From Yersinia massiliensis CCUG 53443 (GTDB lineage Bacteria > Pseudomonadota > Gammaproteobacteria > Enterobacterales > Enterobacteriaceae), in NCBI RefSeq assembly GCF_000312485.1, contig NZ_HE997648.1, forward strand, positions 1 to 63,446: a DNA stretch of 63,446 nucleotides, in the 5' to 3' direction. Below the pieces are notes generated by a model. That model was not told the origin of the DNA and ran no database searches. It saw nothing but the letters and a program-made list of their open reading frames with translations. Made by a program: the position numbers and the translations under genes. Within the stretch, counting starts at the first letter, position 1; the number at the start of each line of letters is the position of its first letter. Of this stretch, positions 1 to 63,446 are shown piece by piece.

Positions 1-70
1 CCCAGTCAGTGGAGGCGCATTATAGGGAGTTCCTGACAGGCTGCAACCCTTAATTTCAAAAAAGTTTTCA
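1..70 (-). promoter_or_regulatory. rRNA P1-type promoter reading leftwards
   Basis: Read on the minus strand, this end carries TATAAT (19-24), a 16-bp spacer (25-40) ending in the ACTCCC seen in rrn P1 promoters, and a -35 TTGCAG (41-46). A GC-rich discriminator GCGCCTCC (11-18) leads to a start near position 10. A- and T-tracts at 47-70 resemble an UP element. This is the pattern of E. coli rrn P1 promoters. In E. coli yieP also lies beside a ribosomal RNA operon, so a 16S gene probably begins just left of the window. The rRNA itself is not visible here. Confidence 0.8.
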
Positions 71-200
71 ACCGTGTTTTTTTTCAGCAATAATGAAGTA
101 ATAGGCGGGTTTTTAAACAATTATTACGCTAAACATTCAATCTATGAATGAAACAGTAGAGTAAAATAGAAGTATAAGAAGACAGATAGGACAAATCACC

Positions 201-890
201 ATGCAACTCAATACCCAACAACAAGCCGCCCAACGCAATCTTTCATATCTGTTGGCCGAAAAAATTGGTCAGCGCATTCTAATAGGTGAATATGAGGCCG
301 GTAGCATCTTGCCTGGCGAAATAGAGTTGGGTGAACAGTTTGGTGTCAGTCGTACAGCAGTGCGTGAAGCGGTGAAAATGCTCGCAGCAAAAGGGATGTT
401 ATTACCACGCCCCCGTATTGGTACCCGAGTGATGCCCAAAACAAATTGGAACTACCTTGATCAGGAATTATTGACCTGGTGGATGAACAAAGAGAATTTC
501 GATCAAGTGATGCAGCACTTCCTTATATTAAGGACATCACTTGAGCCGCAAGCTTGTTCACTCGCCGCAATAAATGCCAATGAGGAACAGCGCGTGCTGT
601 TAGCTTCATTAATTGCAGAGATGCGGGCGCTACATAACCACTTTAACCGTGAGCGATGGATTCAGGTGGATGCTCAGTTTCATCAGTTAATCTATGAAGC
701 CAGTGGTAATCCATTCTTGACGTCTTTCGCTAATTTGTTCAGTTCGGTATATCACAGTTATTTTCGTGCCATTACCGGCGATGAAGTGCTTCAGTTGCAA
801 CACCATCAGGATATTGTTGATGCCATTCTCGCCAGTGATAGCCAAGGAGCCTTATTAGCCTGCCAAGTGTTATTAAAAGAGAAAGATTAG
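201..890 (+). CDS. yieP: GntR/FadR-type transcriptional regulator YieP
   Basis: This is a 229-residue DNA-binding regulator of the FadR subfamily of GntR proteins. A winged helix lies at about residues 15-80 (GEQFGVSRTAVREAVKML is the recognition part), followed by an all-helical ligand-binding FCD domain at about 95-225. Length and sequence fit E. coli YieP (230 aa) closely. It stands directly upstream of hsrA on the same strand, 72 bp away, as in E. coli, so the two may be cotranscribed. The ligand is not evident from sequence. ATG 201 follows an AGATAGGACA stretch that can act as a weak ribosome binding site. Confidence 0.93.
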   Translation: MQLNTQQQAAQRNLSYLLAEKIGQRILIGEYEAGSILPGEIELGEQFGVSRTAVREAVKMLAAKGMLLPRPRIGTRVMPKTNWNYLDQELLTWWMNKENFDQVMQHFLILRTSLEPQACSLAAINANEEQRVLLASLIAEMRALHNHFNRERWIQVDAQFHQLIYEASGNPFLTSFANLFSSVYHSYFRAITGDEVLQLQHHQDIVDAILASDSQGALLACQVLLKEKD

Positions 891-962
891 CGGCGAGATG
901 TTATTTATATCTCTATATAGAAAGAGGGTACTAAGGCTCACTCGATAAAATCAGGACGAACA

Positions 963-2387
963 ATGATAAAATCTGCGCGTAGCATGGCGGGTCTTCCTTG
1001 GATAGCCGCCATGGCTTTCTTTATGCAGGCTTTGGATGCCACCATACTGAATACCGCTTTGCCATCAATCGCGGAAAGCCTCAACAGGTCACCATTGACC
1101 ATGCAATCTGCCATTATCAGCTATACCCTAACCGTCGCCATGTTGATTCCTGTTAGTGGATGGTTGGCAGATCGTTTTGGCACTCGGCGGGTTTTTATTT
1201 TAGCGGTATCTCTCTTTACGCTGGGATCGCTTTTGTGCGCACTGTCAGACTCATTGCCATTTCTCGTTGCCTCACGCGTGATTCAAGGTGTCGGTGGGGC
1301 GATGATGATGCCCGTCGCTCGACTTGCACTTATTCGAGCCTATCCGCGTAGTGAACTGTTACCGGTACTCAATTTTGTCACGATTCCTGGATTAATTGGG
1401 CCAGTTTTGGGGCCGCTATTGGGCGGGCTACTGGTGACTTACGCCACTTGGCACTGGATTTTTATCCTTAATATCCCTATCGGCATATTAGGTATTATTT
1501 ACGCACGTAAATTCATGCCTGACTTCACCATGCCTAAGCGCGCTTTTGATTTTATCGGCTTCCTGCTATTCGGTAGCAGTTTGGTGCTCATTTCCGTCAG
1601 TCTGGAGATTATGGGGCGACCCGACATTGCCAGTTACCTACCAGCCCTAACGCTAATTAGCGGTTTGTTGATGCTTCTCTTCTATATATTCCACGCCAAA
1701 GGCCACCCGAATCCATTAATTGGTTTGCCGCTATTCAAAACCAGAACCTTTTCGGTGGGTATTGCGGGGAACGTAGCCTCACGATTAGGGACTGGTTGCG
1801 TACCGTTCTTAATGCCACTGATGTTACAGGTTGGATTTGGTTACTCCGCTATTATTGCCGGTTGCATGATGGCACCCACGGCCATTGGTTCGATGATGGC
1901 GAAATCAGCCGTGACGCAGGTATTACGTTCGCTGGGTTATCGCAAAGTCTTAGTGAGTGTCACTGCCATTATCGGTGTGCTAATTGCATTATTTGCGTTG
2001 CAATCACCGGGCATGTCGCCTTGGTTGATGATCTTGCCGCTCTTTGTTTTGGGTATGGCGATGTCGACTCAGTTCACGGCCATGAATACCATCACCTTGG
2101 CAGACTTAACCGATAACAATGCCAGTTCAGGCAACAGTGTTCTGGCTGTCACTCAACAATTAGCTATCAGCTTTGGGGTTGCCATCAGTGCGGTGGTATT
2201 GCGGTTTTACGATGGGATGTCGTTTGGCGATAATGTCGATCACTTCCATTACACCTTTATTACCATGGGCGTGGTGACATTATTCTCCTCAGCGGTGTTC
2301 TTATTACTCAAACCCAAAGATGGCGACAACTTAATTCAGGGCCGCAATGTTAAAAAAGTCTCGCGCCCTGCAGAGAGTGAAATTTAA
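963..2387 (+). CDS. hsrA: MFS drug:H+ antiporter family protein HsrA
   Basis: This 474-residue integral inner-membrane protein belongs to the DHA2 (14-TM) class of major facilitator exporters. The early motif [18 protein letters not shown] and the loop motif [11 protein letters not shown] mark the family. The length equals E. coli HsrA (475 aa), a putative multidrug or metabolite exporter whose substrate is not established. The start ATG 963 is preceded by a GGACGAAC stretch. The stop codon overlaps that of convergent rbsR by three bases (the genes share 2384-2387), so the two transcripts run into each other with no room for a separate terminator. Confidence 0.92.
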
Positions 2388-3385
2388 CGAATAGCGACCG
2401 ACCCACGCTCGATCAACTCGGGAGTGAGAATCAAGACTTGTGGTTCCGCTTCCGGGTTATTCAACCGATGAATTAGCGTATCAATGGCCAGTTCGCCAAG
2501 GTCATCTTTTGGCTGATGAATCGTGGTTAAAGGTGGGGTCATGTATTGTGCGATTTCAATATCATCGTAGCCGATAACCGCCATATCTTGCGGAATCGAT
2601 AATCCAGCCTGATGCAAAGCCTGATAGACCCCAACAGCCATGGCATCATTACTGGTAAACACAGCGTCAGGTGGCTCCGGCAGTGCAAGTAACTGCTGCA
2701 TGGCGGCCAAACCACCCCCAAATTCAAAATCACTGGCAACTTCATAGCCATTCGGCACCGGTAAACCCGCACGTGTCATGGCTTGACGGTAACCTTCCAA
2801 ACGTTCTTTCGCTGGAGTTTTATCCTGCGGCCCGGCAATACAGGCGATTCGGGTATAGCCTCTGGCAATCAGATATGAGGTTGCCATTTCTCCGCCAAAT
2901 AACGAGTTATCTTGAATGACATCGTTCACGCCCTCGAACGGTGCCCAGTCCATCATAATGATCGGTAACGAGGGATAACAACGCAGAATATCTTGGGAAG
3001 GGCGGTGACTTTCGGTACACATCAACAACAGACCATCGACCCGCTTTTGCATTAAGGTTTCAAGACTACGGCTCATGCGATCGATATCGCCTTCGGTATT
3101 ACACAAAATCAAACTGTAACCGCGCTCATAACAACTGCGTTCTACACCACGAACCACTTCAGCATAAAAGGGGTTACTACTGGCGGTGACCAGCATGCCG
3201 ATAGTCTGAGTTTGTTTCAGTTTTAGGCTACGGGCCAACGCAGAAGGGGCATAGTTGAGTTGACGAATAGCCGATTGCACTTTGTCGCGGATAGGGTCGC
3301 TGACAAAGCGATTTTTGTTAATCACATGGGAAACAGTCGATGTTGAGACGCCCGCTAAACGGGCGACATCTTTCATGGTGGCCAA
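2384..3385 (-). CDS. rbsR: Ribose operon repressor RbsR (LacI family)
   Basis: This 333-residue LacI-type repressor has an N-terminal helix-turn-helix ([20 protein letters not shown], residues 4-23) and a periplasmic-binding-protein-like effector domain. E. coli RbsR is 330 aa, binds D-ribose and releases the rbs promoter. It is the last gene of rbsDACBKR, 2 bp after rbsK, so it is probably autoregulated through the operon promoter. Two palindromes with the expected RbsR operator core lie upstream of rbsD (8337-8354 and 8415-8432), which supports the assignment. Its 3' end overlaps convergent hsrA. Confidence 0.95.
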
Positions 3386-3387
3386 AG

Positions 3388-4314
3388 TTATACCTGGCCT
3401 TGTAAGAAGCGGTCGATCTCAGCTCGCCATGGAATCGAGGGTTGCGCGCCAGCACGAGTCACCGCAATTGCAGCGGCTGCATGAGCAAAACGCACTGCGA
3501 GGCCCATTGTTTGGCCTTCTAATAATGCAGTGAGTAAAGCACCATTAAACGTATCACCAGCAGCAATGGTATCTACCGCATTCACTTTGAAACCCGCAAC
3601 CAATTGACCTTTACCTTGTTCGCTGAGCCAGACGCCTCGGCTACCCAAAGTAATGATCACCGTTGCAATCCCTTTATCATGCAAAATTTGTGCGGCTTTC
3701 GCGGCATCATCATCCTGCTCAATATGAATACCGGTTAAACGCTCAGCTTCGGTTTCATTCGGGGTAATCATATCCACCAGCGTTAACAACTCATCGGGAA
3801 GCTTACGCGCAGGGGCCGGATTTAGAATCACCTTCGTCTGATGCTGCTTCGCCAATTTAGCCGCAGCAATCACTGTCTCGAGTGGGGATTCTAATTGCAT
3901 GAGTAATGCTTCAGCATCAATAACTTGTTGCTGGTAACGGCTGAGGTATTCAGGTGTCACAGCAGCGTTAGCACCCGCGTTGATACCAATAACGTTCTCA
4001 CCTTCACCATTGACGAAAATCAGTGCCACACCCGTAGTCGTTCCAACAACAGCCTCGATTGGGGTGGTATCAATCTCATCGCTGGCTAATTGCCGACGTA
4101 CTCGTTCACCAATATCATCTTCACCCACACAGGCAATAAACGCGATATTCGCCCCACTACGGCCAGCGGCAACAGCCTGATTCGCGCCTTTGCCACCGAA
4201 AGCAACGTTATACTGCTTCCCGATCACCGTTTCACCCGGACGTGGAAACTGCTCAATGTTCAGAATATGGTCGGCATTGATACTGCCGAGGACCACCAGC
4301 TTACCTGTTTCCAT
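3388..4314 (-). CDS. rbsK: Ribokinase
   Basis: This 308-residue PfkB-family sugar kinase phosphorylates D-ribose at O5 with ATP, feeding the pentose phosphate pathway. Visible signatures are [16 protein letters not shown] at about residues 41-56 and the C-terminal [11 protein letters not shown] around residue 255, which contains the catalytic aspartate and anion hole. E. coli RbsK has 309 aa. It lies between rbsB and rbsR. A strong perfect hairpin in the 77-bp rbsB-rbsK gap (4334-4366) probably lowers its expression relative to rbsB. ATG 4314 is preceded by a purine-rich AAGGAATAAATACG. Confidence 0.96.
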
Positions 4315-4333
4315 CGTATTTATTCCTTTGTCC

Positions 4334-4366
4334 TTGAAGTTGCAGGATTGTTTCCTGCAACTTCAA
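4334..4366 (-). repeat. Perfect hairpin between rbsB and rbsK
   Basis: TTGAAGTTGCAGGA (4334-4347) and its exact reverse complement (4353-4366) form a 14-bp stem with a 5-nt loop, 25 nt after the rbsB stop. There is no long U-run, so it is more likely an mRNA-stabilising or partly attenuating hairpin than a full terminator. The left flank and stem (CTTTGTCCTTG..GTTGCAGG) resemble the hairpin at 37594-37642, which also follows a binding-protein gene. This suggests an interspersed palindromic repeat family. Confidence 0.75.
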
Positions 4367-4391
4367 TTACCATGGGTATTTTAATTGATCT

Positions 4392-5285
4392 TTATTTGGT
4401 GACTAACTTCAAGTCAACAGGGATAACAGCCTGTACTTTTTCGCCTTTTAAGACTTTATCTGCTGTTTCAACGCCAATCACACCAATTTGGTCAGGGCGT
4501 TGAGCGATAGTTGCGCCCAGTTTACCGCTTTCAACCGCTTTAATCCCATCGTCGGTGCCGTCAAACCCTACCACTAACACATCTGTTTTGCCTGCGGTCT
4601 GCAAGGCACGTAATGCACCCAGTGCCATTTCATCGTTCTGAGCAAAAACAGCCTGCACGGTCGGATGCGCAGTCAGCAAGTTTTGCATGACGTTCAAGCC
4701 CTTAGTGCGGTCAAAATCAGCAGGCTGGCTGGCCAGCAATTGGAATTTGTTCTTTTCCATCGACTGTTTAAAGCCTTCACCACGTTCACGGGCCGCAGAT
4801 GCTCCAGCGATCCCTTCTAACTGAATAACTTTGGCATCACTACCCAATTTCTTAGCAATAAAGTCACCGGCCATTTTGCCGCCAAAACGGTTATCAGATG
4901 CGACGTGGCTCACCACAGTGCCAGCGTTAGCCAGACGGTCAAGAGTGATAACCGGAATGTTCGCCTGATTTGCCATTTTCACTGCGTTACCGACAGCATC
5001 TGAGTCTGTTGGGTTAATCAGCAGAATTTTGGTGCCACGAACGGTTAAGTCCTGCACGTTCGCCAGCTCTTTCGCAGGGTTGTTTTGCGAATCCAAGACC
5101 ACCAAGTTGTAACCCAGTTTGTCTGCTTCTTTTTGGGCACCCTCTTTCATTGAAACAAAGAACGGGTTATTCAGCGTGGAAACAACCAATGCGATAGTGT
5201 CTTTTGCCAGCGCGTTAGCACTGACGGTAGCGCTTAATGCAACAACTGAGATCAAGGTAGCCAGTTTCTTCATTTTCATGGTCAC
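4392..5285 (-). CDS. rbsB: D-ribose periplasmic binding protein RbsB
   Basis: This 297-residue periplasmic receptor captures ribose for the RbsABC importer and can present it to the Trg chemoreceptor in E. coli. A Sec signal peptide is visible ([24 protein letters not shown], cleavage about residue 28), followed by a two-lobed sugar-binding fold of the LacI/RbsB family. E. coli RbsB has 296 aa. It is the fourth gene of rbsDACBKR. The start could be ATG 5285 or the third codon ATG 5279. The annotated one follows CTACAGGAATAGTGACC. Confidence 0.97.
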
Positions 5286-5344
5286 TATTCCTGTAGGGAG
5301 TTAGCAAATTCAACTTAGTAGGCATTATTGCTGCGTAAAATAGC

Positions 5345-6310
5345 CTACTGCTTTTTGTTATCTACCAACACCGCAAGCAAGATAACCACTGCTTTCACGA
5401 TCATTTGGTAGTAAGAGGAGACGCCCAATAAATTCAAACCGTTATTCAAGAAACCGAGGATTAATGCCCCTATCAGGGTGCCGACGATCCGCCCTTTCCC
5501 GCCCGCAAGGCTTGTACCACCTAGAACGACGGCCGCAATGGCGTCCAGTTCATAACCTGTACCGGCAGTGGGTTGTGCAGACGACAAGCGGGCCACTTCG
5601 ATAATCCCCGCCAATGCCGCTAATAATCCGCAGAGTGAATAAACAATAATTTTAACTTTGTCGACACTGATACCAGAGAGCCGTGTGGCAGACTCATTAC
5701 CGCCTAACGCATAGATATAGCGACCTAAACGGGTGTGATGCAGCATGTACCAAGCGGCAATAAAGACGATAGCCATCAACCAGATAGGGGTTGGTATACC
5801 GAATGGACGACCAATACCGAACCAGCCAAAGGTGTCCGCTACATCGGTAAAACCGGTATTGATCGGGCTACCATTGGTGTAAACCATGGTCACGCCACGC
5901 AATAACAACATCATGACCAGTGTGGCGATAAACGCCTGTACTTTACCTTTGGCGACGATGACGCCAGTAATACCACCAATGAATGCCCCCAGCGCCAGTG
6001 CTGCGGCAACGGCTACCAAGGCATTAACTTCTAATCCGACAATCGAGGCGGCCACTGCACCGGTCAGTGCCAATAATGATCCCACAGACAGATCAATACC
6101 GGAAGTCAGGATAACCAGTGTCATCCCAACGGCCATAATGGCGTTGACAGATGTCTGCTGGAGAATGTTAAACAAGTTATTGACGGTAAAAAAGTTTGGG
6201 CTTAGTGACGAAACCACAGCAATCAGCACCAGCAGCGCAATCAGTGATTTTTGTTCTAATAACCATTCTTTACTGAACCAGCGTTTTGTCTGGATCGTTT
6301 GGGAACTCAT
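5345..6310 (-). CDS. rbsC: Ribose ABC transporter permease RbsC
   Basis: This 321-residue inner-membrane permease of the branched-chain/monosaccharide class is the same length as in E. coli. About eight to ten hydrophobic segments are evident, with the family loop GGNESATRLSGISVDKVK that contacts the ATPase. It works as a dimer with RbsA on the cytoplasmic side and receives ribose from RbsB. It lies 59 bp upstream of rbsB and 87 bp after rbsA in the operon. Confidence 0.96.
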   Translation of the reverse strand: MSSQTIQTKRWFSKEWLLEQKSLIALLVLIAVVSSLSPNFFTVNNLFNILQQTSVNAIMAVGMTLVILTSGIDLSVGSLLALTGAVAASIVGLEVNALVAVAAALALGAFIGGITGVIVAKGKVQAFIATLVMMLLLRGVTMVYTNGSPINTGFTDVADTFGWFGIGRPFGIPTPIWLMAIVFIAAWYMLHHTRLGRYIYALGGNESATRLSGISVDKVKIIVYSLCGLLAALAGIIEVARLSSAQPTAGTGYELDAIAAVVLGGTSLAGGKGRIVGTLIGALILGFLNNGLNLLGVSSYYQMIVKAVVILLAVLVDNKKQ

Positions 6311-6397
6311 ATCTGGTTACTCCTGCTCTACGCGCTATGACCGATTAATAATCAGCGAATTGATGATCGACTGATGAATAATGGGCTTATTGATAAT

Positions 6398-7897
6398 CTA
6401 CTTATCAGTAAATTGTTTGCCGACGGCGGCTGCCATCAACACTTCTTGGGTAGCCTGTTCAATCGAGAACTCGCCGCTTAACTGGCCTTCATGCATTACA
6501 AGGATACGGTCACTCATACCGAGCACTTCTGGCATTTCTGAGGAAACAAGAATGATGCTCAACCCTTCTTCTTTGAATTGATTAATTAACTGGTAAATCT
6601 CTTTTTTAGCCCCGACGTCAACGCCACGCGTAGGCTCATCAAGGATCAACACCTTCGGACGAGTCATCAAACCGCGCGCAATCGCGACTTTCTGCTGATT
6701 ACCACCGGATAACAAACCAATAGGCTGTTCCATGGAAGGTGTTTTGATATTAAATAAGCGAATGAAATCGGCGACTGCCTGCTGTTCGTCCGCATGTTTG
6801 AGTGAACCACCTGTGCGGCTGAAATAACGTAGTGCCGTCAAAGACATATTCTCTTTAACTGACATGCCAAGCACTAAGCCATCCCGCTTACGATCTTCAG
6901 AAATGTAAACGATGCCGTTTGCTAAACCATCCTGAGGTGAATGCGTAACCACTTCACGGCCATCCAACATAATAAATCCGGATTTACGTGGTAGTGCGCC
7001 ATAGATGATTTTCATCAATTCCGTGCGACCCGCGCCCATCAAACCCGCCACGCCGAGGATCTCTCCACGATGCAAGGTAAAACTGACATTACTCACGCCT
7101 GGGCCACACAGCTGTTTGACCTGTAAGCGCTTTTCACCGCGGGGTAAATTCAGGCGTGGATATTGCTCTTCTAACTTGCGGCCAACCATCATCTCAATCA
7201 GTGTATTCTCGGTCAGCTCGCTAACCGGTTTTTCTGCGATAAACTGCCCATCACGGAAAACGGTAACGTCATCGCAAATTTCAAAGATTTCTTTTAGCCG
7301 ATGAGAGATATAAACGATGCCACGGCCTTCAGCTTTCAACTCTTTAATGACGTTAAATAATGAAGCGGTTTCGGTATCAGTAAGGGCGTCAGTGGGTTCG
7401 TCCATAATGATGACTTTGGATTCAAAGCTCAGCACTTTGGCAATTTCCACCATTTGCTGATCACCGATGGACAATTCCCCCACCAGCCGGTGGCTGCTGT
7501 AATGAATATTGAGGCGTGCTAACAGTAAATCAGCTTCGGCATACATCTTTTTCCAATCGATGCCACCAAAGCGATTAACGAACTCGCGCCCTAAAAAGAT
7601 GTTTTCTGCGATGGTTAACTGTGGGATCAGGTTAAGTTCCTGATGAATAATGCCAATGCCCGCTTCCTGCGAGTCTTTTGGGCCATTAAACACCACTTCT
7701 TTACCCATGAAATGCTGACTGCCGGCATCCTTACTGTAGATGCCAGTCAGCACTTTCATCATGGTCGATTTTCCAGCCCCATTTTCGCCCACCAGTGCCA
7801 TCACCCTGCCAGGATAGACACTGAGCGCGGCACCGGAGAGTGCTTTGACGCCGGGAAAGGCTTTATCAATCCCTTTCAGTTGCAGCAAAGGTTGCAT
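6398..7897 (-). CDS. rbsA: Ribose ABC transporter ATP-binding protein RbsA
   Basis: This 499-residue protein has two tandem ABC modules and powers ribose import (E. coli 501 aa). The N-terminal module has Walker [10 protein letters not shown] (about residues 37-45), signature LSIGDQQM and Walker [12 protein letters not shown]. The C-terminal module has the degenerate Walker [10 protein letters not shown], signature LSGGNQQK and [11 protein letters not shown], as usual for sugar importers of this class. It starts 7 bp after rbsD, so translation is probably coupled. Confidence 0.97.
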
Positions 7898-7904
7898 AAA
7901 TGCC

Positions 7905-8324
7905 TCAGAAGGTTACGCCGGAGCAGAGAATGATGTTAGCAAAGGGGGAACATTCCCCGCTACGAATCACTGCCCGGCTTTGTTTAGTTTGTTCTTTAAA
8001 AGCTTCATGGCTGATATAGCGTAAAACTATTTGGTTTCCCTGGTGCTGCTCAAGTCGTGTTAACTGGGCGAGTAACGCTTCATGGAGTTGCGGATTATTT
8101 TTGACGATCTCCTGTGCAAGGTACGCAATCTCAACCTGCATTTCTTGTGTTACCACCTCAAGAACCTGTAGGAAACCAGGGACACCTTGCGTCAGTGCCA
8201 GATCGATACGTGTGGTGGTTGCCGGTATCGGCAGCCCCGCATCACCTATCACAAGCTGATCGGTATGACCCAAGCGGGAGATAACAGCAGAAATTTCAGA
8301 ATTCAGTAATGCGCCTTTTTTCAT
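7905..8324 (-). CDS. rbsD: D-ribose pyranase RbsD
   Basis: This 139-residue decameric cytoplasmic enzyme interconverts the beta-pyranose and beta-furanose forms of ribose, so that the transported sugar can be used by ribokinase. The catalytic His20 of the family lies in ISRLGHTD. The first gene of the operon starts at ATG 8324, which has GGAG six bases upstream. A TTG four codons earlier (8336) is open but has no better ribosome site and would lengthen the known N-terminus. An RbsR operator lies 13 bp upstream. Confidence 0.95.
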
Positions 8325-8336
8325 TTTCAACTCCAA

Positions 8337-8354
8337 CAGCGAAACGTTTCGCTG
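8337..8354 (-). promoter_or_regulatory. RbsR operator O1
   Basis: CAGCGAAACGTTTCGCTG is a perfect 18-bp palindrome with the central CG typical of LacI/GalR-family operators and with the known RbsR core. It spans about +1 to +18 of the proposed rbs promoter, where a bound repressor blocks initiation. Confidence 0.88.
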
Positions 8355-8360
8355 ATACTG

Positions 8361-8388
8361 AGTTTAGGAAAAATAGCGCAGAAGGCAA
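8361..8388 (-). promoter_or_regulatory. rbsDACBKR promoter
   Basis: On the minus strand a -35 TTGCCT (8383-8388) and -10 TAAACT (8361-8366) are separated by 16 bp. This predicts a start near 8354, at the edge of operator O1. Both hexamers are imperfect, as expected for a CRP-activated promoter. Confidence 0.6.
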
Positions 8389-8405
8389 ATCTCATTTGAT
8401 GAAAT

Positions 8406-8421
8406 TGTGATCGCCATCGAA
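8406..8421. promoter_or_regulatory. Probable CRP site of the rbs promoter
   Basis: TGTGA-N6-TCGAA matches eight of ten core positions of the CRP consensus TGTGA-N6-TCACA. Its centre is about 60 bp upstream of the predicted start, a normal class I activator position. Its right half overlaps the second RbsR operator. Confidence 0.5.
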
Positions 8422-8432
8422 ACGTTTCGCTG
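8415..8432. promoter_or_regulatory. Second RbsR operator O2
   Basis: CATCGAAACGTTTCGCTG shares the 12-bp palindromic core CGAAACGTTTCG with O1. The centres are 78 bp apart, so looping between the two is possible. It overlaps the right half of the CRP-like site, which suggests repressor and activator may compete. Confidence 0.65.
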
Positions 8433-8454
8433 AATGAATAAATGAGAGGGAACA

Positions 8455-8488
8455 TTGAAAAGAGAAAGGCCGCAATAATAAGCGGCCT
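8455..8488 (-). terminator. kup terminator
   Basis: On the minus strand AGGCCGC and GCGGCCT (8482-8488 and 8467-8473) form a GC-rich 7-bp stem with an 8-nt loop, followed by TTCTCTTTT. It begins only 6 bp after the kup stop codon. Confidence 0.8.
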
Positions 8489-8493
8489 CTTGG

Positions 8494-10362
8494 TTAAATC
8501 TCGACTTGCGTCCCGAGCTCAATCACTCGATTAGGGGGGATCTCAAACTGATCGGCAGCCCGCAGCGCATTGCGGCTAAGGGCAATAAACAATTTGCCTC
8601 TCAGGAATAGATACCAAGGTCGCCGAGTTAATATGAGCGATTCGTGGGACATAAAGAACGAAGTTTCCATCATCTGACACGGCAAGCCCTCTAGACCGCA
8701 GCGGTGGAAGATTTCCTCCACATTCGGTGTTTCACGCCAACCGTAGCTGGCAACCACTCGCCAGAAAGTCGGCGAGAGCTGCTCGATAGTCACCCGTTTT
8801 ACGTTATGTACGTAAGGGGCATCTTCGGTTCGCAACGTCAGTAACACCACCCGCTCATGTAGCACTTTGTTATGTTTAAGGTTATGCAGTAACGCAAAAG
8901 GAATGACATTCATTGCCCGAGACATGTACACCGCAGTGCCTGTCACCCGTACTGGTGGTGATTTCTCTAAAGACGCAATCATTGCCTCCAGTGAATTACC
9001 GTGCTCGTGCATACGCCGTAGTAAGCTGAAACGCTCGCTCTTCCATGTAGTCATGATGATAAACATCACGAGACCGAGAGAAAGTGGCAACCAACCGCCC
9101 GAGAACAATTTCAATGCATTTGCTGAGAACATCGGAACATCGATAAGCAGCAAAACCACCAGCAGGCATCCGACAAAAGCACGGTTCCAGTGCCAGTTTT
9201 TCAGCGCCACCGTACAAAACAGAATACTGGTGATCACCATCGTTCCCGTTACGGCAATACCGTAAGCGGCAGCCAAATTGCTGGAGCGTTCGAAGCCGAC
9301 AATCACCAGTACGACCGCCAGATACAGCGTCCAGTTAATGACTGGAATGTAAATCTGGCCAGACTCCATTTCGGAAGTATGGATAATGCGCATCGGCGGT
9401 AAGTAGCCTAAACGTACAGCCTGCCGAGTAAGCGAGAAAACGCCGGAAATAACAGCCTGTGAGGCAATCACTGTCGCCAGTGTCGCCAGCACTAACAGTG
9501 GGATTAATGCCCAATCAGGCGCTAACAGGAAGAAGGGGTTTTTGATGGCTTCAGGGTTTTTCAGTAATAGTGCACCCTGCCCAAAATAGTTCAGTACCAA
9601 TGACGGTAACACCACGGTAAACCACGCCAACCGGATAGGGAATTTACCGAAATGCCCCATATCTGCATACAGCGCTTCCACCCCAGTTATCGCCAGTACC
9701 ACTGCGCCAAGAGCATAAAATGAGACCGTTTTATATTCCGTAAAGAATGCTATCGCCCATTTTGGATTCAATGCCGATAAAACTTCGGGATTGGCGATAA
9801 TACTGCGCAAACCCAGTAATGCCAGCGTTAGGAACCACACCAGCATGACGGGGGCAAAGAGTTTCCCGACGCTACCCGTGCCGTGTTTTTGAATCACAAA
9901 AAGCAGTGTTAATACCGCAATAGAGCAGGGGACAATATAAGGATCAAGCGCAGGCGCGGCGATTTCCAACCCTTCGATAGCTGACATGACCGATATTGCT
10001 GGCGTGATAACGACTTCACCATAGAAGAAGCTGCCGCCAATCAGCCCAAGAATGACCAGTATTGATGTGGTTCGGGAAGAGGTATTGCGCCCCGCTAAGG
10101 ACATTAACGTTAAAATGCCCCCTTCACCGGCGTTATCCGCGCGCATCACGTAGGTGAGATATTTAACCGAGACGATCAGGATGAGCATCCAGAAAATCAG
10201 CGATAAAAAACCAAACACCACATCTGGGCGGACATCAAATCCATAATGACCAGAAAAGCACTCTCTCAAAGTATAGAGCGGGCTAGTCCCTATATCCCCG
10301 TAAACGACCCCAATTGCTGCTAAGGTTACCGCCGATAAAGACTGTTTATGGTCTGTGCTCAT
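8494..10362 (-). CDS. kup: Low-affinity potassium transporter Kup
   Basis: This 622-residue K+ uptake permease of the KUP/HAK/KT family, probably a K+:H+ symporter, is the same length as E. coli Kup. The N-terminal signature [20 protein letters not shown] is intact, about twelve hydrophobic segments follow, and a C-terminal cytoplasmic domain spans about residues 440-622. I chose ATG 10362 (MSTDHKQSL) because it matches the E. coli N-terminus. An upstream ATG at 10443 would add 27 residues that look non-conserved. The gene is monocistronic and ends in its own terminator. Confidence 0.95.
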
Positions 10363-10672
10363 AGTTGATTTCTTTTTGCTAGAACGTCCATAGCCTGATG
10401 TGTGCGTTAAGAACCGCGAAACCCCGTTCTTTACCCCGTTCATTTTGATGATGGGTATAACTTGACGCCCACTAAAAGGCGCACAGTATGCACCATTTCA
10501 ATAGATTGCCTACTCTTAAATAGTAATATGATGATGGTCAAAATGAGTCGGCGACAAATGTTCTGTAATATAAATATATTAGTAATCAAAGCGCTATCTT
10601 ACTCAGAAAAAGAGGATTTATTTGCTCTTATCAGGTAAAAATCAATCAACTAACGGAACATGTAGAACAATT

Positions 10673-12181
10673 ATGGCGCAATCATCGCAATTAGCTGAAA
10701 GAATCTCTCGCTTGAGCAGTGCCCTTGAAAGTGGTCTGTATGAAAGACAGGAAGCTATCCGCCTGTGCTTATTAGCTGCGCTCAGTGGTGAGAGTGTCTT
10801 CCTACTCGGTCCGCCGGGTATCGCTAAAAGCTTGATTGCTCGCCGCCTGAAATTTGCCTTCCGTCATGCCAGAGCATTTGAATATCTGATGACACGCTTT
10901 TCCACGCCAGAAGAGGTGTTTGGCCCACTGTCTATTCAGGCGCTAAAAGAAGAAGGGCGCTATCAACGCATGACCGGTGGTTACTTACCAGAAGCTGAAA
11001 TCGTCTTCCTTGATGAGATTTGGAAAGCTGGCCCCGCTATCCTGAATACCTTGTTGACGGCCATTAACGAACGGCGTTTTCGTAATGGTGACCGAGAAGA
11101 CAGTATCCCGATGCGATTACTGGTGACCGCGTCCAATGAGCTACCCGATGCTGACAGCAGCCTAGAAGCACTTTATGACCGAATGCTGATCCGCCTATGG
11201 CTAGATCGCGTACAAGAGAAGCAAAATTTCCGCTCACTGCTGCTCAGTCGACAAAACGAAAATCATAATCCGGTGGCAGAAAACCTCAGTATCAGCGATG
11301 AAGAGTTCCAACAGTGGCAGCCTTTAATCGACAAAATTGCCTTACCCGACCACTGTTTCGAGCTTATTTTTCAATTACGTCAGCAACTCAGTGCACAAGA
11401 ACATGCGCCTTACGTCTCTGATCGCCGTTGGAAAAAAGCATTGCGCCTACTGCAAGCCAGCGCTTTTTTCAGTGGCCGAACTGAAGTTACCCCGATTGAC
11501 TTAATTCTATTGAAAGATTGCCTGTGGCATGATCTCAGTTCCCTAAAACTGTTGCAACAACAGCTTGAGCAACTGTTAACGGAGCAGGGATATCAGCAGC
11601 ACAGCTTATTAATGAAGTTACAAAACATTCATGGCCAATGGTTACAGCATCAACAACAACAAAGCGACCATCAAGCACTCATCGTAACGAAACAAAATGG
11701 TATGTTCAGCCGAAAACAGCAATATGTACTGCCAGAATCACTCACCGACAGTACGCTAACACTTTTGCTGCAAAAACCGCTTAACTTGCATGATATTCAG
11801 GTCAATCACTTACAAATTGAGAAAGATGCTCTCGCTCAATGGTTAAGTAAAGGGGGCGTTCTACGCGCGAAGTTAAATGGTATCGGTTATGCCCAATCCA
11901 TCGATGCAGAAATTGATGATCAGCTACACATCACCGTATTAGATGTTAGTCGGCAGTCATCAATCCTCTCACAACCTGGCGCGGTGACTAACAGCGTGCC
12001 GCCAGAATTGCTGGTGGCATTAGCAGAATTGGAAAATAGTCTGAACGAGCAACGGCGGTTATTCAGCCAGCATCAACCCTGCTTGTTTACTCCCTCTGCG
12101 TGGCTGGCAAAAATAGAAGCGAGTCTGTTGCAGGTTGCGGAACAACTGAAGCAACAGCAACAAAAATTAAGTGGGCATTGA
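10673..12181 (+). CDS. ravA: MoxR-family AAA+ ATPase RavA
   Basis: This 502-residue regulatory ATPase (E. coli 498 aa) has Walker A GPPGIAKS (about residues 46-53) and Walker B VFLDEIW (about 105-111). A C-terminal region in E. coli carries the LARA domain that binds the lysine decarboxylase CadA. RavA works with the VWA protein ViaA on acid-stress and respiratory enzymes, including fumarate reductase and Nuo. The ATG at 10673 gives the E. coli-like start. A TTG at 10622 would add 17 unconserved residues. The partner gene viaA follows 3 bp downstream but is frameshifted. Confidence 0.93.
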
Positions 12182-12184
12182 TCT

Positions 12185-13650
12185 ATGCTCAGCTTGGCAA
12201 CACTCGATCTGCTGCTTTCCATCAGTGAAAGTGAGCTAATTGAAGAGGTGGTGGTGGGATTACTGGCATCACCGCAATTGGCGCTATTTTTGAAAAATTC
12301 CCGCGTATCAAACGTGCCTTGATGAAGGATATTCCCGGCTGGAAGCAAAACTTGCAGCAACGTATCCGTGAGGCGAAAGTTCCCCCAAGCCTAGCGAATG
12401 AATTTGTCTTATATCAACAGAGCCTATTGGAGAGCAGTCCGCAATTTTATGCTCACCTGCCAGAGATAGTAGCGCAGTTGCAACAGATGCATTCTCCCTT
12501 CGCAGCACAGGCGAATACATTGCTACAATCCGCTGATTTAGCAAGAAATCCACAAGTTGGCGATAGCCTACAAACGCTATTTTTGCAGCGTTGGCGCATC
12601 AGCCTCACGTTACAAACCATCACGATTCATCACCAACTGCTAGAGCAAGAACGAGAACAACTTTTAGCCGAATTACAGCAGCGGCTTGCATTGAGTGGCG
12701 CGCTGGAACCTATATTAGCCACTAATGATGGTGCAGCAGGGCGGCTTTGGGATATGAGTCAAAGCCATTTACAGCGCGGTGATTATCAATTACTGCTGCA
12801 ATACGGTGATTTTTTACAGCATCAACCTGAATTGCAGCAACTTGCTGAGCAATTGGGCCGTAGCCGTTCAGCTAAAGCACAACCCACGCCCGATGCACGT
12901 TACGAGCCCTATACCCTAATGGTGCGTCAGCCCGATACCGTGCCAGAAGAAGTTAGTGGCATTCATCAAAGCAATGATATTTTGCGGCTACTACCAACAG
13001 AATTGGTGATGTTGGGGATGAGTGAACTGGAATTTGAGTTTTACCGCCGTTTACTGGAACGACGTTTGTTGACCTACCGCTTGCAGGGGGATAACTGGCA
13101 GGAAAAAACCTTACAACGACCCGTTAGCCTGACGAGTCACGATGAACAACCGCGCGGCCCTTTTATTGTTTGCGTGGATACTTCAGGCTCCATGGGAGGA
13201 TTTAACGAACAGTGCGCCAAGGCATTTTGCTTGGCACTACTGCGTATTGCTTTGGCTGATAATCGCCGCTGTTACATCATGCTATTTGCTAGCGAAATCA
13301 TTCACTACGAATTATCGTCAGCCAGCGGCATTGAACAAGCGATACGTTTTCTCAGCCAGCATTTTCATGGTGGTACTGATTTAGCGGCTTGCCTCGCCAG
13401 TACGTTAAACAAAATGGAGGAGAGAGAGTGGTATGACGCTGATGCAGTGATCATTTCAGACTTCATTGCCCAACGGCTACCCGATGAGTTGATCCGCAAG
13501 ATAAAAATCCAGCAGCAAGCACACCAACACCGCTTCCATGCTGTGGCAATGTCGGCCTATGGCAAGCCCGGTATCATGCGTATTTTTGATCATATCTGGC
13601 GCTTTGATACTGGCTTAAAAAGCCGATTAATGCGCCGCTGGAAACGTTAA
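12185..13650 (+). pseudogene. viaA: viaA, VWA-domain partner of RavA, frameshifted near the 5' end
   Basis: Starting at ATG 12185 the reading frame matches the ViaA N-terminus ([20 protein letters not shown]) but ends after 45 codons at TGA 12320-12322. Adding one T to the run of five at 12287-12291 restores [13 protein letters not shown] and a 488-residue protein (E. coli 483 aa). The downstream frame to 13650 is open and includes the von Willebrand A domain with an intact MIDAS motif [10 protein letters not shown] and a later GGTDL. The premature TGA overlaps an ATG at 12322 (TGATG), which is in the downstream frame. A 442-residue N-truncated ViaA could therefore be made by translational coupling. 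The loss could also be a sequencing error in the T-run. Confidence 0.88.
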
Positions 13651-14318
13651 TTCAATAAGCCTGCACCGACGTTAATCGATAGCCCTAATATCGTCATATT
13701 AAAAATAAAGGATAAGACAGACTGCAATAACACCACGCGGCGAATATCCGACGTCCCAGTCGAAACGTCCGCGGTTTGCGAAGCTACCCCAATCGTGAAT
13801 GAGAAATAAAGAAAATCCCAATAGGAAGGGGTGGCAACCTCTTTAGGGAAAAGCAAAGGAAGAATGGTTTCTGACTTATCCCGAGGGAGATAAAATAAAT
13901 GGGCGTAATGCATGGTAAATGCCGTCGGGAGTAATAACCACGACACCAACAGCGTCAGCCCCGTCAGGATTAAATGAAATGCTTTGGCTGAACCTGACAA
14001 TTGGTTTGCCGTACTCAATTCAAACAAAATCACCAGAATACTGGCTAAACACGCCATACTGACGATCGTCAAAACCATGGTGGCACTTTCATCTTGCACC
14101 TTGGCTATTTTGCCGATTTGAGCAGGACTAGTACGTAACAGTTGCAACCATAGAAAGAGTAAATAGAGCCAAGCGGAAACATTCCAACTCACCATCAAGC
14201 GCAATAATAACGTGTAATGCGTAGGTAGCAGAAAATAAGCGATGACACCCGCGCCAACTGAAAACAACAATCTTGGGCGAGCATGTAAATAATGATGAAA
14301 GGGGTGAATTAGGGCCAT
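13647..14318 (-). CDS. DUF1345 family membrane protein
   Basis: This 223-residue inner-membrane protein of unknown function has about five hydrophobic segments, around residues 15-35, 38-60, 80-102, 113-135 and 195-217. The family-typical block [20 protein letters not shown] near residue 160 looks like the pore-loop region of ion channels, but no function is proved. The gene is convergent with viaA and overlaps it by 4 bp. It is probably monocistronic. ATG 14318 is the only plausible start near the first membrane segment. Confidence 0.8.
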
Positions 14319-14412
14319 AACGTCAGCGACCTTGCATGTAGTGATATAAAAAACATGATACGAGGCATGTCATTATGCCACCTACAGCATAGAGTAAAAA
14401 ACGACTTATGTT

Positions 14413-14448
14413 AAAAAAACCCGCTATAGCTTATGCAGCGATAGCAGG
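14413..14448 (-). terminator. asnA terminator
   Basis: On the minus strand CCTGCTAT (14441-14448) pairs with ATAGCGGG (14420-14427) with one wobble, followed by a run of seven T (14413-14419). It lies about 75 bp beyond the asnA stop. Confidence 0.85.
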
Positions 14449-14520
14449 TCGAAGGAGAAAATATCCCTAAAATACTTAACGTTGCAGCTAACCCCTCTGC
14501 GACGCCAAGTATGAAGCGTA

Positions 14521-15513
14521 TTACAGCAGACCAGCAACTTTCTCGCTAATCTCAGGCCCCCACACACCACATTGAACTTGACCAATGTGTTGTTGTTGCA
14601 GCAATAACATCACTAAACGGGATTGACCGATACCGCCACCGATGGTTTGTGGCATTTCACCCTTGAGCAGTGATTGGTGCCATTCCAGCTTCAATCTATC
14701 TTCATCAGCCGTGAGGGCGAGTTGACGTTTAAGAGCCTCAGCATCGACGCGAATCCCCATCGACGAAATTTCGAAAGCATCTTCCAGCACAGGGTTCCAG
14801 ACAATAATGTCACCGTTTAAGCCAGCAAAACCTTCTGCGCTTGGCGACGTCCAGTCATCATAATCGGGTGCTCGCACATCATGAGATTGACCATCGGCTA
14901 ACTTACCACCGATACCGATGAGGAAAACTGCGCCCAACTCTTTAGCGATGGCACGTTCACGACCTTTCGCATCCAAATCAGGGAAGCGAGAACGCAGGGT
15001 TTCGCTGTGCACAAAATGAATCTGCTCTGGCAAGAATGGTTTAATACCAAATTCAGCGCTTGCAGCAGCTTCAGTTTCTTTTATAGCGGTATAAATCTTG
15101 TTGACGGTGGATTTCAGGTAGGCCAGGTTACGTTCGCCATCACCCATGACGCGCTCCCAATCCCACTGATCAACATACACTGAATGAATAGCACTCAGGC
15201 GATCTTCATCAGGACGTAATGCTTTCATATGGGTGTACAGACCTTGATCAGCACCAAAATCAAAACGCCCTAAGGTTTTTCGTTTCCACTTCGCCAATGA
15301 ATGAACCACTTCAAAAGTGGCATCAGGTAAGGTTTTCACTTTGACCTGAACGGCTTTCTCAGAACCTGAAAGGTTATCTTGAGTACCATCGCCCACGCGG
15401 CTCAGAATGGGTGCCTGAACTTCAATCAGACCCAATTGCTGCTCCAATTGGCGAGAAAAGAAGGATTTTACGAAGCTGATTTGTTGTTGTTTTTGAATAA
15501 ATTGTTTTTTCAT
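14521..15513 (-). CDS. asnA: Aspartate-ammonia ligase (asparagine synthetase A)
   Basis: This 330-residue cytoplasmic enzyme makes asparagine from aspartate, ammonia and ATP. It is related to the catalytic core of class II aminoacyl-tRNA synthetases. The length equals E. coli AsnA, and characteristic blocks such as [13 protein letters not shown] and [15 protein letters not shown] are present. I chose ATG 15513 because it has GAGAAG at good spacing. The frame extends 12 codons further upstream without conservation. It is transcribed divergently from its activator gene asnC, as in E. coli. Confidence 0.96.
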
Positions 15514-15696
15514 TGCCGTCTTCTCAATTCGTGGTTGCGTGTTATGCAAATTTGGTTATGCCGTTTGGCTTGTCATCGATTAAGCAACAGAATGAGTGTT
15601 AAATTCAATATCCAACAATAAATATTACCGTTACAGTTTTAATCATTCATTTTTTTAGCGCTATAATTGAATAATCAATAAAAAAAGGGAGCTATT

Positions 15697-16158
15697 ATGG
15701 GCGAAATTTATCAGATCGATAATCTCGATCGCGGCATCCTCAACGCATTAATGGAAAATGCACGTACACCCTATGCTGAATTAGCAAAAAATTTTGGTGT
15801 CAGTCCTGGCACCATTCATGTACGAGTAGAGAAGATGCGCCAGGCCGGCATCATCACCGCGGCTTGCGTGCATGTAAACCCAAAGCAACTGGGTTATGAC
15901 GTGTGCTGTTTTATCGGCATTATTTTAAAAAGTGCCAAGGATTACCCTTCAGCACTGAAAAAACTAGAAAGTTTAGAGGAAGTCACGGAGGCTTATTACA
16001 CAACAGGGCATTACAGCATCTTTATCAAAGTGATGTGTAAATCAATCGACGCCCTCCAACAAGTACTTATCAACAAGATCCAGACGATTGACGAGATCCA
16101 ATCTACAGAGACGCTTATTTCCCTGCAAAACCCCATCATGCGGACCATCGTGCCGTAA
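15697..16158 (+). CDS. asnC: Transcriptional regulator AsnC (Lrp/AsnC family)
   Basis: This 153-residue regulator has an N-terminal helix-turn-helix (ELAKNFGVSPGTIHVRVEKM, about residues 28-47) and a C-terminal RAM ligand-binding domain. In E. coli it binds asparagine, activates asnA and represses itself. It is divergent from asnA with a 183-bp shared control region. A TATAAT lies at 15662-15667 and GGGAG just before ATG 15697. Confidence 0.95.
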   Translation: MGEIYQIDNLDRGILNALMENARTPYAELAKNFGVSPGTIHVRVEKMRQAGIITAACVHVNPKQLGYDVCCFIGIILKSAKDYPSALKKLESLEEVTEAYYTTGHYSIFIKVMCKSIDALQQVLINKIQTIDEIQSTETLISLQNPIMRTIVP

Positions 16159-16180
16159 TGTCATAATAACTATACCCACA

Positions 16181-16189
16181 TTATCCACA
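16181..16189 (+). promoter_or_regulatory. DnaA box upstream of mioC
   Basis: TTATCCACA is a perfect consensus DnaA box, located 61 bp before the mioC start. In E. coli a DnaA box in the mioC promoter represses transcription towards oriC. The position here fits the same role. Confidence 0.8.
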
Positions 16190-16249
16190 GGTAGATCCCA
16201 GCTGATTCACAGCGTACAATACCGGCTCATTACTTCGGTTGGGTTCTAT

Positions 16250-16690
16250 ATGGCTGACATTACTTTGATCAGTGGCAGTACACTTGGCAGTGCGGAATAC
16301 GTTGCTGAACATTTAGCTGAGAAATTAGAAGAAGCGGGTTTCACCACAGAAACGCTTCATGGTCCGGAGTTAGATGAACTCACGCTCGGTGGTATGTGGC
16401 TAATTGTTACATCAACCCATGGCGCAGGTGATCTACCCGATAACCTACAACCATTATTAGAACAAATCGAACAACAGAAACCGGATCTGTCTCAGGTCAG
16501 TTTTGGGGCAGTTGGTTTGGGCAGTTCAGAATATGACACTTTCTGCGGTGCCGTAAGACGATTAGATCAACAGTTGATCGCTCAGGGAGCAAAAAGGTTG
16601 GGTGATATTTTAGAAATTGACGTCATTCAACACGAAATTCCTGAGGATCCAGCTGAGGTATGGGTTAAAAATTGGATTAATTTGCTCTAA
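16250..16690 (+). CDS. mioC: Flavodoxin-like protein MioC
   Basis: This 146-residue FMN-binding flavodoxin-fold protein (E. coli 147 aa) has the phosphate-binding loop SGSTLGSAE at residues 8-16 and the second flavin loop THGAGDLPDN at about 61-70. E. coli MioC takes part in biotin synthase activity in vitro. Transcription from its promoter runs through oriC, which lies directly downstream. The start ATG 16250 gives the conserved MADITLISGST. Confidence 0.94.
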   Translation: MADITLISGSTLGSAEYVAEHLAEKLEEAGFTTETLHGPELDELTLGGMWLIVTSTHGAGDLPDNLQPLLEQIEQQKPDLSQVSFGAVGLGSSEYDTFCGAVRRLDQQLIAQGAKRLGDILEIDVIQHEIPEDPAEVWVKNWINLL

Positions 16691-16715
16691 TTTGCTTAAA
16701 GATCACGCGAACGAA

Positions 16716-16959
16716 TGTGTATAAGTATACTTAAAAGCAGGGTAAAACCAGTATATATCCACATAACAACCTTGTGACCTCAAAGTGCCTGTGCATAACA
16801 GGCTATTTAGATCCCAGCTTATACGCAATAGGATCACCGATCATTCACAGCAATAGATCGTCCTTAATCCTATGATCTTTCATGTGAATAATCACTTATC
16901 CACAGAGGATCATGATCCTAATAAGAGATCTAATAAAGAGATCTTTAAATAAAAAGATC
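16716..16959. other. oriC: Chromosomal replication origin oriC
   Basis: This 244-bp stretch between mioC and mnmG matches the 245-bp minimal E. coli oriC in reverse orientation. DnaA boxes, read on the plus strand: R4-like TGTGTATAA (16716-16724), ATATCCACA with one mismatch (16755-16763), R2-like TGTGCATAA (16790-16798) and a perfect R1 TTATCCACA (16896-16904). GATC sites are dense, with about thirteen between 16700 and 17000, which fits Dam methylation and SeqA control. Three 13-mers lie at the mnmG side. I did not identify the IHF and FIS sites with confidence. Confidence 0.95.
16918..16959 (-). other. DNA unwinding element of oriC (three 13-mers)
   Basis: On the minus strand the L, M and R 13-mers are GATCTTTTTATTT (16947-16959), GATCTCTTTATTA (16931-16943) and GATCTCTTATTAG (16918-16930). 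All start with GATCT, and the R-mer is identical to that of E. coli. This is where DnaA opens the duplex and loads DnaB. Confidence 0.93.
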
Positions 16960-16989
16960 TTCTTTTAATTAGAGGCGATCCTAAGCTAC

Positions 16990-17018
16990 TTGGTCGATCG
17001 TCTAAACTTGAGTAGAAT
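16990..17018 (+). promoter_or_regulatory. mnmG (gidA) promoter
   Basis: TTGGTC (16990-16995) and TAGAAT (17013-17018) are separated by 17 bp. A GATCGATC-like stretch in and before the promoter ties it to Dam methylation near oriC. In E. coli transcription from the gid promoter assists origin opening. Confidence 0.6.
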
Positions 17019-17070
17019 CCCCCACCCCAGGGCAAACACAAAAATTCGCATAACGGCGAGGTGCAGTACC

Positions 17071-18960
17071 ATGTTTTATCCAGATCAATTTGACGTCATC
17101 ATCATTGGTGGTGGCCATGCCGGCACGGAAGCTGCAATGGCAGCAGCACGCATGGGACGTCAGACCTTATTGCTGACGCATAACATCGACACACTGGGAC
17201 AGATGTCTTGTAACCCAGCGATTGGCGGTATCGGTAAGGGACATTTGGTCAAAGAGATCGATGCTCTGGGTGGCTTAATGGCAAAAGCAACCGACCTTGC
17301 TGGGATTCAGTTTAGGATACTAAACGGCAGTAAAGGACCAGCGGTACGAGCGACTCGTGCACAAGCAGACCGAGTGCTATATCGACAAGCTGTCCGTACG
17401 GCACTAGAAAATCAGCCTAACCTGATGATCTTCCAGCAACCGGTAGAAGATCTCATCGTTGAGAATGATCGTGTTGTAGGTGCGGTCACTAAAATGGGCC
17501 TGAAATTCCGTGCTAAAGCGGTTGTCCTCACGGTTGGGACTTTCCTTGATGGCAAAATTCATATTGGGCTAGAAAATTACAGTGGTGGCCGAGCTGGTGA
17601 TCCGCCGTCAATCTCACTGTCACAGCGCCTCAGAGAATTACCACTACGTGTTAATCGCCTGAAGACAGGTACGCCGCCACGTATTGATGCGCGAACAATC
17701 GATTTTAGCCAGTTGACTCCTCAGCTAGGTGATACACCTATTCCCGTATTTTCTTTCCTTGGTCATGCAGAACAGCACCCAGAACAGATGGCGTGCCACA
17801 TCACTTATACCAATGAAAAAACACATGATGTGATCCGTAACAATCTCGATCGTAGCCCGATGTATGCAGGGATCATTGAAGGGATCGGGCCACGTTACTG
17901 CCCATCGATCGAAGACAAAGTCATGCGTTTTGCTGATCGTAACTCACATCAGATCTTCCTTGAACCTGAAGGCTTAACAAGTAACGAGATCTATCCGAAT
18001 GGTATTTCAACCAGCTTGCCTTTCGATGTTCAAATGCAAATTGTCCGTTCGATGAAAGGGCTTGAAAACGCGCGTATTGTTCGGCCTGGCTATGCCATTG
18101 AGTATGATTTCTTCGATCCACGTGATCTGAAGCCAACGCTGGAAAGCAAATACATTCAAGGCTTGTTCTTTGCTGGGCAAATCAATGGAACAACCGGCTA
18201 TGAAGAAGCGGCGGCTCAAGGGCTGCTTGCAGGGCTTAATGCGGGCCGTTTTGCGAACGATGAAGATGGATGGTCACCTCGTCGTGATGAAGCTTACCTT
18301 GGCGTGCTGGTGGACGATTTGAGCACCTTAGGCACCAAAGAGCCCTATCGCATGTTTACCTCACGTGCAGAATACCGTTTGATGCTACGTGAAGATAATG
18401 CCGATTTACGCCTGACTGAGATGGGCCGTAAGTTAGGATTGGTTGACGATGCGCGTTGGGCTCACTTTAGTCAGAAAATTGAGCAGATTGAAAAAGAGCG
18501 TCAGCGCTTGCGTGATATTTGGGTGCACCCTAACTCAGAGAACGTTAACGAGATCAATGCATTATTGAAAGCACCATTGTCAAAAGAAGCGAATGGGGAA
18601 GAACTACTACGTCGCCCTGAAATTGACTACCGTTTGTTGACGACTTTGCCTTCTTTTGGTCCAACGCTAACGGATCCTCAGGCTGCGGATCAAGTTGAAA
18701 TCCAAGTAAAATATGAAGGCTATATCGCTCGTCAGCAGGAAGAGATTGAAAAGCAGTTACGCAATGAAAATACCTTATTGCCAGCCGATCTCGATTATCG
18801 TCAGGTCTCTGGCTTATCTAATGAAGTCATTGCTAAGCTTAATGACCACAAACCTAACTCGATTGGGCAGGCTTCACGCATTTCTGGTATCACACCAGCC
18901 GCTATCTCGATTTTGTTAGTCTGGTTAAAAAAACAGGGATTGTTGCGCCGCAGTGCATAA
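17071..18960 (+). CDS. mnmG: tRNA U34 carboxymethylaminomethyl-modifying enzyme subunit MnmG (GidA)
   Basis: This 629-residue FAD-binding subunit works with MnmE (51368-52732) to place the cmnm5 or nm5 group on wobble U34 of certain tRNAs. The dinucleotide-binding motif GGGHAG lies at residues 13-18. The conserved block [16 protein letters not shown] is intact, as is the C-terminal region that binds MnmE. The length equals E. coli. The start ATG 17071 matches MFYPDQFDV, although the frame stays open upstream to 16990, inside the promoter. It is followed by rsmG. Confidence 0.97.
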
Positions 18961-18966
18961 CAATCA

Positions 18967-19008
18967 AATCTGGCTGTATCATGAGAGAATAATCAGTACA
19001 GCCAGATT
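18967..19008 (+). terminator. Hairpin after mnmG
   Basis: AATCTGGCTGTA (18967-18978) and its exact complement (18997-19008) make a 12-bp stem with an 18-nt loop, 6 bp after the mnmG stop. No good U-run follows (GTGTTTAGCC), so it may protect or partly terminate the mnmG message rather than isolate rsmG. Confidence 0.5.
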
Positions 19009-19118
19009 GTGTTTAGCCTTTAAGCTAAACGAACGATACAAACCTTCACCAAGCTCGATTATCATTTCCGTATTGGCCCATTAGATACTGACTGAACGTT
19101 TTGTCAGGGGATATTGTT

Positions 19119-19739
19119 GTGTTAAAAAAATTAGATTCGCTGCTCAACTCGGCAGGTATTGAGTTACCCGATCAGCAAAAATTACAGCTCATCGGTTATG
19201 TCGAACTGCTGCATAAGTGGAACAAGGCTTATAATCTGACCTCGGTTCGTGATCCCATACAGATGCTGGTACGACATATTTTGGACAGTATTGTGGTTAA
19301 TCCGTACTTACAAGGTCAGCGTTTTATCGATGTAGGGACAGGGCCCGGGCTTCCAGGGATCCCTTTAGCCATTGTGCGTCCTAATGCTCATTTTACGTTG
19401 CTTGATAGCTTGGGTAAGCGAGTACGGTTTTTGAGACAAGTACAGCATGAACTGGGTTTAAGTAATATTGAGCCAGTACAAAGTCGAGTTGAAGATTTCG
19501 TTGCTGAACCGCCATTTGATGGTGTGATAAGCCGTGCATTTGCATCACTACAAGATATGTTGTCTTGGTGCCACCATTTACCAGCTAAACCTGAAGGGCG
19601 ATTTTATGCGCTTAAAGGGGTAAGGCCAGACGATGAATTATTGACCTTGCCAGAAGGCATCATTCTCGAGTCTGTTGTTCGTTTGCAAGTACCTGAGTTG
19701 GATGGTGAACGTCATTTGGTCATTCTTAAGTCAAACTAA
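19119..19739 (+). CDS. rsmG: 16S rRNA (guanine527-N7)-methyltransferase RsmG (GidB)
   Basis: This 206-residue SAM-dependent methyltransferase forms m7G527 in 16S rRNA (E. coli 207 aa). The SAM motif [10 protein letters not shown] is at residues 71-80. I chose the GTG at 19119 because it gives the conserved [13 protein letters not shown] start and has AGGGG nine bases upstream. A TTG at 19101 would lie on the ribosome site. It follows mnmG, as in most Gammaproteobacteria. Confidence 0.95.
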
Positions 19740-20406
19740 CTTTGCTATTTATCAAAAAAAGGTAATAAATTTTTGGGTGACTACGCTCACTTTACCTGGT
19801 CTATTGTTTTTACGTTTGATGAGTATTTATTCTTTTACTCTGCTTCTAAATGATTATATTTTACTTTTTGGTTACAAAACCGACGGTGACATGTGACATA
19901 ACTATATCGGAATCGGGTGAATAATAACTTTGGTCATTATTTTTCCGATAATATGATGTTTTTTATGTATCTGAAGTGTTGCAAGAATATTATCTGAAAT
20001 GTCAATGGGACGTTTTTACTAAGTAGACGAATTGTTTGATAATAGTTTTAATTTAACATTATGATTTATAGAAGTTTTTATTCGCTCTTTTCGTTAAAGA
20101 CAAAGCGGGTCGTTATGGGCTATAAATTTATTCGTTTTAATTTTTGTGATCCAATACACGCTTTGTTGATAATAATTGGAATCATAGGACAATTAAAATG
20201 AGGTTATATTCCGAGAGCAATCTTGTGAAAAAAGCCTAAAAGTAAAAAAATTGAATAATTGTTCACCTTTTCGTTACTTATCGATTGAATTCGTTTGAGT
20301 GGCCCGTATAATTTGCACGTTTTTTGCTGCTTGACTCAATGGGGTAAAAAGCAGTTTTATACCCCACTCAGTACACCCTAAGTGTGGTTCAGAGAGAACA
20401 AACGTC
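19740..20406. other. AT-rich region between rsmG and atpI
   Basis: This 667-bp stretch has no convincing gene. It is very rich in T and A, with many short A- and T-tracts (for example around 19920-20060), which suits bent DNA and nucleoid-protein binding. The only short open frame (19675-19896) starts inside rsmG and looks random. The 3' end holds the atp promoter (20285-20312). E. coli has a gap of similar size at this place. Confidence 0.6.
20285..20312 (+). promoter_or_regulatory. atp operon promoter
   Basis: TTGAAT (20285-20290) and TATAAT (20307-20312) are separated by 16 bp, with an A/T-rich stretch upstream. It lies about 95 bp before atpI and is the best sigma-70 match in the leader. 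Confidence 0.7.
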
Positions 20407-20790
20407 ATGCCTGTGTCCCTGTATAGTGGGAAAATCGCGCGAAAGTTACTGTTGTTGCAGTTAATGACTTTTGTTGTTCTCAGTGCTGCTTTTGGTTTGA
20501 AAAGCCTGGAATGGAGTGTATCTGCTCTGGCAGGTGGATTGGCAGCATGGTTACCTAATGCCGTGTTTATGTTGTTTGCTAGTCGTCATCAAGCAAAAAC
20601 AGCTGCTCCAGGTCGTGTTGCATGGTCGTTCGCCATTGGTGAAGGGTTAAAAGTTATCGTGACGATAATTTTGCTGATTGTGGCGTTAGGGCTGCTTAAA
20701 GCAGCGTTTGCACCACTAGGCTTAACCTATTTAGCGGTGCTAATTGTGCAGATATTGGCACCGGCCGTGATAAGCGGCTACCGTACTTAA
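20407..20790 (+). CDS. atpI: ATP synthase accessory protein AtpI
   Basis: This 127-residue inner-membrane protein with four hydrophobic segments (E. coli 126 aa) is the first gene of the atp operon. AtpI helps assemble the c-ring and may affect Mg2+ supply, but it is not an essential subunit. ATG 20407 is preceded by GAGAGAACAAACGTC. The next gene atpB starts 54 bp later. Confidence 0.93.
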   Translation: MPVSLYSGKIARKLLLLQLMTFVVLSAAFGLKSLEWSVSALAGGLAAWLPNAVFMLFASRHQAKTAAPGRVAWSFAIGEGLKVIVTIILLIVALGLLKAAFAPLGLTYLAVLIVQILAPAVISGYRT

Positions 20791-21669
<879 letters not shown>

Positions 21670-21700
21670 TTTTCTTATAACACTACTGCGTTTTAACTGA

Positions 21701-21958
<258 letters not shown>

Positions 21959-22019
21959 GTAGAGTTTTCTCTACTGTGAAACTACACCAAACTATTAACT
22001 TTGAAAGAGGCATTGTGCT

Positions 22020-22490
22020 GTGAATCTTAACGCAACAATCCTCGGCCAGGCCATCGCGTTTGTCCTGTTTGTCCTGTTCTGCATGAAGTACATATGGCCG
22101 CCGATTATGGCTGCCATAGAGAAGCGTCAAAAAGAAATTGCTGACGGTCTCTCTTCTGCAGAGCGTGCCAAAAAAGATTTGGACTTAGCGCAAGCCAATG
22201 CGACCGACCAACTGAAGAAAGCGAAAGCAGAAGCACAGGTGATCATTGAGCAGGCAAGTAAACGCAAAGCTCAGATCCTTGATGAAGCTAAAGCAGAAGC
22301 TGAACAGGAACGTAACAAAATCGTGGCGCAAGCGCAGGCAGAGATCGACGCCGAACGTAAGCGCGCTCGTGAAGAGTTGCGTAAGCAAGTCGCGATGTTG
22401 GCTATAGCTGGCGCCGAGAAGATCATCGAACGTTCCGTGGATGAAGCTGCTAACAGCGACATCGTTGATAAACTGGTCGCTGAACTGTAA
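22020..22490 (+). CDS. atpF: ATP synthase F0 subunit b
   Basis: This 156-residue peripheral stalk subunit has one N-terminal membrane helix (about residues 5-25) and a long charged coiled-coil helix (about 30-145), then the C-terminal delta-binding end KLVAEL. The start is GTG 22020, as in E. coli, with GAAAGAGG upstream. It forms a dimer that ties F1 to subunit a. atpH follows after 14 bp. Confidence 0.97.
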
Positions 22491-22504
22491 GGAGGGAGGG
22501 GCTG

Positions 22505-23038
22505 ATGTCTGAATTTGTAACTGTAGCTCGCCCCTACGCCAAAGCAGCTTTTGACTTTGCTGTTGAGCACCAAGCGGTGGATCGTTGGCAGAATATGCTA
22601 GCGTTTACTGCCCAAGTGACTTGCAATGAACAAATCGCTGAATTGCTTTCCGGTGCGGTAGCACCAGAAACAATGTCTAAGACGTTTATTGCAGTTTGTG
22701 GTGATCAGCTCGATGAACCCGCACAGAACTTCATTCGAGTTATGGCGGAGAATGGCCGTTTACTGGTTCTTCCTGAGGTGTTGCAGCAGTTTATTCAACT
22801 GCGTGCCTCGCTGGAGTCAACCGTCGACGTTGAAGTGAGCTCTGCGAGCCCACTGAATGACGAACAGCTGGCTAAAATTGCCGCTGCGATGGAAAAACGT
22901 CTGTCACGCAAAGTTAAGCTGAATTGCAAAATTGATAAGTCTGTAATGGCCGGCGTAGTAATACGTGCAGGCGATATGGTGATAGATGGCAGCGTTCGCG
23001 GTCGTCTAGAACGCCTGGCGGACGTCTTGCAGTCTTAA
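22505..23038 (+). CDS. atpH: ATP synthase F1 subunit delta
   Basis: This 177-residue soluble stator subunit connects the b dimer to the top of alpha3beta3. It is the same length as in E. coli. It has an N-terminal helical domain (about 1-105) and a C-terminal domain with the family motif [16 protein letters not shown] near the end. A very strong AAGGAGGGAGGGG ribosome site precedes ATG 22505. Confidence 0.97.
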
Positions 23039-23052
23039 GGGGACTGGAGCAT

Positions 23053-24594
23053 ATGCAACTGAATTCCACCGAAATCAGCGAACTGATCAAGCAGCGCATT
23101 GCTCAGTTCAATGTAGTGAGCGAAGCTCACAATGAAGGTACTATTGTTTCCGTCAGTGACGGGATCATCCGCGTACACGGTCTGGCCGATGTTATGCAGG
23201 GCGAGATGATCGCACTGCCAGGCAACCGTTATGCAATCGCACTGAACTTGGAGCGCGACTCCGTTGGTGCAGTCGTTATGGGTCCGTACGCCGATCTTGC
23301 CGAAGGCATGAAGGTTAAATGTACTGGCCGTATCCTAGAAGTTCCAGTCGGTCGTGGCCTGTTGGGTCGCGTCGTCAATACTCTGGGTGAACCTGTTGAT
23401 GGTAAAGGTCCGGTAGAAAACGACGGCTTCTCAGCTGTTGAAGCTATCGCACCAGGCGTTATTGAACGTCAGTCCGTTGATGAGCCTGTCCAGACTGGCT
23501 ATAAGTCAGTCGATGCCATGATCCCAATTGGTCGTGGTCAGCGTGAACTGATCATCGGTGACCGCCAGACAGGTAAAACTGCACTGGCGATTGATGCGAT
23601 CATCAATCAGCGCGATTCCGGCATCAAGTGTGTGTATGTTGCTATCGGTCAGAAAGCCTCTACAGTTTCCAACGTAGTACGTAAACTGGAAGAGCATGGC
23701 GCATTGGCTAACACCATTGTGGTTGTCGCGACGGCTTCTGAATCAGCAGCATTACAATACTTGGCACCGTACTCCGGTTGTGCCATGGGTGAATACTTCC
23801 GTGACCGTGGTGAAGATGCTCTGATTATTTATGACGACCTGTCTAAACAGGCTGTTGCATATCGTCAAATCTCCTTGCTGCTTCGTCGTCCACCAGGTCG
23901 TGAAGCTTATCCTGGCGACGTATTCTATCTCCACTCCCGTTTGCTGGAACGTGCTGCGCGTGTTAACGCTGAATACGTTGAAGCCTTTACCAAGGGTGAA
24001 GTGAAAGGTAAAACTGGTTCTTTGACCGCTCTGCCAATCATTGAAACTCAAGCAGGGGACGTTTCCGCGTTCGTTCCGACCAACGTAATTTCGATTACCG
24101 ATGGTCAGATCTTCTTGGAATCTAGCTTGTTTAACGCCGGTATTCGTCCTGCGGTTAACCCAGGTATCTCCGTATCCCGTGTGGGTGGTGCAGCGCAAAC
24201 CAAGATCATGAAAAAATTGTCCGGTGGTATTCGTACTGCTCTGGCACAGTATCGTGAACTTGCTGCGTTCTCCCAGTTCGCATCCGATTTGGATGATGCA
24301 ACACGTAAACAGTTGAGCCATGGTCAGAAAGTGACCGAGCTTCTGAAACAGAAACAGTATGCGCCGATGTCTGTCGCGCAACAGTCTCTGGTTCTGTTCG
24401 CGGCTGAACGTGGTTATCTGGGTGATATCGAGTTGGCGAAGGTAGGTAGCTTTGAAGCTGCGCTGTTGGCATTTGCTGACCGCGAGCATGCCGAGCTTCT
24501 GCAACAAATCAACCAAACTGGCGCGTATAACGATGAGATCGAGGCCAAGCTGAAAGGCATCCTTGATACATTTAAGGCAACCCAGTCCTGGTAA
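23053..24594 (+). CDS. atpA: ATP synthase F1 subunit alpha
   Basis: This 513-residue regulatory nucleotide-binding subunit is the same length as in E. coli. The P-loop GDRQTGKT is at about 169-176, and the arginine finger lies in the [17 protein letters not shown] block near residue 373. It forms the alternating alpha3beta3 hexamer with AtpD. ATG 23053 follows AAGGGGACTGGAGC, 14 bp after atpH. Confidence 0.98.
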
Positions 24595-24601
24595 CGCTAT
24601 G

Positions 24602-24632
24602 CGGCCCTGCTTTTCATTAGGAAAGCAGGCCG
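24602..24632 (+). repeat. Intercistronic hairpin between atpA and atpG
   Basis: CGGCC-C-TGCTTT (24602-24613) pairs with AAAGCA-GGCCG (24622-24632) with one bulged C. It is 7 bp after the atpA stop and 24 bp before atpG. Such a hairpin may protect the 3' end of atpA or adjust atpG translation. No U-run follows. Confidence 0.6.
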
Positions 24633-24655
24633 TCTGGCAATGAGGAGAAGCAGAA

Positions 24656-25519
24656 ATGGCCGGCGCAAAAGAGATACGTTCCAAGATCGCCAGCGTGCAA
24701 AACACGCAAAAGATCACCAAAGCCATGGAGATGGTCGCCGCCTCCAAAATGCGTAAATCGCAGGAACGCATGGCGGCTAGCCGTCCTTATGCAGAAACTA
24801 TGCGTAGTGTGATTGGTCACCTCGCGTTAGGTAATCTGGAATATAAACATCCGTACCTGGAAGAGCGCGACGTTAAGCGTGTCGGGTATCTGGTGGTTTC
24901 TACAGACCGTGGCTTGTGCGGTGGTTTGAACATTAACCTGTTCAAAAAACTGTTGTCTGAGATGAAAGGTTGGTCTGAAAAAGGCGTTGAATGTGATTTA
25001 GCGCTGATCGGGTCAAAAGCAGCCTCTTTCTTTGGTTCCGTGGGCGGCAAAATTGTTGCTCAGGTCACTGGCATGGGGGATAACCCCTCTCTGTCAGAAC
25101 TTATCGGGCCGGTGAAAGTGATGTTGCAAGCCTATGACGAAGGTCGTCTGGATAAACTGTATATCGTTAATAACAAGTTTATCAATACGATGTCTCAAGA
25201 ACCACGGATCATGCAGCTACTACCTCTTCCGCCAGCGGAAGACGGCGAGCTGAAAAAGAAATCCTGGGATTATCTGTATGAACCCGATCCTAAAGCGCTG
25301 CTGGATACCCTCCTGCGCCGCTATGTAGAATCGCAAGTTTATCAGGGCGTCGTTGAAAACCTGGCCAGCGAGCAGGCCGCGCGAATGGTAGCGATGAAAG
25401 CCGCCACCGATAACGGCGGTAGCCTGATCAAAGAGCTGCAGTTGGTTTACAACAAGGCTCGTCAGGCCAGCATCACTCAGGAACTCACCGAAATCGTCGG
25501 GGGAGCCTCCGCGGTTTAA
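24656..25519 (+). CDS. atpG: ATP synthase F1 subunit gamma
   Basis: This 287-residue central rotor shaft is the same length as in E. coli. N-terminal (about 1-55) and C-terminal (about 215-287) helices form the coiled coil inside alpha3beta3. The conserved starts [20 protein letters not shown] and [10 protein letters not shown] are intact. ATG 24656 is preceded by ATGAGGAGAAGCAGAA, a strong ribosome site. Confidence 0.98.
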
Positions 25520-25587
25520 CCAGGTTATTACCCTAAATAGGTCAGATTGTAGCGTGGCAGTCGATGCTACAGCAGTTTGAAATATGA

Positions 25588-27000
<1,413 letters not shown>

Positions 27001-27021
27001 CGCTGTTGACTGGAGGGTGAC

Positions 27022-27444
27022 ATGGCTGCAATGACTTACCATCTGGATGTTGTGAGCGCAGAGAAGAAAATGTTCTCTGGCGTGGTACAAAAAATTCAGG
27101 TGACGGGTAGTGAAGGTGAACTGGGTATTTTCCCTGGTCATGCCCCACTACTCACTGCCATTAAGCCTGGCATGATACGTATCGTTAAACAGTTCGGTGA
27201 GGAAGAGTTTATTTATCTTTCTGGCGGCATCCTTGAGGTGCAACCGAGCGTTGTGATCGTATTGGCTGACACTGCTATTCGTGGGCAGGATTTGGACGAA
27301 GCTAAGGCGCTAGAATCTAAGCGCAAAGCAGAAGCCCATATCAGTAACTCTCATGGTGATGTCGACTATGCTCAGGCATCTGCTGAATTGGCGAAGGCGA
27401 TTGCGAAATTACGCGTAATCGAGCTGACCAGAAAAGCGATGTAA
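27022..27444 (+). CDS. atpC: ATP synthase F1 subunit epsilon
   Basis: This 140-residue protein has an N-terminal beta-sandwich (about 1-86) that binds gamma and the c-ring, and a C-terminal helical hairpin that can extend and inhibit ATP hydrolysis. E. coli AtpC has 139 aa. ACTGGAGGGTGAC precedes ATG 27022. It is the last gene of the operon, with a terminator 79 bp later. Confidence 0.97.
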
Positions 27445-27522
27445 TTTTATATCATGTGGTTCTTTAGTGAATTCTAGTTGATAACGCATTGATTTATAAA
27501 ATTATCTTAGATATGAAAATAG

Positions 27523-27557
27523 AATGCCAGTCAGTTTACCTGATTGGCATTTTTTTC
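27523..27557 (+). terminator. atp operon terminator
   Basis: AATGCCAGTCAG (27523-27534) pairs with CTGATTGGCATT (27540-27551) with one G-T wobble and a 5-nt loop, followed by seven T. This is a textbook intrinsic terminator. Confidence 0.93.
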
Positions 27558-27920
27558 ATCATTACTTTGCCCTCGCGGTTGTGAATCCTCCGATCGATGA
27601 CCTGATGATCTCCGCGCTATCACCAATGCTGTGATTAACAAATCCTAAGCTAAACTAAAACAGTTTCTTTCTGAAAATTCTTTTTTCTTCCCGTAAAATA
27701 AGTGGTTAATAGCCTGAATAAGTGAATGTATTTTGACTAAAATAGGTCTGAAAACGTCGCTGATCGCAGACACTTTTTAGCACATTTTTTCGTTACGGGG
27801 TCAGCCGCTACAACCCTTTAACCATGCGGGTTCAGCCCATTTTTCGCTGAGAAATATGTAGTAATTATTTCACCAAACAGGTTTACTTCCGTCTATTAAA
27901 TTGGAGTTATCAGGTTGCTT
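27558..27920. other. Leader region of glmU
   Basis: This stretch of about 360 bp after the atp terminator has no convincing gene. It must hold the glmUS promoter or promoters. In E. coli NagC sites lie here, but I could not place a NagC box or a clear -35/-10 pair with confidence. T-rich tracts around 27660-27690 and 27775-27790 are the only other visible features. Confidence 0.45.
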
Positions 27921-29291
27921 ATGTCTAACAGCTCAATGAGTGTAGTCATCCTTGCCGCAGGTAAGGGGACTCGTATGTATTCCGACCTTCCTAAGGTGTT
28001 ACACCCATTGGCAGGCAAGCCGATGGTTCAGCATGTTATTGATGCCGCCATGAAGTTGGGGGCGAAAAATGTCCATTTAGTTTATGGGCATGGTGGTGAT
28101 TTACTGAAAAACACGCTGACTGATCCATCCTTGAATTGGGTTTTACAGGCAGAGCAGCTTGGTACAGGGCATGCGATGCAACAGGCTGCGCCACATTTTG
28201 CTGACGATGAAGATGTGCTGATGCTTTACGGTGACGTGCCTTTGATCTCAGTTGATACCCTGCAACGACTGTTGGCTGCTAAGCCGCAAGGTGGGATTGG
28301 TTTGCTGACAGTGAAGCTGGATGACCCAAGTGGTTATGGCCGTATTGTGCGCGAACAGGGTGATGTGGTGGGGATTGTTGAGCATAAAGATGCCAGCGAT
28401 GCACAGCGCGAGATAAATGAAATCAACACTGGGATACTGGTCGCGAACGGGCGTGATTTAAAACGTTGGTTGTCGCTGCTGGATAACAATAATGCACAGG
28501 GCGAGTTTTATATCACGGATATTATCGCGCTAGCCCATGCTGACGGTAAGAAGATTGCGACCGTGCACCCTACTCGTCTCAGTGAGGTTGAAGGGGTCAA
28601 TAACCGTCTCCAGCTGGCGACTCTCGAGCGAGTATTTCAGTCCGAGCAAGCAGAAAGACTGTTGTTAGCCGGCGTCATGTTACTGGATCCTGCCCGCTTT
28701 GATTTGCGCGGAGAATTAACACATGGGCGCGATATTACTATCGATACCAATGTCATCATTGAAGGGCATGTGATTTTAGGTGATCGCGTACGTATTGGTA
28801 CGGGATGTGTGCTGAAAAATTGTGTTATTGGCGATGATTCAGAAATCAGTCCCTACACGGTTGTAGAAGACTCCCGTTTGGATGCGGCTTGTACCGTTGG
28901 TCCATTTGCTCGCTTGCGTCCTGGTGCAGAGTTAGCAGAAGGCGCACATGTCGGTAACTTTGTCGAAATCAAGAAAACCCGCTTGGGCAAAGGCTCTAAG
29001 GCGGGTCACCTCTCCTATTTAGGCGATGCTGAAATTGGTTCTGGCGTAAATATTGGCGCAGGAACTATAACTTGCAACTATGATGGAGCTAATAAGTTTA
29101 AAACAATTATTGGCGATAATGTCTTTGTTGGCTCCGATACTCAACTGGTGGCTCCCGTCACGGTAGCTGATGGTGCCACTATTGCTGCAGGTACGACTGT
29201 GACCCGTGATATCGCTGAAGATGAGTTAGTGCTCAGCCGTATTAAGCAGGTCCACGTGCAGGGTTGGCAGCGGCCAGTAAAGAAAAAATAA
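27921..29291 (+). CDS. glmU: Bifunctional UDP-GlcNAc pyrophosphorylase / glucosamine-1-phosphate acetyltransferase
   Basis: This 456-residue cytoplasmic enzyme makes UDP-N-acetylglucosamine for peptidoglycan and lipopolysaccharide. The N-terminal uridylyltransferase domain has [18 protein letters not shown] (about residues 11-28). The C-terminal left-handed beta-helix (about 250-440) carries hexapeptide repeats such as [20 protein letters not shown]. The length equals E. coli. I chose ATG 27921 (AGG six bases upstream). TTG 27915 with GGAG eight bases upstream is an alternative. glmS follows after 209 bp. Confidence 0.96.
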
Positions 29292-29500
29292 GCGATTAAA
29301 ATACGCCCCTTCAAGGTGATTGATGATGCTTTGAAGGGATGTTTTGCCCTGTATTTTTGGACTCAATATTTCAACCGAGAATACAGAACAAAACATAATA
29401 ATCCCCAACTCTACAGGCTCGGGGAACCCGGAAAATCCGGATCAATCAGGTCACTGACATCGACAAGGTTCTAAAAGAACCTTACATAGGAATAAAACAG

Positions 29501-31330
29501 ATGTGTGGAATAGTTGGCGCAGTAGCGCAACGTGATATCGCTGAGATTCTGATCGAAGGTTTACGTCGTCTTGAATACCGTGGCTATGACTCTGCGGGTT
29601 TAGCCGTGGTCGATGCTGAAGGTAACATGACTCGCCTACGTCGGGTGGGTAAGGTTCAGGCACTGTCTGACGCAGCTGAAAGTCAGGATTTGCACGGTGG
29701 TACTGGGATTGCACATACCCGCTGGGCGACCCATGGTGAGCCATCAGAGGCGAATGCGCACCCTCATGTTTCTGACTACATCTCCGTTGTTCACAACGGC
29801 ATTATTGAAAACCACGAACCTTTGCGTGAATTATTGATTGGTCGTGGTTACCGTTTCAGCTCTGAAACTGATACTGAAGTTATCGCTCACCTCGTGCATT
29901 GGGAGCTACAACAAGGTGGTTCATTGCTGGAAGTGGTTAAGCGCGTGATCCCGCAATTGCGTGGTGCTTATGGCACTGTCGTGATGGACAGCCGTGACCC
30001 AAGCCGTTTAGTGGCAGCTCGTTCAGGCAGCCCATTGGTTATTGGTTGTGGTGTAGGTGAAAACTTTATTGCCTCAGACCAACTGGCACTACTGCCAGTA
30101 ACCCGTCGCTTTATCTTCCTTGAAGAAGGGGATGTGGTTGAAGTGACTCGTCGTAGCGTTGAAATTTTTGATAAGCAGGGTAACGCCATCGAGCGCCCTG
30201 AAATTGAATCTCAAGTGCAATACGATGCTGGCGATAAAGGTGTTTACCGTCATTACATGCAGAAAGAGATTTACGAGCAGCCAATGGCGATTAAAAACAC
30301 GCTGGAAGGCCGCTTAAATCATGGCGCGATTGATTTGTCTGAGCTTGGTCCAAAAGCCGATGCCTTGCTGGCTAACGTACAGCACATTCAAATCATTGCC
30401 TGTGGGACGTCTTACAACTCAGGCATGGTTTCGCGCTACTGGTTTGAATCTTTAGCTGGTGTACCTTGTGATGTGGAAATTGCGTCGGAATTCCGTTACC
30501 GCAAATCTGCTGTGCGCCCTAACAGTTTGCTGATTACTTTATCTCAATCGGGTGAAACTGCGGATACTCTGGCTGCGCTACGTTTATCCAAAGAGTTGGG
30601 ATATTTAGGTTCGCTGGCAATTTGTAATGTGGCCGGCTCCTCATTGGTACGTGAGTCAGATTTAGCGTTAATGACCAAAGCGGGTACTGAAATTGGTGTG
30701 GCGTCCACCAAAGCGTTCACCACTCAGTTGACTGTTTTACTGATGCTGGTGGGACGTATTGGTAAGCTGAAAGGCGCTGATGATAGCTTGGAGCATGACA
30801 TCGTTCATGCATTACAGGCATTGCCTGCGCGTATAGAGCAAATGTTGTCTCTGGATAAAACCATTGAAGCATTGGCTGAAGGTTTCTCTGATAAGCACAA
30901 TGCATTGTTCCTTGGCCGTGGCGATCAATACCCGATTGCAATGGAAGGGGCGCTGAAGCTGAAAGAAATCTCTTATATTCATGCGGAAGCTTATGCTGCT
31001 GGTGAATTGAAGCATGGTCCGTTGGCACTGATTGATGCTGATATGCCGGTCATCGTTGTTGCGCCAAACAATGAATTGTTAGAAAAACTGAAATCTAACA
31101 TTGAAGAAGTGCGTGCGCGTGGTGGCTTACTGTATGTGTTTGCCGATCAAGATGCCGGTTTTGCCGACAGTGAAGGCATGAAAATTATTCAGTTGCCGCA
31201 TGTAGAAGAGATTATTGCCCCTATCTTCTACACCGTACCACTACAGTTATTGTCTTATCACGTCGCCTTGATTAAAGGCACTGACGTCGATCAGCCACGT
31301 AACTTGGCAAAATCTGTTACGGTTGAGTAA
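29501..31330 (+). CDS. glmS: Glutamine-fructose-6-phosphate aminotransferase
   Basis: This 609-residue enzyme makes glucosamine-6-phosphate from fructose-6-phosphate and glutamine, the first step of amino-sugar synthesis. The catalytic N-terminal cysteine follows the initiator Met ([10 protein letters not shown]). The amidotransferase domain spans about 1-240 and two SIS isomerase domains span about 285-600. The length equals E. coli. AGGAATAAAACAG precedes ATG 29501. The 209-bp leader has a GC-rich hairpin-forming stretch near 29420, where the sRNA GlmZ acts in E. coli; I did not identify the pairing site here. Confidence 0.97.
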
Positions 31331-31359
31331 GCCGAAACTGAGCTCGCATCAATCTGACT

Positions 31360-31384
31360 AAGCCGGCAAATGCCGGCTTTTTTC
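31360..31384 (+). terminator. glmS terminator
   Basis: AAGCCGGCA and TGCCGGCTT (31360-31368 and 31371-31379) form a GC-rich stem followed by TTTTT, 30 bp after the glmS stop. Confidence 0.92.
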
Positions 31385-31549
31385 TTAATTGCTTTGTAGT
31401 GAACTGTCATTTTTGGCTTAAAAATAAACAATGAATACAGCGTGATTGAGGTGATAAATGAAAGTTTTTGCGAATAAAAAGAGAAAAAAAACGGCCTAAA
31501 AGTGTATCAATTATATGATAAATAAACACTTTATTTATCGCTCAACACA

Positions 31550-31600
31550 CTGTCATATAACTGTAATATTGCGTACATTTTTCTGTCATTAAACTGTCCT
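31550..31600 (+). promoter_or_regulatory. Two Pho boxes of the pst promoter
   Basis: CTGTCATATAACTGTAAT (31550-31567) and CTGTCATTAAACTGTCCT (31583-31600) match the PhoB consensus of two 7-bp repeats with a 4-bp spacer. They are 33 bp apart, three helical turns. PhoB bound here would replace a -35 element, and a -10 would lie near 31610-31622. This predicts induction of pstSCAB-phoU in phosphate starvation. Confidence 0.87.
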
Positions 31601-31672
31601 ATTTTCCCTCCTGCACCATACTTAATCTGATGAAAACAATTTATACACTTTGTACTTTAAGCATCAGGATTG

Positions 31673-31765
31673 TTAGCTACGTTCACTCACCCGAATCACT
31701 TACATCAGTAAGCACATCGGGACTCGTTCGCTTGCTACCTGCTGCTCCAAGTTCTTCGGTATAGA
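31673..31765. repeat. Palindromic repeat in the pstS leader
   Basis: Within this stretch CCCGA-ATCA-CTTAC (31690-31703) pairs with GTAAG-CACA-TCGGG (31708-31721) around a 4-nt loop. The flanking CCTGCTGCTCCAAGTTCTTC resembles one arm of the palindromes after rbsB and after the amino-acid binding-protein gene. It lies between the Pho boxes and pstS, so it is transcribed as part of the 5' leader. It looks like an interspersed intergenic repeat of the kind common in Yersinia and relatives. Confidence 0.5.
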
Positions 31766-31795
31766 GTTAATTCTAATATCCCATTAGGAGGGATT

Positions 31796-32836
31796 ATGAA
31801 ACTGATGCGTACCACCGTAGCCAGCATTGTGGCAGCGACTTTATCTATGACAACCGTGTCCGCGTTCGCTGCTGCAAGCCTGACAGGTGCAGGTGCGACA
31901 TTCCCCGCGCCGGTGTATGCCAAGTGGGCAGATTCTTATCAGAAAGAAACAGGTAACAAAGTTAACTATCAGGGGATCGGTTCTTCAGGTGGCGTAAAAC
32001 AAATTATCGCCAACACTGTTGATTTCGGTGCCTCTGATGCGCCTTTAGCAGACGAAAAACTGGCTGCTGACGGTTTGTTCCAATTCCCAACGGTGATTGG
32101 CGGCGTTGTCTTAGCCGTTAATATCCCCGGCATTAAATCTGGTGAACTGACGTTAGACGGTAAAACACTGGGTGATATTTATCTGGGCAATGTTAAAAAG
32201 TGGAATGATCCTGCGATTGTTAAATTGAACCCTGGTGTTAATTTACCGGATCAAAATATCGCAGTAGTGCGTCGTGCTGATGGTTCTGGCACATCATTCG
32301 TTTTCACCAGCTATCTGGCGAAAGTGAACGCAGAATGGAAAGAAAAGATCGGCGCTGGTTCAACAGTTAACTGGCCAACGGGTTTGGGCGGCAAAGGTAA
32401 CGACGGCATCGCTGCATTTGTTCAACGTCTGCCGGGTTCAATTGGTTATGTAGAATACGCTTACGCCAAACAGAATAATCTGGCTTACACCAAACTGGTT
32501 TCTGCTGATGGCAAACCGGTTAGCCCAACTGAGCAGAGCTTTAGTGCTGCGGCTAAAGGTGTAGACTGGAGCAAAACATTCGCTCAAGATTTAACCAATC
32601 AAAAAGGTGATGATGTATGGCCAATTACATCAACAACCTTCATTTTGGTGCACAAAGAGCAGAAAGATGCAGCTAAAGGCACAGAAGTGTTGAAGTTCTT
32701 TGATTGGGCATACAAAAACGGCGCGCAACAAGCTAACGCACTGGATTATGCAACATTACCTGCAGAGGTTGTTGAGCAAATCCGTGCTGCTTGGAAAACT
32801 CAAGTTAAAGACAGTAGCGGTAAGCCACTGCTTTGA
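31796..32836 (+). CDS. pstS: Phosphate-binding protein PstS
   Basis: This 346-residue periplasmic receptor of the high-affinity phosphate importer (E. coli 346 aa) has a Sec signal peptide ending at SAFA-A (about residue 25). The mature start is [18 protein letters not shown], where phosphate-binding backbone residues lie. [16 protein letters not shown] near residue 160 is the second binding block. TAGGAGGGATT precedes ATG 31796. The operon is pstSCAB-phoU with Pho boxes upstream. A GC hairpin follows the gene. Confidence 0.97.
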
Positions 32837-32905
32837 TTTAAGACCATTGCGTTATAGCTTTTGCTCCAATAAGTGATTTATAAAAAATTGGTTGAGTAAA
32901 TTACT

Positions 32906-32926
32906 CCCTCCCCCTGTTGGGGAGGG
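32906..32926 (+). repeat. GC-rich hairpin between pstS and pstC
   Basis: CCCTCCCC (32906-32913) and GGGGAGGG (32919-32926) form a perfect 8-bp stem with a 5-nt loop, 70 bp after pstS and 28 bp before pstC. The following sequence AAATAAC is not a U-run. It probably stabilises the pstS message and lowers permease expression. Confidence 0.7.
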
Positions 32927-32954
32927 AAATAACACCCGGATGAGAAGAGAGTCT

Positions 32955-33911
32955 ATGGCTGATTACAAGCCGACGATCAAAGCACCGAGTCAATACGGTG
33001 ACATCATTTTCAGTGCGCTAGTTAAGCTGGCTGCGCTGATTACCCTATTTCTGTTGGGTGGCATCATCATCTCGCTGATTGTTGCTTCCTGGCCAAGCAT
33101 TGAAAAATTTGGTTTTGCATTCTTGTGGACCAAAGAGTGGGATCCGCCGGCTGAGCAGTTTGGTGCTTTAGTGCCGATTTACGGCACCATCGTGACCTCA
33201 GTGATTGCGCTGCTGATTGCGGTACCCGTCAGTTTTGGTATCGCCTTGTTCTTAACCGAACTGGCCCCAAACTGGTTAAAACGCCCCTTAGGTGTTGCCA
33301 TCGAGCTGCTCGCGGCTATCCCCAGTATCGTTTACGGTATGTGGGGCTTGTTCGTCTTCGCACCCTTGTTTGCTCGCTATTTCCAAGAACCCGTCGGCAA
33401 TGTGATGTCTGGTATCCCGATTGTGGGTGTCCTGTTCTCGGGGCCGGTATTCGGTATCGGTATTTTGGCCGCGGGCATTATCTTAGCCATCATGATTATT
33501 CCTTACATCGCAGCAGTAATGCGTGATGTATTCGAACAAACCCCGGTGATGATGAAAGAGTCGGCATACGGCATTGGGTGTACCACGTGGGAAGTTATCT
33601 GGCGCATTGTGCTGCCTTATACCAAAAACGGTGTAATCGGTGGCGTGATGTTAGGGCTAGGTCGTGCCTTAGGGGAAACCATGGCGGTCACCTTTATCAT
33701 CGGCAATACCTATCAGCTCGACAGCTTCTCGCTGTTTATGCCAGGCAACAGTATTACCTCCGCGTTGGCAAATGAATTTGCCGAAGCTGAGTCAGGCTTA
33801 CATACCGCAGCATTGATGGAATTGGGCCTGATCTTGTTCGTCATTACCTTTATCGTGCTGGCTTTATCTAAGTTAATGATTTCGCGTCTGGCTAAGAAAG
33901 AGGGGCGTTAA
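32955..33911 (+). CDS. pstC: Phosphate ABC transporter permease PstC
   Basis: This 318-residue inner-membrane permease (E. coli 319 aa) has six membrane segments and the EAA loop [20 protein letters not shown] that docks PstB. I chose ATG 32955 (MADYKPT) because it matches the E. coli N-terminus and has AGAAGAGAG upstream. The frame is open to 32892, but that would read through the GC hairpin. pstA follows after one base. Confidence 0.95.
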
Positions 33912-33912
33912 G

Positions 33913-34800
33913 ATGGCAACGATGGATATGCAAAGTGATGCGACGCTGATGGAAACCCGCCGTAAAAAGCAGGCATGGCGTCGCCAGAAGAACCGTCTTG
34001 CCTTAATACTGTCCATGGCAACGATGGTGTTTGGTTTGTTCTGGTTGGTGTGGATTTTGTTCTCCACGATAACCAAAGGTATTGATGGCATGTCGCTGGC
34101 GCTGTTTACCGAGATGACACCGCCACCGAATACGGCGGGCGGTGGTTTGGCGAATGCGATTGCCGGTAGCGGGTTATTAATCTTATGGGCGACCGTTATA
34201 GGCACGCCATTGGGCATTATGGCGGGGATTTATCTGGCCGAATATGGGCGTAAATCTTGGCTGGCAGAAGTCACCCGTTTTATAAATGACATTTTATTAT
34301 CAGCGCCTTCTATTGTTGTGGGTCTGTTTGTTTACACCATCGTGGTAGCCAAGATGGAGCACTTCTCCGGTTGGGCTGGGGTGATTGCACTGGCGCTGTT
34401 ACAAGTACCAATTGTGATTCGTACCACCGAAAACATGCTGAAATTGGTGCCTGATAGCTTGCGTGAAGCTGCCTATGCACTGGGAACACCAAAGTGGCGG
34501 ATGATTTCGGCCATTACGCTGAAAGCCTCTATTTCTGGGATTTTGACGGGTATTTTGCTGGCAGTGGCGCGTATTGCAGGCGAAACAGCACCGCTGCTTT
34601 TCACCTCGCTCTCCAACCAATTCTGGAGTACCGACCTGAGCCAGCCGATTGCTAACTTGCCAGTCACCATCTTTAAGTTTGCCATGAGCCCGTTTGCCGA
34701 ATGGCAACAACTGGCTTGGGCTGGGGTATTACTGATTACCCTGTGCGTACTGTTACTGAATATTCTGGCTCGCGTGATTTTCGCTAAGAAAAAGCACTGA
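33913..34800 (+). CDS. pstA: Phosphate ABC transporter permease PstA
   Basis: This 295-residue second permease of the Pst importer (E. coli 296 aa) has six membrane segments and the coupling loop [20 protein letters not shown]. It forms the channel as a heterodimer with PstC. It starts one base after the pstC stop, with GAGGGGCGTTAAG as overlapping ribosome site, so translation is probably coupled. Confidence 0.96.
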
Positions 34801-34901
34801 TAGGCTGCTAAAAACATCAGCCATTAGCAACGAAAATACCGATTCGCCAACAATGACCAAAATGCGGCTCAGGCGGCATTGGCTAAAAGAGAGACATCTT
34901 G

Positions 34902-35678
34902 ATGAGTATGGCTACTGACACTAACAACAGCAAAATTCAGGTTCGTGATCTGAACTTCTACTACGGTAAATTCCATGCGTTGAAGAATATCTCGCTGGAT
35001 ATTGCTAAAAACCAGGTCACAGCATTCATCGGCCCATCAGGTTGTGGTAAATCGACATTATTGCGTACATTCAACAAAATGTATCAGTTGTACCCTGATC
35101 AGCGTGCCGAAGGCGATATCATTTTGGATGGTCAAAATATCCTGACCGATAAGCAAGATATTGCGTTGTTGCGGGCTAAAGTGGGTATGGTTTTCCAAAA
35201 ACCGACACCGTTCCCAATGTCGATTTACGATAACATCGCTTTTGGCGTCAAGCTGTTTGAAAACCTATCTCGAGCGGATATGGATGAGCGCGTGCAATGG
35301 GCGTTAACCAAAGCAGCACTGTGGAATGAAACCAAAGATAAGCTGAACCAGAGCGGTTATAGCTTATCGGGTGGTCAGCAACAGCGTCTATGTATTGCGC
35401 GCGGTATCGCAATTCGCCCAGATGTCTTGCTGCTTGATGAGCCTTGCTCGGCGCTTGACCCTATCTCCACTGGTCGCATTGAAGAGCTTATCAGTGAATT
35501 GAAATCTGATTACACAGTGGTGATTGTGACGCACAACATGCAACAAGCTGCCCGTTGCTCTGATCACACTGCATTTATGTATTTGGGTGAATTAATTGAA
35601 TTCAGTGATACCGATACGCTGTTTACCGCACCACAGCAGAAACAGACGGAAGATTATATTACTGGTCGCTATGGTTGA
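34902..35678 (+). CDS. pstB: Phosphate ABC transporter ATP-binding protein PstB
   Basis: This 258-residue ABC ATPase (E. coli 257 aa) has Walker [10 protein letters not shown] at residues 44-52, Q-loop [14 protein letters not shown], signature LSGGQQQR and Walker [13 protein letters not shown]. It drives phosphate import and, with PhoU, signals phosphate status to PhoR. I chose ATG 34902. The TTG directly before it is in frame but not needed. The 101-bp gap from pstA holds only the leader. Confidence 0.97.
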
Positions 35679-35752
35679 TCACCTGGCTCACAACGCTACT
35701 ACACTAATTTCGCCTACTGCTATCGGGATAGGCAATACGTACGGGAAGCAGC

Positions 35753-36475
35753 ATGGATAACCTGAATCTAAACAAACACATTTCCGGCCAGTTTAATGCA
35801 GAACTTGAGCATATCCGCACCCAAGTTTTAACCATGGGTGGGCTGGTGGAACAACAATTATCTGACGCGATCACCGCCATGCATAATCAGGATGGTGAGT
35901 TAGCTAAACAGGTCATTGCGGGCGATAAAAATGTCAACATGATGGAAGTGGCCATTGATGAAGCTTGTGTGCGCATTATTGCCAAACGTCAGCCTACGGC
36001 CAGCGATTTACGTCTGGTGATGGCGATCATCAAAACCATTTCAGAATTGGAACGTATCGGTGATGTGGCGGATAAAATCTGCCGCACCGCATTGGAAAAG
36101 TTCTCTCATCAACATCAACCTTTATTGGTCAGCTTGGAATCTCTAGGCCGACATACGGTGCAGATGCTGCATGATGTGCTTGATGCCTTTGCGCGCATGG
36201 ATTTGGATGAAGCGATCCGAATTTATCGTGAAGATAAGAAGGTTGATCAGGAATACGAAGGCATCGTCCGTCAATTAATGACCTATATGATGGAAGATCC
36301 GCGAACCATTCCAAGTGTGCTGACCGCGCTGTTCTGCGCCCGTTCCATTGAACGTATTGGTGACCGCTGCCAGAATATTTGCGAATTCATTTTCTATTTC
36401 GTTAAAGGGCAGGACTTCCGCCACCTTGGCGGTGATGATTTAGAAAAGTTGCTTTCCAGTAAGCCTGAAAAATAA
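35753..36475 (+). CDS. phoU: Phosphate signalling protein PhoU
   Basis: This 240-residue all-helical protein is made of two similar three-helix bundles (E. coli 241 aa). It binds PstB and PhoR to keep the Pho regulon off when phosphate is plentiful. Repeated metal-binding motifs of the E/DxxxD type are visible (for example [13 protein letters not shown] and [15 protein letters not shown]). ACGGGAAGCAGC precedes ATG 35753. It is the last gene of the pst operon. Confidence 0.97.
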
Positions 36476-36481
36476 TATCTA

Positions 36482-36526
36482 CCCTCAATCAAGTGGGTTA
36501 ATTGTGCTTGATTGAGGGATATTTTT
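36482..36526 (+). terminator. pst-phoU operon terminator
   Basis: CCCTCAATCAAG (36482-36493) and its exact complement (36507-36518) form a 12-bp stem with a 13-nt loop, followed by ATATTTTTA. It starts 7 bp after the phoU stop. Confidence 0.85.
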
Positions 36527-36725
36527 ATTGAGAACCATTCCCCTTGTATTAGTCACCTATCAACTTAACTAATAGGTTGATGCCAAACTATTTTTATCAA
36601 TAGAAGCAAACCCATCCCCTGAGATGAATTGGTTATAAATATATCATTTTATATTATTTCCTGACCTAACGATGAGTTGATAGCTTACACATATCGCAAC
36701 ATCTCAATCATCTTAGGAGCTTTCA

Positions 36726-37580
36726 ATGAAGCAATCTTTATCCACCCCAAAAAGTGCACTGGCCTTAACACTGCTTGCTGGCTTAGCTACGCTTTCTAGC
36801 GCCGCTCACGCGGATAAATTGGATGATATCAAGCAAGCCGGTGTGGTGCGGATTGCTGTTTTTGATAGCAACCCTCCATTTGGGTATATCGACCCACAGA
36901 CTAAAAAGTTGGTGGGTTATGACGTGGATGTGGCCAATGCCATTGCGAAGGATTTAGGCGTAAAAGTCGAACTGCGGGCAACCAATCCGGCAAACCGCAT
37001 TCCATTGTTAACGTCGAAAAAAGTGGATTTGATTGCTGCTAACTTCACCATCACAGATGAACGCGCCAAAGAAGTTAATTTCAGCTTGCCGTATTTTGCG
37101 ACAGGTCAGAAATTTATCGCCCATAAAGGGGTACTGAAAACGCCGGAAGACATCCGTAAATTACGGATTGGCGCGGATAAAGGCACCGTACAAGAGATCA
37201 CCCTGCGTGAACATTATCCAACGGCAAAAGTGATTTCTTACGATGATACGCCACTGGCATTCACAGCCCTGCGTAATGGTAACGTTCAAGCTATCACTCA
37301 AGATGACGCGAAATTAGTCGGCCTGCTGGGTAACCTGCCTGCGGCACAAAAAGCTGATTTTGAGATTTCACCCTTCAGTATTACCAAAGAATACCAAGGC
37401 GTGGGCATTCCTAAAGGTGAAGACCGCTTAACGGCGACGGTGAATGAAACGCTGGTTAAATTGGAAAAAGACGGCCAAGCAGCCATCATTTATGACCGCT
37501 GGTTCGGGCCTGAAACCAATGCAGCTCAACCTCGTGGTGATTTTAAGTTTGCTCCTTTAGATCAACAGCCTAAAGCATAA
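36726..37580 (+). CDS. Amino-acid ABC transporter substrate-binding protein (SBP_bac_3 family)
   Basis: This 284-residue periplasmic polar-amino-acid binding protein has a Sec signal peptide (LALTLLAGLATLSSAAHA, cleavage about residue 29). The family blocks FDSNPPFGYIDPQTKKLVGY, DLIAANFTITDERAKEV and GVGIPKGEDRL follow. It resembles GltI/PEB1-like glutamate, aspartate or glutamine binders, but the ligand cannot be fixed from sequence. Two permease genes follow after 180 bp with a strong hairpin between. No ATPase gene is nearby. E. coli has the bgl genes at this place instead. CTTAGGAGCTTTC precedes ATG 36726. Confidence 0.87.
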   Translation: MKQSLSTPKSALALTLLAGLATLSSAAHADKLDDIKQAGVVRIAVFDSNPPFGYIDPQTKKLVGYDVDVANAIAKDLGVKVELRATNPANRIPLLTSKKVDLIAANFTITDERAKEVNFSLPYFATGQKFIAHKGVLKTPEDIRKLRIGADKGTVQEITLREHYPTAKVISYDDTPLAFTALRNGNVQAITQDDAKLVGLLGNLPAAQKADFEISPFSITKEYQGVGIPKGEDRLTATVNETLVKLEKDGQAAIIYDRWFGPETNAAQPRGDFKFAPLDQQPKA

Positions 37581-37593
37581 AGTATCCCCTTGT

Positions 37594-37642
37594 CCTTGGC
37601 GTTGCAGGCAGGTTTATTGACTTGCTGCCTGTAACACCAAGG
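37594..37642 (+). repeat. Large hairpin between binding-protein and permease genes
   Basis: CCTTGGCGTTGCAGGCAG (37594-37611) pairs with CTGCCTGTAACACCAAGG (37625-37642), with one mismatch and one wobble in 18 positions around a 13-nt loop. It begins 14 nt after the stop codon. The left arm and its flank (CTTGTCCTTGG.GTTGCAGG) are close to the rbsB-rbsK hairpin. It probably stabilises the binding-protein mRNA relative to the permeases. Confidence 0.75.
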
Positions 37643-37760
37643 GCTTTGAGGATGGCGTCATAAGACACCGTCAATCGAGACGTAGAAATAAGATGGATTT
37701 TATTGTGCACCTAAAAACTCATAGGGTTAGGGCATCAGGAAGAGATAGGTATAAAACGTG

Positions 37761-38498
37761 ATGAATCTACATCATCTCACTGATTGGCTGCTGGCTCCGC
37801 AATATCTCGGCTGGCTGTGGGACGGTTTTCTGCTCACCTTGTGGATATCCGCTTGCACGGTCGTGGCCTCCACACTGTTGGGTTTTTTGTTGGCTGCGGC
37901 CAGAGATAGTGAAAACAAAGTACTACAGTGGTTTGCCATGGGTTATAGCACGGTATTTCGTAATACACCGCTGTTGATCCAACTGTTTTTTTGGTACTTT
38001 GCGGCGAGCCAAATTTTACCCGCCTCTTGGATCCCCTGGCTCAATACCCCCCATGAAATCACCGCGTTTGGCGTCACACTGAATTGGCCCTCATTCGAAT
38101 TTTTAGCTGGTTTTATCGGGTTAACCCTTTATTCCACCGCTTTTATTGCAGAAGAGTTGCGATCGGGTATCAGTGGCGTGGCTAAGGGGCAAAAATATGC
38201 TGCGCATGCGTTGGGGTTAACGGGATGGCAATCAATGCGCTATGTCGTGCTGCCACAAGCGTTGAAAATCGCGATGCCGCCTTTGTTAGGCCAATACATG
38301 AATATTATTAAAAACTCATCGTTAGCGATGGCGATTGGTGTTGCCGAGCTTTCTTATGCTTCCCGCCAAGTTGAAACCGAGACATTGCGGACGTTTCAGG
38401 CATTCGGTGTGGCAACCGTGTTGTATATCGCCATTATTGCGCTGATCGAGGCATGGGGCATGTGGCGTCAACAACGAACTGCAGTCAGGGGGCATTAA
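37761..38498 (+). CDS. Amino-acid ABC transporter permease (HisMQ family), first subunit
   Basis: This 245-residue inner-membrane permease has about five membrane segments and the family coupling loop AHALGLTGWQSMRYVVLPQA near residue 155, which docks the ATPase. The motif FRNTPLLIQLFFWYF is typical of the GltJ/GlnP group. I chose ATG 37761. The GTG directly before it (37758) is in frame. The second permease gene starts one base after the stop. Substrate probably matches the binding protein at 36726-37580. Confidence 0.87.
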   Translation: MNLHHLTDWLLAPQYLGWLWDGFLLTLWISACTVVASTLLGFLLAAARDSENKVLQWFAMGYSTVFRNTPLLIQLFFWYFAASQILPASWIPWLNTPHEITAFGVTLNWPSFEFLAGFIGLTLYSTAFIAEELRSGISGVAKGQKYAAHALGLTGWQSMRYVVLPQALKIAMPPLLGQYMNIIKNSSLAMAIGVAELSYASRQVETETLRTFQAFGVATVLYIAIIALIEAWGMWRQQRTAVRGH

Positions 38499-38499
38499 G

Positions 38500-39264
38500 A
38501 TGGATTTCACTATTATTGCCGATAACTGGACTTACCTACTGTGGGGAACTTTTCCTGATGGGCCGCTGGGTGGGGCCGCATTAACCCTATTGATCAGCCT
38601 TATTGCAGGGGTTGCATCCGCTGTTTTAGGGACGATTTTAGGCGTTGCACTGGCGATGTCTCGGGGTGTGTGGGCGGGAGTTTTAGCGGCTGTTTTAGGC
38701 TTTTTCCGCGCCATTCCAGTCATTATGTTGATTTTTTGGACCTATTTCCTACTGCCCATTGTGTTCGGGGTGGATATTCCAGAAATCACTACCGTCGTTT
38801 GTGCGCTCGCCCTGATTGCATCTGCTTATCTGGCTCATGCGGTAAAAGCAGGGATTGTCGCGATCGGCGCTGGGCAGTGGCAGGCCGGTTTATCGCTCGG
38901 TTTTAACCGTTGGCAAGTTTTATGGTTTGTGGTGTTACCACAGGCGTTGCGCATGATGGTGCCATCATTTATTAATCAATGGATTTCATTGATTAAAGAT
39001 ACATCACTCGCGTACATCGTTGGAGTGAATGAGCTGACATTTTTGGCAACTCAGGTCAACAACCGCAGCATGGTTTACCCGATGGAAGTCTTCCTGTTTG
39101 TGGCGCTGGTTTACTTTGTTTTATGTCTGGCATTGGACCTGCTGGCAAATGGCCTCAACCGCCGTTTCAGTCCGCAACATGCCATCGAGAAGCAAAGCGC
39201 CATTAAGCGATCATGGCGCTGGTGGCGTAATAAAGTGGCATTACCTGCCACTAGTCGCGGGTGA
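38500..39264 (+). CDS. Amino-acid ABC transporter permease (HisMQ family), second subunit
   Basis: This 254-residue partner permease has about five membrane segments, the motif FFRAIPVIMLIFWTYFLLP and the coupling loop SLGFNRWQVLWFVVLPQALR. It resembles GltK-type subunits. It follows the first permease with a 1-bp gap. Its 3' end overlaps convergent yieH by 14 bp. No ATP-binding gene follows, so the importer needs an ATPase from elsewhere in the genome. Confidence 0.87.
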   Translation: MDFTIIADNWTYLLWGTFPDGPLGGAALTLLISLIAGVASAVLGTILGVALAMSRGVWAGVLAAVLGFFRAIPVIMLIFWTYFLLPIVFGVDIPEITTVVCALALIASAYLAHAVKAGIVAIGAGQWQAGLSLGFNRWQVLWFVVLPQALRMMVPSFINQWISLIKDTSLAYIVGVNELTFLATQVNNRSMVYPMEVFLFVALVYFVLCLALDLLANGLNRRFSPQHAIEKQSAIKRSWRWWRNKVALPATSRG

Positions 39265-39919
39265 TACGCCAGCCTCTTTCACGCCATAAGTCCGGCAATT
39301 GCTGCATATCATCGAACATGGTCACCAGTGGGTGATGTATCGGCTGGTTATGGGGGTCTGCGCAGTAGTAAAAGACCTGAATGCCCGCCGCGATACCGGC
39401 GTGTGTTCCGGCAGCAGAGTCCTCCACCAAAATGCAGCGTTCAGCGGCAACTTGCATCTCCTCTGCTGCATGGTAAATCAACGCGGGATCTGGCTTCCAA
39501 CGTTGAATGTCGTAGCCGCTGTAGAGCCGGTCTTCAAAAAACGGCCGTAAGCCTGTTAGGCCAAGAGAGTGCTGCATTTTACTGACCGGCCCGTTGGAGA
39601 CCACGCAAACCGGTAGGGTAATTTGCTCCAACAGCGCTCTTGCACCCGCAATCGGTTGTAATTCGGCATCAAATAAGCGCGCAACTTCGGCGCGATACAG
39701 CTTTTCTAGCGTTTCAATCGGTTGGTCCAGGCCGTTCTCTTTGCTCACTAATGCCACGATTTCATTCAGCTTTACGCCTTTAAAGCGTTTAATCACTTCT
39801 TCCAATGATAAATGAATATCGTAGTGAGCAAACATGACAACGTAAGCTTGGCAGCACAGTACTTCGCTATCGACCAAGGTACCATCGCAATCGAACATGA
39901 CGCATTCTATCTGGTTCAC
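39251..39919 (-). CDS. yieH: HAD-family phosphatase YieH (6-phosphogluconate phosphatase-like)
   Basis: This 222-residue haloacid-dehalogenase phosphatase (E. coli YieH 221 aa) has motif I FDCDGTLVDS with nucleophile Asp10 and acid Asp12, motif II VVSNGP and motif III RWKPDPALI. ILVEDSAAG carries the Mg2+-binding acids. The closely similar blocks GYDIQRWKPDPAL and FKGVKLNEI indicate the E. coli orthologue, which acts on 6-phosphogluconate and other sugar phosphates. GGAGATGGAGTG precedes ATG 39919. It is convergent with the permease gene and divergent from adeP. Confidence 0.92.
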   Translation of the reverse strand: MNQIECVMFDCDGTLVDSEVLCCQAYVVMFAHYDIHLSLEEVIKRFKGVKLNEIVALVSKENGLDQPIETLEKLYRAEVARLFDAELQPIAGARALLEQITLPVCVVSNGPVSKMQHSLGLTGLRPFFEDRLYSGYDIQRWKPDPALIYHAAEEMQVAAERCILVEDSAAGTHAGIAAGIQVFYYCADPHNQPIHHPLVTMFDDMQQLPDLWRERGWRITRD

Positions 39920-40100
39920 TCCATCTCCTTATCTTCCAAGCGTATTTTTCTCGATGAGTTATCCTCTTACTCTAATCATCTAGGTTTAGAATGCGACACC
40001 TATTCTCCTACAATCGATATTTCTCATATCAAATGAATAAAATTCAACAAGTTGAATATTACGCGCTAACATCATCATTAAGTTGCGCAACAAAGGCGAT

Positions 40101-40149
40101 AAAAAACCCGTAAAAAAGAGTGTGATCCCGCTCAAAACAAGGGTTTTTT
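40101..40149 (+). promoter_or_regulatory. Nested hairpin in the adeP leader
   Basis: AAAAAACCC (40101-40109) pairs with GGGTTTTTT (40141-40149) and encloses a second small stem GAGTG/CGCTC (40118-40122 and 40129-40133). On the plus strand the outer arm ends in a T-run, as in an attenuator 47 bp before adeP. On the minus strand the inner stem is followed by TTTTTT, so it could terminate in either direction. No known purine riboswitch is recognisable. Confidence 0.4.
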
Positions 40150-40196
40150 GTTATAGGATGTTCCCAACTATCACTCCCTTCTGCGGAACGCCATAA

Positions 40197-41525
40197 ATGA
40201 GTACACCAAACCTTGATACTGAGCAGGGGCTGCTCGAACGTGTTTTTAAACTAAAGCAACATGGCACCACGGCACGTACCGAGCTGATCGCCGGTATCAC
40301 CACGTTTCTGACCATGGTCTATATCGTATTCGTTAACCCGCAAATCTTAGGGGTGGCGGGTATGGATGTGCAGGCCGTTTTCGTCACCACGTGTTTGATC
40401 GCCGCTTTTGGCAGCATCTTTATGGGTCTATTGGCGAACTTACCCGTAGCACTGGCTCCGGCCATGGGGCTAAATGCTTTCTTCGCGTTTGTGGTCGTTG
40501 GCGCGATGGGTATTTCATGGCAGGTTGGCATGGGTGCGATTTTCTGGGGCGCAATCGGTTTCCTTTTGCTCACTATTTTCCGCATTCGTTATTGGATGAT
40601 AGCCAACATTCCGTTGAGTCTGCGTGTGGGGATCACCAGCGGTATTGGTCTGTTTATCGCCATGATGGGGCTGAAAAACGCCGGTATCGTGGTCGCCAAT
40701 CCAGATACCTTGGTGGCTGTCGGTAATTTGACCTCACATAGCGTGCTGCTGGGCGCTTTGGGCTTCTTTATTATTGCGGTGTTAGCATCGCGCAATATCC
40801 ATGCTGCGGTACTGGTTTCTATCGTCGTGACCACCTTGATCGGTTGGGCGCTGGGCGATGTACACTACACTGGCCTCTTCTCTATGCCACCAAGTGTGAC
40901 TTCAGTCGTCGGGCAAGTTGATCTGGCAGGGGCATTGAACATTGGTATGGCGGGGATTATTTTCTCCTTCATGCTGGTTAACTTGTTCGACTCATCCGGC
41001 ACATTGATCGGCGTAACAGATAAAGCCGGGTTAACCGATAATAAAGGCAAGTTTCCTCGCATGAAACAAGCGCTGTACGTCGACAGTATCAGCTCTGTCG
41101 CTGGTGCGTTTATCGGTACCTCGTCAGTCACTGCTTATATCGAAAGCTCATCGGGTGTTTCAGTCGGTGGTCGTACGGGCTTAACGGCTGTTGTCGTGGG
41201 CATCCTGTTCCTGTTGGTGATGTTTATTTCACCATTGGCAGGGATGGTGCCTGCCTATGCGGCTGCTGGTGCACTGATTTATGTGGGTGTATTGATGACG
41301 TCGAGCTTATCCCGCGTTAAATGGGATGATTTGACCGAAGCTGTTCCTGCCTTTGTGACCGCAGTGATGATGCCGTTTAGCTTCTCCATTACGGAAGGTA
41401 TCGCGCTGGGCTTTATCTCTTATTGCTTGATGAAGTTGGGGACGGGGCGCTGGCGTGAAATCAGCCCATGCGTGGTGGTGGTTGCGCTGCTGTTTGTGCT
41501 GAAAATAGCTTTTGTTGATCATTAA
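40197..41525 (+). CDS. adeP: Adenine permease AdeP (NCS2/AzgA family)
   Basis: This 442-residue inner-membrane purine:H+ symporter is of the AzgA-like NCS2 group (E. coli AdeP/YieG 445 aa). The early block RTELIAGITTFLTMVYIVFV and the substrate-site region NLFDSSGTLIGVTDKAGL are diagnostic. About fourteen membrane segments are visible. ATG 40197 lacks a strong Shine-Dalgarno (TGCGGAACGCCATAA). It stands next to yieH, as in E. coli, and ends in a strong terminator. Confidence 0.92.
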   Translation: MSTPNLDTEQGLLERVFKLKQHGTTARTELIAGITTFLTMVYIVFVNPQILGVAGMDVQAVFVTTCLIAAFGSIFMGLLANLPVALAPAMGLNAFFAFVVVGAMGISWQVGMGAIFWGAIGFLLLTIFRIRYWMIANIPLSLRVGITSGIGLFIAMMGLKNAGIVVANPDTLVAVGNLTSHSVLLGALGFFIIAVLASRNIHAAVLVSIVVTTLIGWALGDVHYTGLFSMPPSVTSVVGQVDLAGALNIGMAGIIFSFMLVNLFDSSGTLIGVTDKAGLTDNKGKFPRMKQALYVDSISSVAGAFIGTSSVTAYIESSSGVSVGGRTGLTAVVVGILFLLVMFISPLAGMVPAYAAAGALIYVGVLMTSSLSRVKWDDLTEAVPAFVTAVMMPFSFSITEGIALGFISYCLMKLGTGRWREISPCVVVVALLFVLKIAFVDH

Positions 41526-41569
41526 TTATCAGTGATTAGCCAATGACTGTTGGGATTAACCATTGATTG

Positions 41570-41609
41570 AAAACGCCCCCATTGTAGACACTGAGGGTGG
41601 GGGCGTTTT
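41570..41609 (+). terminator. adeP terminator
   Basis: AAAACGCCCCCA (41570-41581) and TGGGGGCGTTTT (41598-41609) form a perfect 12-bp stem with a 16-nt loop. The T-rich right arm terminates plus-strand transcription, and the A-rich left arm would serve the convergent DUF336 gene on the minus strand. Confidence 0.9.
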
Positions 41610-41612
41610 GGC

Positions 41613-41652
41613 ATTGTTTTAGGCTTTCAATAGATTGTTTTAGGCTTTCAAT
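41613..41652. repeat. 21-bp tandem duplication across a stop codon
   Basis: ATTGTTTTAGGCTTTCAAT occurs at 41613-41631 and again at 41634-41652, separated by AG, a 21-bp period. The second copy contains the stop codon and last codons of the DUF336 gene. Seven codons' length means the duplicate keeps frame, but it lies beyond the stop. Confidence 0.85.
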
Positions 41653-42134
41653 TGAGCGCTGATTTGTTCCAGTGCTTTAGTGGCACATTGTGCATCCAAA
41701 TGCCCACCCGGCGCACCAGCAACACCTACCGCACCGACAACTTCATCGCCCGCTTTCACTGGCACACCGCCACCTAACAGCAAGAAGCCTGGGATATCTT
41801 TCAGGTTGTTGGCTGCTGGCGTTTTTTGGCTGTTTTCCATTACTTGCCCGCTTGGCGTTTTAGTGGATAGTGCCGTAAATGCTTTTTGTTCGCTGGCTTT
41901 AACGGTATGTGGGCCTGCATTGTCACCACGCAGTACGGTTTTAATGATACCCGCACGATCAACCACAGTGACGGAGACGTTGTAGCCATCAGCCTGACAA
42001 ACCGCGAGGGTACGGCTCGCTAAATCGCTGGCCAGCGCCAAAGAAATATTACGTTCAGTGTTTAGACCCGCCGCAGAAGCTTGTGTTAACAGGCCGATGA
42101 ATAAGGCAGAAGTGAGGGCAATAGGCTTGATCAT
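41640..42134 (-). CDS. Exported DUF336 (GlcG/HbpS-like) protein
   Basis: This 164-residue protein has a Sec signal peptide (LTSALFIGLLTQASA, cleavage about residue 22) and a single GlcG/HbpS domain. Family blocks are VVDRAGIIKTVLRGDNAGPH, FLLLGGGVPVKAGDEVVG and VGVAGAPGGHLDAQCA. Homologues form octamers. Streptomyces HbpS binds heme and acts as extracellular partner of the SenS-SenR two-component system. Here the gene lies 158 bp downstream of a response regulator and sensor kinase on the same strand, which suggests a similar accessory-sensor role. Heme binding is not shown by sequence alone. Confidence 0.85.
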   Translation of the reverse strand: MIKPIALTSALFIGLLTQASAAGLNTERNISLALASDLASRTLAVCQADGYNVSVTVVDRAGIIKTVLRGDNAGPHTVKASEQKAFTALSTKTPSGQVMENSQKTPAANNLKDIPGFLLLGGGVPVKAGDEVVGAVGVAGAPGGHLDAQCATKALEQISAQLKA

Positions 42135-42233
42135 AGAGAATCCTTATTGTTAGCAACGTGATTTCATCACAATGTCATCATCCTACGATGATAGGTGGTG
42201 AAAAAACATTCGGCTAATTACCCGTTTTGATCC

Positions 42234-42243
42234 GTAGATCTAC
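42234..42243. promoter_or_regulatory. Palindrome GTAGATCTAC before the DUF336 gene
   Basis: This perfect 10-bp palindrome lies about 100 bp upstream of the DUF336 start and just after the response regulator stop. It is a candidate site for that regulator, but no consensus is known to compare it with. Confidence 0.3.
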
Positions 42244-42292
42244 CTAGTTCTCGACTCTCGACGTGACTTAACGTCCTGTGAGGATATGGCCA

Positions 42293-42892
42293 TTATATTA
42301 ATGGCGCGTAATGATGTATGAGCAATGCCAGCGAGTTAACGTCCAGTTTTGCAAAGATATTGGCGCGATGGGCTTCCACAGTTCGAGGTGAAAGGGACAA
42401 TACATTTGCAATTTGCTTGCTGGTTTCACCCTGAATAATCAGGGCAGCAACTTCTCTTTCACGGGCGGTCAGTTGGCTAAATAACTGCTGATAACCTTTC
42501 TGTTGGCGATGAGCGGCTAGCGCTTGTTCATGTTGCTCCAATGCTAAACTGATGGTTTCGATCAACACATCGGCATCAATCGGTTTGGTCAGAAACTCCA
42601 GCGCGCCACCTTTGAAGGCGCGGCGACACAATTCAATATTGCCATGCCCCGTCATTATGATGACCGGAAGCGTACTATCACGAGCTTGAATGGCTTCCAA
42701 TACGGCCATACCACTTTTGCCGGGCATTCTGATATCCACTAGCACGCAACTGGGGTGGGTAACTGCTAAAGTATCGAGGAACGCCTGCCCATTACTGAAG
42801 GCTTTGACTTCCCAGCCCATGGTCGCGAGCAATACGGTGAGCGCGGCGCGTACACCTTCATCGTCATCAATCAGATAAATGTGTTTAGTCAT
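42293..42892 (-). CDS. Two-component response regulator, FixJ/NarL type
   Basis: This 199-residue regulator has a receiver domain (about 1-120) with acidic pocket DDDE at residues 9-12, phosphoacceptor Asp53 (LVDIRMPG), Thr81 and Lys103. A LuxR-type helix-turn-helix follows (TAREREVAALIIQGETSKQI to VEAHRANIFAKL, about 138-190). It resembles FixJ and TtrR. It overlaps the kinase gene by 8 bp, so the two are translationally coupled. The likely target is the downstream DUF336 gene, its own operon or chrR, but this is inference. Confidence 0.9.
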   Translation of the reverse strand: MTKHIYLIDDDEGVRAALTVLLATMGWEVKAFSNGQAFLDTLAVTHPSCVLVDIRMPGKSGMAVLEAIQARDSTLPVIIMTGHGNIELCRRAFKGGALEFLTKPIDADVLIETISLALEQHEQALAAHRQQKGYQQLFSQLTAREREVAALIIQGETSKQIANVLSLSPRTVEAHRANIFAKLDVNSLALLIHHYAPLI

Positions 42893-44237
42893 GCGTACTC
42901 CCTGTGGTTGTGATGGGGAAAGTCAGCGTAAAGCAGGCACCGCCCTGTTCACTGTTCCCTGCTTTTATGTCACCGCCCATGCGTTGTACCAATGTTTCGC
43001 ACAGCGTTAACCCCAGCCCTAATCCGCTCTCCCGAGTGGTGTAGAACGGGGTAAACAGGTTATCCAACTGTTCATTGCTAAGCCCCGGCCCATTATCTTC
43101 AATCTGGATTATCCATTGTTTGTGTTGAACAGTTTGCTGGGGTTGAACAGTCACGGTGAAATAAATCTTGGGCGTGGGGGTATGTTGCAGGACATGAATT
43201 GCGTTACTGAGTAAATTATGAAGAACTTGCTCCAGCCACAGTGGGTCACTTTGTAGCGGTGGTAAATGTGCGGGGATATTGCTACGAACCGTCACATTGG
43301 CGGCAATAATCTCTTGGTTTAACAGCATATTCACTCGCCGCCAGATATCGGCCACGATAACCGGTTGTAGGTTTATTTGCCCACGACTCAGTAGGGTTCG
43401 CAGGCGGTCGAGCAGCGCGGCAATCCGCTTGATTTGCTCAACGGAGGCGGTCAGCAGGGGCGCGACTTTTTCATCCTGTGGCGGCAACAATCGCAGTGCT
43501 GTCTGGTTATAAGTCAGTGTGGCAGTCAGGGGCTGGTTTAGCTCATGGGCGATACCCGTTGCAATCTCCCCCATGGCATTAAGTCTGGCTTGGTCGGCGA
43601 ATTTAGCCCGTTGCTCAGCATGTAGGCGGTGTTGTGCCAGTTGTTGCCACCGATGCCAGCCATACAGCGCTGCACCTGTTAGCAGTGAAAGTAACAATGC
43701 GGTTAACCAAGGTAAATTGCGCCAAATCGGAGTGGCATGCCCAATTAGGGTAAATGACTGTGCTCCTTCCCCTAATGGTTTTTGCCACTGCCAGAAGCTT
43801 TTGGCAGCAGAGTGGCCCAGCTCTGCGAGTTGATGCTGTTGATAGCGCAATACCACACTGTCAAAATTGGCGGGTAACCCCACAACCTCGAGTAAACGCA
43901 TCCCATTCACTTTCAAACCGCTGCCGCTATAGGAATTAGAGAGCCAATAATCGTCACCCTCAATTTTCAGGGTAAGCCGGCCTGCTTTTGAGCGGTCTAC
44001 TGTCATTTGTTCGATGGCGGTCAATTGCGGGAAATGGCGTTGCAGTTGCGTGAGTTGATTCGGTTCAAGTGTCAAAAAAAGCAGCGCCTGCTGTTGAGCC
44101 AATTGCTGGCTCAGTTCACGATGCGTAGTGCGAAAATCAGCTTCACGTTCAGCTTGTTGTGTGTTCAGCCCATACCACCCTAACCAGAGTGAGTAGATCA
44201 GGGTCAGCACCAGCCAAAGTGTGATTTTTATGGCCAT
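42885..44237 (-). CDS. Two-component sensor histidine kinase
   Basis: This 450-residue kinase has a first membrane helix (about 5-24), a periplasmic sensor region (about 25-174) with no recognisable domain, and a second helix (about 176-194). A HisKA domain follows with phosphoacceptor His231 (GIAHELNQPLTATLTYNQ), then an HATPase domain with N box NLLSNAIHVL (about 341-350), G1 DNGPGLS (381-387) and G2 GLGLGL (405-410). The HELNQPL form groups it with FixL/DctB/TtrS kinases. It has no PAS domain. It partners with the overlapping regulator gene and lies 101 bp after chrR. Confidence 0.9.
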   Translation of the reverse strand: MAIKITLWLVLTLIYSLWLGWYGLNTQQAEREADFRTTHRELSQQLAQQQALLFLTLEPNQLTQLQRHFPQLTAIEQMTVDRSKAGRLTLKIEGDDYWLSNSYSGSGLKVNGMRLLEVVGLPANFDSVVLRYQQHQLAELGHSAAKSFWQWQKPLGEGAQSFTLIGHATPIWRNLPWLTALLLSLLTGAALYGWHRWQQLAQHRLHAEQRAKFADQARLNAMGEIATGIAHELNQPLTATLTYNQTALRLLPPQDEKVAPLLTASVEQIKRIAALLDRLRTLLSRGQINLQPVIVADIWRRVNMLLNQEIIAANVTVRSNIPAHLPPLQSDPLWLEQVLHNLLSNAIHVLQHTPTPKIYFTVTVQPQQTVQHKQWIIQIEDNGPGLSNEQLDNLFTPFYTTRESGLGLGLTLCETLVQRMGGDIKAGNSEQGGACFTLTFPITTTGSTHD

Positions 44238-44275
44238 CGGTCAGCAGTATCCGCAAATAGAGTGGTCAGAGTGGG

Positions 44276-44314
44276 GACAAAATAACTCCCCAATGCCCAT
44301 AAGGGGATGGGGAG
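44276..44314 (-). terminator. chrR terminator
   Basis: On the minus strand CTCCCCAT-CCCC (44303-44314) pairs with GGG-ATTGGGGAG (44286-44298) around TTAT, then TTATTTTG. This 11-to-12-bp stem 25 bp after the chrR stop would separate chrR from the kinase gene. Confidence 0.7.
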
Positions 44315-44338
44315 CTTCAGCGTTGTCTCGATAAAAAT

Positions 44339-44911
44339 TTACTTCACGCGAACGCGATCGATGTAAGTCGCAAAAGCGGCAAGTTGACCGGTCAGAAAAT
44401 CTAATGTTCCTTGCTCGACCAGTTCTTTGGCCTGTTCATCCACTTTAGTTTGAATCACTCCGCCCATAAATTCAGGCTTATTCATCACCATCGCATCGAG
44501 GAAAACCAAAATTTGGCGCAGGTGATACTGGCAACGTGCACCGCCAATCGGCCCCATAGAGCTGGTTTGGATTGCAACCGGTTTACCCGCTAGCGGCTGA
44601 TTCGGTAAACGGGAAAGCCAGTCGATAGCATTCTTCAATCCGCCGGGTACGGAATAGTTATATTCCGGCGTCACAATAATCACACCATCCGCTTGGCGTA
44701 TTTGGTCAGCAATGGCCTGAACTGCTGCAGGAATACCCTCTTCTTGCTGGACATCAGCATCATAAAGCGGAATGTCGCGAATAGAGGGCAGTGCTTCAAT
44801 AGTGACACCCGCAGGGGCTAATTTTGGCAGCGCACGGGCCACCATCGCGTTGTAAGAACCACTGCGCAAGCTACCCAACAGGGTAACAATTTTAAGGGAT
44901 TGCTGTGACAT
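44339..44911 (-). CDS. chrR: NAD(P)H-dependent FMN quinone/chromate reductase ChrR (YieF)
   Basis: This 190-residue flavodoxin-like oxidoreductase (E. coli 188 aa) has LLGSLRSGSYN as the FMN phosphate loop and VTPEYNYSVPGGLKNAIDWL near residue 80 as second flavin block. It reduces quinones and chromate by two electrons, limiting oxidative stress. It is close to adeP and yieH, as in E. coli, but the two-component system and DUF336 gene are inserted between. The start ATG 44911 is preceded by GGGAGTAAGTC. Confidence 0.93.
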   Translation of the reverse strand: MSQQSLKIVTLLGSLRSGSYNAMVARALPKLAPAGVTIEALPSIRDIPLYDADVQQEEGIPAAVQAIADQIRQADGVIIVTPEYNYSVPGGLKNAIDWLSRLPNQPLAGKPVAIQTSSMGPIGGARCQYHLRQILVFLDAMVMNKPEFMGGVIQTKVDEQAKELVEQGTLDFLTGQLAAFATYIDRVRVK

Positions 44912-45170
44912 GACTTACTCCCATTTAGTAAATGAATAACACTATTTCACACTCAGAGTAGGACAAATTTGCGCGATATAACAATGACTATCTGCCGTGT
45001 TACCCCTATAAATTTCACTTAAGCGATCACGGCTTGCGTGTTAATTACACAGAAATTGTGATCGCCGGAGAGAAACAGAAAAATCGTTTCAATCCGTTAT
45101 CAAGTCTCTGCGTGAAATGCCGTTAATAGATCTGGAGCTATCCAGCTCTCTGACATTGAGCGACACGATA

Positions 45171-47075
45171 ATGCTAAAAACCACTCAAGCCCGATTCACC
45201 TTACTCGTTAGTGCCTTTTTCATTCTTTTGCTAATAATCACTGTTGTGGTTATTCAGCTTTTTGTGACACCACAACTCAAACAATCTGAGAGCACCATTG
45301 TAGGTAACAGTGTTGACCAAATCGCGACGGCCATTACGGCGCAGATGAATAAAGTGGAAGCACAAGCCCGCAGTATTACTCAGGCTGTTGCTATTATGGA
45401 CAGCAATACCATCGACTCATTATTACCGGGGTTGGTGGATCAATATGGCGATAGTAATGTCTTCGGTGGTGGTATTTGGCCATTGCCGAATAAACGCGAG
45501 CAAGGGGTGACGAAATTCAGCACCTTTTTTGCCCGTAATGGGGAAAATAAGTTAACTGTTAACACCCATTGGAACTCGCCGGAATCACAGAATTATTTTG
45601 AACAGCCGTGGTACAAAGATGGCTTAAATGCGCCCAAAGGCTTCTGTGCTTGGGCTAAAGCTTATCAGGATGATGCCAGCCCGCAGCCGAGAACTAACTG
45701 CGCCATGGCTATCTATAAAGGCAATGAGGTATATGGCGTTTCAACCATTGATGTCACTTTAGGTTTCTTTAACCGCTTAGTGAAAGAGATGGAGCAGAAA
45801 GTGGACGGTACCATCTTAATTGTTGAAGCGGATGGCAAGATTGTCGGGAGTAGCGCGTTAGCAGATGGTAAGGCAGAACTAAAAAATCTGTCTGACTTTA
45901 CTGGCAGTTTGCCAATGGCGGCAGAAACGCAGCGGTTGTTACCGCAAATGAAAGATCTCACCTCGCTGGAAAGCGAGTATGACGTCGATGGCACCTCTCA
46001 CACCCTGTTTATTCGCCCAATCGCCAATAGCCCTTGGTATTTGGTTACTGACCTGCCCACCAGCTTATTGGTTAAGCAAAGTCATAGCATCCTGATGCAT
46101 TTGGGGTTAGTGCAGATCCCTATTATGTTGTTATTGCTGCTATTCCTTGTGTTCTCTATCCGCGTCTTTATGAAGCGTTTAGCGAATCTAAACGAAAATA
46201 TCACCGCATTGTCTGCGGGCGGGGCTGATTTAACTCAGCGTTTGCCAGAAAGCAGTAGTCCGGAGTTCAATGCCATTAATCAGAGTTTCAACGCATTTAT
46301 CGACTATTTGCAGCAAATGATGCGTCAGGTTGGTGAAAGCAGTCTGGCTATTGCCTCGGCGTCGCGCCAAATCGCCAGCGGTAATCTGGATTTATCTGCC
46401 CGTACTGAAGATCAAGCCAGCTCCATTGAAGAGACGGCTGCGTCGATGGATGAACTCACCAGTACCGTTAAGCAAAATGCGGATAATGCCAGCCACGCCA
46501 ACCAACTGGCAATGGACGCATCGACTGTCGCCGTGAAAGGCAGCACCGTGGTGAAACAAGTGGTGGATACCATGGGTTCTATCAATCATTCCTCGAAGAA
46601 AATTGTCGATATCATTAGTGTGATTGACAGTATTGCCTTCCAAACCAACATTTTGGCGCTGAATGCGGCAGTCGAGGCCGCCAGAGCGGGGGAACAAGGT
46701 CGTGGTTTTGCCGTCGTGGCATCAGAGGTGCGTAATTTGGCGCAACGTTCAGCCACTTCTGCCCGCGAGATTAAAAAGCTGATTGAAGACTCGGTGGCTG
46801 ATATTGCCATTGGTACTGGGTTAGTGGCTGATGCGGGGTCGACCATGGATGACCTGATGAGCGGCGTTTCCAATGTGGCGGCACTGATGAATGAAATCAT
46901 GTCGTCCAGTCAGGAGCAAAGTTTGGGTATCGAACAGGTTAATTTGGCGATTAATCAGCTGGATAACTCGACTCAGCAAAATGCGGCGCTGGTGGAACAA
47001 GTGGCCGCAGCTGCTCAGGCGATGCAGGATCAAACTTTGCAGCTAGAAAGTGTGATTAGCGGTTTTAAAGTCTAA
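45171..47075 (+). CDS. Methyl-accepting chemotaxis protein with dCACHE-type sensor
   Basis: This transmembrane chemoreceptor of 634 residues (652 if started at ATG 45117) has a first membrane helix at about 10-32, a long periplasmic double-CACHE-like sensor (about 35-285) with the [13 protein letters not shown] block, and a second helix (about 300-322). HAMP spans about 323-375. The methylation and signalling domain contains [20 protein letters not shown]. There is no C-terminal NWETF pentapeptide, so adaptation would need help from other receptors. I prefer ATG 45171 because it places the membrane helix directly after a short N-terminus and has GAGC nearby. The ligand is unknown. Confidence 0.88.
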
Positions 47076-47119
47076 GTTTTGTTATTGAGTTAGATGAATC
47101 AAGAAGATAGCTGAAAAAG

Positions 47120-47240
47120 TACCCTTTGCGGAGAGGGCAAGCAGATCGTAAAGACGCCGTAAAATCATCCTTGATGGCTCGAGCCGCGCCATCCTTGGCG
47201 CGGACGCTTTACTCTTCTGCCTGTCCTCACCGTTCCAGAT
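47120..47240. repeat. Large imperfect palindrome after the chemoreceptor gene (YPAL-like)
   Basis: The arms GAGGGCAAGCAGATCGTAAAG (from 47133) and, inverted, GAGGACAGGCAGAAGAGTAA (from 47228) match over most of about 26 positions and enclose nested stems. One is CGCGCC-ATCCTT-GGCGCG (47185-47202) and another GATGGC/GCCATC (47173-47193). It starts about 50 bp after a stop codon. This resembles Yersinia palindromic sequences (YPAL), which are said to insert just downstream of genes and fold as RNA hairpins. I cannot confirm family identity without a search. Confidence 0.55.
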
Positions 47241-47298
47241 CGCGTCATCGGTGTTTGTTAGCAGCCTGAAAGAGGCCGATCAGATTTGGCCCCTTTCA

Positions 47299-47961
47299 TT
47301 ATTCACGGCGGATTTTACGCGCAAATAAGTTGCCCAGCGATTGGATGAGTTGCACGGTGATAATTAAAACAATGGCCGTCGTCACCGTCACAAAAGTATC
47401 AAAGCGTTGATAACCGTAGGTAATGGCTAAATCACCTATACCGCCTCCGCCCACCGTTCCCGCCATCGCGGTTGCACCAATGAGGCCAATAGTAGCTGTG
47501 GTGAGCGCTAATATTAACGATGAGGAGGCCTCAGGTAATAGAAAATACCAAATTGCCTGCAATGGGGTCGCACCCATCGATTTTGCTGCTTCCAAAATGC
47601 CAGGATTCACATCCAGTAATGAGTTCTCAACCAATCGGCCAATATAGGGTGCGATAAAAATAATCAGTGGCACAATCGCCCCTGGCGTTCCTATTGTGGT
47701 ATTCACGATGAGGCGTGTTAAAGGAATAATGGCGACCATCAGAATAATAAACGGCAGTGATCGAATGATATTGATCACTGGATTGAGAATATTATAAAAG
47801 GCTCGATGATTAATTAAGCCCCCTGGCCGCGTCACAACCAATAAAATACCCAACGGGATACCAATTAGAGAACCGATCACCAATGAAATACTGACCATCA
47901 CCAGTGTGTCGTGGAGCGCTTGAATAAATTGGTCCAATGTAATGGCCGTTTCTATCATCAA
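47299..47961 (-). CDS. metI: MetI-type ABC transporter permease
   Basis: This 220-residue inner-membrane permease of the methionine-uptake (MUT) family has about five membrane segments, the coupling loop LEAAKSMGATPLQAIWYFLL and the conserved block GAMAGTVGGGGIGDLAITYG. The usual MetI length is about 217. It overlaps the ATPase gene by 4 bp (ATGA). It is the last gene of a metNIQ-like cassette on the minus strand. Whether the substrate is methionine or another sulphur compound is unclear. Confidence 0.88.
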   Translation of the reverse strand: MMIETAITLDQFIQALHDTLVMVSISLVIGSLIGIPLGILLVVTRPGGLINHRAFYNILNPVINIIRSLPFIILMVAIIPLTRLIVNTTIGTPGAIVPLIIFIAPYIGRLVENSLLDVNPGILEAAKSMGATPLQAIWYFLLPEASSSLILALTTATIGLIGATAMAGTVGGGGIGDLAITYGYQRFDTFVTVTTAIVLIITVQLIQSLGNLFARKIRRE

Positions 47962-48974
47962 CTTATTTCCTGTATATCAATACCGGTGCCTGACAGATAA
48001 CTGACAGCATCATCTATGGTGTGATTCTCGCCGGTTAATAACAACACCATATGGCCAAGCGTGGTGCTTTGTATCTCTGACATGTTGGCAAAGAGAATAT
48101 TCACACCAATGTCATATTGCCTGATGAGCTGATTGATCACGGGTTGTGTGGCTATCGGCCCCATAAATGCCAATCGGAATTGTCGGCCAGCATGGCTGTT
48201 ATTCAATAGCTTCTTCACGCTATCCGGTAAGCTATCTTTGATGACGGTGCGGACAAAATTGGCAGTGGTTGGGTGTGTTGGGTGGCCAAATACGGTTAAG
48301 ACCGATCCTTGCTCAATAATTTGGCCACTCTCCATCACTGCGACTTTATTGCATATTTTTTGAATCACTGACATTTCATGGGTGATCAGCAAAACCGTAA
48401 TATTGTATTGCTGATTAATTTTCTTCAGTAATAACAATATTTGCGCAGTCGTCTGCGGATCCAATGAGGAGGTGGCCTCATCACAAAGTAGAATTGATGG
48501 ATTGGTTGCCAGTGCGCGCGCAATACCAACACGCTGTTTCTGTCCACCCGATAATTCGTTTGGAAAGCTCTGGCTTTTATCATCTAACCCCACAAAATCA
48601 AGCAGTTCAGCGACACGCTCCTGAATGAATGTTTTATTTTTCCCCAATAATATGAGCGGCATCGCGACATTTTTAAAAACGGTCTTTGATTCCAGTAAAT
48701 TAAAGTTTTGGAAAATCATACCAATGTTTTTTTTCAGCAGTCTGAGCTGCTCTTGGCTAAAATCACGCAGATTTTTACCATCAATGATCACATTACCCAA
48801 TGTCGGGCTTTCTAGCGAATTAACCATCCGTAATAGGGTGCTTTTCCCTGCACCGCTATAACCGATGATGCCAAATATATCGCCATCTTCGACGGTTAAA
48901 CTGACATTGTTTAGCGCTTGTAGTTTGATCCCTTTGCGCTCAAATGTTTTAGAAATATGCTGAAGCTCAATCAT
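47958..48974 (-). CDS. metN: MetN-type ABC transporter ATP-binding protein (second MetN)
   Basis: This 338-residue ABC ATPase has Walker A GYSGAGKST (38-46), signature LSGGQKQRVGIARAL, Walker B ILLCDEATSSLD and a C-terminal NIL regulatory domain (about 265-338). In E. coli MetN the NIL domain binds methionine and inhibits transport. I recall that yersiniae carry two MetN proteins; the main one lies elsewhere, so this is probably MetN2. It starts 12 bp after the binding-protein gene and overlaps metI. Confidence 0.9.
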   Translation of the reverse strand: MIELQHISKTFERKGIKLQALNNVSLTVEDGDIFGIIGYSGAGKSTLLRMVNSLESPTLGNVIIDGKNLRDFSQEQLRLLKKNIGMIFQNFNLLESKTVFKNVAMPLILLGKNKTFIQERVAELLDFVGLDDKSQSFPNELSGGQKQRVGIARALATNPSILLCDEATSSLDPQTTAQILLLLKKINQQYNITVLLITHEMSVIQKICNKVAVMESGQIIEQGSVLTVFGHPTHPTTANFVRTVIKDSLPDSVKKLLNNSHAGRQFRLAFMGPIATQPVINQLIRQYDIGVNILFANMSEIQSTTLGHMVLLLTGENHTIDDAVSYLSGTGIDIQEIS

Positions 48975-48986
48975 CAGATTATTCCA

Positions 48987-49799
48987 TTAGTTCAGATAAT
49001 CAGGCAGCATATAACCCGTATATTTATCATTTTCTAAAATGTACTTTTTGAATTCAGGGGAGTGATATCCGGCAATAATATCTTTCGCAAACTCCGCGTC
49101 TTTATTCTTACCTGCAACCGTCACCACATTGACAAATTGTGTCGTTGGTTTTTCAAGTTGCAAAGCAGAGGTGAGTTTTATGCCATTAGAAACGGCGAAA
49201 TTACCTTGAATAGCGCCAAAATCAACATCCGGTAGCGCCCTGACTTGCTGGGCATTATCCATCTCTTTGATCACCAAATGATAAGGGTTCTCTGCGATAT
49301 CTTTTTGTGAGAATGTTGCTGGGTCGATTTTCTCTTTCAGCTTTATCCAGCCAATAGATTGCAGCAAGAGAGCGGCTCGGTATTCATTGGAAGGTTGATT
49401 CGGGACTGAAACCCATGCGCCATCTTTGGGCTTATCTTCTTTTTGGTGTTTATTTGAATAGAGTCCCATTGGCGGAGTGGGGACTTGAACAATACCGGTA
49501 TTATCAATACGCAGTCGGTCATTTATTGCTTGCAGGTAAATGGGGTGCTGCATGATATTGCCATCTATTTCCCCCGTGCTGACAGCATTGTTGACCTGAA
49601 TACCATCATTGAAGTCTTTATATTCAATGCGGTAGCCTTTTTTTATCAAATAAGGCGCTACGCCTTTCTCGAATTGTTCTTTATAAGGGCCGGGGTTAAA
49701 CCCTAACTTAATTAATTTCTTCTCATCACTGTGCGCGTTCAGCGAAGTTAAAATCATTAAGCTAAAAAGGGGTATTGCCAGTGAACGCGTTTTCATCAT
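48987..49799 (-). CDS. MetQ/NlpA-family substrate-binding protein without lipobox
   Basis: This 270-residue periplasmic binding protein is of the NLPA/MetQ family, with typical blocks GFNPGPYKEQFEKGVAPYL, DGNIMQHPIYL and DFGAIQGNFAVSNG. The signal peptide LAIPLFSLMILTSLNAHS has no lipobox cysteine, and no cysteine occurs at all, so it is likely a soluble periplasmic protein, unlike lipoprotein MetQ. It is the first gene of a three-gene importer operon. ATG 49796 is an equally good start, with AGGAAA at better spacing than ATG 49799. Confidence 0.88.
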   Translation of the reverse strand: MMKTRSLAIPLFSLMILTSLNAHSDEKKLIKLGFNPGPYKEQFEKGVAPYLIKKGYRIEYKDFNDGIQVNNAVSTGEIDGNIMQHPIYLQAINDRLRIDNTGIVQVPTPPMGLYSNKHQKEDKPKDGAWVSVPNQPSNEYRAALLLQSIGWIKLKEKIDPATFSQKDIAENPYHLVIKEMDNAQQVRALPDVDFGAIQGNFAVSNGIKLTSALQLEKPTTQFVNVVTVAGKNKDAEFAKDIIAGYHSPEFKKYILENDKYTGYMLPDYLN

Positions 49800-49965
49800 T
49801 ATTTTCCTGTGGAATCAAGATTAATGCAGTGCCTAAAGGCGAGTTGATTCACAAGGTTGCAGGCGATCGCGTTGTCCGTAAACGAAGAATATAGACTTAG
49901 CTTATGCAATATAAAGATATAGCGCTGATGGGGAGTATAAGGGGAAGTGGCATGAGAATATGATT

Positions 49966-50001
49966 AACCCGCTGCGCCGTGATATTACAGCGCAACGGGT
50001 T
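49966..50001 (-). terminator. Hairpin after fabV
   Basis: AACCCGCTGCGC (49966-49977) pairs with GCGCAACGGGTT (49990-50001) with one mismatched-type wobble around a 12-nt loop, 20 bp past the fabV stop. No U-run follows on the minus strand, but TTTTAT follows on the plus strand. It could be a fabV 3' stabiliser or a weak terminator. Confidence 0.55.
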
Positions 50002-50021
50002 TTATCGCGACAAACCTGAGT

Positions 50022-51221
50022 TTAGCCCTGAATCAGATTAGGGATTTTTACATCAGGATTCACGTCGGCGTCATAGTCAACACCGTCGATGGAGAAGCCA
50101 AACAGATTAAGGAACTCTGTCTTATAGCCAACAAAATCAGTCAGTTGATAGATATTGTCGTTGGTGACTTGGTCCCACAGTTGCTGTACTTCATTTTGAA
50201 CCGCAGGATCCAGCTCTTTATAGTCAGCACGCAGGCGACCTTCTTGGTCCATATGCGGCGTGTTGCCACACAGACTGTCTTTATATAGCGAATAGACCTG
50301 CTCGATACAACCTTCGTGCGTGCCTTTCTCCTTCATCACTTTGAATAACAGTGACAAATACAGTGGCATCATTGGAATGGCCGAGCTAGCTTGGGTGACA
50401 ACCGCTTTCAGTACTGATACGCGAGCATCGCCGCCGCCGTGGGCTGACAAGCTATTACGGATAGCCAGAACCTTTTGGTCCAGATCCTTTTTGGCTGCGC
50501 CAATAGAACCGTTCCAGTAGATATCATGGGTGATTTTTTCGCCCAAGTAGGTGAACGCGGTTGTTTGTGCGCCTTCAGCCAGTACACCCGCTTCCAGTAA
50601 TGCATCCATCCACATCTGCCAGTCTTCGCCGCCCATGACCGCAACCGTGTTGTCGATCTCTTCTTGGGTGGCAGGTTGCAGTACGGCTTCTTTGATCACT
50701 TCTTTATCGGTATCAAGGCCACGGAACTTAACTTCATGACCAATCGGTTTTAGTGTGGAGTTAAACACTTCACCGGTTTTTGGGTGTGTACGACGTGGCG
50801 AAGCCAAGCTGTAAATGACCTGATCCACCTGACCTAAGTCTTGTTTGATCGTTTCGATGGTCAATTGCTTAATCTTATCGGAGAAAGCATCGCCATTGAT
50901 GCTCTTCGCGTACAGACCTTTTTGCTCAGCAAATTTATGGAATGCTGCGCTATTGTACCAACCAGACGTACCAGGTTTGCCCTCTTCGCCAGCACGCTCG
51001 AAGAAAACACCCAACGTATCGGCACCACAACCAAATGCTGCTGTAATGCGAGCGGCCAGTCCGTATCCAGTCGATGCACCAATGACTAATACTCTTTTTG
51101 GGCCGTTAGCAATTGCGCCTTCTGCGGTGACATAGTCGATTTGCTTTTTGACGTTAGCTTCGCAGCCGGTCGGGTGAGCAGTCACACAGATAAAGCCGCG
51201 TACACGTGGTTTTATAATCAT
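50022..51221 (-). CDS. fabV: Trans-2-enoyl-ACP reductase FabV
   Basis: This 399-residue NADH-dependent enoyl-ACP reductase catalyses the last step of each fatty acid elongation cycle. It is a functional alternative to FabI, often tolerant of triclosan. The NAD-binding motif GASTGYG is at residues 48-54, and the catalytic Tyr-X8-Lys is [10 protein letters not shown] (about 235-244). I chose ATG 51221 ([10 protein letters not shown]) with GAGGTATCC upstream. The frame extends 16 codons further without conservation. Sequence resembles FabV of yersiniae. It lies 146 bp after mnmE. Confidence 0.96.
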
Positions 51222-51367
51222 GGATACCTCAAATTTATGGATACAGTTAAGTGTTCGAGCCACTGGCATTACCGGTTTTCATCACTCAGGTAAACTGCAC
51301 AGTTCAGACACATAGAGCAAGATTATCAAAATTAGCGGCAATCTGCTCCAGCGCGATGGCACCACAC

Positions 51368-52732
51368 TCATTTTCCGATACAAAAACTGGAGAAAATGCG
51401 CCCCAGTAAGTCATCTGAGCTAAATTCACCGGTAATCTCACTCAATGACTGTTGTGCTAAACGTAATTCTTCTGCCAATAGCTCACCAGCGTAAGCACTT
51501 ACTAACTGTTCATGGCCCTGTACCAAATGCTGTGCGGCAGTTTCCAATGCCTGCAAATGGCGACGGCGTGCCAGAAAACCGCCTTCGGTGTTACTGGTAA
51601 AGCCCATACTCTGTTTCAAATGGTCACGTAACAGGTCAATGCCTTCACCTGTGCGTGCCGATAAGCGAATAAGTGAGTGACCATTCACTTCTGTTAGCCC
51701 CAGCGTCTCGCCGGTGACATCGGCTTTATTGCGCACGACAGTAATCGGGAGTGATGAGGGCAAGCGCGCCATAAATTCAGGCCAAATCGCCGCCGGCTCA
51801 GTCGCCTCTGTTGTGGTGCCATCGACCATAAACAGCACTCGGTCAGCTTGTTCTATCTCATTCCAAGCACGTTCAATACCAATGCGCTCAACTTCGTCAC
51901 TGGCTTCACGTAAACCTGCGGTATCGATGATATGCAGTGGCATCCCATCGATATGAATATGTTCGCGTAGTACATCACGGGTGGTCCCAGCGATATCGGT
52001 AACAATCGCCGCTTCACGGCCAGCTAACGCATTGAGTAAACTGGATTTACCGGCATTAGGTCGGCCCGCAATCACCACTTTCATCCCTTCACGCAGCAAG
52101 CTGCCTTGGCGAGCTTCAGTACGCACCTGTTCTAAGTCAGCCATTACACCGTTCAACTGGCCTTCAATCTTGCCATCAGAAAGGAAGTCGATTTCCTCAT
52201 CAGGGAAGTCGATGGCTGCTTCGACGTAGATTCGCAGGTGAGTAAGTGCTTCCACCAATTGGTGGATACGCGTTGAAAATGCACCCTGTAATGAGTTTAC
52301 TGCCGAACGCGCAGCTTGCTCTGAACTGGCATCGATCAGGTCAGCAATGGCCTCTGCTTGTGCCAAATCCAGTTTATCGTTGAGGAATGCGCGCTCAGAG
52401 AACTCCCCCGGACGGGCAATACGCAGCCCTGGCAGGGCCAGAATGCGTTTTAATAGCAAATCGAGTATGACTGGGCCGCCGTGGCCTTGCAGCTCCAGCA
52501 CATCCTCGCCCGTGAAAGAATTCGGACCAGGGAAGTAGAGAGCAATGCCTTGATCCAACGTACTGCCATCGACATCTTTAAACGGCAGATAGTCGGCATA
52601 ACGTGGTTTGGGCAATTTTCCTAAAATCGCTTGCGCAACGGCCGCTGCGGCACGACCTGAAACACGTAAAATACCCACGCCACCACGGCCTGGCGGCGTT
52701 GCTTGTGCGACGATAGTATCAGTGGCGCTCAT
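51368..52732 (-). CDS. mnmE: tRNA modification GTPase MnmE (TrmE)
   Basis: This 454-residue GTPase pairs with MnmG (17071-18960) to modify wobble uridine U34 (same length as E. coli). The N-terminal folate-binding domain spans about 1-120. The inserted G domain (about 216-378) has [17 protein letters not shown] and DTAG. The C-terminus CIGK holds the essential cysteine. I chose ATG 52732 ([10 protein letters not shown]), with AGAGAG eight bases upstream. ATG 52738 (MTMSATD) is possible but has poorer spacing. Confidence 0.97.
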
Positions 52733-52796
52733 GGTCATATCTCTCTTTAACTTATTGTTTTTGCACAAGCCTGAAACACGAAAATCAGGCTTCTGT

Positions 52797-52827
52797 AAAA
52801 AGAATAAGGCGGTCATATTGACCGCCT
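52797..52827 (-). terminator. yidC operon terminator
   Basis: AGGCGGTCA (52807-52815) and TGACCGCCT (52819-52827) form a perfect 9-bp stem with a 3-nt loop. On the minus strand TATTCTTTTT follows. It lies 124 bp after yidC, beyond a second larger hairpin. Confidence 0.8.
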
Positions 52828-52853
52828 CTATACCCGCCTTACTTGACGTTACC

Positions 52854-52926
52854 GCGTTGCGAGTTGCCTCTCACTCAAATCAGTTTTCGACCGATTTGTC
52901 GCTGATTGGCAACCTAACGGCAACGC
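52854..52926. repeat. Composite hairpin after yidC
   Basis: Three paired blocks are nested: GCGTTGC/GCAACGC (52854-52860 and 52920-52926), GTTGCC/GGCAAC (52863-52868 and 52908-52913) and AATCAG/CTGATT (52878-52883 and 52902-52907). The resulting 73-nt structure lies between the yidC stop and the terminator and may protect the message 3' end. Confidence 0.6.
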
Positions 52927-52950
52927 CAATAAATTTGGGTACTCATCCTA

Positions 52951-54597
52951 TTAAGACTGTTTTTTCTTATCGCGGCTGTGTAAGCCACGTTTTTCCAGAC
53001 CACGATAAATCAACTGTTGTTGCAGGATGGTCACCAAGTTACTGACGATATAGTACAGTACCAGACCAGCCGGGAACCACAGGAAGAACACAGTGAAGAT
53101 AACTGGCATGAATGTCATGATCTTCTGCTGCATCGGGTCAGTCACCGTTGTTGGTGACATCTTCTGAATGAAGTACATGGTGATACCCATCAGAATTGGC
53201 AGAATGTAGTACGGATCTTGTGCTGACAGGTCATGGATCCACAAGATGAATGGCGCATGACGCAATTCAACCGAGCTCATCAACATGTAGTACAACGCCA
53301 AGAAGATAGGCATCTGAATGATCAGCGGTAAGCAGCCACCCAGCGGATTCACTTTCTCAGCTTTGTACAGCGCCATCATTTCCTGACTCATACGCTGCTT
53401 ATCGTCACCGATACGCTCACGCATGGCGGCCAGTTTAGGCTGCAGTAAACGCATTTTCGCCATCGAGGTATATTGCGCCTTCGTCAGCGGGTACATGATA
53501 CCGCGCACGATAAAGGTGATAACAATGATGGAGAAGCCCCAGTTACCGACAAAGCTGTGAATGAATTTCAGCAGTTTGAACAGTGGCTGAGAAATAAACC
53601 ATAACCAACCATAATCAACAGTCAGGTCCAAATGTGGCGCGATAGCCGCCATTTTGTCCTGAATTTCTGGACCCACCCACAAGGTGGCACTCAGTTGTTT
53701 CTGCTCACCCGGTTGAATAACGACTGGCGCACCCTTGAAGCCGATAGCCGCTAAACCATTACCTAAATCAGCAGAGTAGAAGGTGTTAGTTTCGTTAGCC
53801 GTTGGAATCCACGCTGTTGCGAAATACTGTTGCAACATCGCCACCCAACCACCTTTAGTGCTGACATCTAGGTTTTTATCTTCGATATCACTAAAGCTGT
53901 ATTTCTTGTATTTAGTTTCATCAGAAGAGTAAGCCGCGCCACGGTAAGTATGCAGCGCAAAGTTATTGCTGCCGGTATCACGGTGTTTAGGCAGATTGAT
54001 GCTTTGTTTTAATTGGCCAAACAGCGTCAGCTCCAGCGGGGCAGCAGAGGCGTTCTTAACGTGATAATCCACGCCAATGGCGTAGTCATTACGTTTCAGC
54101 ACAAAAGTTTTGATGAAAACAGAGCCGTCTTTACCGGTAAAGGTCAATGGAATACGCAGTTCGTCCTGACCATCTGCTAATACAAAGCTGGTCTGTGGCG
54201 CTTCAAACAGTGGGCGCTCACCATTAGCTGGATTATCTGGGCCGTTTTTACCTGTCAGGCCACTTTGCGCCTGATAAATGAACGCGGGGGTCGTTTCCAG
54301 TAATTCAAAAGTTTTATCTGAACCCAGAGCATCCGGGTAAGCCAGCAGGTTAGCCTGCTCGATGTCACCACCACGGGTATTAATGGTCAGAGACAGGACA
54401 TCTGTTTTTACCGTGATCAGTTGACCCTGACCACTGGCTGGCACAGCCTGGCTTGCTTTATCACCGGTTGCAGTATTCGTCGTCTGTTGCGTGGTCTGGG
54501 CTGTTGGTTGTGGATTGTTATCCACTTGCCAAGCTTGCCAGATCATGAAAGACACGAACAGCAGAGCGATGAGGAGAAGATTGCGTTGCGAATCCAT
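52951..54597 (-). CDS. yidC: Membrane protein insertase YidC
   Basis: This 548-residue inner-membrane insertase is the same length as in E. coli. It helps insert Sec-dependent and Sec-independent proteins, including F0 subunits a and c encoded in this window. The N-terminal membrane helix is at about 5-24 and a large periplasmic domain at about 25-345. A five-helix conserved core follows, with [16 protein letters not shown] as cytoplasmic coiled region and a basic C-terminus. It sits in the rpmH-rnpA-yidD-yidC cluster, 2 bp after yidD. Confidence 0.98.
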
Positions 54598-54599
54598 CG

Positions 54600-54857
54600 T
54601 TAGTGTTCTCTGTTATCGTCGGGTTTCGGCGGCACGGGATCATCGCCACCTGGGTTCAAGGGGTGGCATTTTAATACGCGTTTCAGTGTTAACCAACTGC
54701 CTTTTATCATGCCAAACCGGTGCAATGCCTCAATTCCGTAATGAGAGCACGTGGGATGGAAACGACAACGCGGCCCCAACAGCGGACTTATCACGAGCTG
54801 ATAGCCCCTGATTAGCCCGATCAGGATGCGGGAGCCTGGCGACAGTGGCGACGCCAT
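54600..54857 (-). CDS. yidD: Membrane protein insertion efficiency factor YidD
   Basis: This 85-residue small protein aids membrane insertion with YidC and is the same length as in E. coli. The conserved block [20 protein letters not shown] with two or three cysteines is present, followed by [15 protein letters not shown]. An N-terminal amphipathic helix associates it with the inner membrane. It overlaps the end of rnpA by 37 bp, as is usual for this cluster. Confidence 0.95.
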
Positions 54858-55180
54858 AATTTTTCCAAAGCTTCCGTCAACGCACGGTTATCGAGGTCAG
54901 CCACACCTTTTTTCACCAAAACGACAAAATCCATAGACGGCAACGTGTGCTGATGCAAACGGAAGCTTTCGCGAGTGAGGCGTTTTATCCGATTACGTTC
55001 GTGGGCACGTTTGACATGTTTTTTGGCGACGGTAAGACCGATGCGGGGATGCCCCAGCTCGTTCAGGCGGCCGAGGATGGTGATTTGCGGCGTGCCAGCC
55101 CGTAGTGGTTGCTGGAAGACGAAAGTGAAATGACTGGGAGTTAACAAACGTAACTCCCTAGGAAATGCTAGCTTAACCAT
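54821..55180 (-). CDS. rnpA: Ribonuclease P protein component
   Basis: This 119-residue basic protein is the cofactor of the RNase P ribozyme, which matures tRNA 5' ends (same length as E. coli). The RNA-binding motif [17 protein letters not shown] is intact at about residues 54-70. It starts 18 bp after rpmH and overlaps yidD. The start is ATG here. Cotranscription with rpmH links translation and tRNA maturation supply. Confidence 0.97.
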
Positions 55181-55198
55181 TGAGATGGTTAGCTTTTA

Positions 55199-56042
<844 letters not shown>

Positions 56043-57434
56043 GTGTCACTTTCGCTTTGGCAGCAGTGTCTTGCCCGATTGCAGGATGAGTTACCTGCCA
56101 CAGAATTTAGTATGTGGATACGCCCATTGCAGGCGGAACTGAGTGACAATACTCTGGCGCTTTACGCACCTAATCGCTTTGTGTTGGACTGGGTCCGCGA
56201 TAAGTACTTAAACAACATCAATGGCTTACTCAATGATTTTTGTGGTAGCGAGGTTCCCTTACTGCGTTTTGAAGTGGGGAGTAAACCGGCAGTAAGAGCG
56301 ACACAGAGTCATCCAGTCACAGCCAGCGTTAGTGCGCCTGTTGCACCCGTTACCCGTAGCGCACCTGTGCGCCCGAGTTGGGACAGCTCGCCCGCGCAAC
56401 CTGAACATTCTTATCGTTCGAATGTTAACCCGAAGCACACATTTGATAACTTCGTTGAGGGTAAATCGAACCAGTTGGCCCGTGCAGCAGCACGTCAGGT
56501 GGCGGATAATCCGGGCGGAGCCTATAACCCGTTGTTCCTTTATGGTGGGACAGGCTTGGGTAAAACTCACCTGTTACATGCTGTGGGGAATGGCATCATG
56601 GCCCGTAAAGCCAATGCCAAAGTGGTGTACATGCATTCAGAGCGTTTTGTGCAAGATATGGTTAAAGCCTTGCAGAACAACGCGATAGAAGAGTTTAAGC
56701 GCTATTATCGTTCGGTTGATGCATTATTAATCGATGATATTCAGTTCTTTGCCAATAAAGAACGTTCTCAGGAAGAATTTTTCCACACGTTTAATGCCTT
56801 GCTGGAAGGTAATCAGCAAATCATCCTGACGTCAGATCGCTACCCAAAAGAGATCAATGGCGTAGAAGATCGTCTTAAATCGCGGTTTGGTTGGGGCCTG
56901 ACGGTCGCTATTGAGCCACCAGAACTGGAAACCCGCGTCGCGATCCTGATGAAGAAAGCGGATGAAAATGACATTCGTTTACCGGGTGAGGTGGCGTTCT
57001 TTATTGCCAAGCGTCTGCGTTCTAACGTGCGTGAGCTGGAAGGGGCATTGAATCGTGTGATCGCGAATGCCAATTTTACCGGCCGAGCCATCACCATTGA
57101 TTTTGTTCGTGAAGCGCTACGTGACTTGCTGGCATTACAGGAAAAGCTCGTTACTATCGATAATATTCAAAAGACTGTCGCTGAATATTATAAAATTAAG
57201 GTCGCTGACCTGCTCTCCAAACGGCGTTCACGTTCGGTCGCCCGCCCGCGCCAAATGGCGATGGCGTTGGCAAAAGAGCTAACCAACCATAGCCTACCAG
57301 AAATCGGCGATGCGTTTGGGGGCCGCGACCATACCACGGTGTTGCACGCTTGCCGCAAGATTGAGCAATTGCGTGAAGAAAGTCACGACATCAAAGAAGA
57401 TTACTCTAACCTAATCAGAACATTATCCTCCTAG
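56043..57434 (+). CDS. dnaA: Chromosomal replication initiator DnaA
   Basis: This 463-residue initiator protein binds the boxes in oriC at 16716-16959 and opens the 13-mers. Domain I (about 1-80) contains [20 protein letters not shown] variable linker follows (about 80-130). The AAA+ domain has Walker [10 protein letters not shown] and Walker [11 protein letters not shown]. The C-terminal DnaA-box recognition helix is [15 protein letters not shown]. The start GTG 56043 has GGAG seven bases upstream and equals the E. coli start. dnaN follows after 4 bp. Confidence 0.98.
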
Positions 57435-57438
57435 CGCT

Positions 57439-58539
57439 ATGAAATTTATCATTGAACGTGAGCATCTGTTAAAACCGCTGCAACAGGTCAGTAGCCCGCT
57501 GGGTGGACGCCCTACGTTGCCTATTTTAGGTAACTTGTTGCTGCAAGTGACGCAAGGCGCTTTGCGCCTAACTGGGACCGATCTGGAGATGGAGATGGTG
57601 GCCTGTGTCGCGCTGTCTCAACCCCATGAGCAGGGTGCGACCACGGTGCCCGCACGGAAGTTTCTTGATATCTGGCGTGGTTTGCCGGAAGGGGCTGAAA
57701 TTACCGTCGCATTAGATGGTGATCGCCTATTGGTGCGCTCAGGACGCAGCCGTTTCTCGTTGTCCACGCTACCGGCGATAGATTTCCCGAATCTGGATGA
57801 CTGGCAAAGTGACGTTGAATTTACGTTGCCGCAAGCCACGATGAAGCGGCTGATTGAGTCGACTCAGTTCTCAATGGCCCATCAGGATGTGCGCTATTAC
57901 TTGAATGGCATGCTGTTTGAGACTGAAGGCGAAGAGTTGCGCACTGTTGCTACCGATGGCCACCGTCTGGCGGTATGTTCAATGCCGATTGGTCAGTCGT
58001 TGCCGTCACATTCGGTGATCGTGCCGCGTAAAGGCGTGATGGAATTGGTCAGGTTATTGGATGGCGGTGATACGCCATTGCGCCTGCAAATTGGCAGCAA
58101 CAATATTCGCGCCCATGTTGGTGACTTTATTTTCACTTCCAAGCTGGTTGATGGCCGTTTCCCGGATTATCGCCGCGTATTGCCGAAAAATCCCGACAAA
58201 ACGCTGGAAGCTAGCTGTGATTTGCTGAAACAAGCTTTCGCACGCGCGGCAATATTGTCTAACGAGAAGTTTCGTGGCGTTCGGCTCTATGTTAGCCAAA
58301 ATCAGCTCAAGATCACGGCCAATAACCCTGAACAGGAAGAAGCCGAAGAGATCCTCGATGTCAGCTACGATGGGGCAGAAATGGAGATCGGTTTCAACGT
58401 CAGCTATGTGCTTGATGTGCTCAATGCACTGAAGTGCGAAGATGTGCGTCTGTTACTGACCGATTCCGTGTCCAGTGTGCAGATTGAAGATGGGGCAAGT
58501 CAGGCGGCGGCCTACGTTGTCATGCCAATGCGGTTGTAA
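57439..58539 (+). CDS. dnaN: DNA polymerase III beta sliding clamp
   Basis: This 366-residue ring clamp holds DNA polymerases on the template and drives Hda-dependent inactivation of DnaA (same length as E. coli). Three similar domains of about 120 residues follow in order. The hydrophobic partner-binding groove residues and the C-terminus YVVMPMRL are conserved. It lies 4 bp after dnaA and is probably cotranscribed with it, with a wider gap to recF. Confidence 0.98.
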   Translation: MKFIIEREHLLKPLQQVSSPLGGRPTLPILGNLLLQVTQGALRLTGTDLEMEMVACVALSQPHEQGATTVPARKFLDIWRGLPEGAEITVALDGDRLLVRSGRSRFSLSTLPAIDFPNLDDWQSDVEFTLPQATMKRLIESTQFSMAHQDVRYYLNGMLFETEGEELRTVATDGHRLAVCSMPIGQSLPSHSVIVPRKGVMELVRLLDGGDTPLRLQIGSNNIRAHVGDFIFTSKLVDGRFPDYRRVLPKNPDKTLEASCDLLKQAFARAAILSNEKFRGVRLYVSQNQLKITANNPEQEEAEEILDVSYDGAEMEIGFNVSYVLDVLNALKCEDVRLLLTDSVSSVQIEDGASQAAAYVVMPMRL

Positions 58540-58711
58540 TATTTATCGGGCTACCTTACCTGCTTTTTTGCGATTGGGCAGTGTTCGCCAACCTCACGGA
58601 TATCCAGTACGATCCAGTGGTGGTGCGCTGGCTGCGCGCAAATGGCCTGCGATGATAACGCCTTGGATAGTTCGATTACTTTGATAGTTCGATAATGAAG
58701 AAATTTGCAGC
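58540..58711. other. Spacer between dnaN and recF
   Basis: This 172-bp spacer holds no gene. GATAGTTCGAT is repeated at 58666-58676 and 58683-58693, a 17-bp period. In E. coli dnaN and recF are almost contiguous, so this is a local insertion or a recF leader. Confidence 0.5.
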
Positions 58712-62231
<3,520 letters not shown>

Positions 62232-62256
62232 TCTGCGGGTAAGATAAGCGGTCAAA

Positions 62257-62291
62257 AATCCAGAGCAGGAAACTGTCTCTGGATTTTTTTT
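62257..62291 (+). terminator. gyrB terminator
   Basis: AATCCAGAG-CAG (62257-62268) pairs with CTG-T-CTCTGGATT (62273-62285) around GAAA with one bulge, followed by eight T. This is a strong intrinsic terminator 26 bp after gyrB. Confidence 0.93.
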
Positions 62292-62413
62292 GCTTGCTGA
62301 CTGCCACATTCAGGATGATTTTGTCATCAGCGATGTACCGCACACGGACTTACTGGTATTTGAGCGCTGAATCGCGTTAGCATGGGTATTGGTTAAATTA
62401 ATCTGAGGACCTT

Positions 62414-63223
62414 ATGGCTATTGAATTGATCGCTATCGATATGGACGGCACGTTACTGAATCCGCAGCATGAAATCACTCCACGGGTTAAGCAGGCCATT
62501 GATGCTGCTCGCGCGAAAGGGGTTTGCGTGGTATTGGCCACCGGCCGGCCTTATATCGGGGTCCAACGTTACTTACGTGAGCTGAACATGGAAAATAGCG
62601 GCGATTATTGCATTAGCAATAACGGTGCACTGGTCCAAAAAGCCGCGACAGGTGAATGTATTTTACAGGAAACCCTCAGTTTTGAGGATTATCTCTATTT
62701 CGAGGCTTTATCGCGTGAGATGGGGGTTAGTTTCCAAGCGTTTGATTTTGATACCTTATACACGGCAAACAAAGATATTAGCAAATATACGCTGCATGAG
62801 GTGTTATTAACCGGCATTCCTTTGAAATACCGGGCTGTGGAAGAGATGGACCCGACATTACGTTTCCCGAAAGTGATGATGATTGATGAGCCAGAAAATC
62901 TGGACCGAGCATTAGCGATGATGCCTGCCGAGGCTTTCGAACGTTTCACCATCATGAAGAGTGCGCCTTTCTACTTGGAAATTCTGAGTAAGCGTGTTGA
63001 TAAGGGGACAGGGGTGAAAATGCTGGCTGAGCATTTAGGTATCGCACAAGAAAATGTGATGGCATTGGGTGATCAAGGCAATGATATTGCGATGGTTAAT
63101 TATGCTGGCGTAGGGGTGGCGATGGGGAATGCGATCCCTGAGCTAAAAGAGATTGCCCAGTTTATTACCGCGACGAATAGTGAGGATGGGGTGGCGGTGG
63201 CGATTGAGGAGTTTGTTCTTTAG
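62414..63223 (+). CDS. yidA: Sugar phosphatase YidA (Cof-type HAD family)
   Basis: This 269-residue HAD phosphatase of the Cof subfamily (E. coli YidA 270 aa) has motif I AIDMDGTLL with Asp9 and Asp11, motif II LATGRP and motif IV LGDQGNDIAMV. A cap domain lies at about residues 85-190. E. coli YidA hydrolyses erythrose-4-phosphate and other sugar phosphates. ATG 62414 follows TGAGGACCTT. It is separated from gyrB by a terminator, so it has its own promoter. Confidence 0.94.
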   Translation: MAIELIAIDMDGTLLNPQHEITPRVKQAIDAARAKGVCVVLATGRPYIGVQRYLRELNMENSGDYCISNNGALVQKAATGECILQETLSFEDYLYFEALSREMGVSFQAFDFDTLYTANKDISKYTLHEVLLTGIPLKYRAVEEMDPTLRFPKVMMIDEPENLDRALAMMPAEAFERFTIMKSAPFYLEILSKRVDKGTGVKMLAEHLGIAQENVMALGDQGNDIAMVNYAGVGVAMGNAIPELKEIAQFITATNSEDGVAVAIEEFVL

Positions 63224-63446
63224 GTTTGGATTACTCGTTTTGGTGATCGATTCGATTTGATTCGGTTGTTATAACTTCAGTGTTCATTTTGGCTCTGATA
63301 CTTCAACAGATGACCGGATCTGGTTTCGGTTGATATTCGTTCGGTGGTGACCTGATCTCCGTCGCCTCAACCGAGTCGGGCCGCAGGGCGGCGGCCCAAC
63401 ACCCGCGCCTTTGCGCGAAATATTGTGGCTTCGCCATTCCCTCCGG
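63224..63446. other. Right end with a GC-rich segment
   Basis: No supported gene is seen in this final 223 bp. From about 63360 the sequence becomes much richer in G and C than its surroundings. A minus-strand frame of 44 codons (63437 down to 63303, starting MAKPQYFAQRRG) is open with GGAGGG almost touching the ATG. It may be a repeated intergenic element or the start of the next unit; I cannot tell. Confidence 0.35.

Follow-up and report, generated by a model that had tools for sequence, protein, structure and literature searches.

The analysis of a 63,446-nt stretch of DNA from Yersinia massiliensis CCUG 53443 (hereafter the window) identified three adjacent genes, coding for a sensor histidine kinase, a FixJ/TtrR-like response regulator and a secreted protein of the HbpS family, which almost certainly work as one unit. 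We propose that they probably form a self-contained periplasmic sense-and-respond cassette, in which HbpS is the output of the regulator. The proposal is based on the linkage of the genes across bacteria and on a conserved operator-like element ahead of hbpS.

Organization of the locus

The open reading frames and their Pfam domains confirmed the gene calls of the initial annotation: a DUF336 protein, a FixJ-type regulator overlapping a kinase, and ChrR, all on the minus strand. The reading frames of the kinase and the regulator overlap by 8 bp and hbpS starts 158 bp beyond the regulator gene, which gives the order kinase-regulator-HbpS (HK-RR-HbpS). The features of the locus are as follows (window positions):

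42885..44237, minus strand: sensor histidine kinase, 450 aa, with HisKA and HATPase_c (Pfam)
43698..44174, minus strand: periplasmic sensor region of the kinase, residues 22–180, modelled as a compact dCache-like fold
42293..42892, minus strand: FixJ/TtrR-like response regulator, 199 aa, with Response_reg and GerE (Pfam)
42234..42243, minus strand: palindrome GTAGATCTAC, overlapping the 5' end of the operator-like element
42208..42236, minus strand: conserved 29-bp operator-like element TACGGATCAAAACGGGTAATTAGCCGAAT
42180..42185, minus strand: -10 hexamer TAGGAT, 22 bp past the operator-like element, of a predicted activator-dependent hbpS promoter
41640..42134, minus strand: HbpS-family secreted protein, 164 aa, PF03928, with Cys46, Cys150, His76, Lys84 and Asp147
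42069..42134, minus strand: N-terminal Sec-type signal peptide (some 22 residues) of the HbpS-like protein, read by eye
44276..44322, minus strand: hairpin with a T-rich tail in the gap between chrR and the kinase gene (-20.2 kcal/mol, z -4.0)
41566..41612, strand not assigned: hairpin in the gap between hbpS and the convergent adeP, a likely terminator (-19.2 kcal/mol, z -4.0)
44339..44911, minus strand: chrR (yieF), FMN_red, a flanking gene outside the cassette
40197..41525, plus strand: adeP, the flanking gene on the other side

The two hairpins were not picked up by the consensus scan.

Linkage and distribution of the cassette

HbpS is encoded immediately downstream in 34 of the 40 related loci in which the match runs across the sensor region of the kinase, vs. 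none of the 39 loci in which it is confined to the kinase core (in 4 of these 39 and in L017 the downstream sequence is too short to judge HbpS). The kinase gene and hbpS are both present in the same 20 out of 25 Yersinia genomes, and in a sample of 394 genomes 14 of the 15 kinase-bearing ones also possess HbpS, with a gap of 718–784 bp; of the 17 HbpS-like places of the order sample, 11 were retrieved. This linkage is far beyond chance; it bears out the earlier suggestion of an association between the DUF336 protein and the two-component system, and the neighborhood check proposed with that suggestion found the association conserved beyond Enterobacterales as well. The HK-RR-HbpS order was identified also in Burkholderiales, Rhizobium, Paracoccus and Deinococcus, frequently on plasmids; annotated plasmids with the cassette are known from Pantoea, Duffyella, Salmonella, Variovorax, Pseudomonas, Rhizobium, Paracoccus and Deinococcus.

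Elsewhere, the unit gains a downstream gene for an ankyrin-repeat protein or for a small outer-membrane β-barrel (OMP), in some relatives the OMP gene replaces HbpS, and in two loci (L025 and L037) the kinase and the regulator are present and HbpS is absent. The genes flanking the unit, ankyrin and OMP genes excepted, vary among the lineages examined, with common flanks within Variovorax-like loci. No catabolic gene travelling with the cassette was seen in these flanks, and a search for a phage link gave no match. A joint decay of the kinase and HbpS in genome G272 was considered and rejected: the HbpS frame is intact, with the counted stops beyond its natural end, and the kinase has a single TAG, at the extreme N-terminus only.

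A putative operator ahead of hbpS

The 29-bp element is found ahead of hbpS across genera and is common to Enterobacterales and Burkholderiales; it is present, with a fixed length, in 79 of 85 intergenic rows. A TANNNT -10 box lies exactly at +22 from the element in 61 of 63 distinct sites, while the same pattern occurs 3 times at offset 15, 5 times at offset 27, and not once at offsets 16–21, 23, 24 or 26. The operator with a fixed -10 spacing ahead of hbpS is new. Within the window, 42208..42236 is the sole match to the position weight matrix with a score of at least 10; the TAGGAT hexamer was not listed by the general promoter scan. The overlapping palindrome (GTA-N4-TAC) is kept in a part of the relatives, with conservation below that of the operator.

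Of the 20 Yersinia genomes with the cassette, 19 have an exact operator plus -10 box, in every case at hbpS, and the 20th has one mismatch. No exact copies away from hbpS were found in the 25 Yersinia genomes by a regulon scan that detects near-consensus sites only, and weaker targets could exist. On the basis of this pattern, hbpS looks like the main chromosomal target of the regulator in Yersinia, and direct control of hbpS by the regulator is very likely. Given the conserved operator and promoter, HbpS would be foremost the regulator's output, and it is best read as a dedicated one.

In the HbpS-less loci L005 and L022 the element is placed ahead of the OMP gene; at score 10 it was found neither before the OMP genes of L137 and L049 nor in the cassettes L158, L167, L169 and L170, and the L168 cassette has one match (score 11.0). 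The OMP gene of the genome under study, 61% identical to the G392 OMP, was rejected as a second target: the surrounding 10.5 kb (partly masked) contain no match with a score of at least 10.

The HbpS-family protein

The Pfam search assigned the secreted protein to PF03928 (E-value 2e-30, 105.8 bits vs. the gathering score of 25), and the inspection of its N-terminus identified a Sec-type signal peptide with no twin-arginine motif. The nearest solved structure is HbpS of Streptomyces reticuli (3FPV, 90.2 bits), followed by 4NKP (60.9), 2A2L (36.7), NahX (35.5), EfgA (28.5) and PduO (14.6), and the protein is closer to the HbpS structure than to OrfY, NahX, EfgA or PduO. At the positions of Lys83 and Asp143 in S. 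reticuli HbpS, the protein has Lys84 and Asp147, which among the distinct cassette HbpS proteins are found in 76/76 and 75/76 (one gapped), respectively. The internal iron motif (E78XXE81) known from S. reticuli HbpS is not conserved here, the aligned residues being Lys79 and Glu82; HbpS-like proteins are described as often retaining one of the two EXXE glutamates (PMC3754957). A DUF336 protein is also named in one table row of PMC6421349.

His76 is present in 76/76 cassette proteins, in 17/17 HbpS proteins linked to other two-component systems and in 17/27 unlinked ones, with the corresponding values for Lys127 being 74/76, 4/17 and 3/27; by these counts, His76 is the better correlate of linkage to a two-component system, and Lys127 of this cassette. 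The two cysteines were discarded as a cassette-specific trait: both occur also in 16/17 of the otherwise linked and 25/27 of the unlinked proteins. Other HbpS genes pair divergently with heavy-metal/HprRS-like two-component systems. Within Yersinia, the mean p-distance is 0.040 for HbpS vs. 0.16–0.18 for the kinase, and this far slower evolution suggests that HbpS is under constraint beyond its kinase partner of the cassette. The ligand might be heme, another tetrapyrrole or redox-active iron, a suggestion we put forward tentatively; heme in particular is a guess from the HbpS family.

The sensor domain and the two-component families

The kinase comprises TM1, the periplasmic domain, a probable second transmembrane segment, and the HisKA and HATPase_c domains; the second segment (approximately 177–196) was assigned by eye, the hydropathy scan having flagged just TM1 in this kinase. 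The initial annotation described the loop as having no recognised domain, and indeed the Pfam search of the loop found none. The confident structural model goes against this description in that it exhibits a compact dCache-like fold, so that the loop is predicted to be a dCache-like domain; in fold searches with the whole kinase the matches were taken up by the kinase core. A swapped input domain in Deinococcus (a PAS match in L228) was considered and dismissed: D. psychrotolerans retains, by eye, the HR..SQ...Q motif of the sensor.

The kinase core resembles AtoS, ZraS, TtrS and FixL. The best NCBIfam matches of the regulator, both below the curated cut-offs, are FixJ (185.6, cut-off 255) and TtrR (171.4, cut-off 290). 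The regulator and the kinase core are like those of FixL/FixJ and TtrS/TtrR, whereas the sensor domain and the target gene differ.

Predicted mechanism and alternatives

According to our prediction, the inner-membrane kinase would sense something periplasmic via its small dCache-like domain and, judging from the protein families, would phosphorylate the FixJ-type regulator. The regulator would bind the 29-bp operator, which ends 22 bp ahead of the hbpS -10 box (a geometry defined by conservation), and activate the hbpS promoter. HbpS, probably oligomeric by analogy with S. reticuli HbpS, would be exported through Sec; it would then bind, degrade or buffer either the sensed compound or one akin to it, possibly with feedback on the kinase. 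A contact between HbpS and the kinase is conceivable, falling somewhat short of probable.

Or perhaps HbpS could be the true sensor, as in HbpS-SenS or LuxP-LuxQ, with the exported protein binding a ligand and docking on the periplasmic domain of the kinase, and with self-induction acting as a feedback loop? The LuxP-LuxQ system pairs a kinase, whose periplasmic domain is of the tandem-PAS/dCache-like type, with a distinct periplasmic protein. We regard such an accessory sensor as possible, but prefer HbpS as the output, for which the conserved operator and promoter argue. Another potential explanation is a nutrient or catabolic switch: the signal for the dCache-like kinase would be an organic compound, which HbpS would process or bind, and heme and redox would be irrelevant. 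DUF336 proteins are described in glycolate, propanediol and aromatic-compound gene clusters, EfgA is described as binding formaldehyde, small organic ligands would suit the predicted dCache-like fold, and the internal EXXE motif is absent here; however, the flanks lack a travelling catabolic gene, and redox or metal is somewhat favored by the pair of cysteines conserved in this periplasmic protein and by the other HbpS genes that pair divergently with heavy-metal/HprRS-like systems. We regard the switch as rather unlikely.

Finally, ChrR, which the initial annotation had included in the system, was rejected as a cassette member, and a redox unit in which the kinase and the regulator control both hbpS and chrR is highly improbable: chrR is adjacent on the same strand and, as far as the loci were compared, retained in all 20 Yersinia genomes with the cassette, but the strong hairpin at 44276..44322 likely separates it from the cassette, no operator was found upstream of it within the window, its relatives among the loci compared are limited to Yersinia loci, and it persists without the cassette in Yersinia G005, G009 and G016 and in E. 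coli, staying beside adeP in E. coli and in 3 of the 5 cassette-less Yersinia genomes. The E. coli record has chrR(yieF)-adeP-yieH consecutively, in agreement with the initial annotation. The accompanying suggestion of an insertion between adeP and chrR agrees with this order and with two cassette-less Yersinia genomes, but a third one retains the last 21 codons of hbpS and has therefore lost the cassette.

Relationship to known systems and implications

The cassette very probably corresponds, as matched by description alone, to YE4185/YE4186-ye4187 of Y. enterocolitica and Plu0102/Plu0103-plu0104 of Photorhabdus, in which a kinase and a regulator neighbor a secreted GlcG-domain protein, whose gene was named a putative target (PMC2266911). 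That 2008 paper regarded the system as restricted to Photorhabdus and Yersinia and proposed insect signals. Our analysis extends it to further Enterobacterales, Burkholderiales, Rhizobium, Paracoccus and Deinococcus, and adds the operator, the predicted sensor fold and the tie of the secreted protein to HbpS.

As in HbpS-SenS-SenR of Streptomyces, the gene for an exported HbpS-family protein accompanies here those of a membrane kinase and its response regulator. However, the families of the latter two differ: the kinase exhibits HisKA (PF00512) and an AtoS/FixL-like core, whereas SenS is a kinase of the HisKA_3/NarX type. The gene order is hbpS-senS-senR in Streptomyces vs. HK-RR-HbpS here, and the two conserved cysteines are missing from S. 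reticuli HbpS. The signal is of the Sec type, unlike in S. reticuli HbpS, described as exported by Tat (PMC8153426). The initial annotation was thus right to regard the association as separate from SenS-SenR, with a HisKA kinase, a FixJ/TtrR-like regulator and another gene order. An HbpS-like protein of Yersinia rohdei was included in an alignment of a 2013 paper (PMC3754957), and a 2016 paper restricts the clustering of hbpS-like genes with senS and senR to actinobacteria (PMC4991794).

It is plausible, albeit not yet probable, that secreted HbpS-type proteins serve generally as a third component, recruited repeatedly by unrelated two-component families, each with a private operator, to yield a common periplasmic sense-and-buffer module that is mobile as a cassette. 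If so, the recruiting pairs would include the actinobacterial SenS-SenR, the dCache/FixJ-type cassette of Pseudomonadota and Deinococcota, the divergent heavy-metal/HprRS-like OmpR-type systems of other gammaproteobacteria, and an NtrC-type pair. The sharp phyletic pattern makes clean gene-removal tests feasible. What in 2008 was a curiosity of two genera becomes a signalling unit that is widespread, in part carried on plasmids, and equipped with a defined operator, and therefore the role of HbpS-type proteins in the Gram-negative periplasm becomes a directly testable question.

Conserved unit of kinase, regulator and HbpS

The re-analysis of genes and domains reproduced the initial annotation of the following region, in which a sensor kinase, a regulator and the gene of a secreted HbpS-family (PF03928) protein form the cassette considered here:

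44911-44339, minus strand: chrR, first in gene order, upstream of the kinase
44237-42885, minus strand: sensor kinase, 450 aa
42892-42293, minus strand: FixJ/TtrR-like regulator, 199 aa, 8 bp overlap with the kinase
regulator-hbpS gap: 158 bp
42134-41640, minus strand: hbpS, secreted PF03928 protein, 164 aa
after hbpS: adeP, convergent

The best named relative of the kinase is from Y. mollaretii (85%). Two further PF03928 places exist in the genome: locus L001 encodes a PduO, and L003, adjoining a transporter, a 168-aa protein in which no signal peptide is visible.

A kinase profile was searched over named genome contigs and the best 80 loci were retained. An HbpS-like gene directly follows the regulator in 34 of the 40 loci matched over the periplasmic sensor region, versus none of the 39 matched only in the kinase core (HisKA and HATPase_c), although in 4 of these the sequence extends <1300 bp downstream. 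L045, the one locus left over, is truncated within the kinase and has HbpS. Among the six sensor-matched loci without HbpS, one sequence stops shortly past the regulator (L017), three (L005, L022, L049) have OMP_b-brl, a small beta-barrel protein of the outer membrane, at the HbpS position, and two (L025, L037) lack HbpS, L037 with an OMP-like ORF ~5.5 kb distant. Within Yersinia (25 genomes) kinase and HbpS are present together in the same 20 and absent together from the same 5. The order sample (394 genomes) contains the kinase in 15, with HbpS 718-784 bp downstream in 14; the sole exception (G392) has an OMP gene instead. All 14 HbpS places of at least 158 bits in this sample are linked to the kinase, and none of the 17 weaker ones to a cassette-type kinase. 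Thus, the association of the secreted protein with the two-component system, proposed initially from this one stretch, is real, and the cassette is a widespread unit.

PMC2266911 (2008) describes YE4185/YE4186 and Plu0102/Plu0103 as a two-component system unique to Yersinia and Photorhabdus, with the homologous secreted ye4187 and plu0104 as putative targets and a putative GlcG domain in ye4187. From this description we take that system to be the cassette. The paper was the sole open-access one among the matches listed for such locus tags, and no other report of the cassette was among the matches listed for the open-access literature (subscription papers lay outside the scope). PMC4991794 places hbpS-like genes in clusters with senS and senR in actinobacteria only, PMC3754957 already aligns an HbpS-like protein of Y. 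rohdei, and PMC8153426 treats DUF336.

Putative operator and predicted promoter of hbpS

Between the regulator and hbpS lies a fixed-length 29-bp element, TAC[CG]NRG-N8-GTA-N6-CGAAT, present in 79 of 85 intergenic rows from Enterobacterales and Burkholderiales (63 distinct element sequences, the 85 including repeated places). A -10-like TANNNT hexamer follows exactly 22 bp past it at 61 of the 63 distinct sites; at other offsets from 14 to 31 it occurs 1, 3, 1 and 5 times (14, 15, 25 and 27) and otherwise never. With a position matrix built from 55 distinct sites, the hbpS element scores 28.6 and no other window position reaches 10. Scanning 2.09 Mb of fetched, partly overlapping loci at >=12 gave 83 matches in the 420 bp preceding an HbpS or OMP gene. 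A further 15 fell at other positions: one is the window's own hbpS site, 8 are readings of the same element on the opposite strand, and 6 are others. A loose pattern matched the Y. massiliensis genome 50 times (reversed control, 91), with a single full site, at hbpS, and a runner-up at 10.8.

Operator and -10 are exact in 19 of the 20 cassette-bearing Yersinia, every time at hbpS, and have one mismatch in the twentieth (G017); no exact copy was found away from hbpS in the 25 Yersinia genomes. A few one-mismatch sequences are shared between these genomes, and the five scored reached at most 9.1 with the matrix. Among HbpS-less loci, L005 (14.8) and L022 (21.2) have the element ahead of the OMP gene, while none scoring 10 was found upstream of that gene in L049 and L137. 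In genomes outside the class it was not seen in four cassettes (L158, L167, L169, L170), and L168 has one match of 11.0, upstream of hbpS. The position and exclusivity of the element lead us to infer that the regulator would bind it.

Additional genes and plasmid carriage

An ankyrin-repeat gene lies immediately 3' of hbpS in 25 loci (L013, L015, L016, L026, L027, L029, L030, L032-L035, L039, L043, L044, L050, L053, L055, L058, L060, L084, L143, L144, L146, L167, L168), of which those with a taxon name are Burkholderiales or Pseudomonadota bins. D. psychrotolerans (L230) has this arrangement too. An OMP gene is the fourth gene in 7 loci, or 5 distinct places, one of which (L129, genome G050, 3153-4470) holds HbpS and OMP_b-brl together; no two-component genes were found nearby. 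Y. massiliensis itself has an unlinked OMP_b-brl homologue (G000:C5:194425-195084; L142, L196), 61% to the protein replacing HbpS in G392, and no operator was found near it.

The cassette order occurs on annotated plasmids of two Pantoea, Duffyella, Salmonella (typed conjugative), Variovorax, Pseudomonas silvicola, Rhizobium, Paracoccus and two Deinococcus species. The regulator is annotated with just 124 aa on the P. silvicola plasmid (L087), and two overlapping ORFs are annotated across the HbpS stretch on that of D. psychrotolerans (L230).

ChrR and loss of the cassette in Yersinia G005

ChrR had been counted with the cassette; it lies outside it. In genomes without the cassette, namely Yersinia G005, G009 and G016 and the E. 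coli record examined, chrR adjoins adeP. The other two cassette-less Yersinia have no chrR match (G021) or a weak one (29%, G022). One hairpin separates chrR from the kinase (z -4.0) and a second lies between hbpS and adeP; neither was flagged by a consensus terminator scan covering short loops only. The cassette was lost from G005 (L126), since its chrR-adeP gap retains the final 68 bases of hbpS (last 21 codons; 60/68 identical; local score 52, against at most 15 in 500 shuffles), a remnant that, judged by this similarity, represents a deletion scar. For G009 and G016, the corresponding gap gives scores of 8 and 9. A dCache methyl-accepting chemotaxis protein gene (45117-47075) adjoins chrR on the opposite strand and is retained in G005.

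Other pairings of HbpS with two-component systems

In the phylum sample (398 genomes), 49 genomes have HbpS relatives at E 1e-12 or better, at 52 places. The cassette accounts for 19 of these. At 6 others HbpS is divergent from a regulator-kinase pair, at 3 from a receiver for which the model used detected no kinase, and the last 24 have no two-component gene within 2.5 kb. Of the 17 unlinked order-sample places, 11 were examined: 7 are divergent from a regulator-kinase pair, 1 precedes an NtrC-type pair, and the other 3 lack a kinase. With G045 common to both samples, the distinct divergent pairs number 12 (L132, L133, L134, L135/L185, L136, L139, L141, L148-L151, L174), and the regulator is OmpR-type in all 6 examined. 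The L148 pair exceeds the cut-offs of heavy-metal sensor and regulator subfamilies (CusRS/CzcRS-like), which the G045 pair (L185) resembles below cut-offs. These pairs apparently represent a second, independent pairing of HbpS with two-component systems. A third kind is the arrangement in L140 (G402, 4005-7621), where genes for a kinase and a sigma-54 regulator of NtrC type come after an HbpS-like gene. At L156, L159 and L160, HbpS is divergent from a receiver (a 121-aa ORF of heavy-metal regulator type in L159), with no kinase found by the model used.

Implications

We judge the analogy with HbpS-SenS-SenR to be right. The proposed role of HbpS as accessory sensor of the kinase shifts, given the operator conservation: HbpS is best read as a putative dedicated, operator-controlled output that may also feed back on the kinase. 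The kinase loop can likely be assigned a predicted fold. Compared with the initial annotation, the new elements are this shifted role of HbpS, the removal of ChrR, the probable loop fold and the wide distribution of the cassette.
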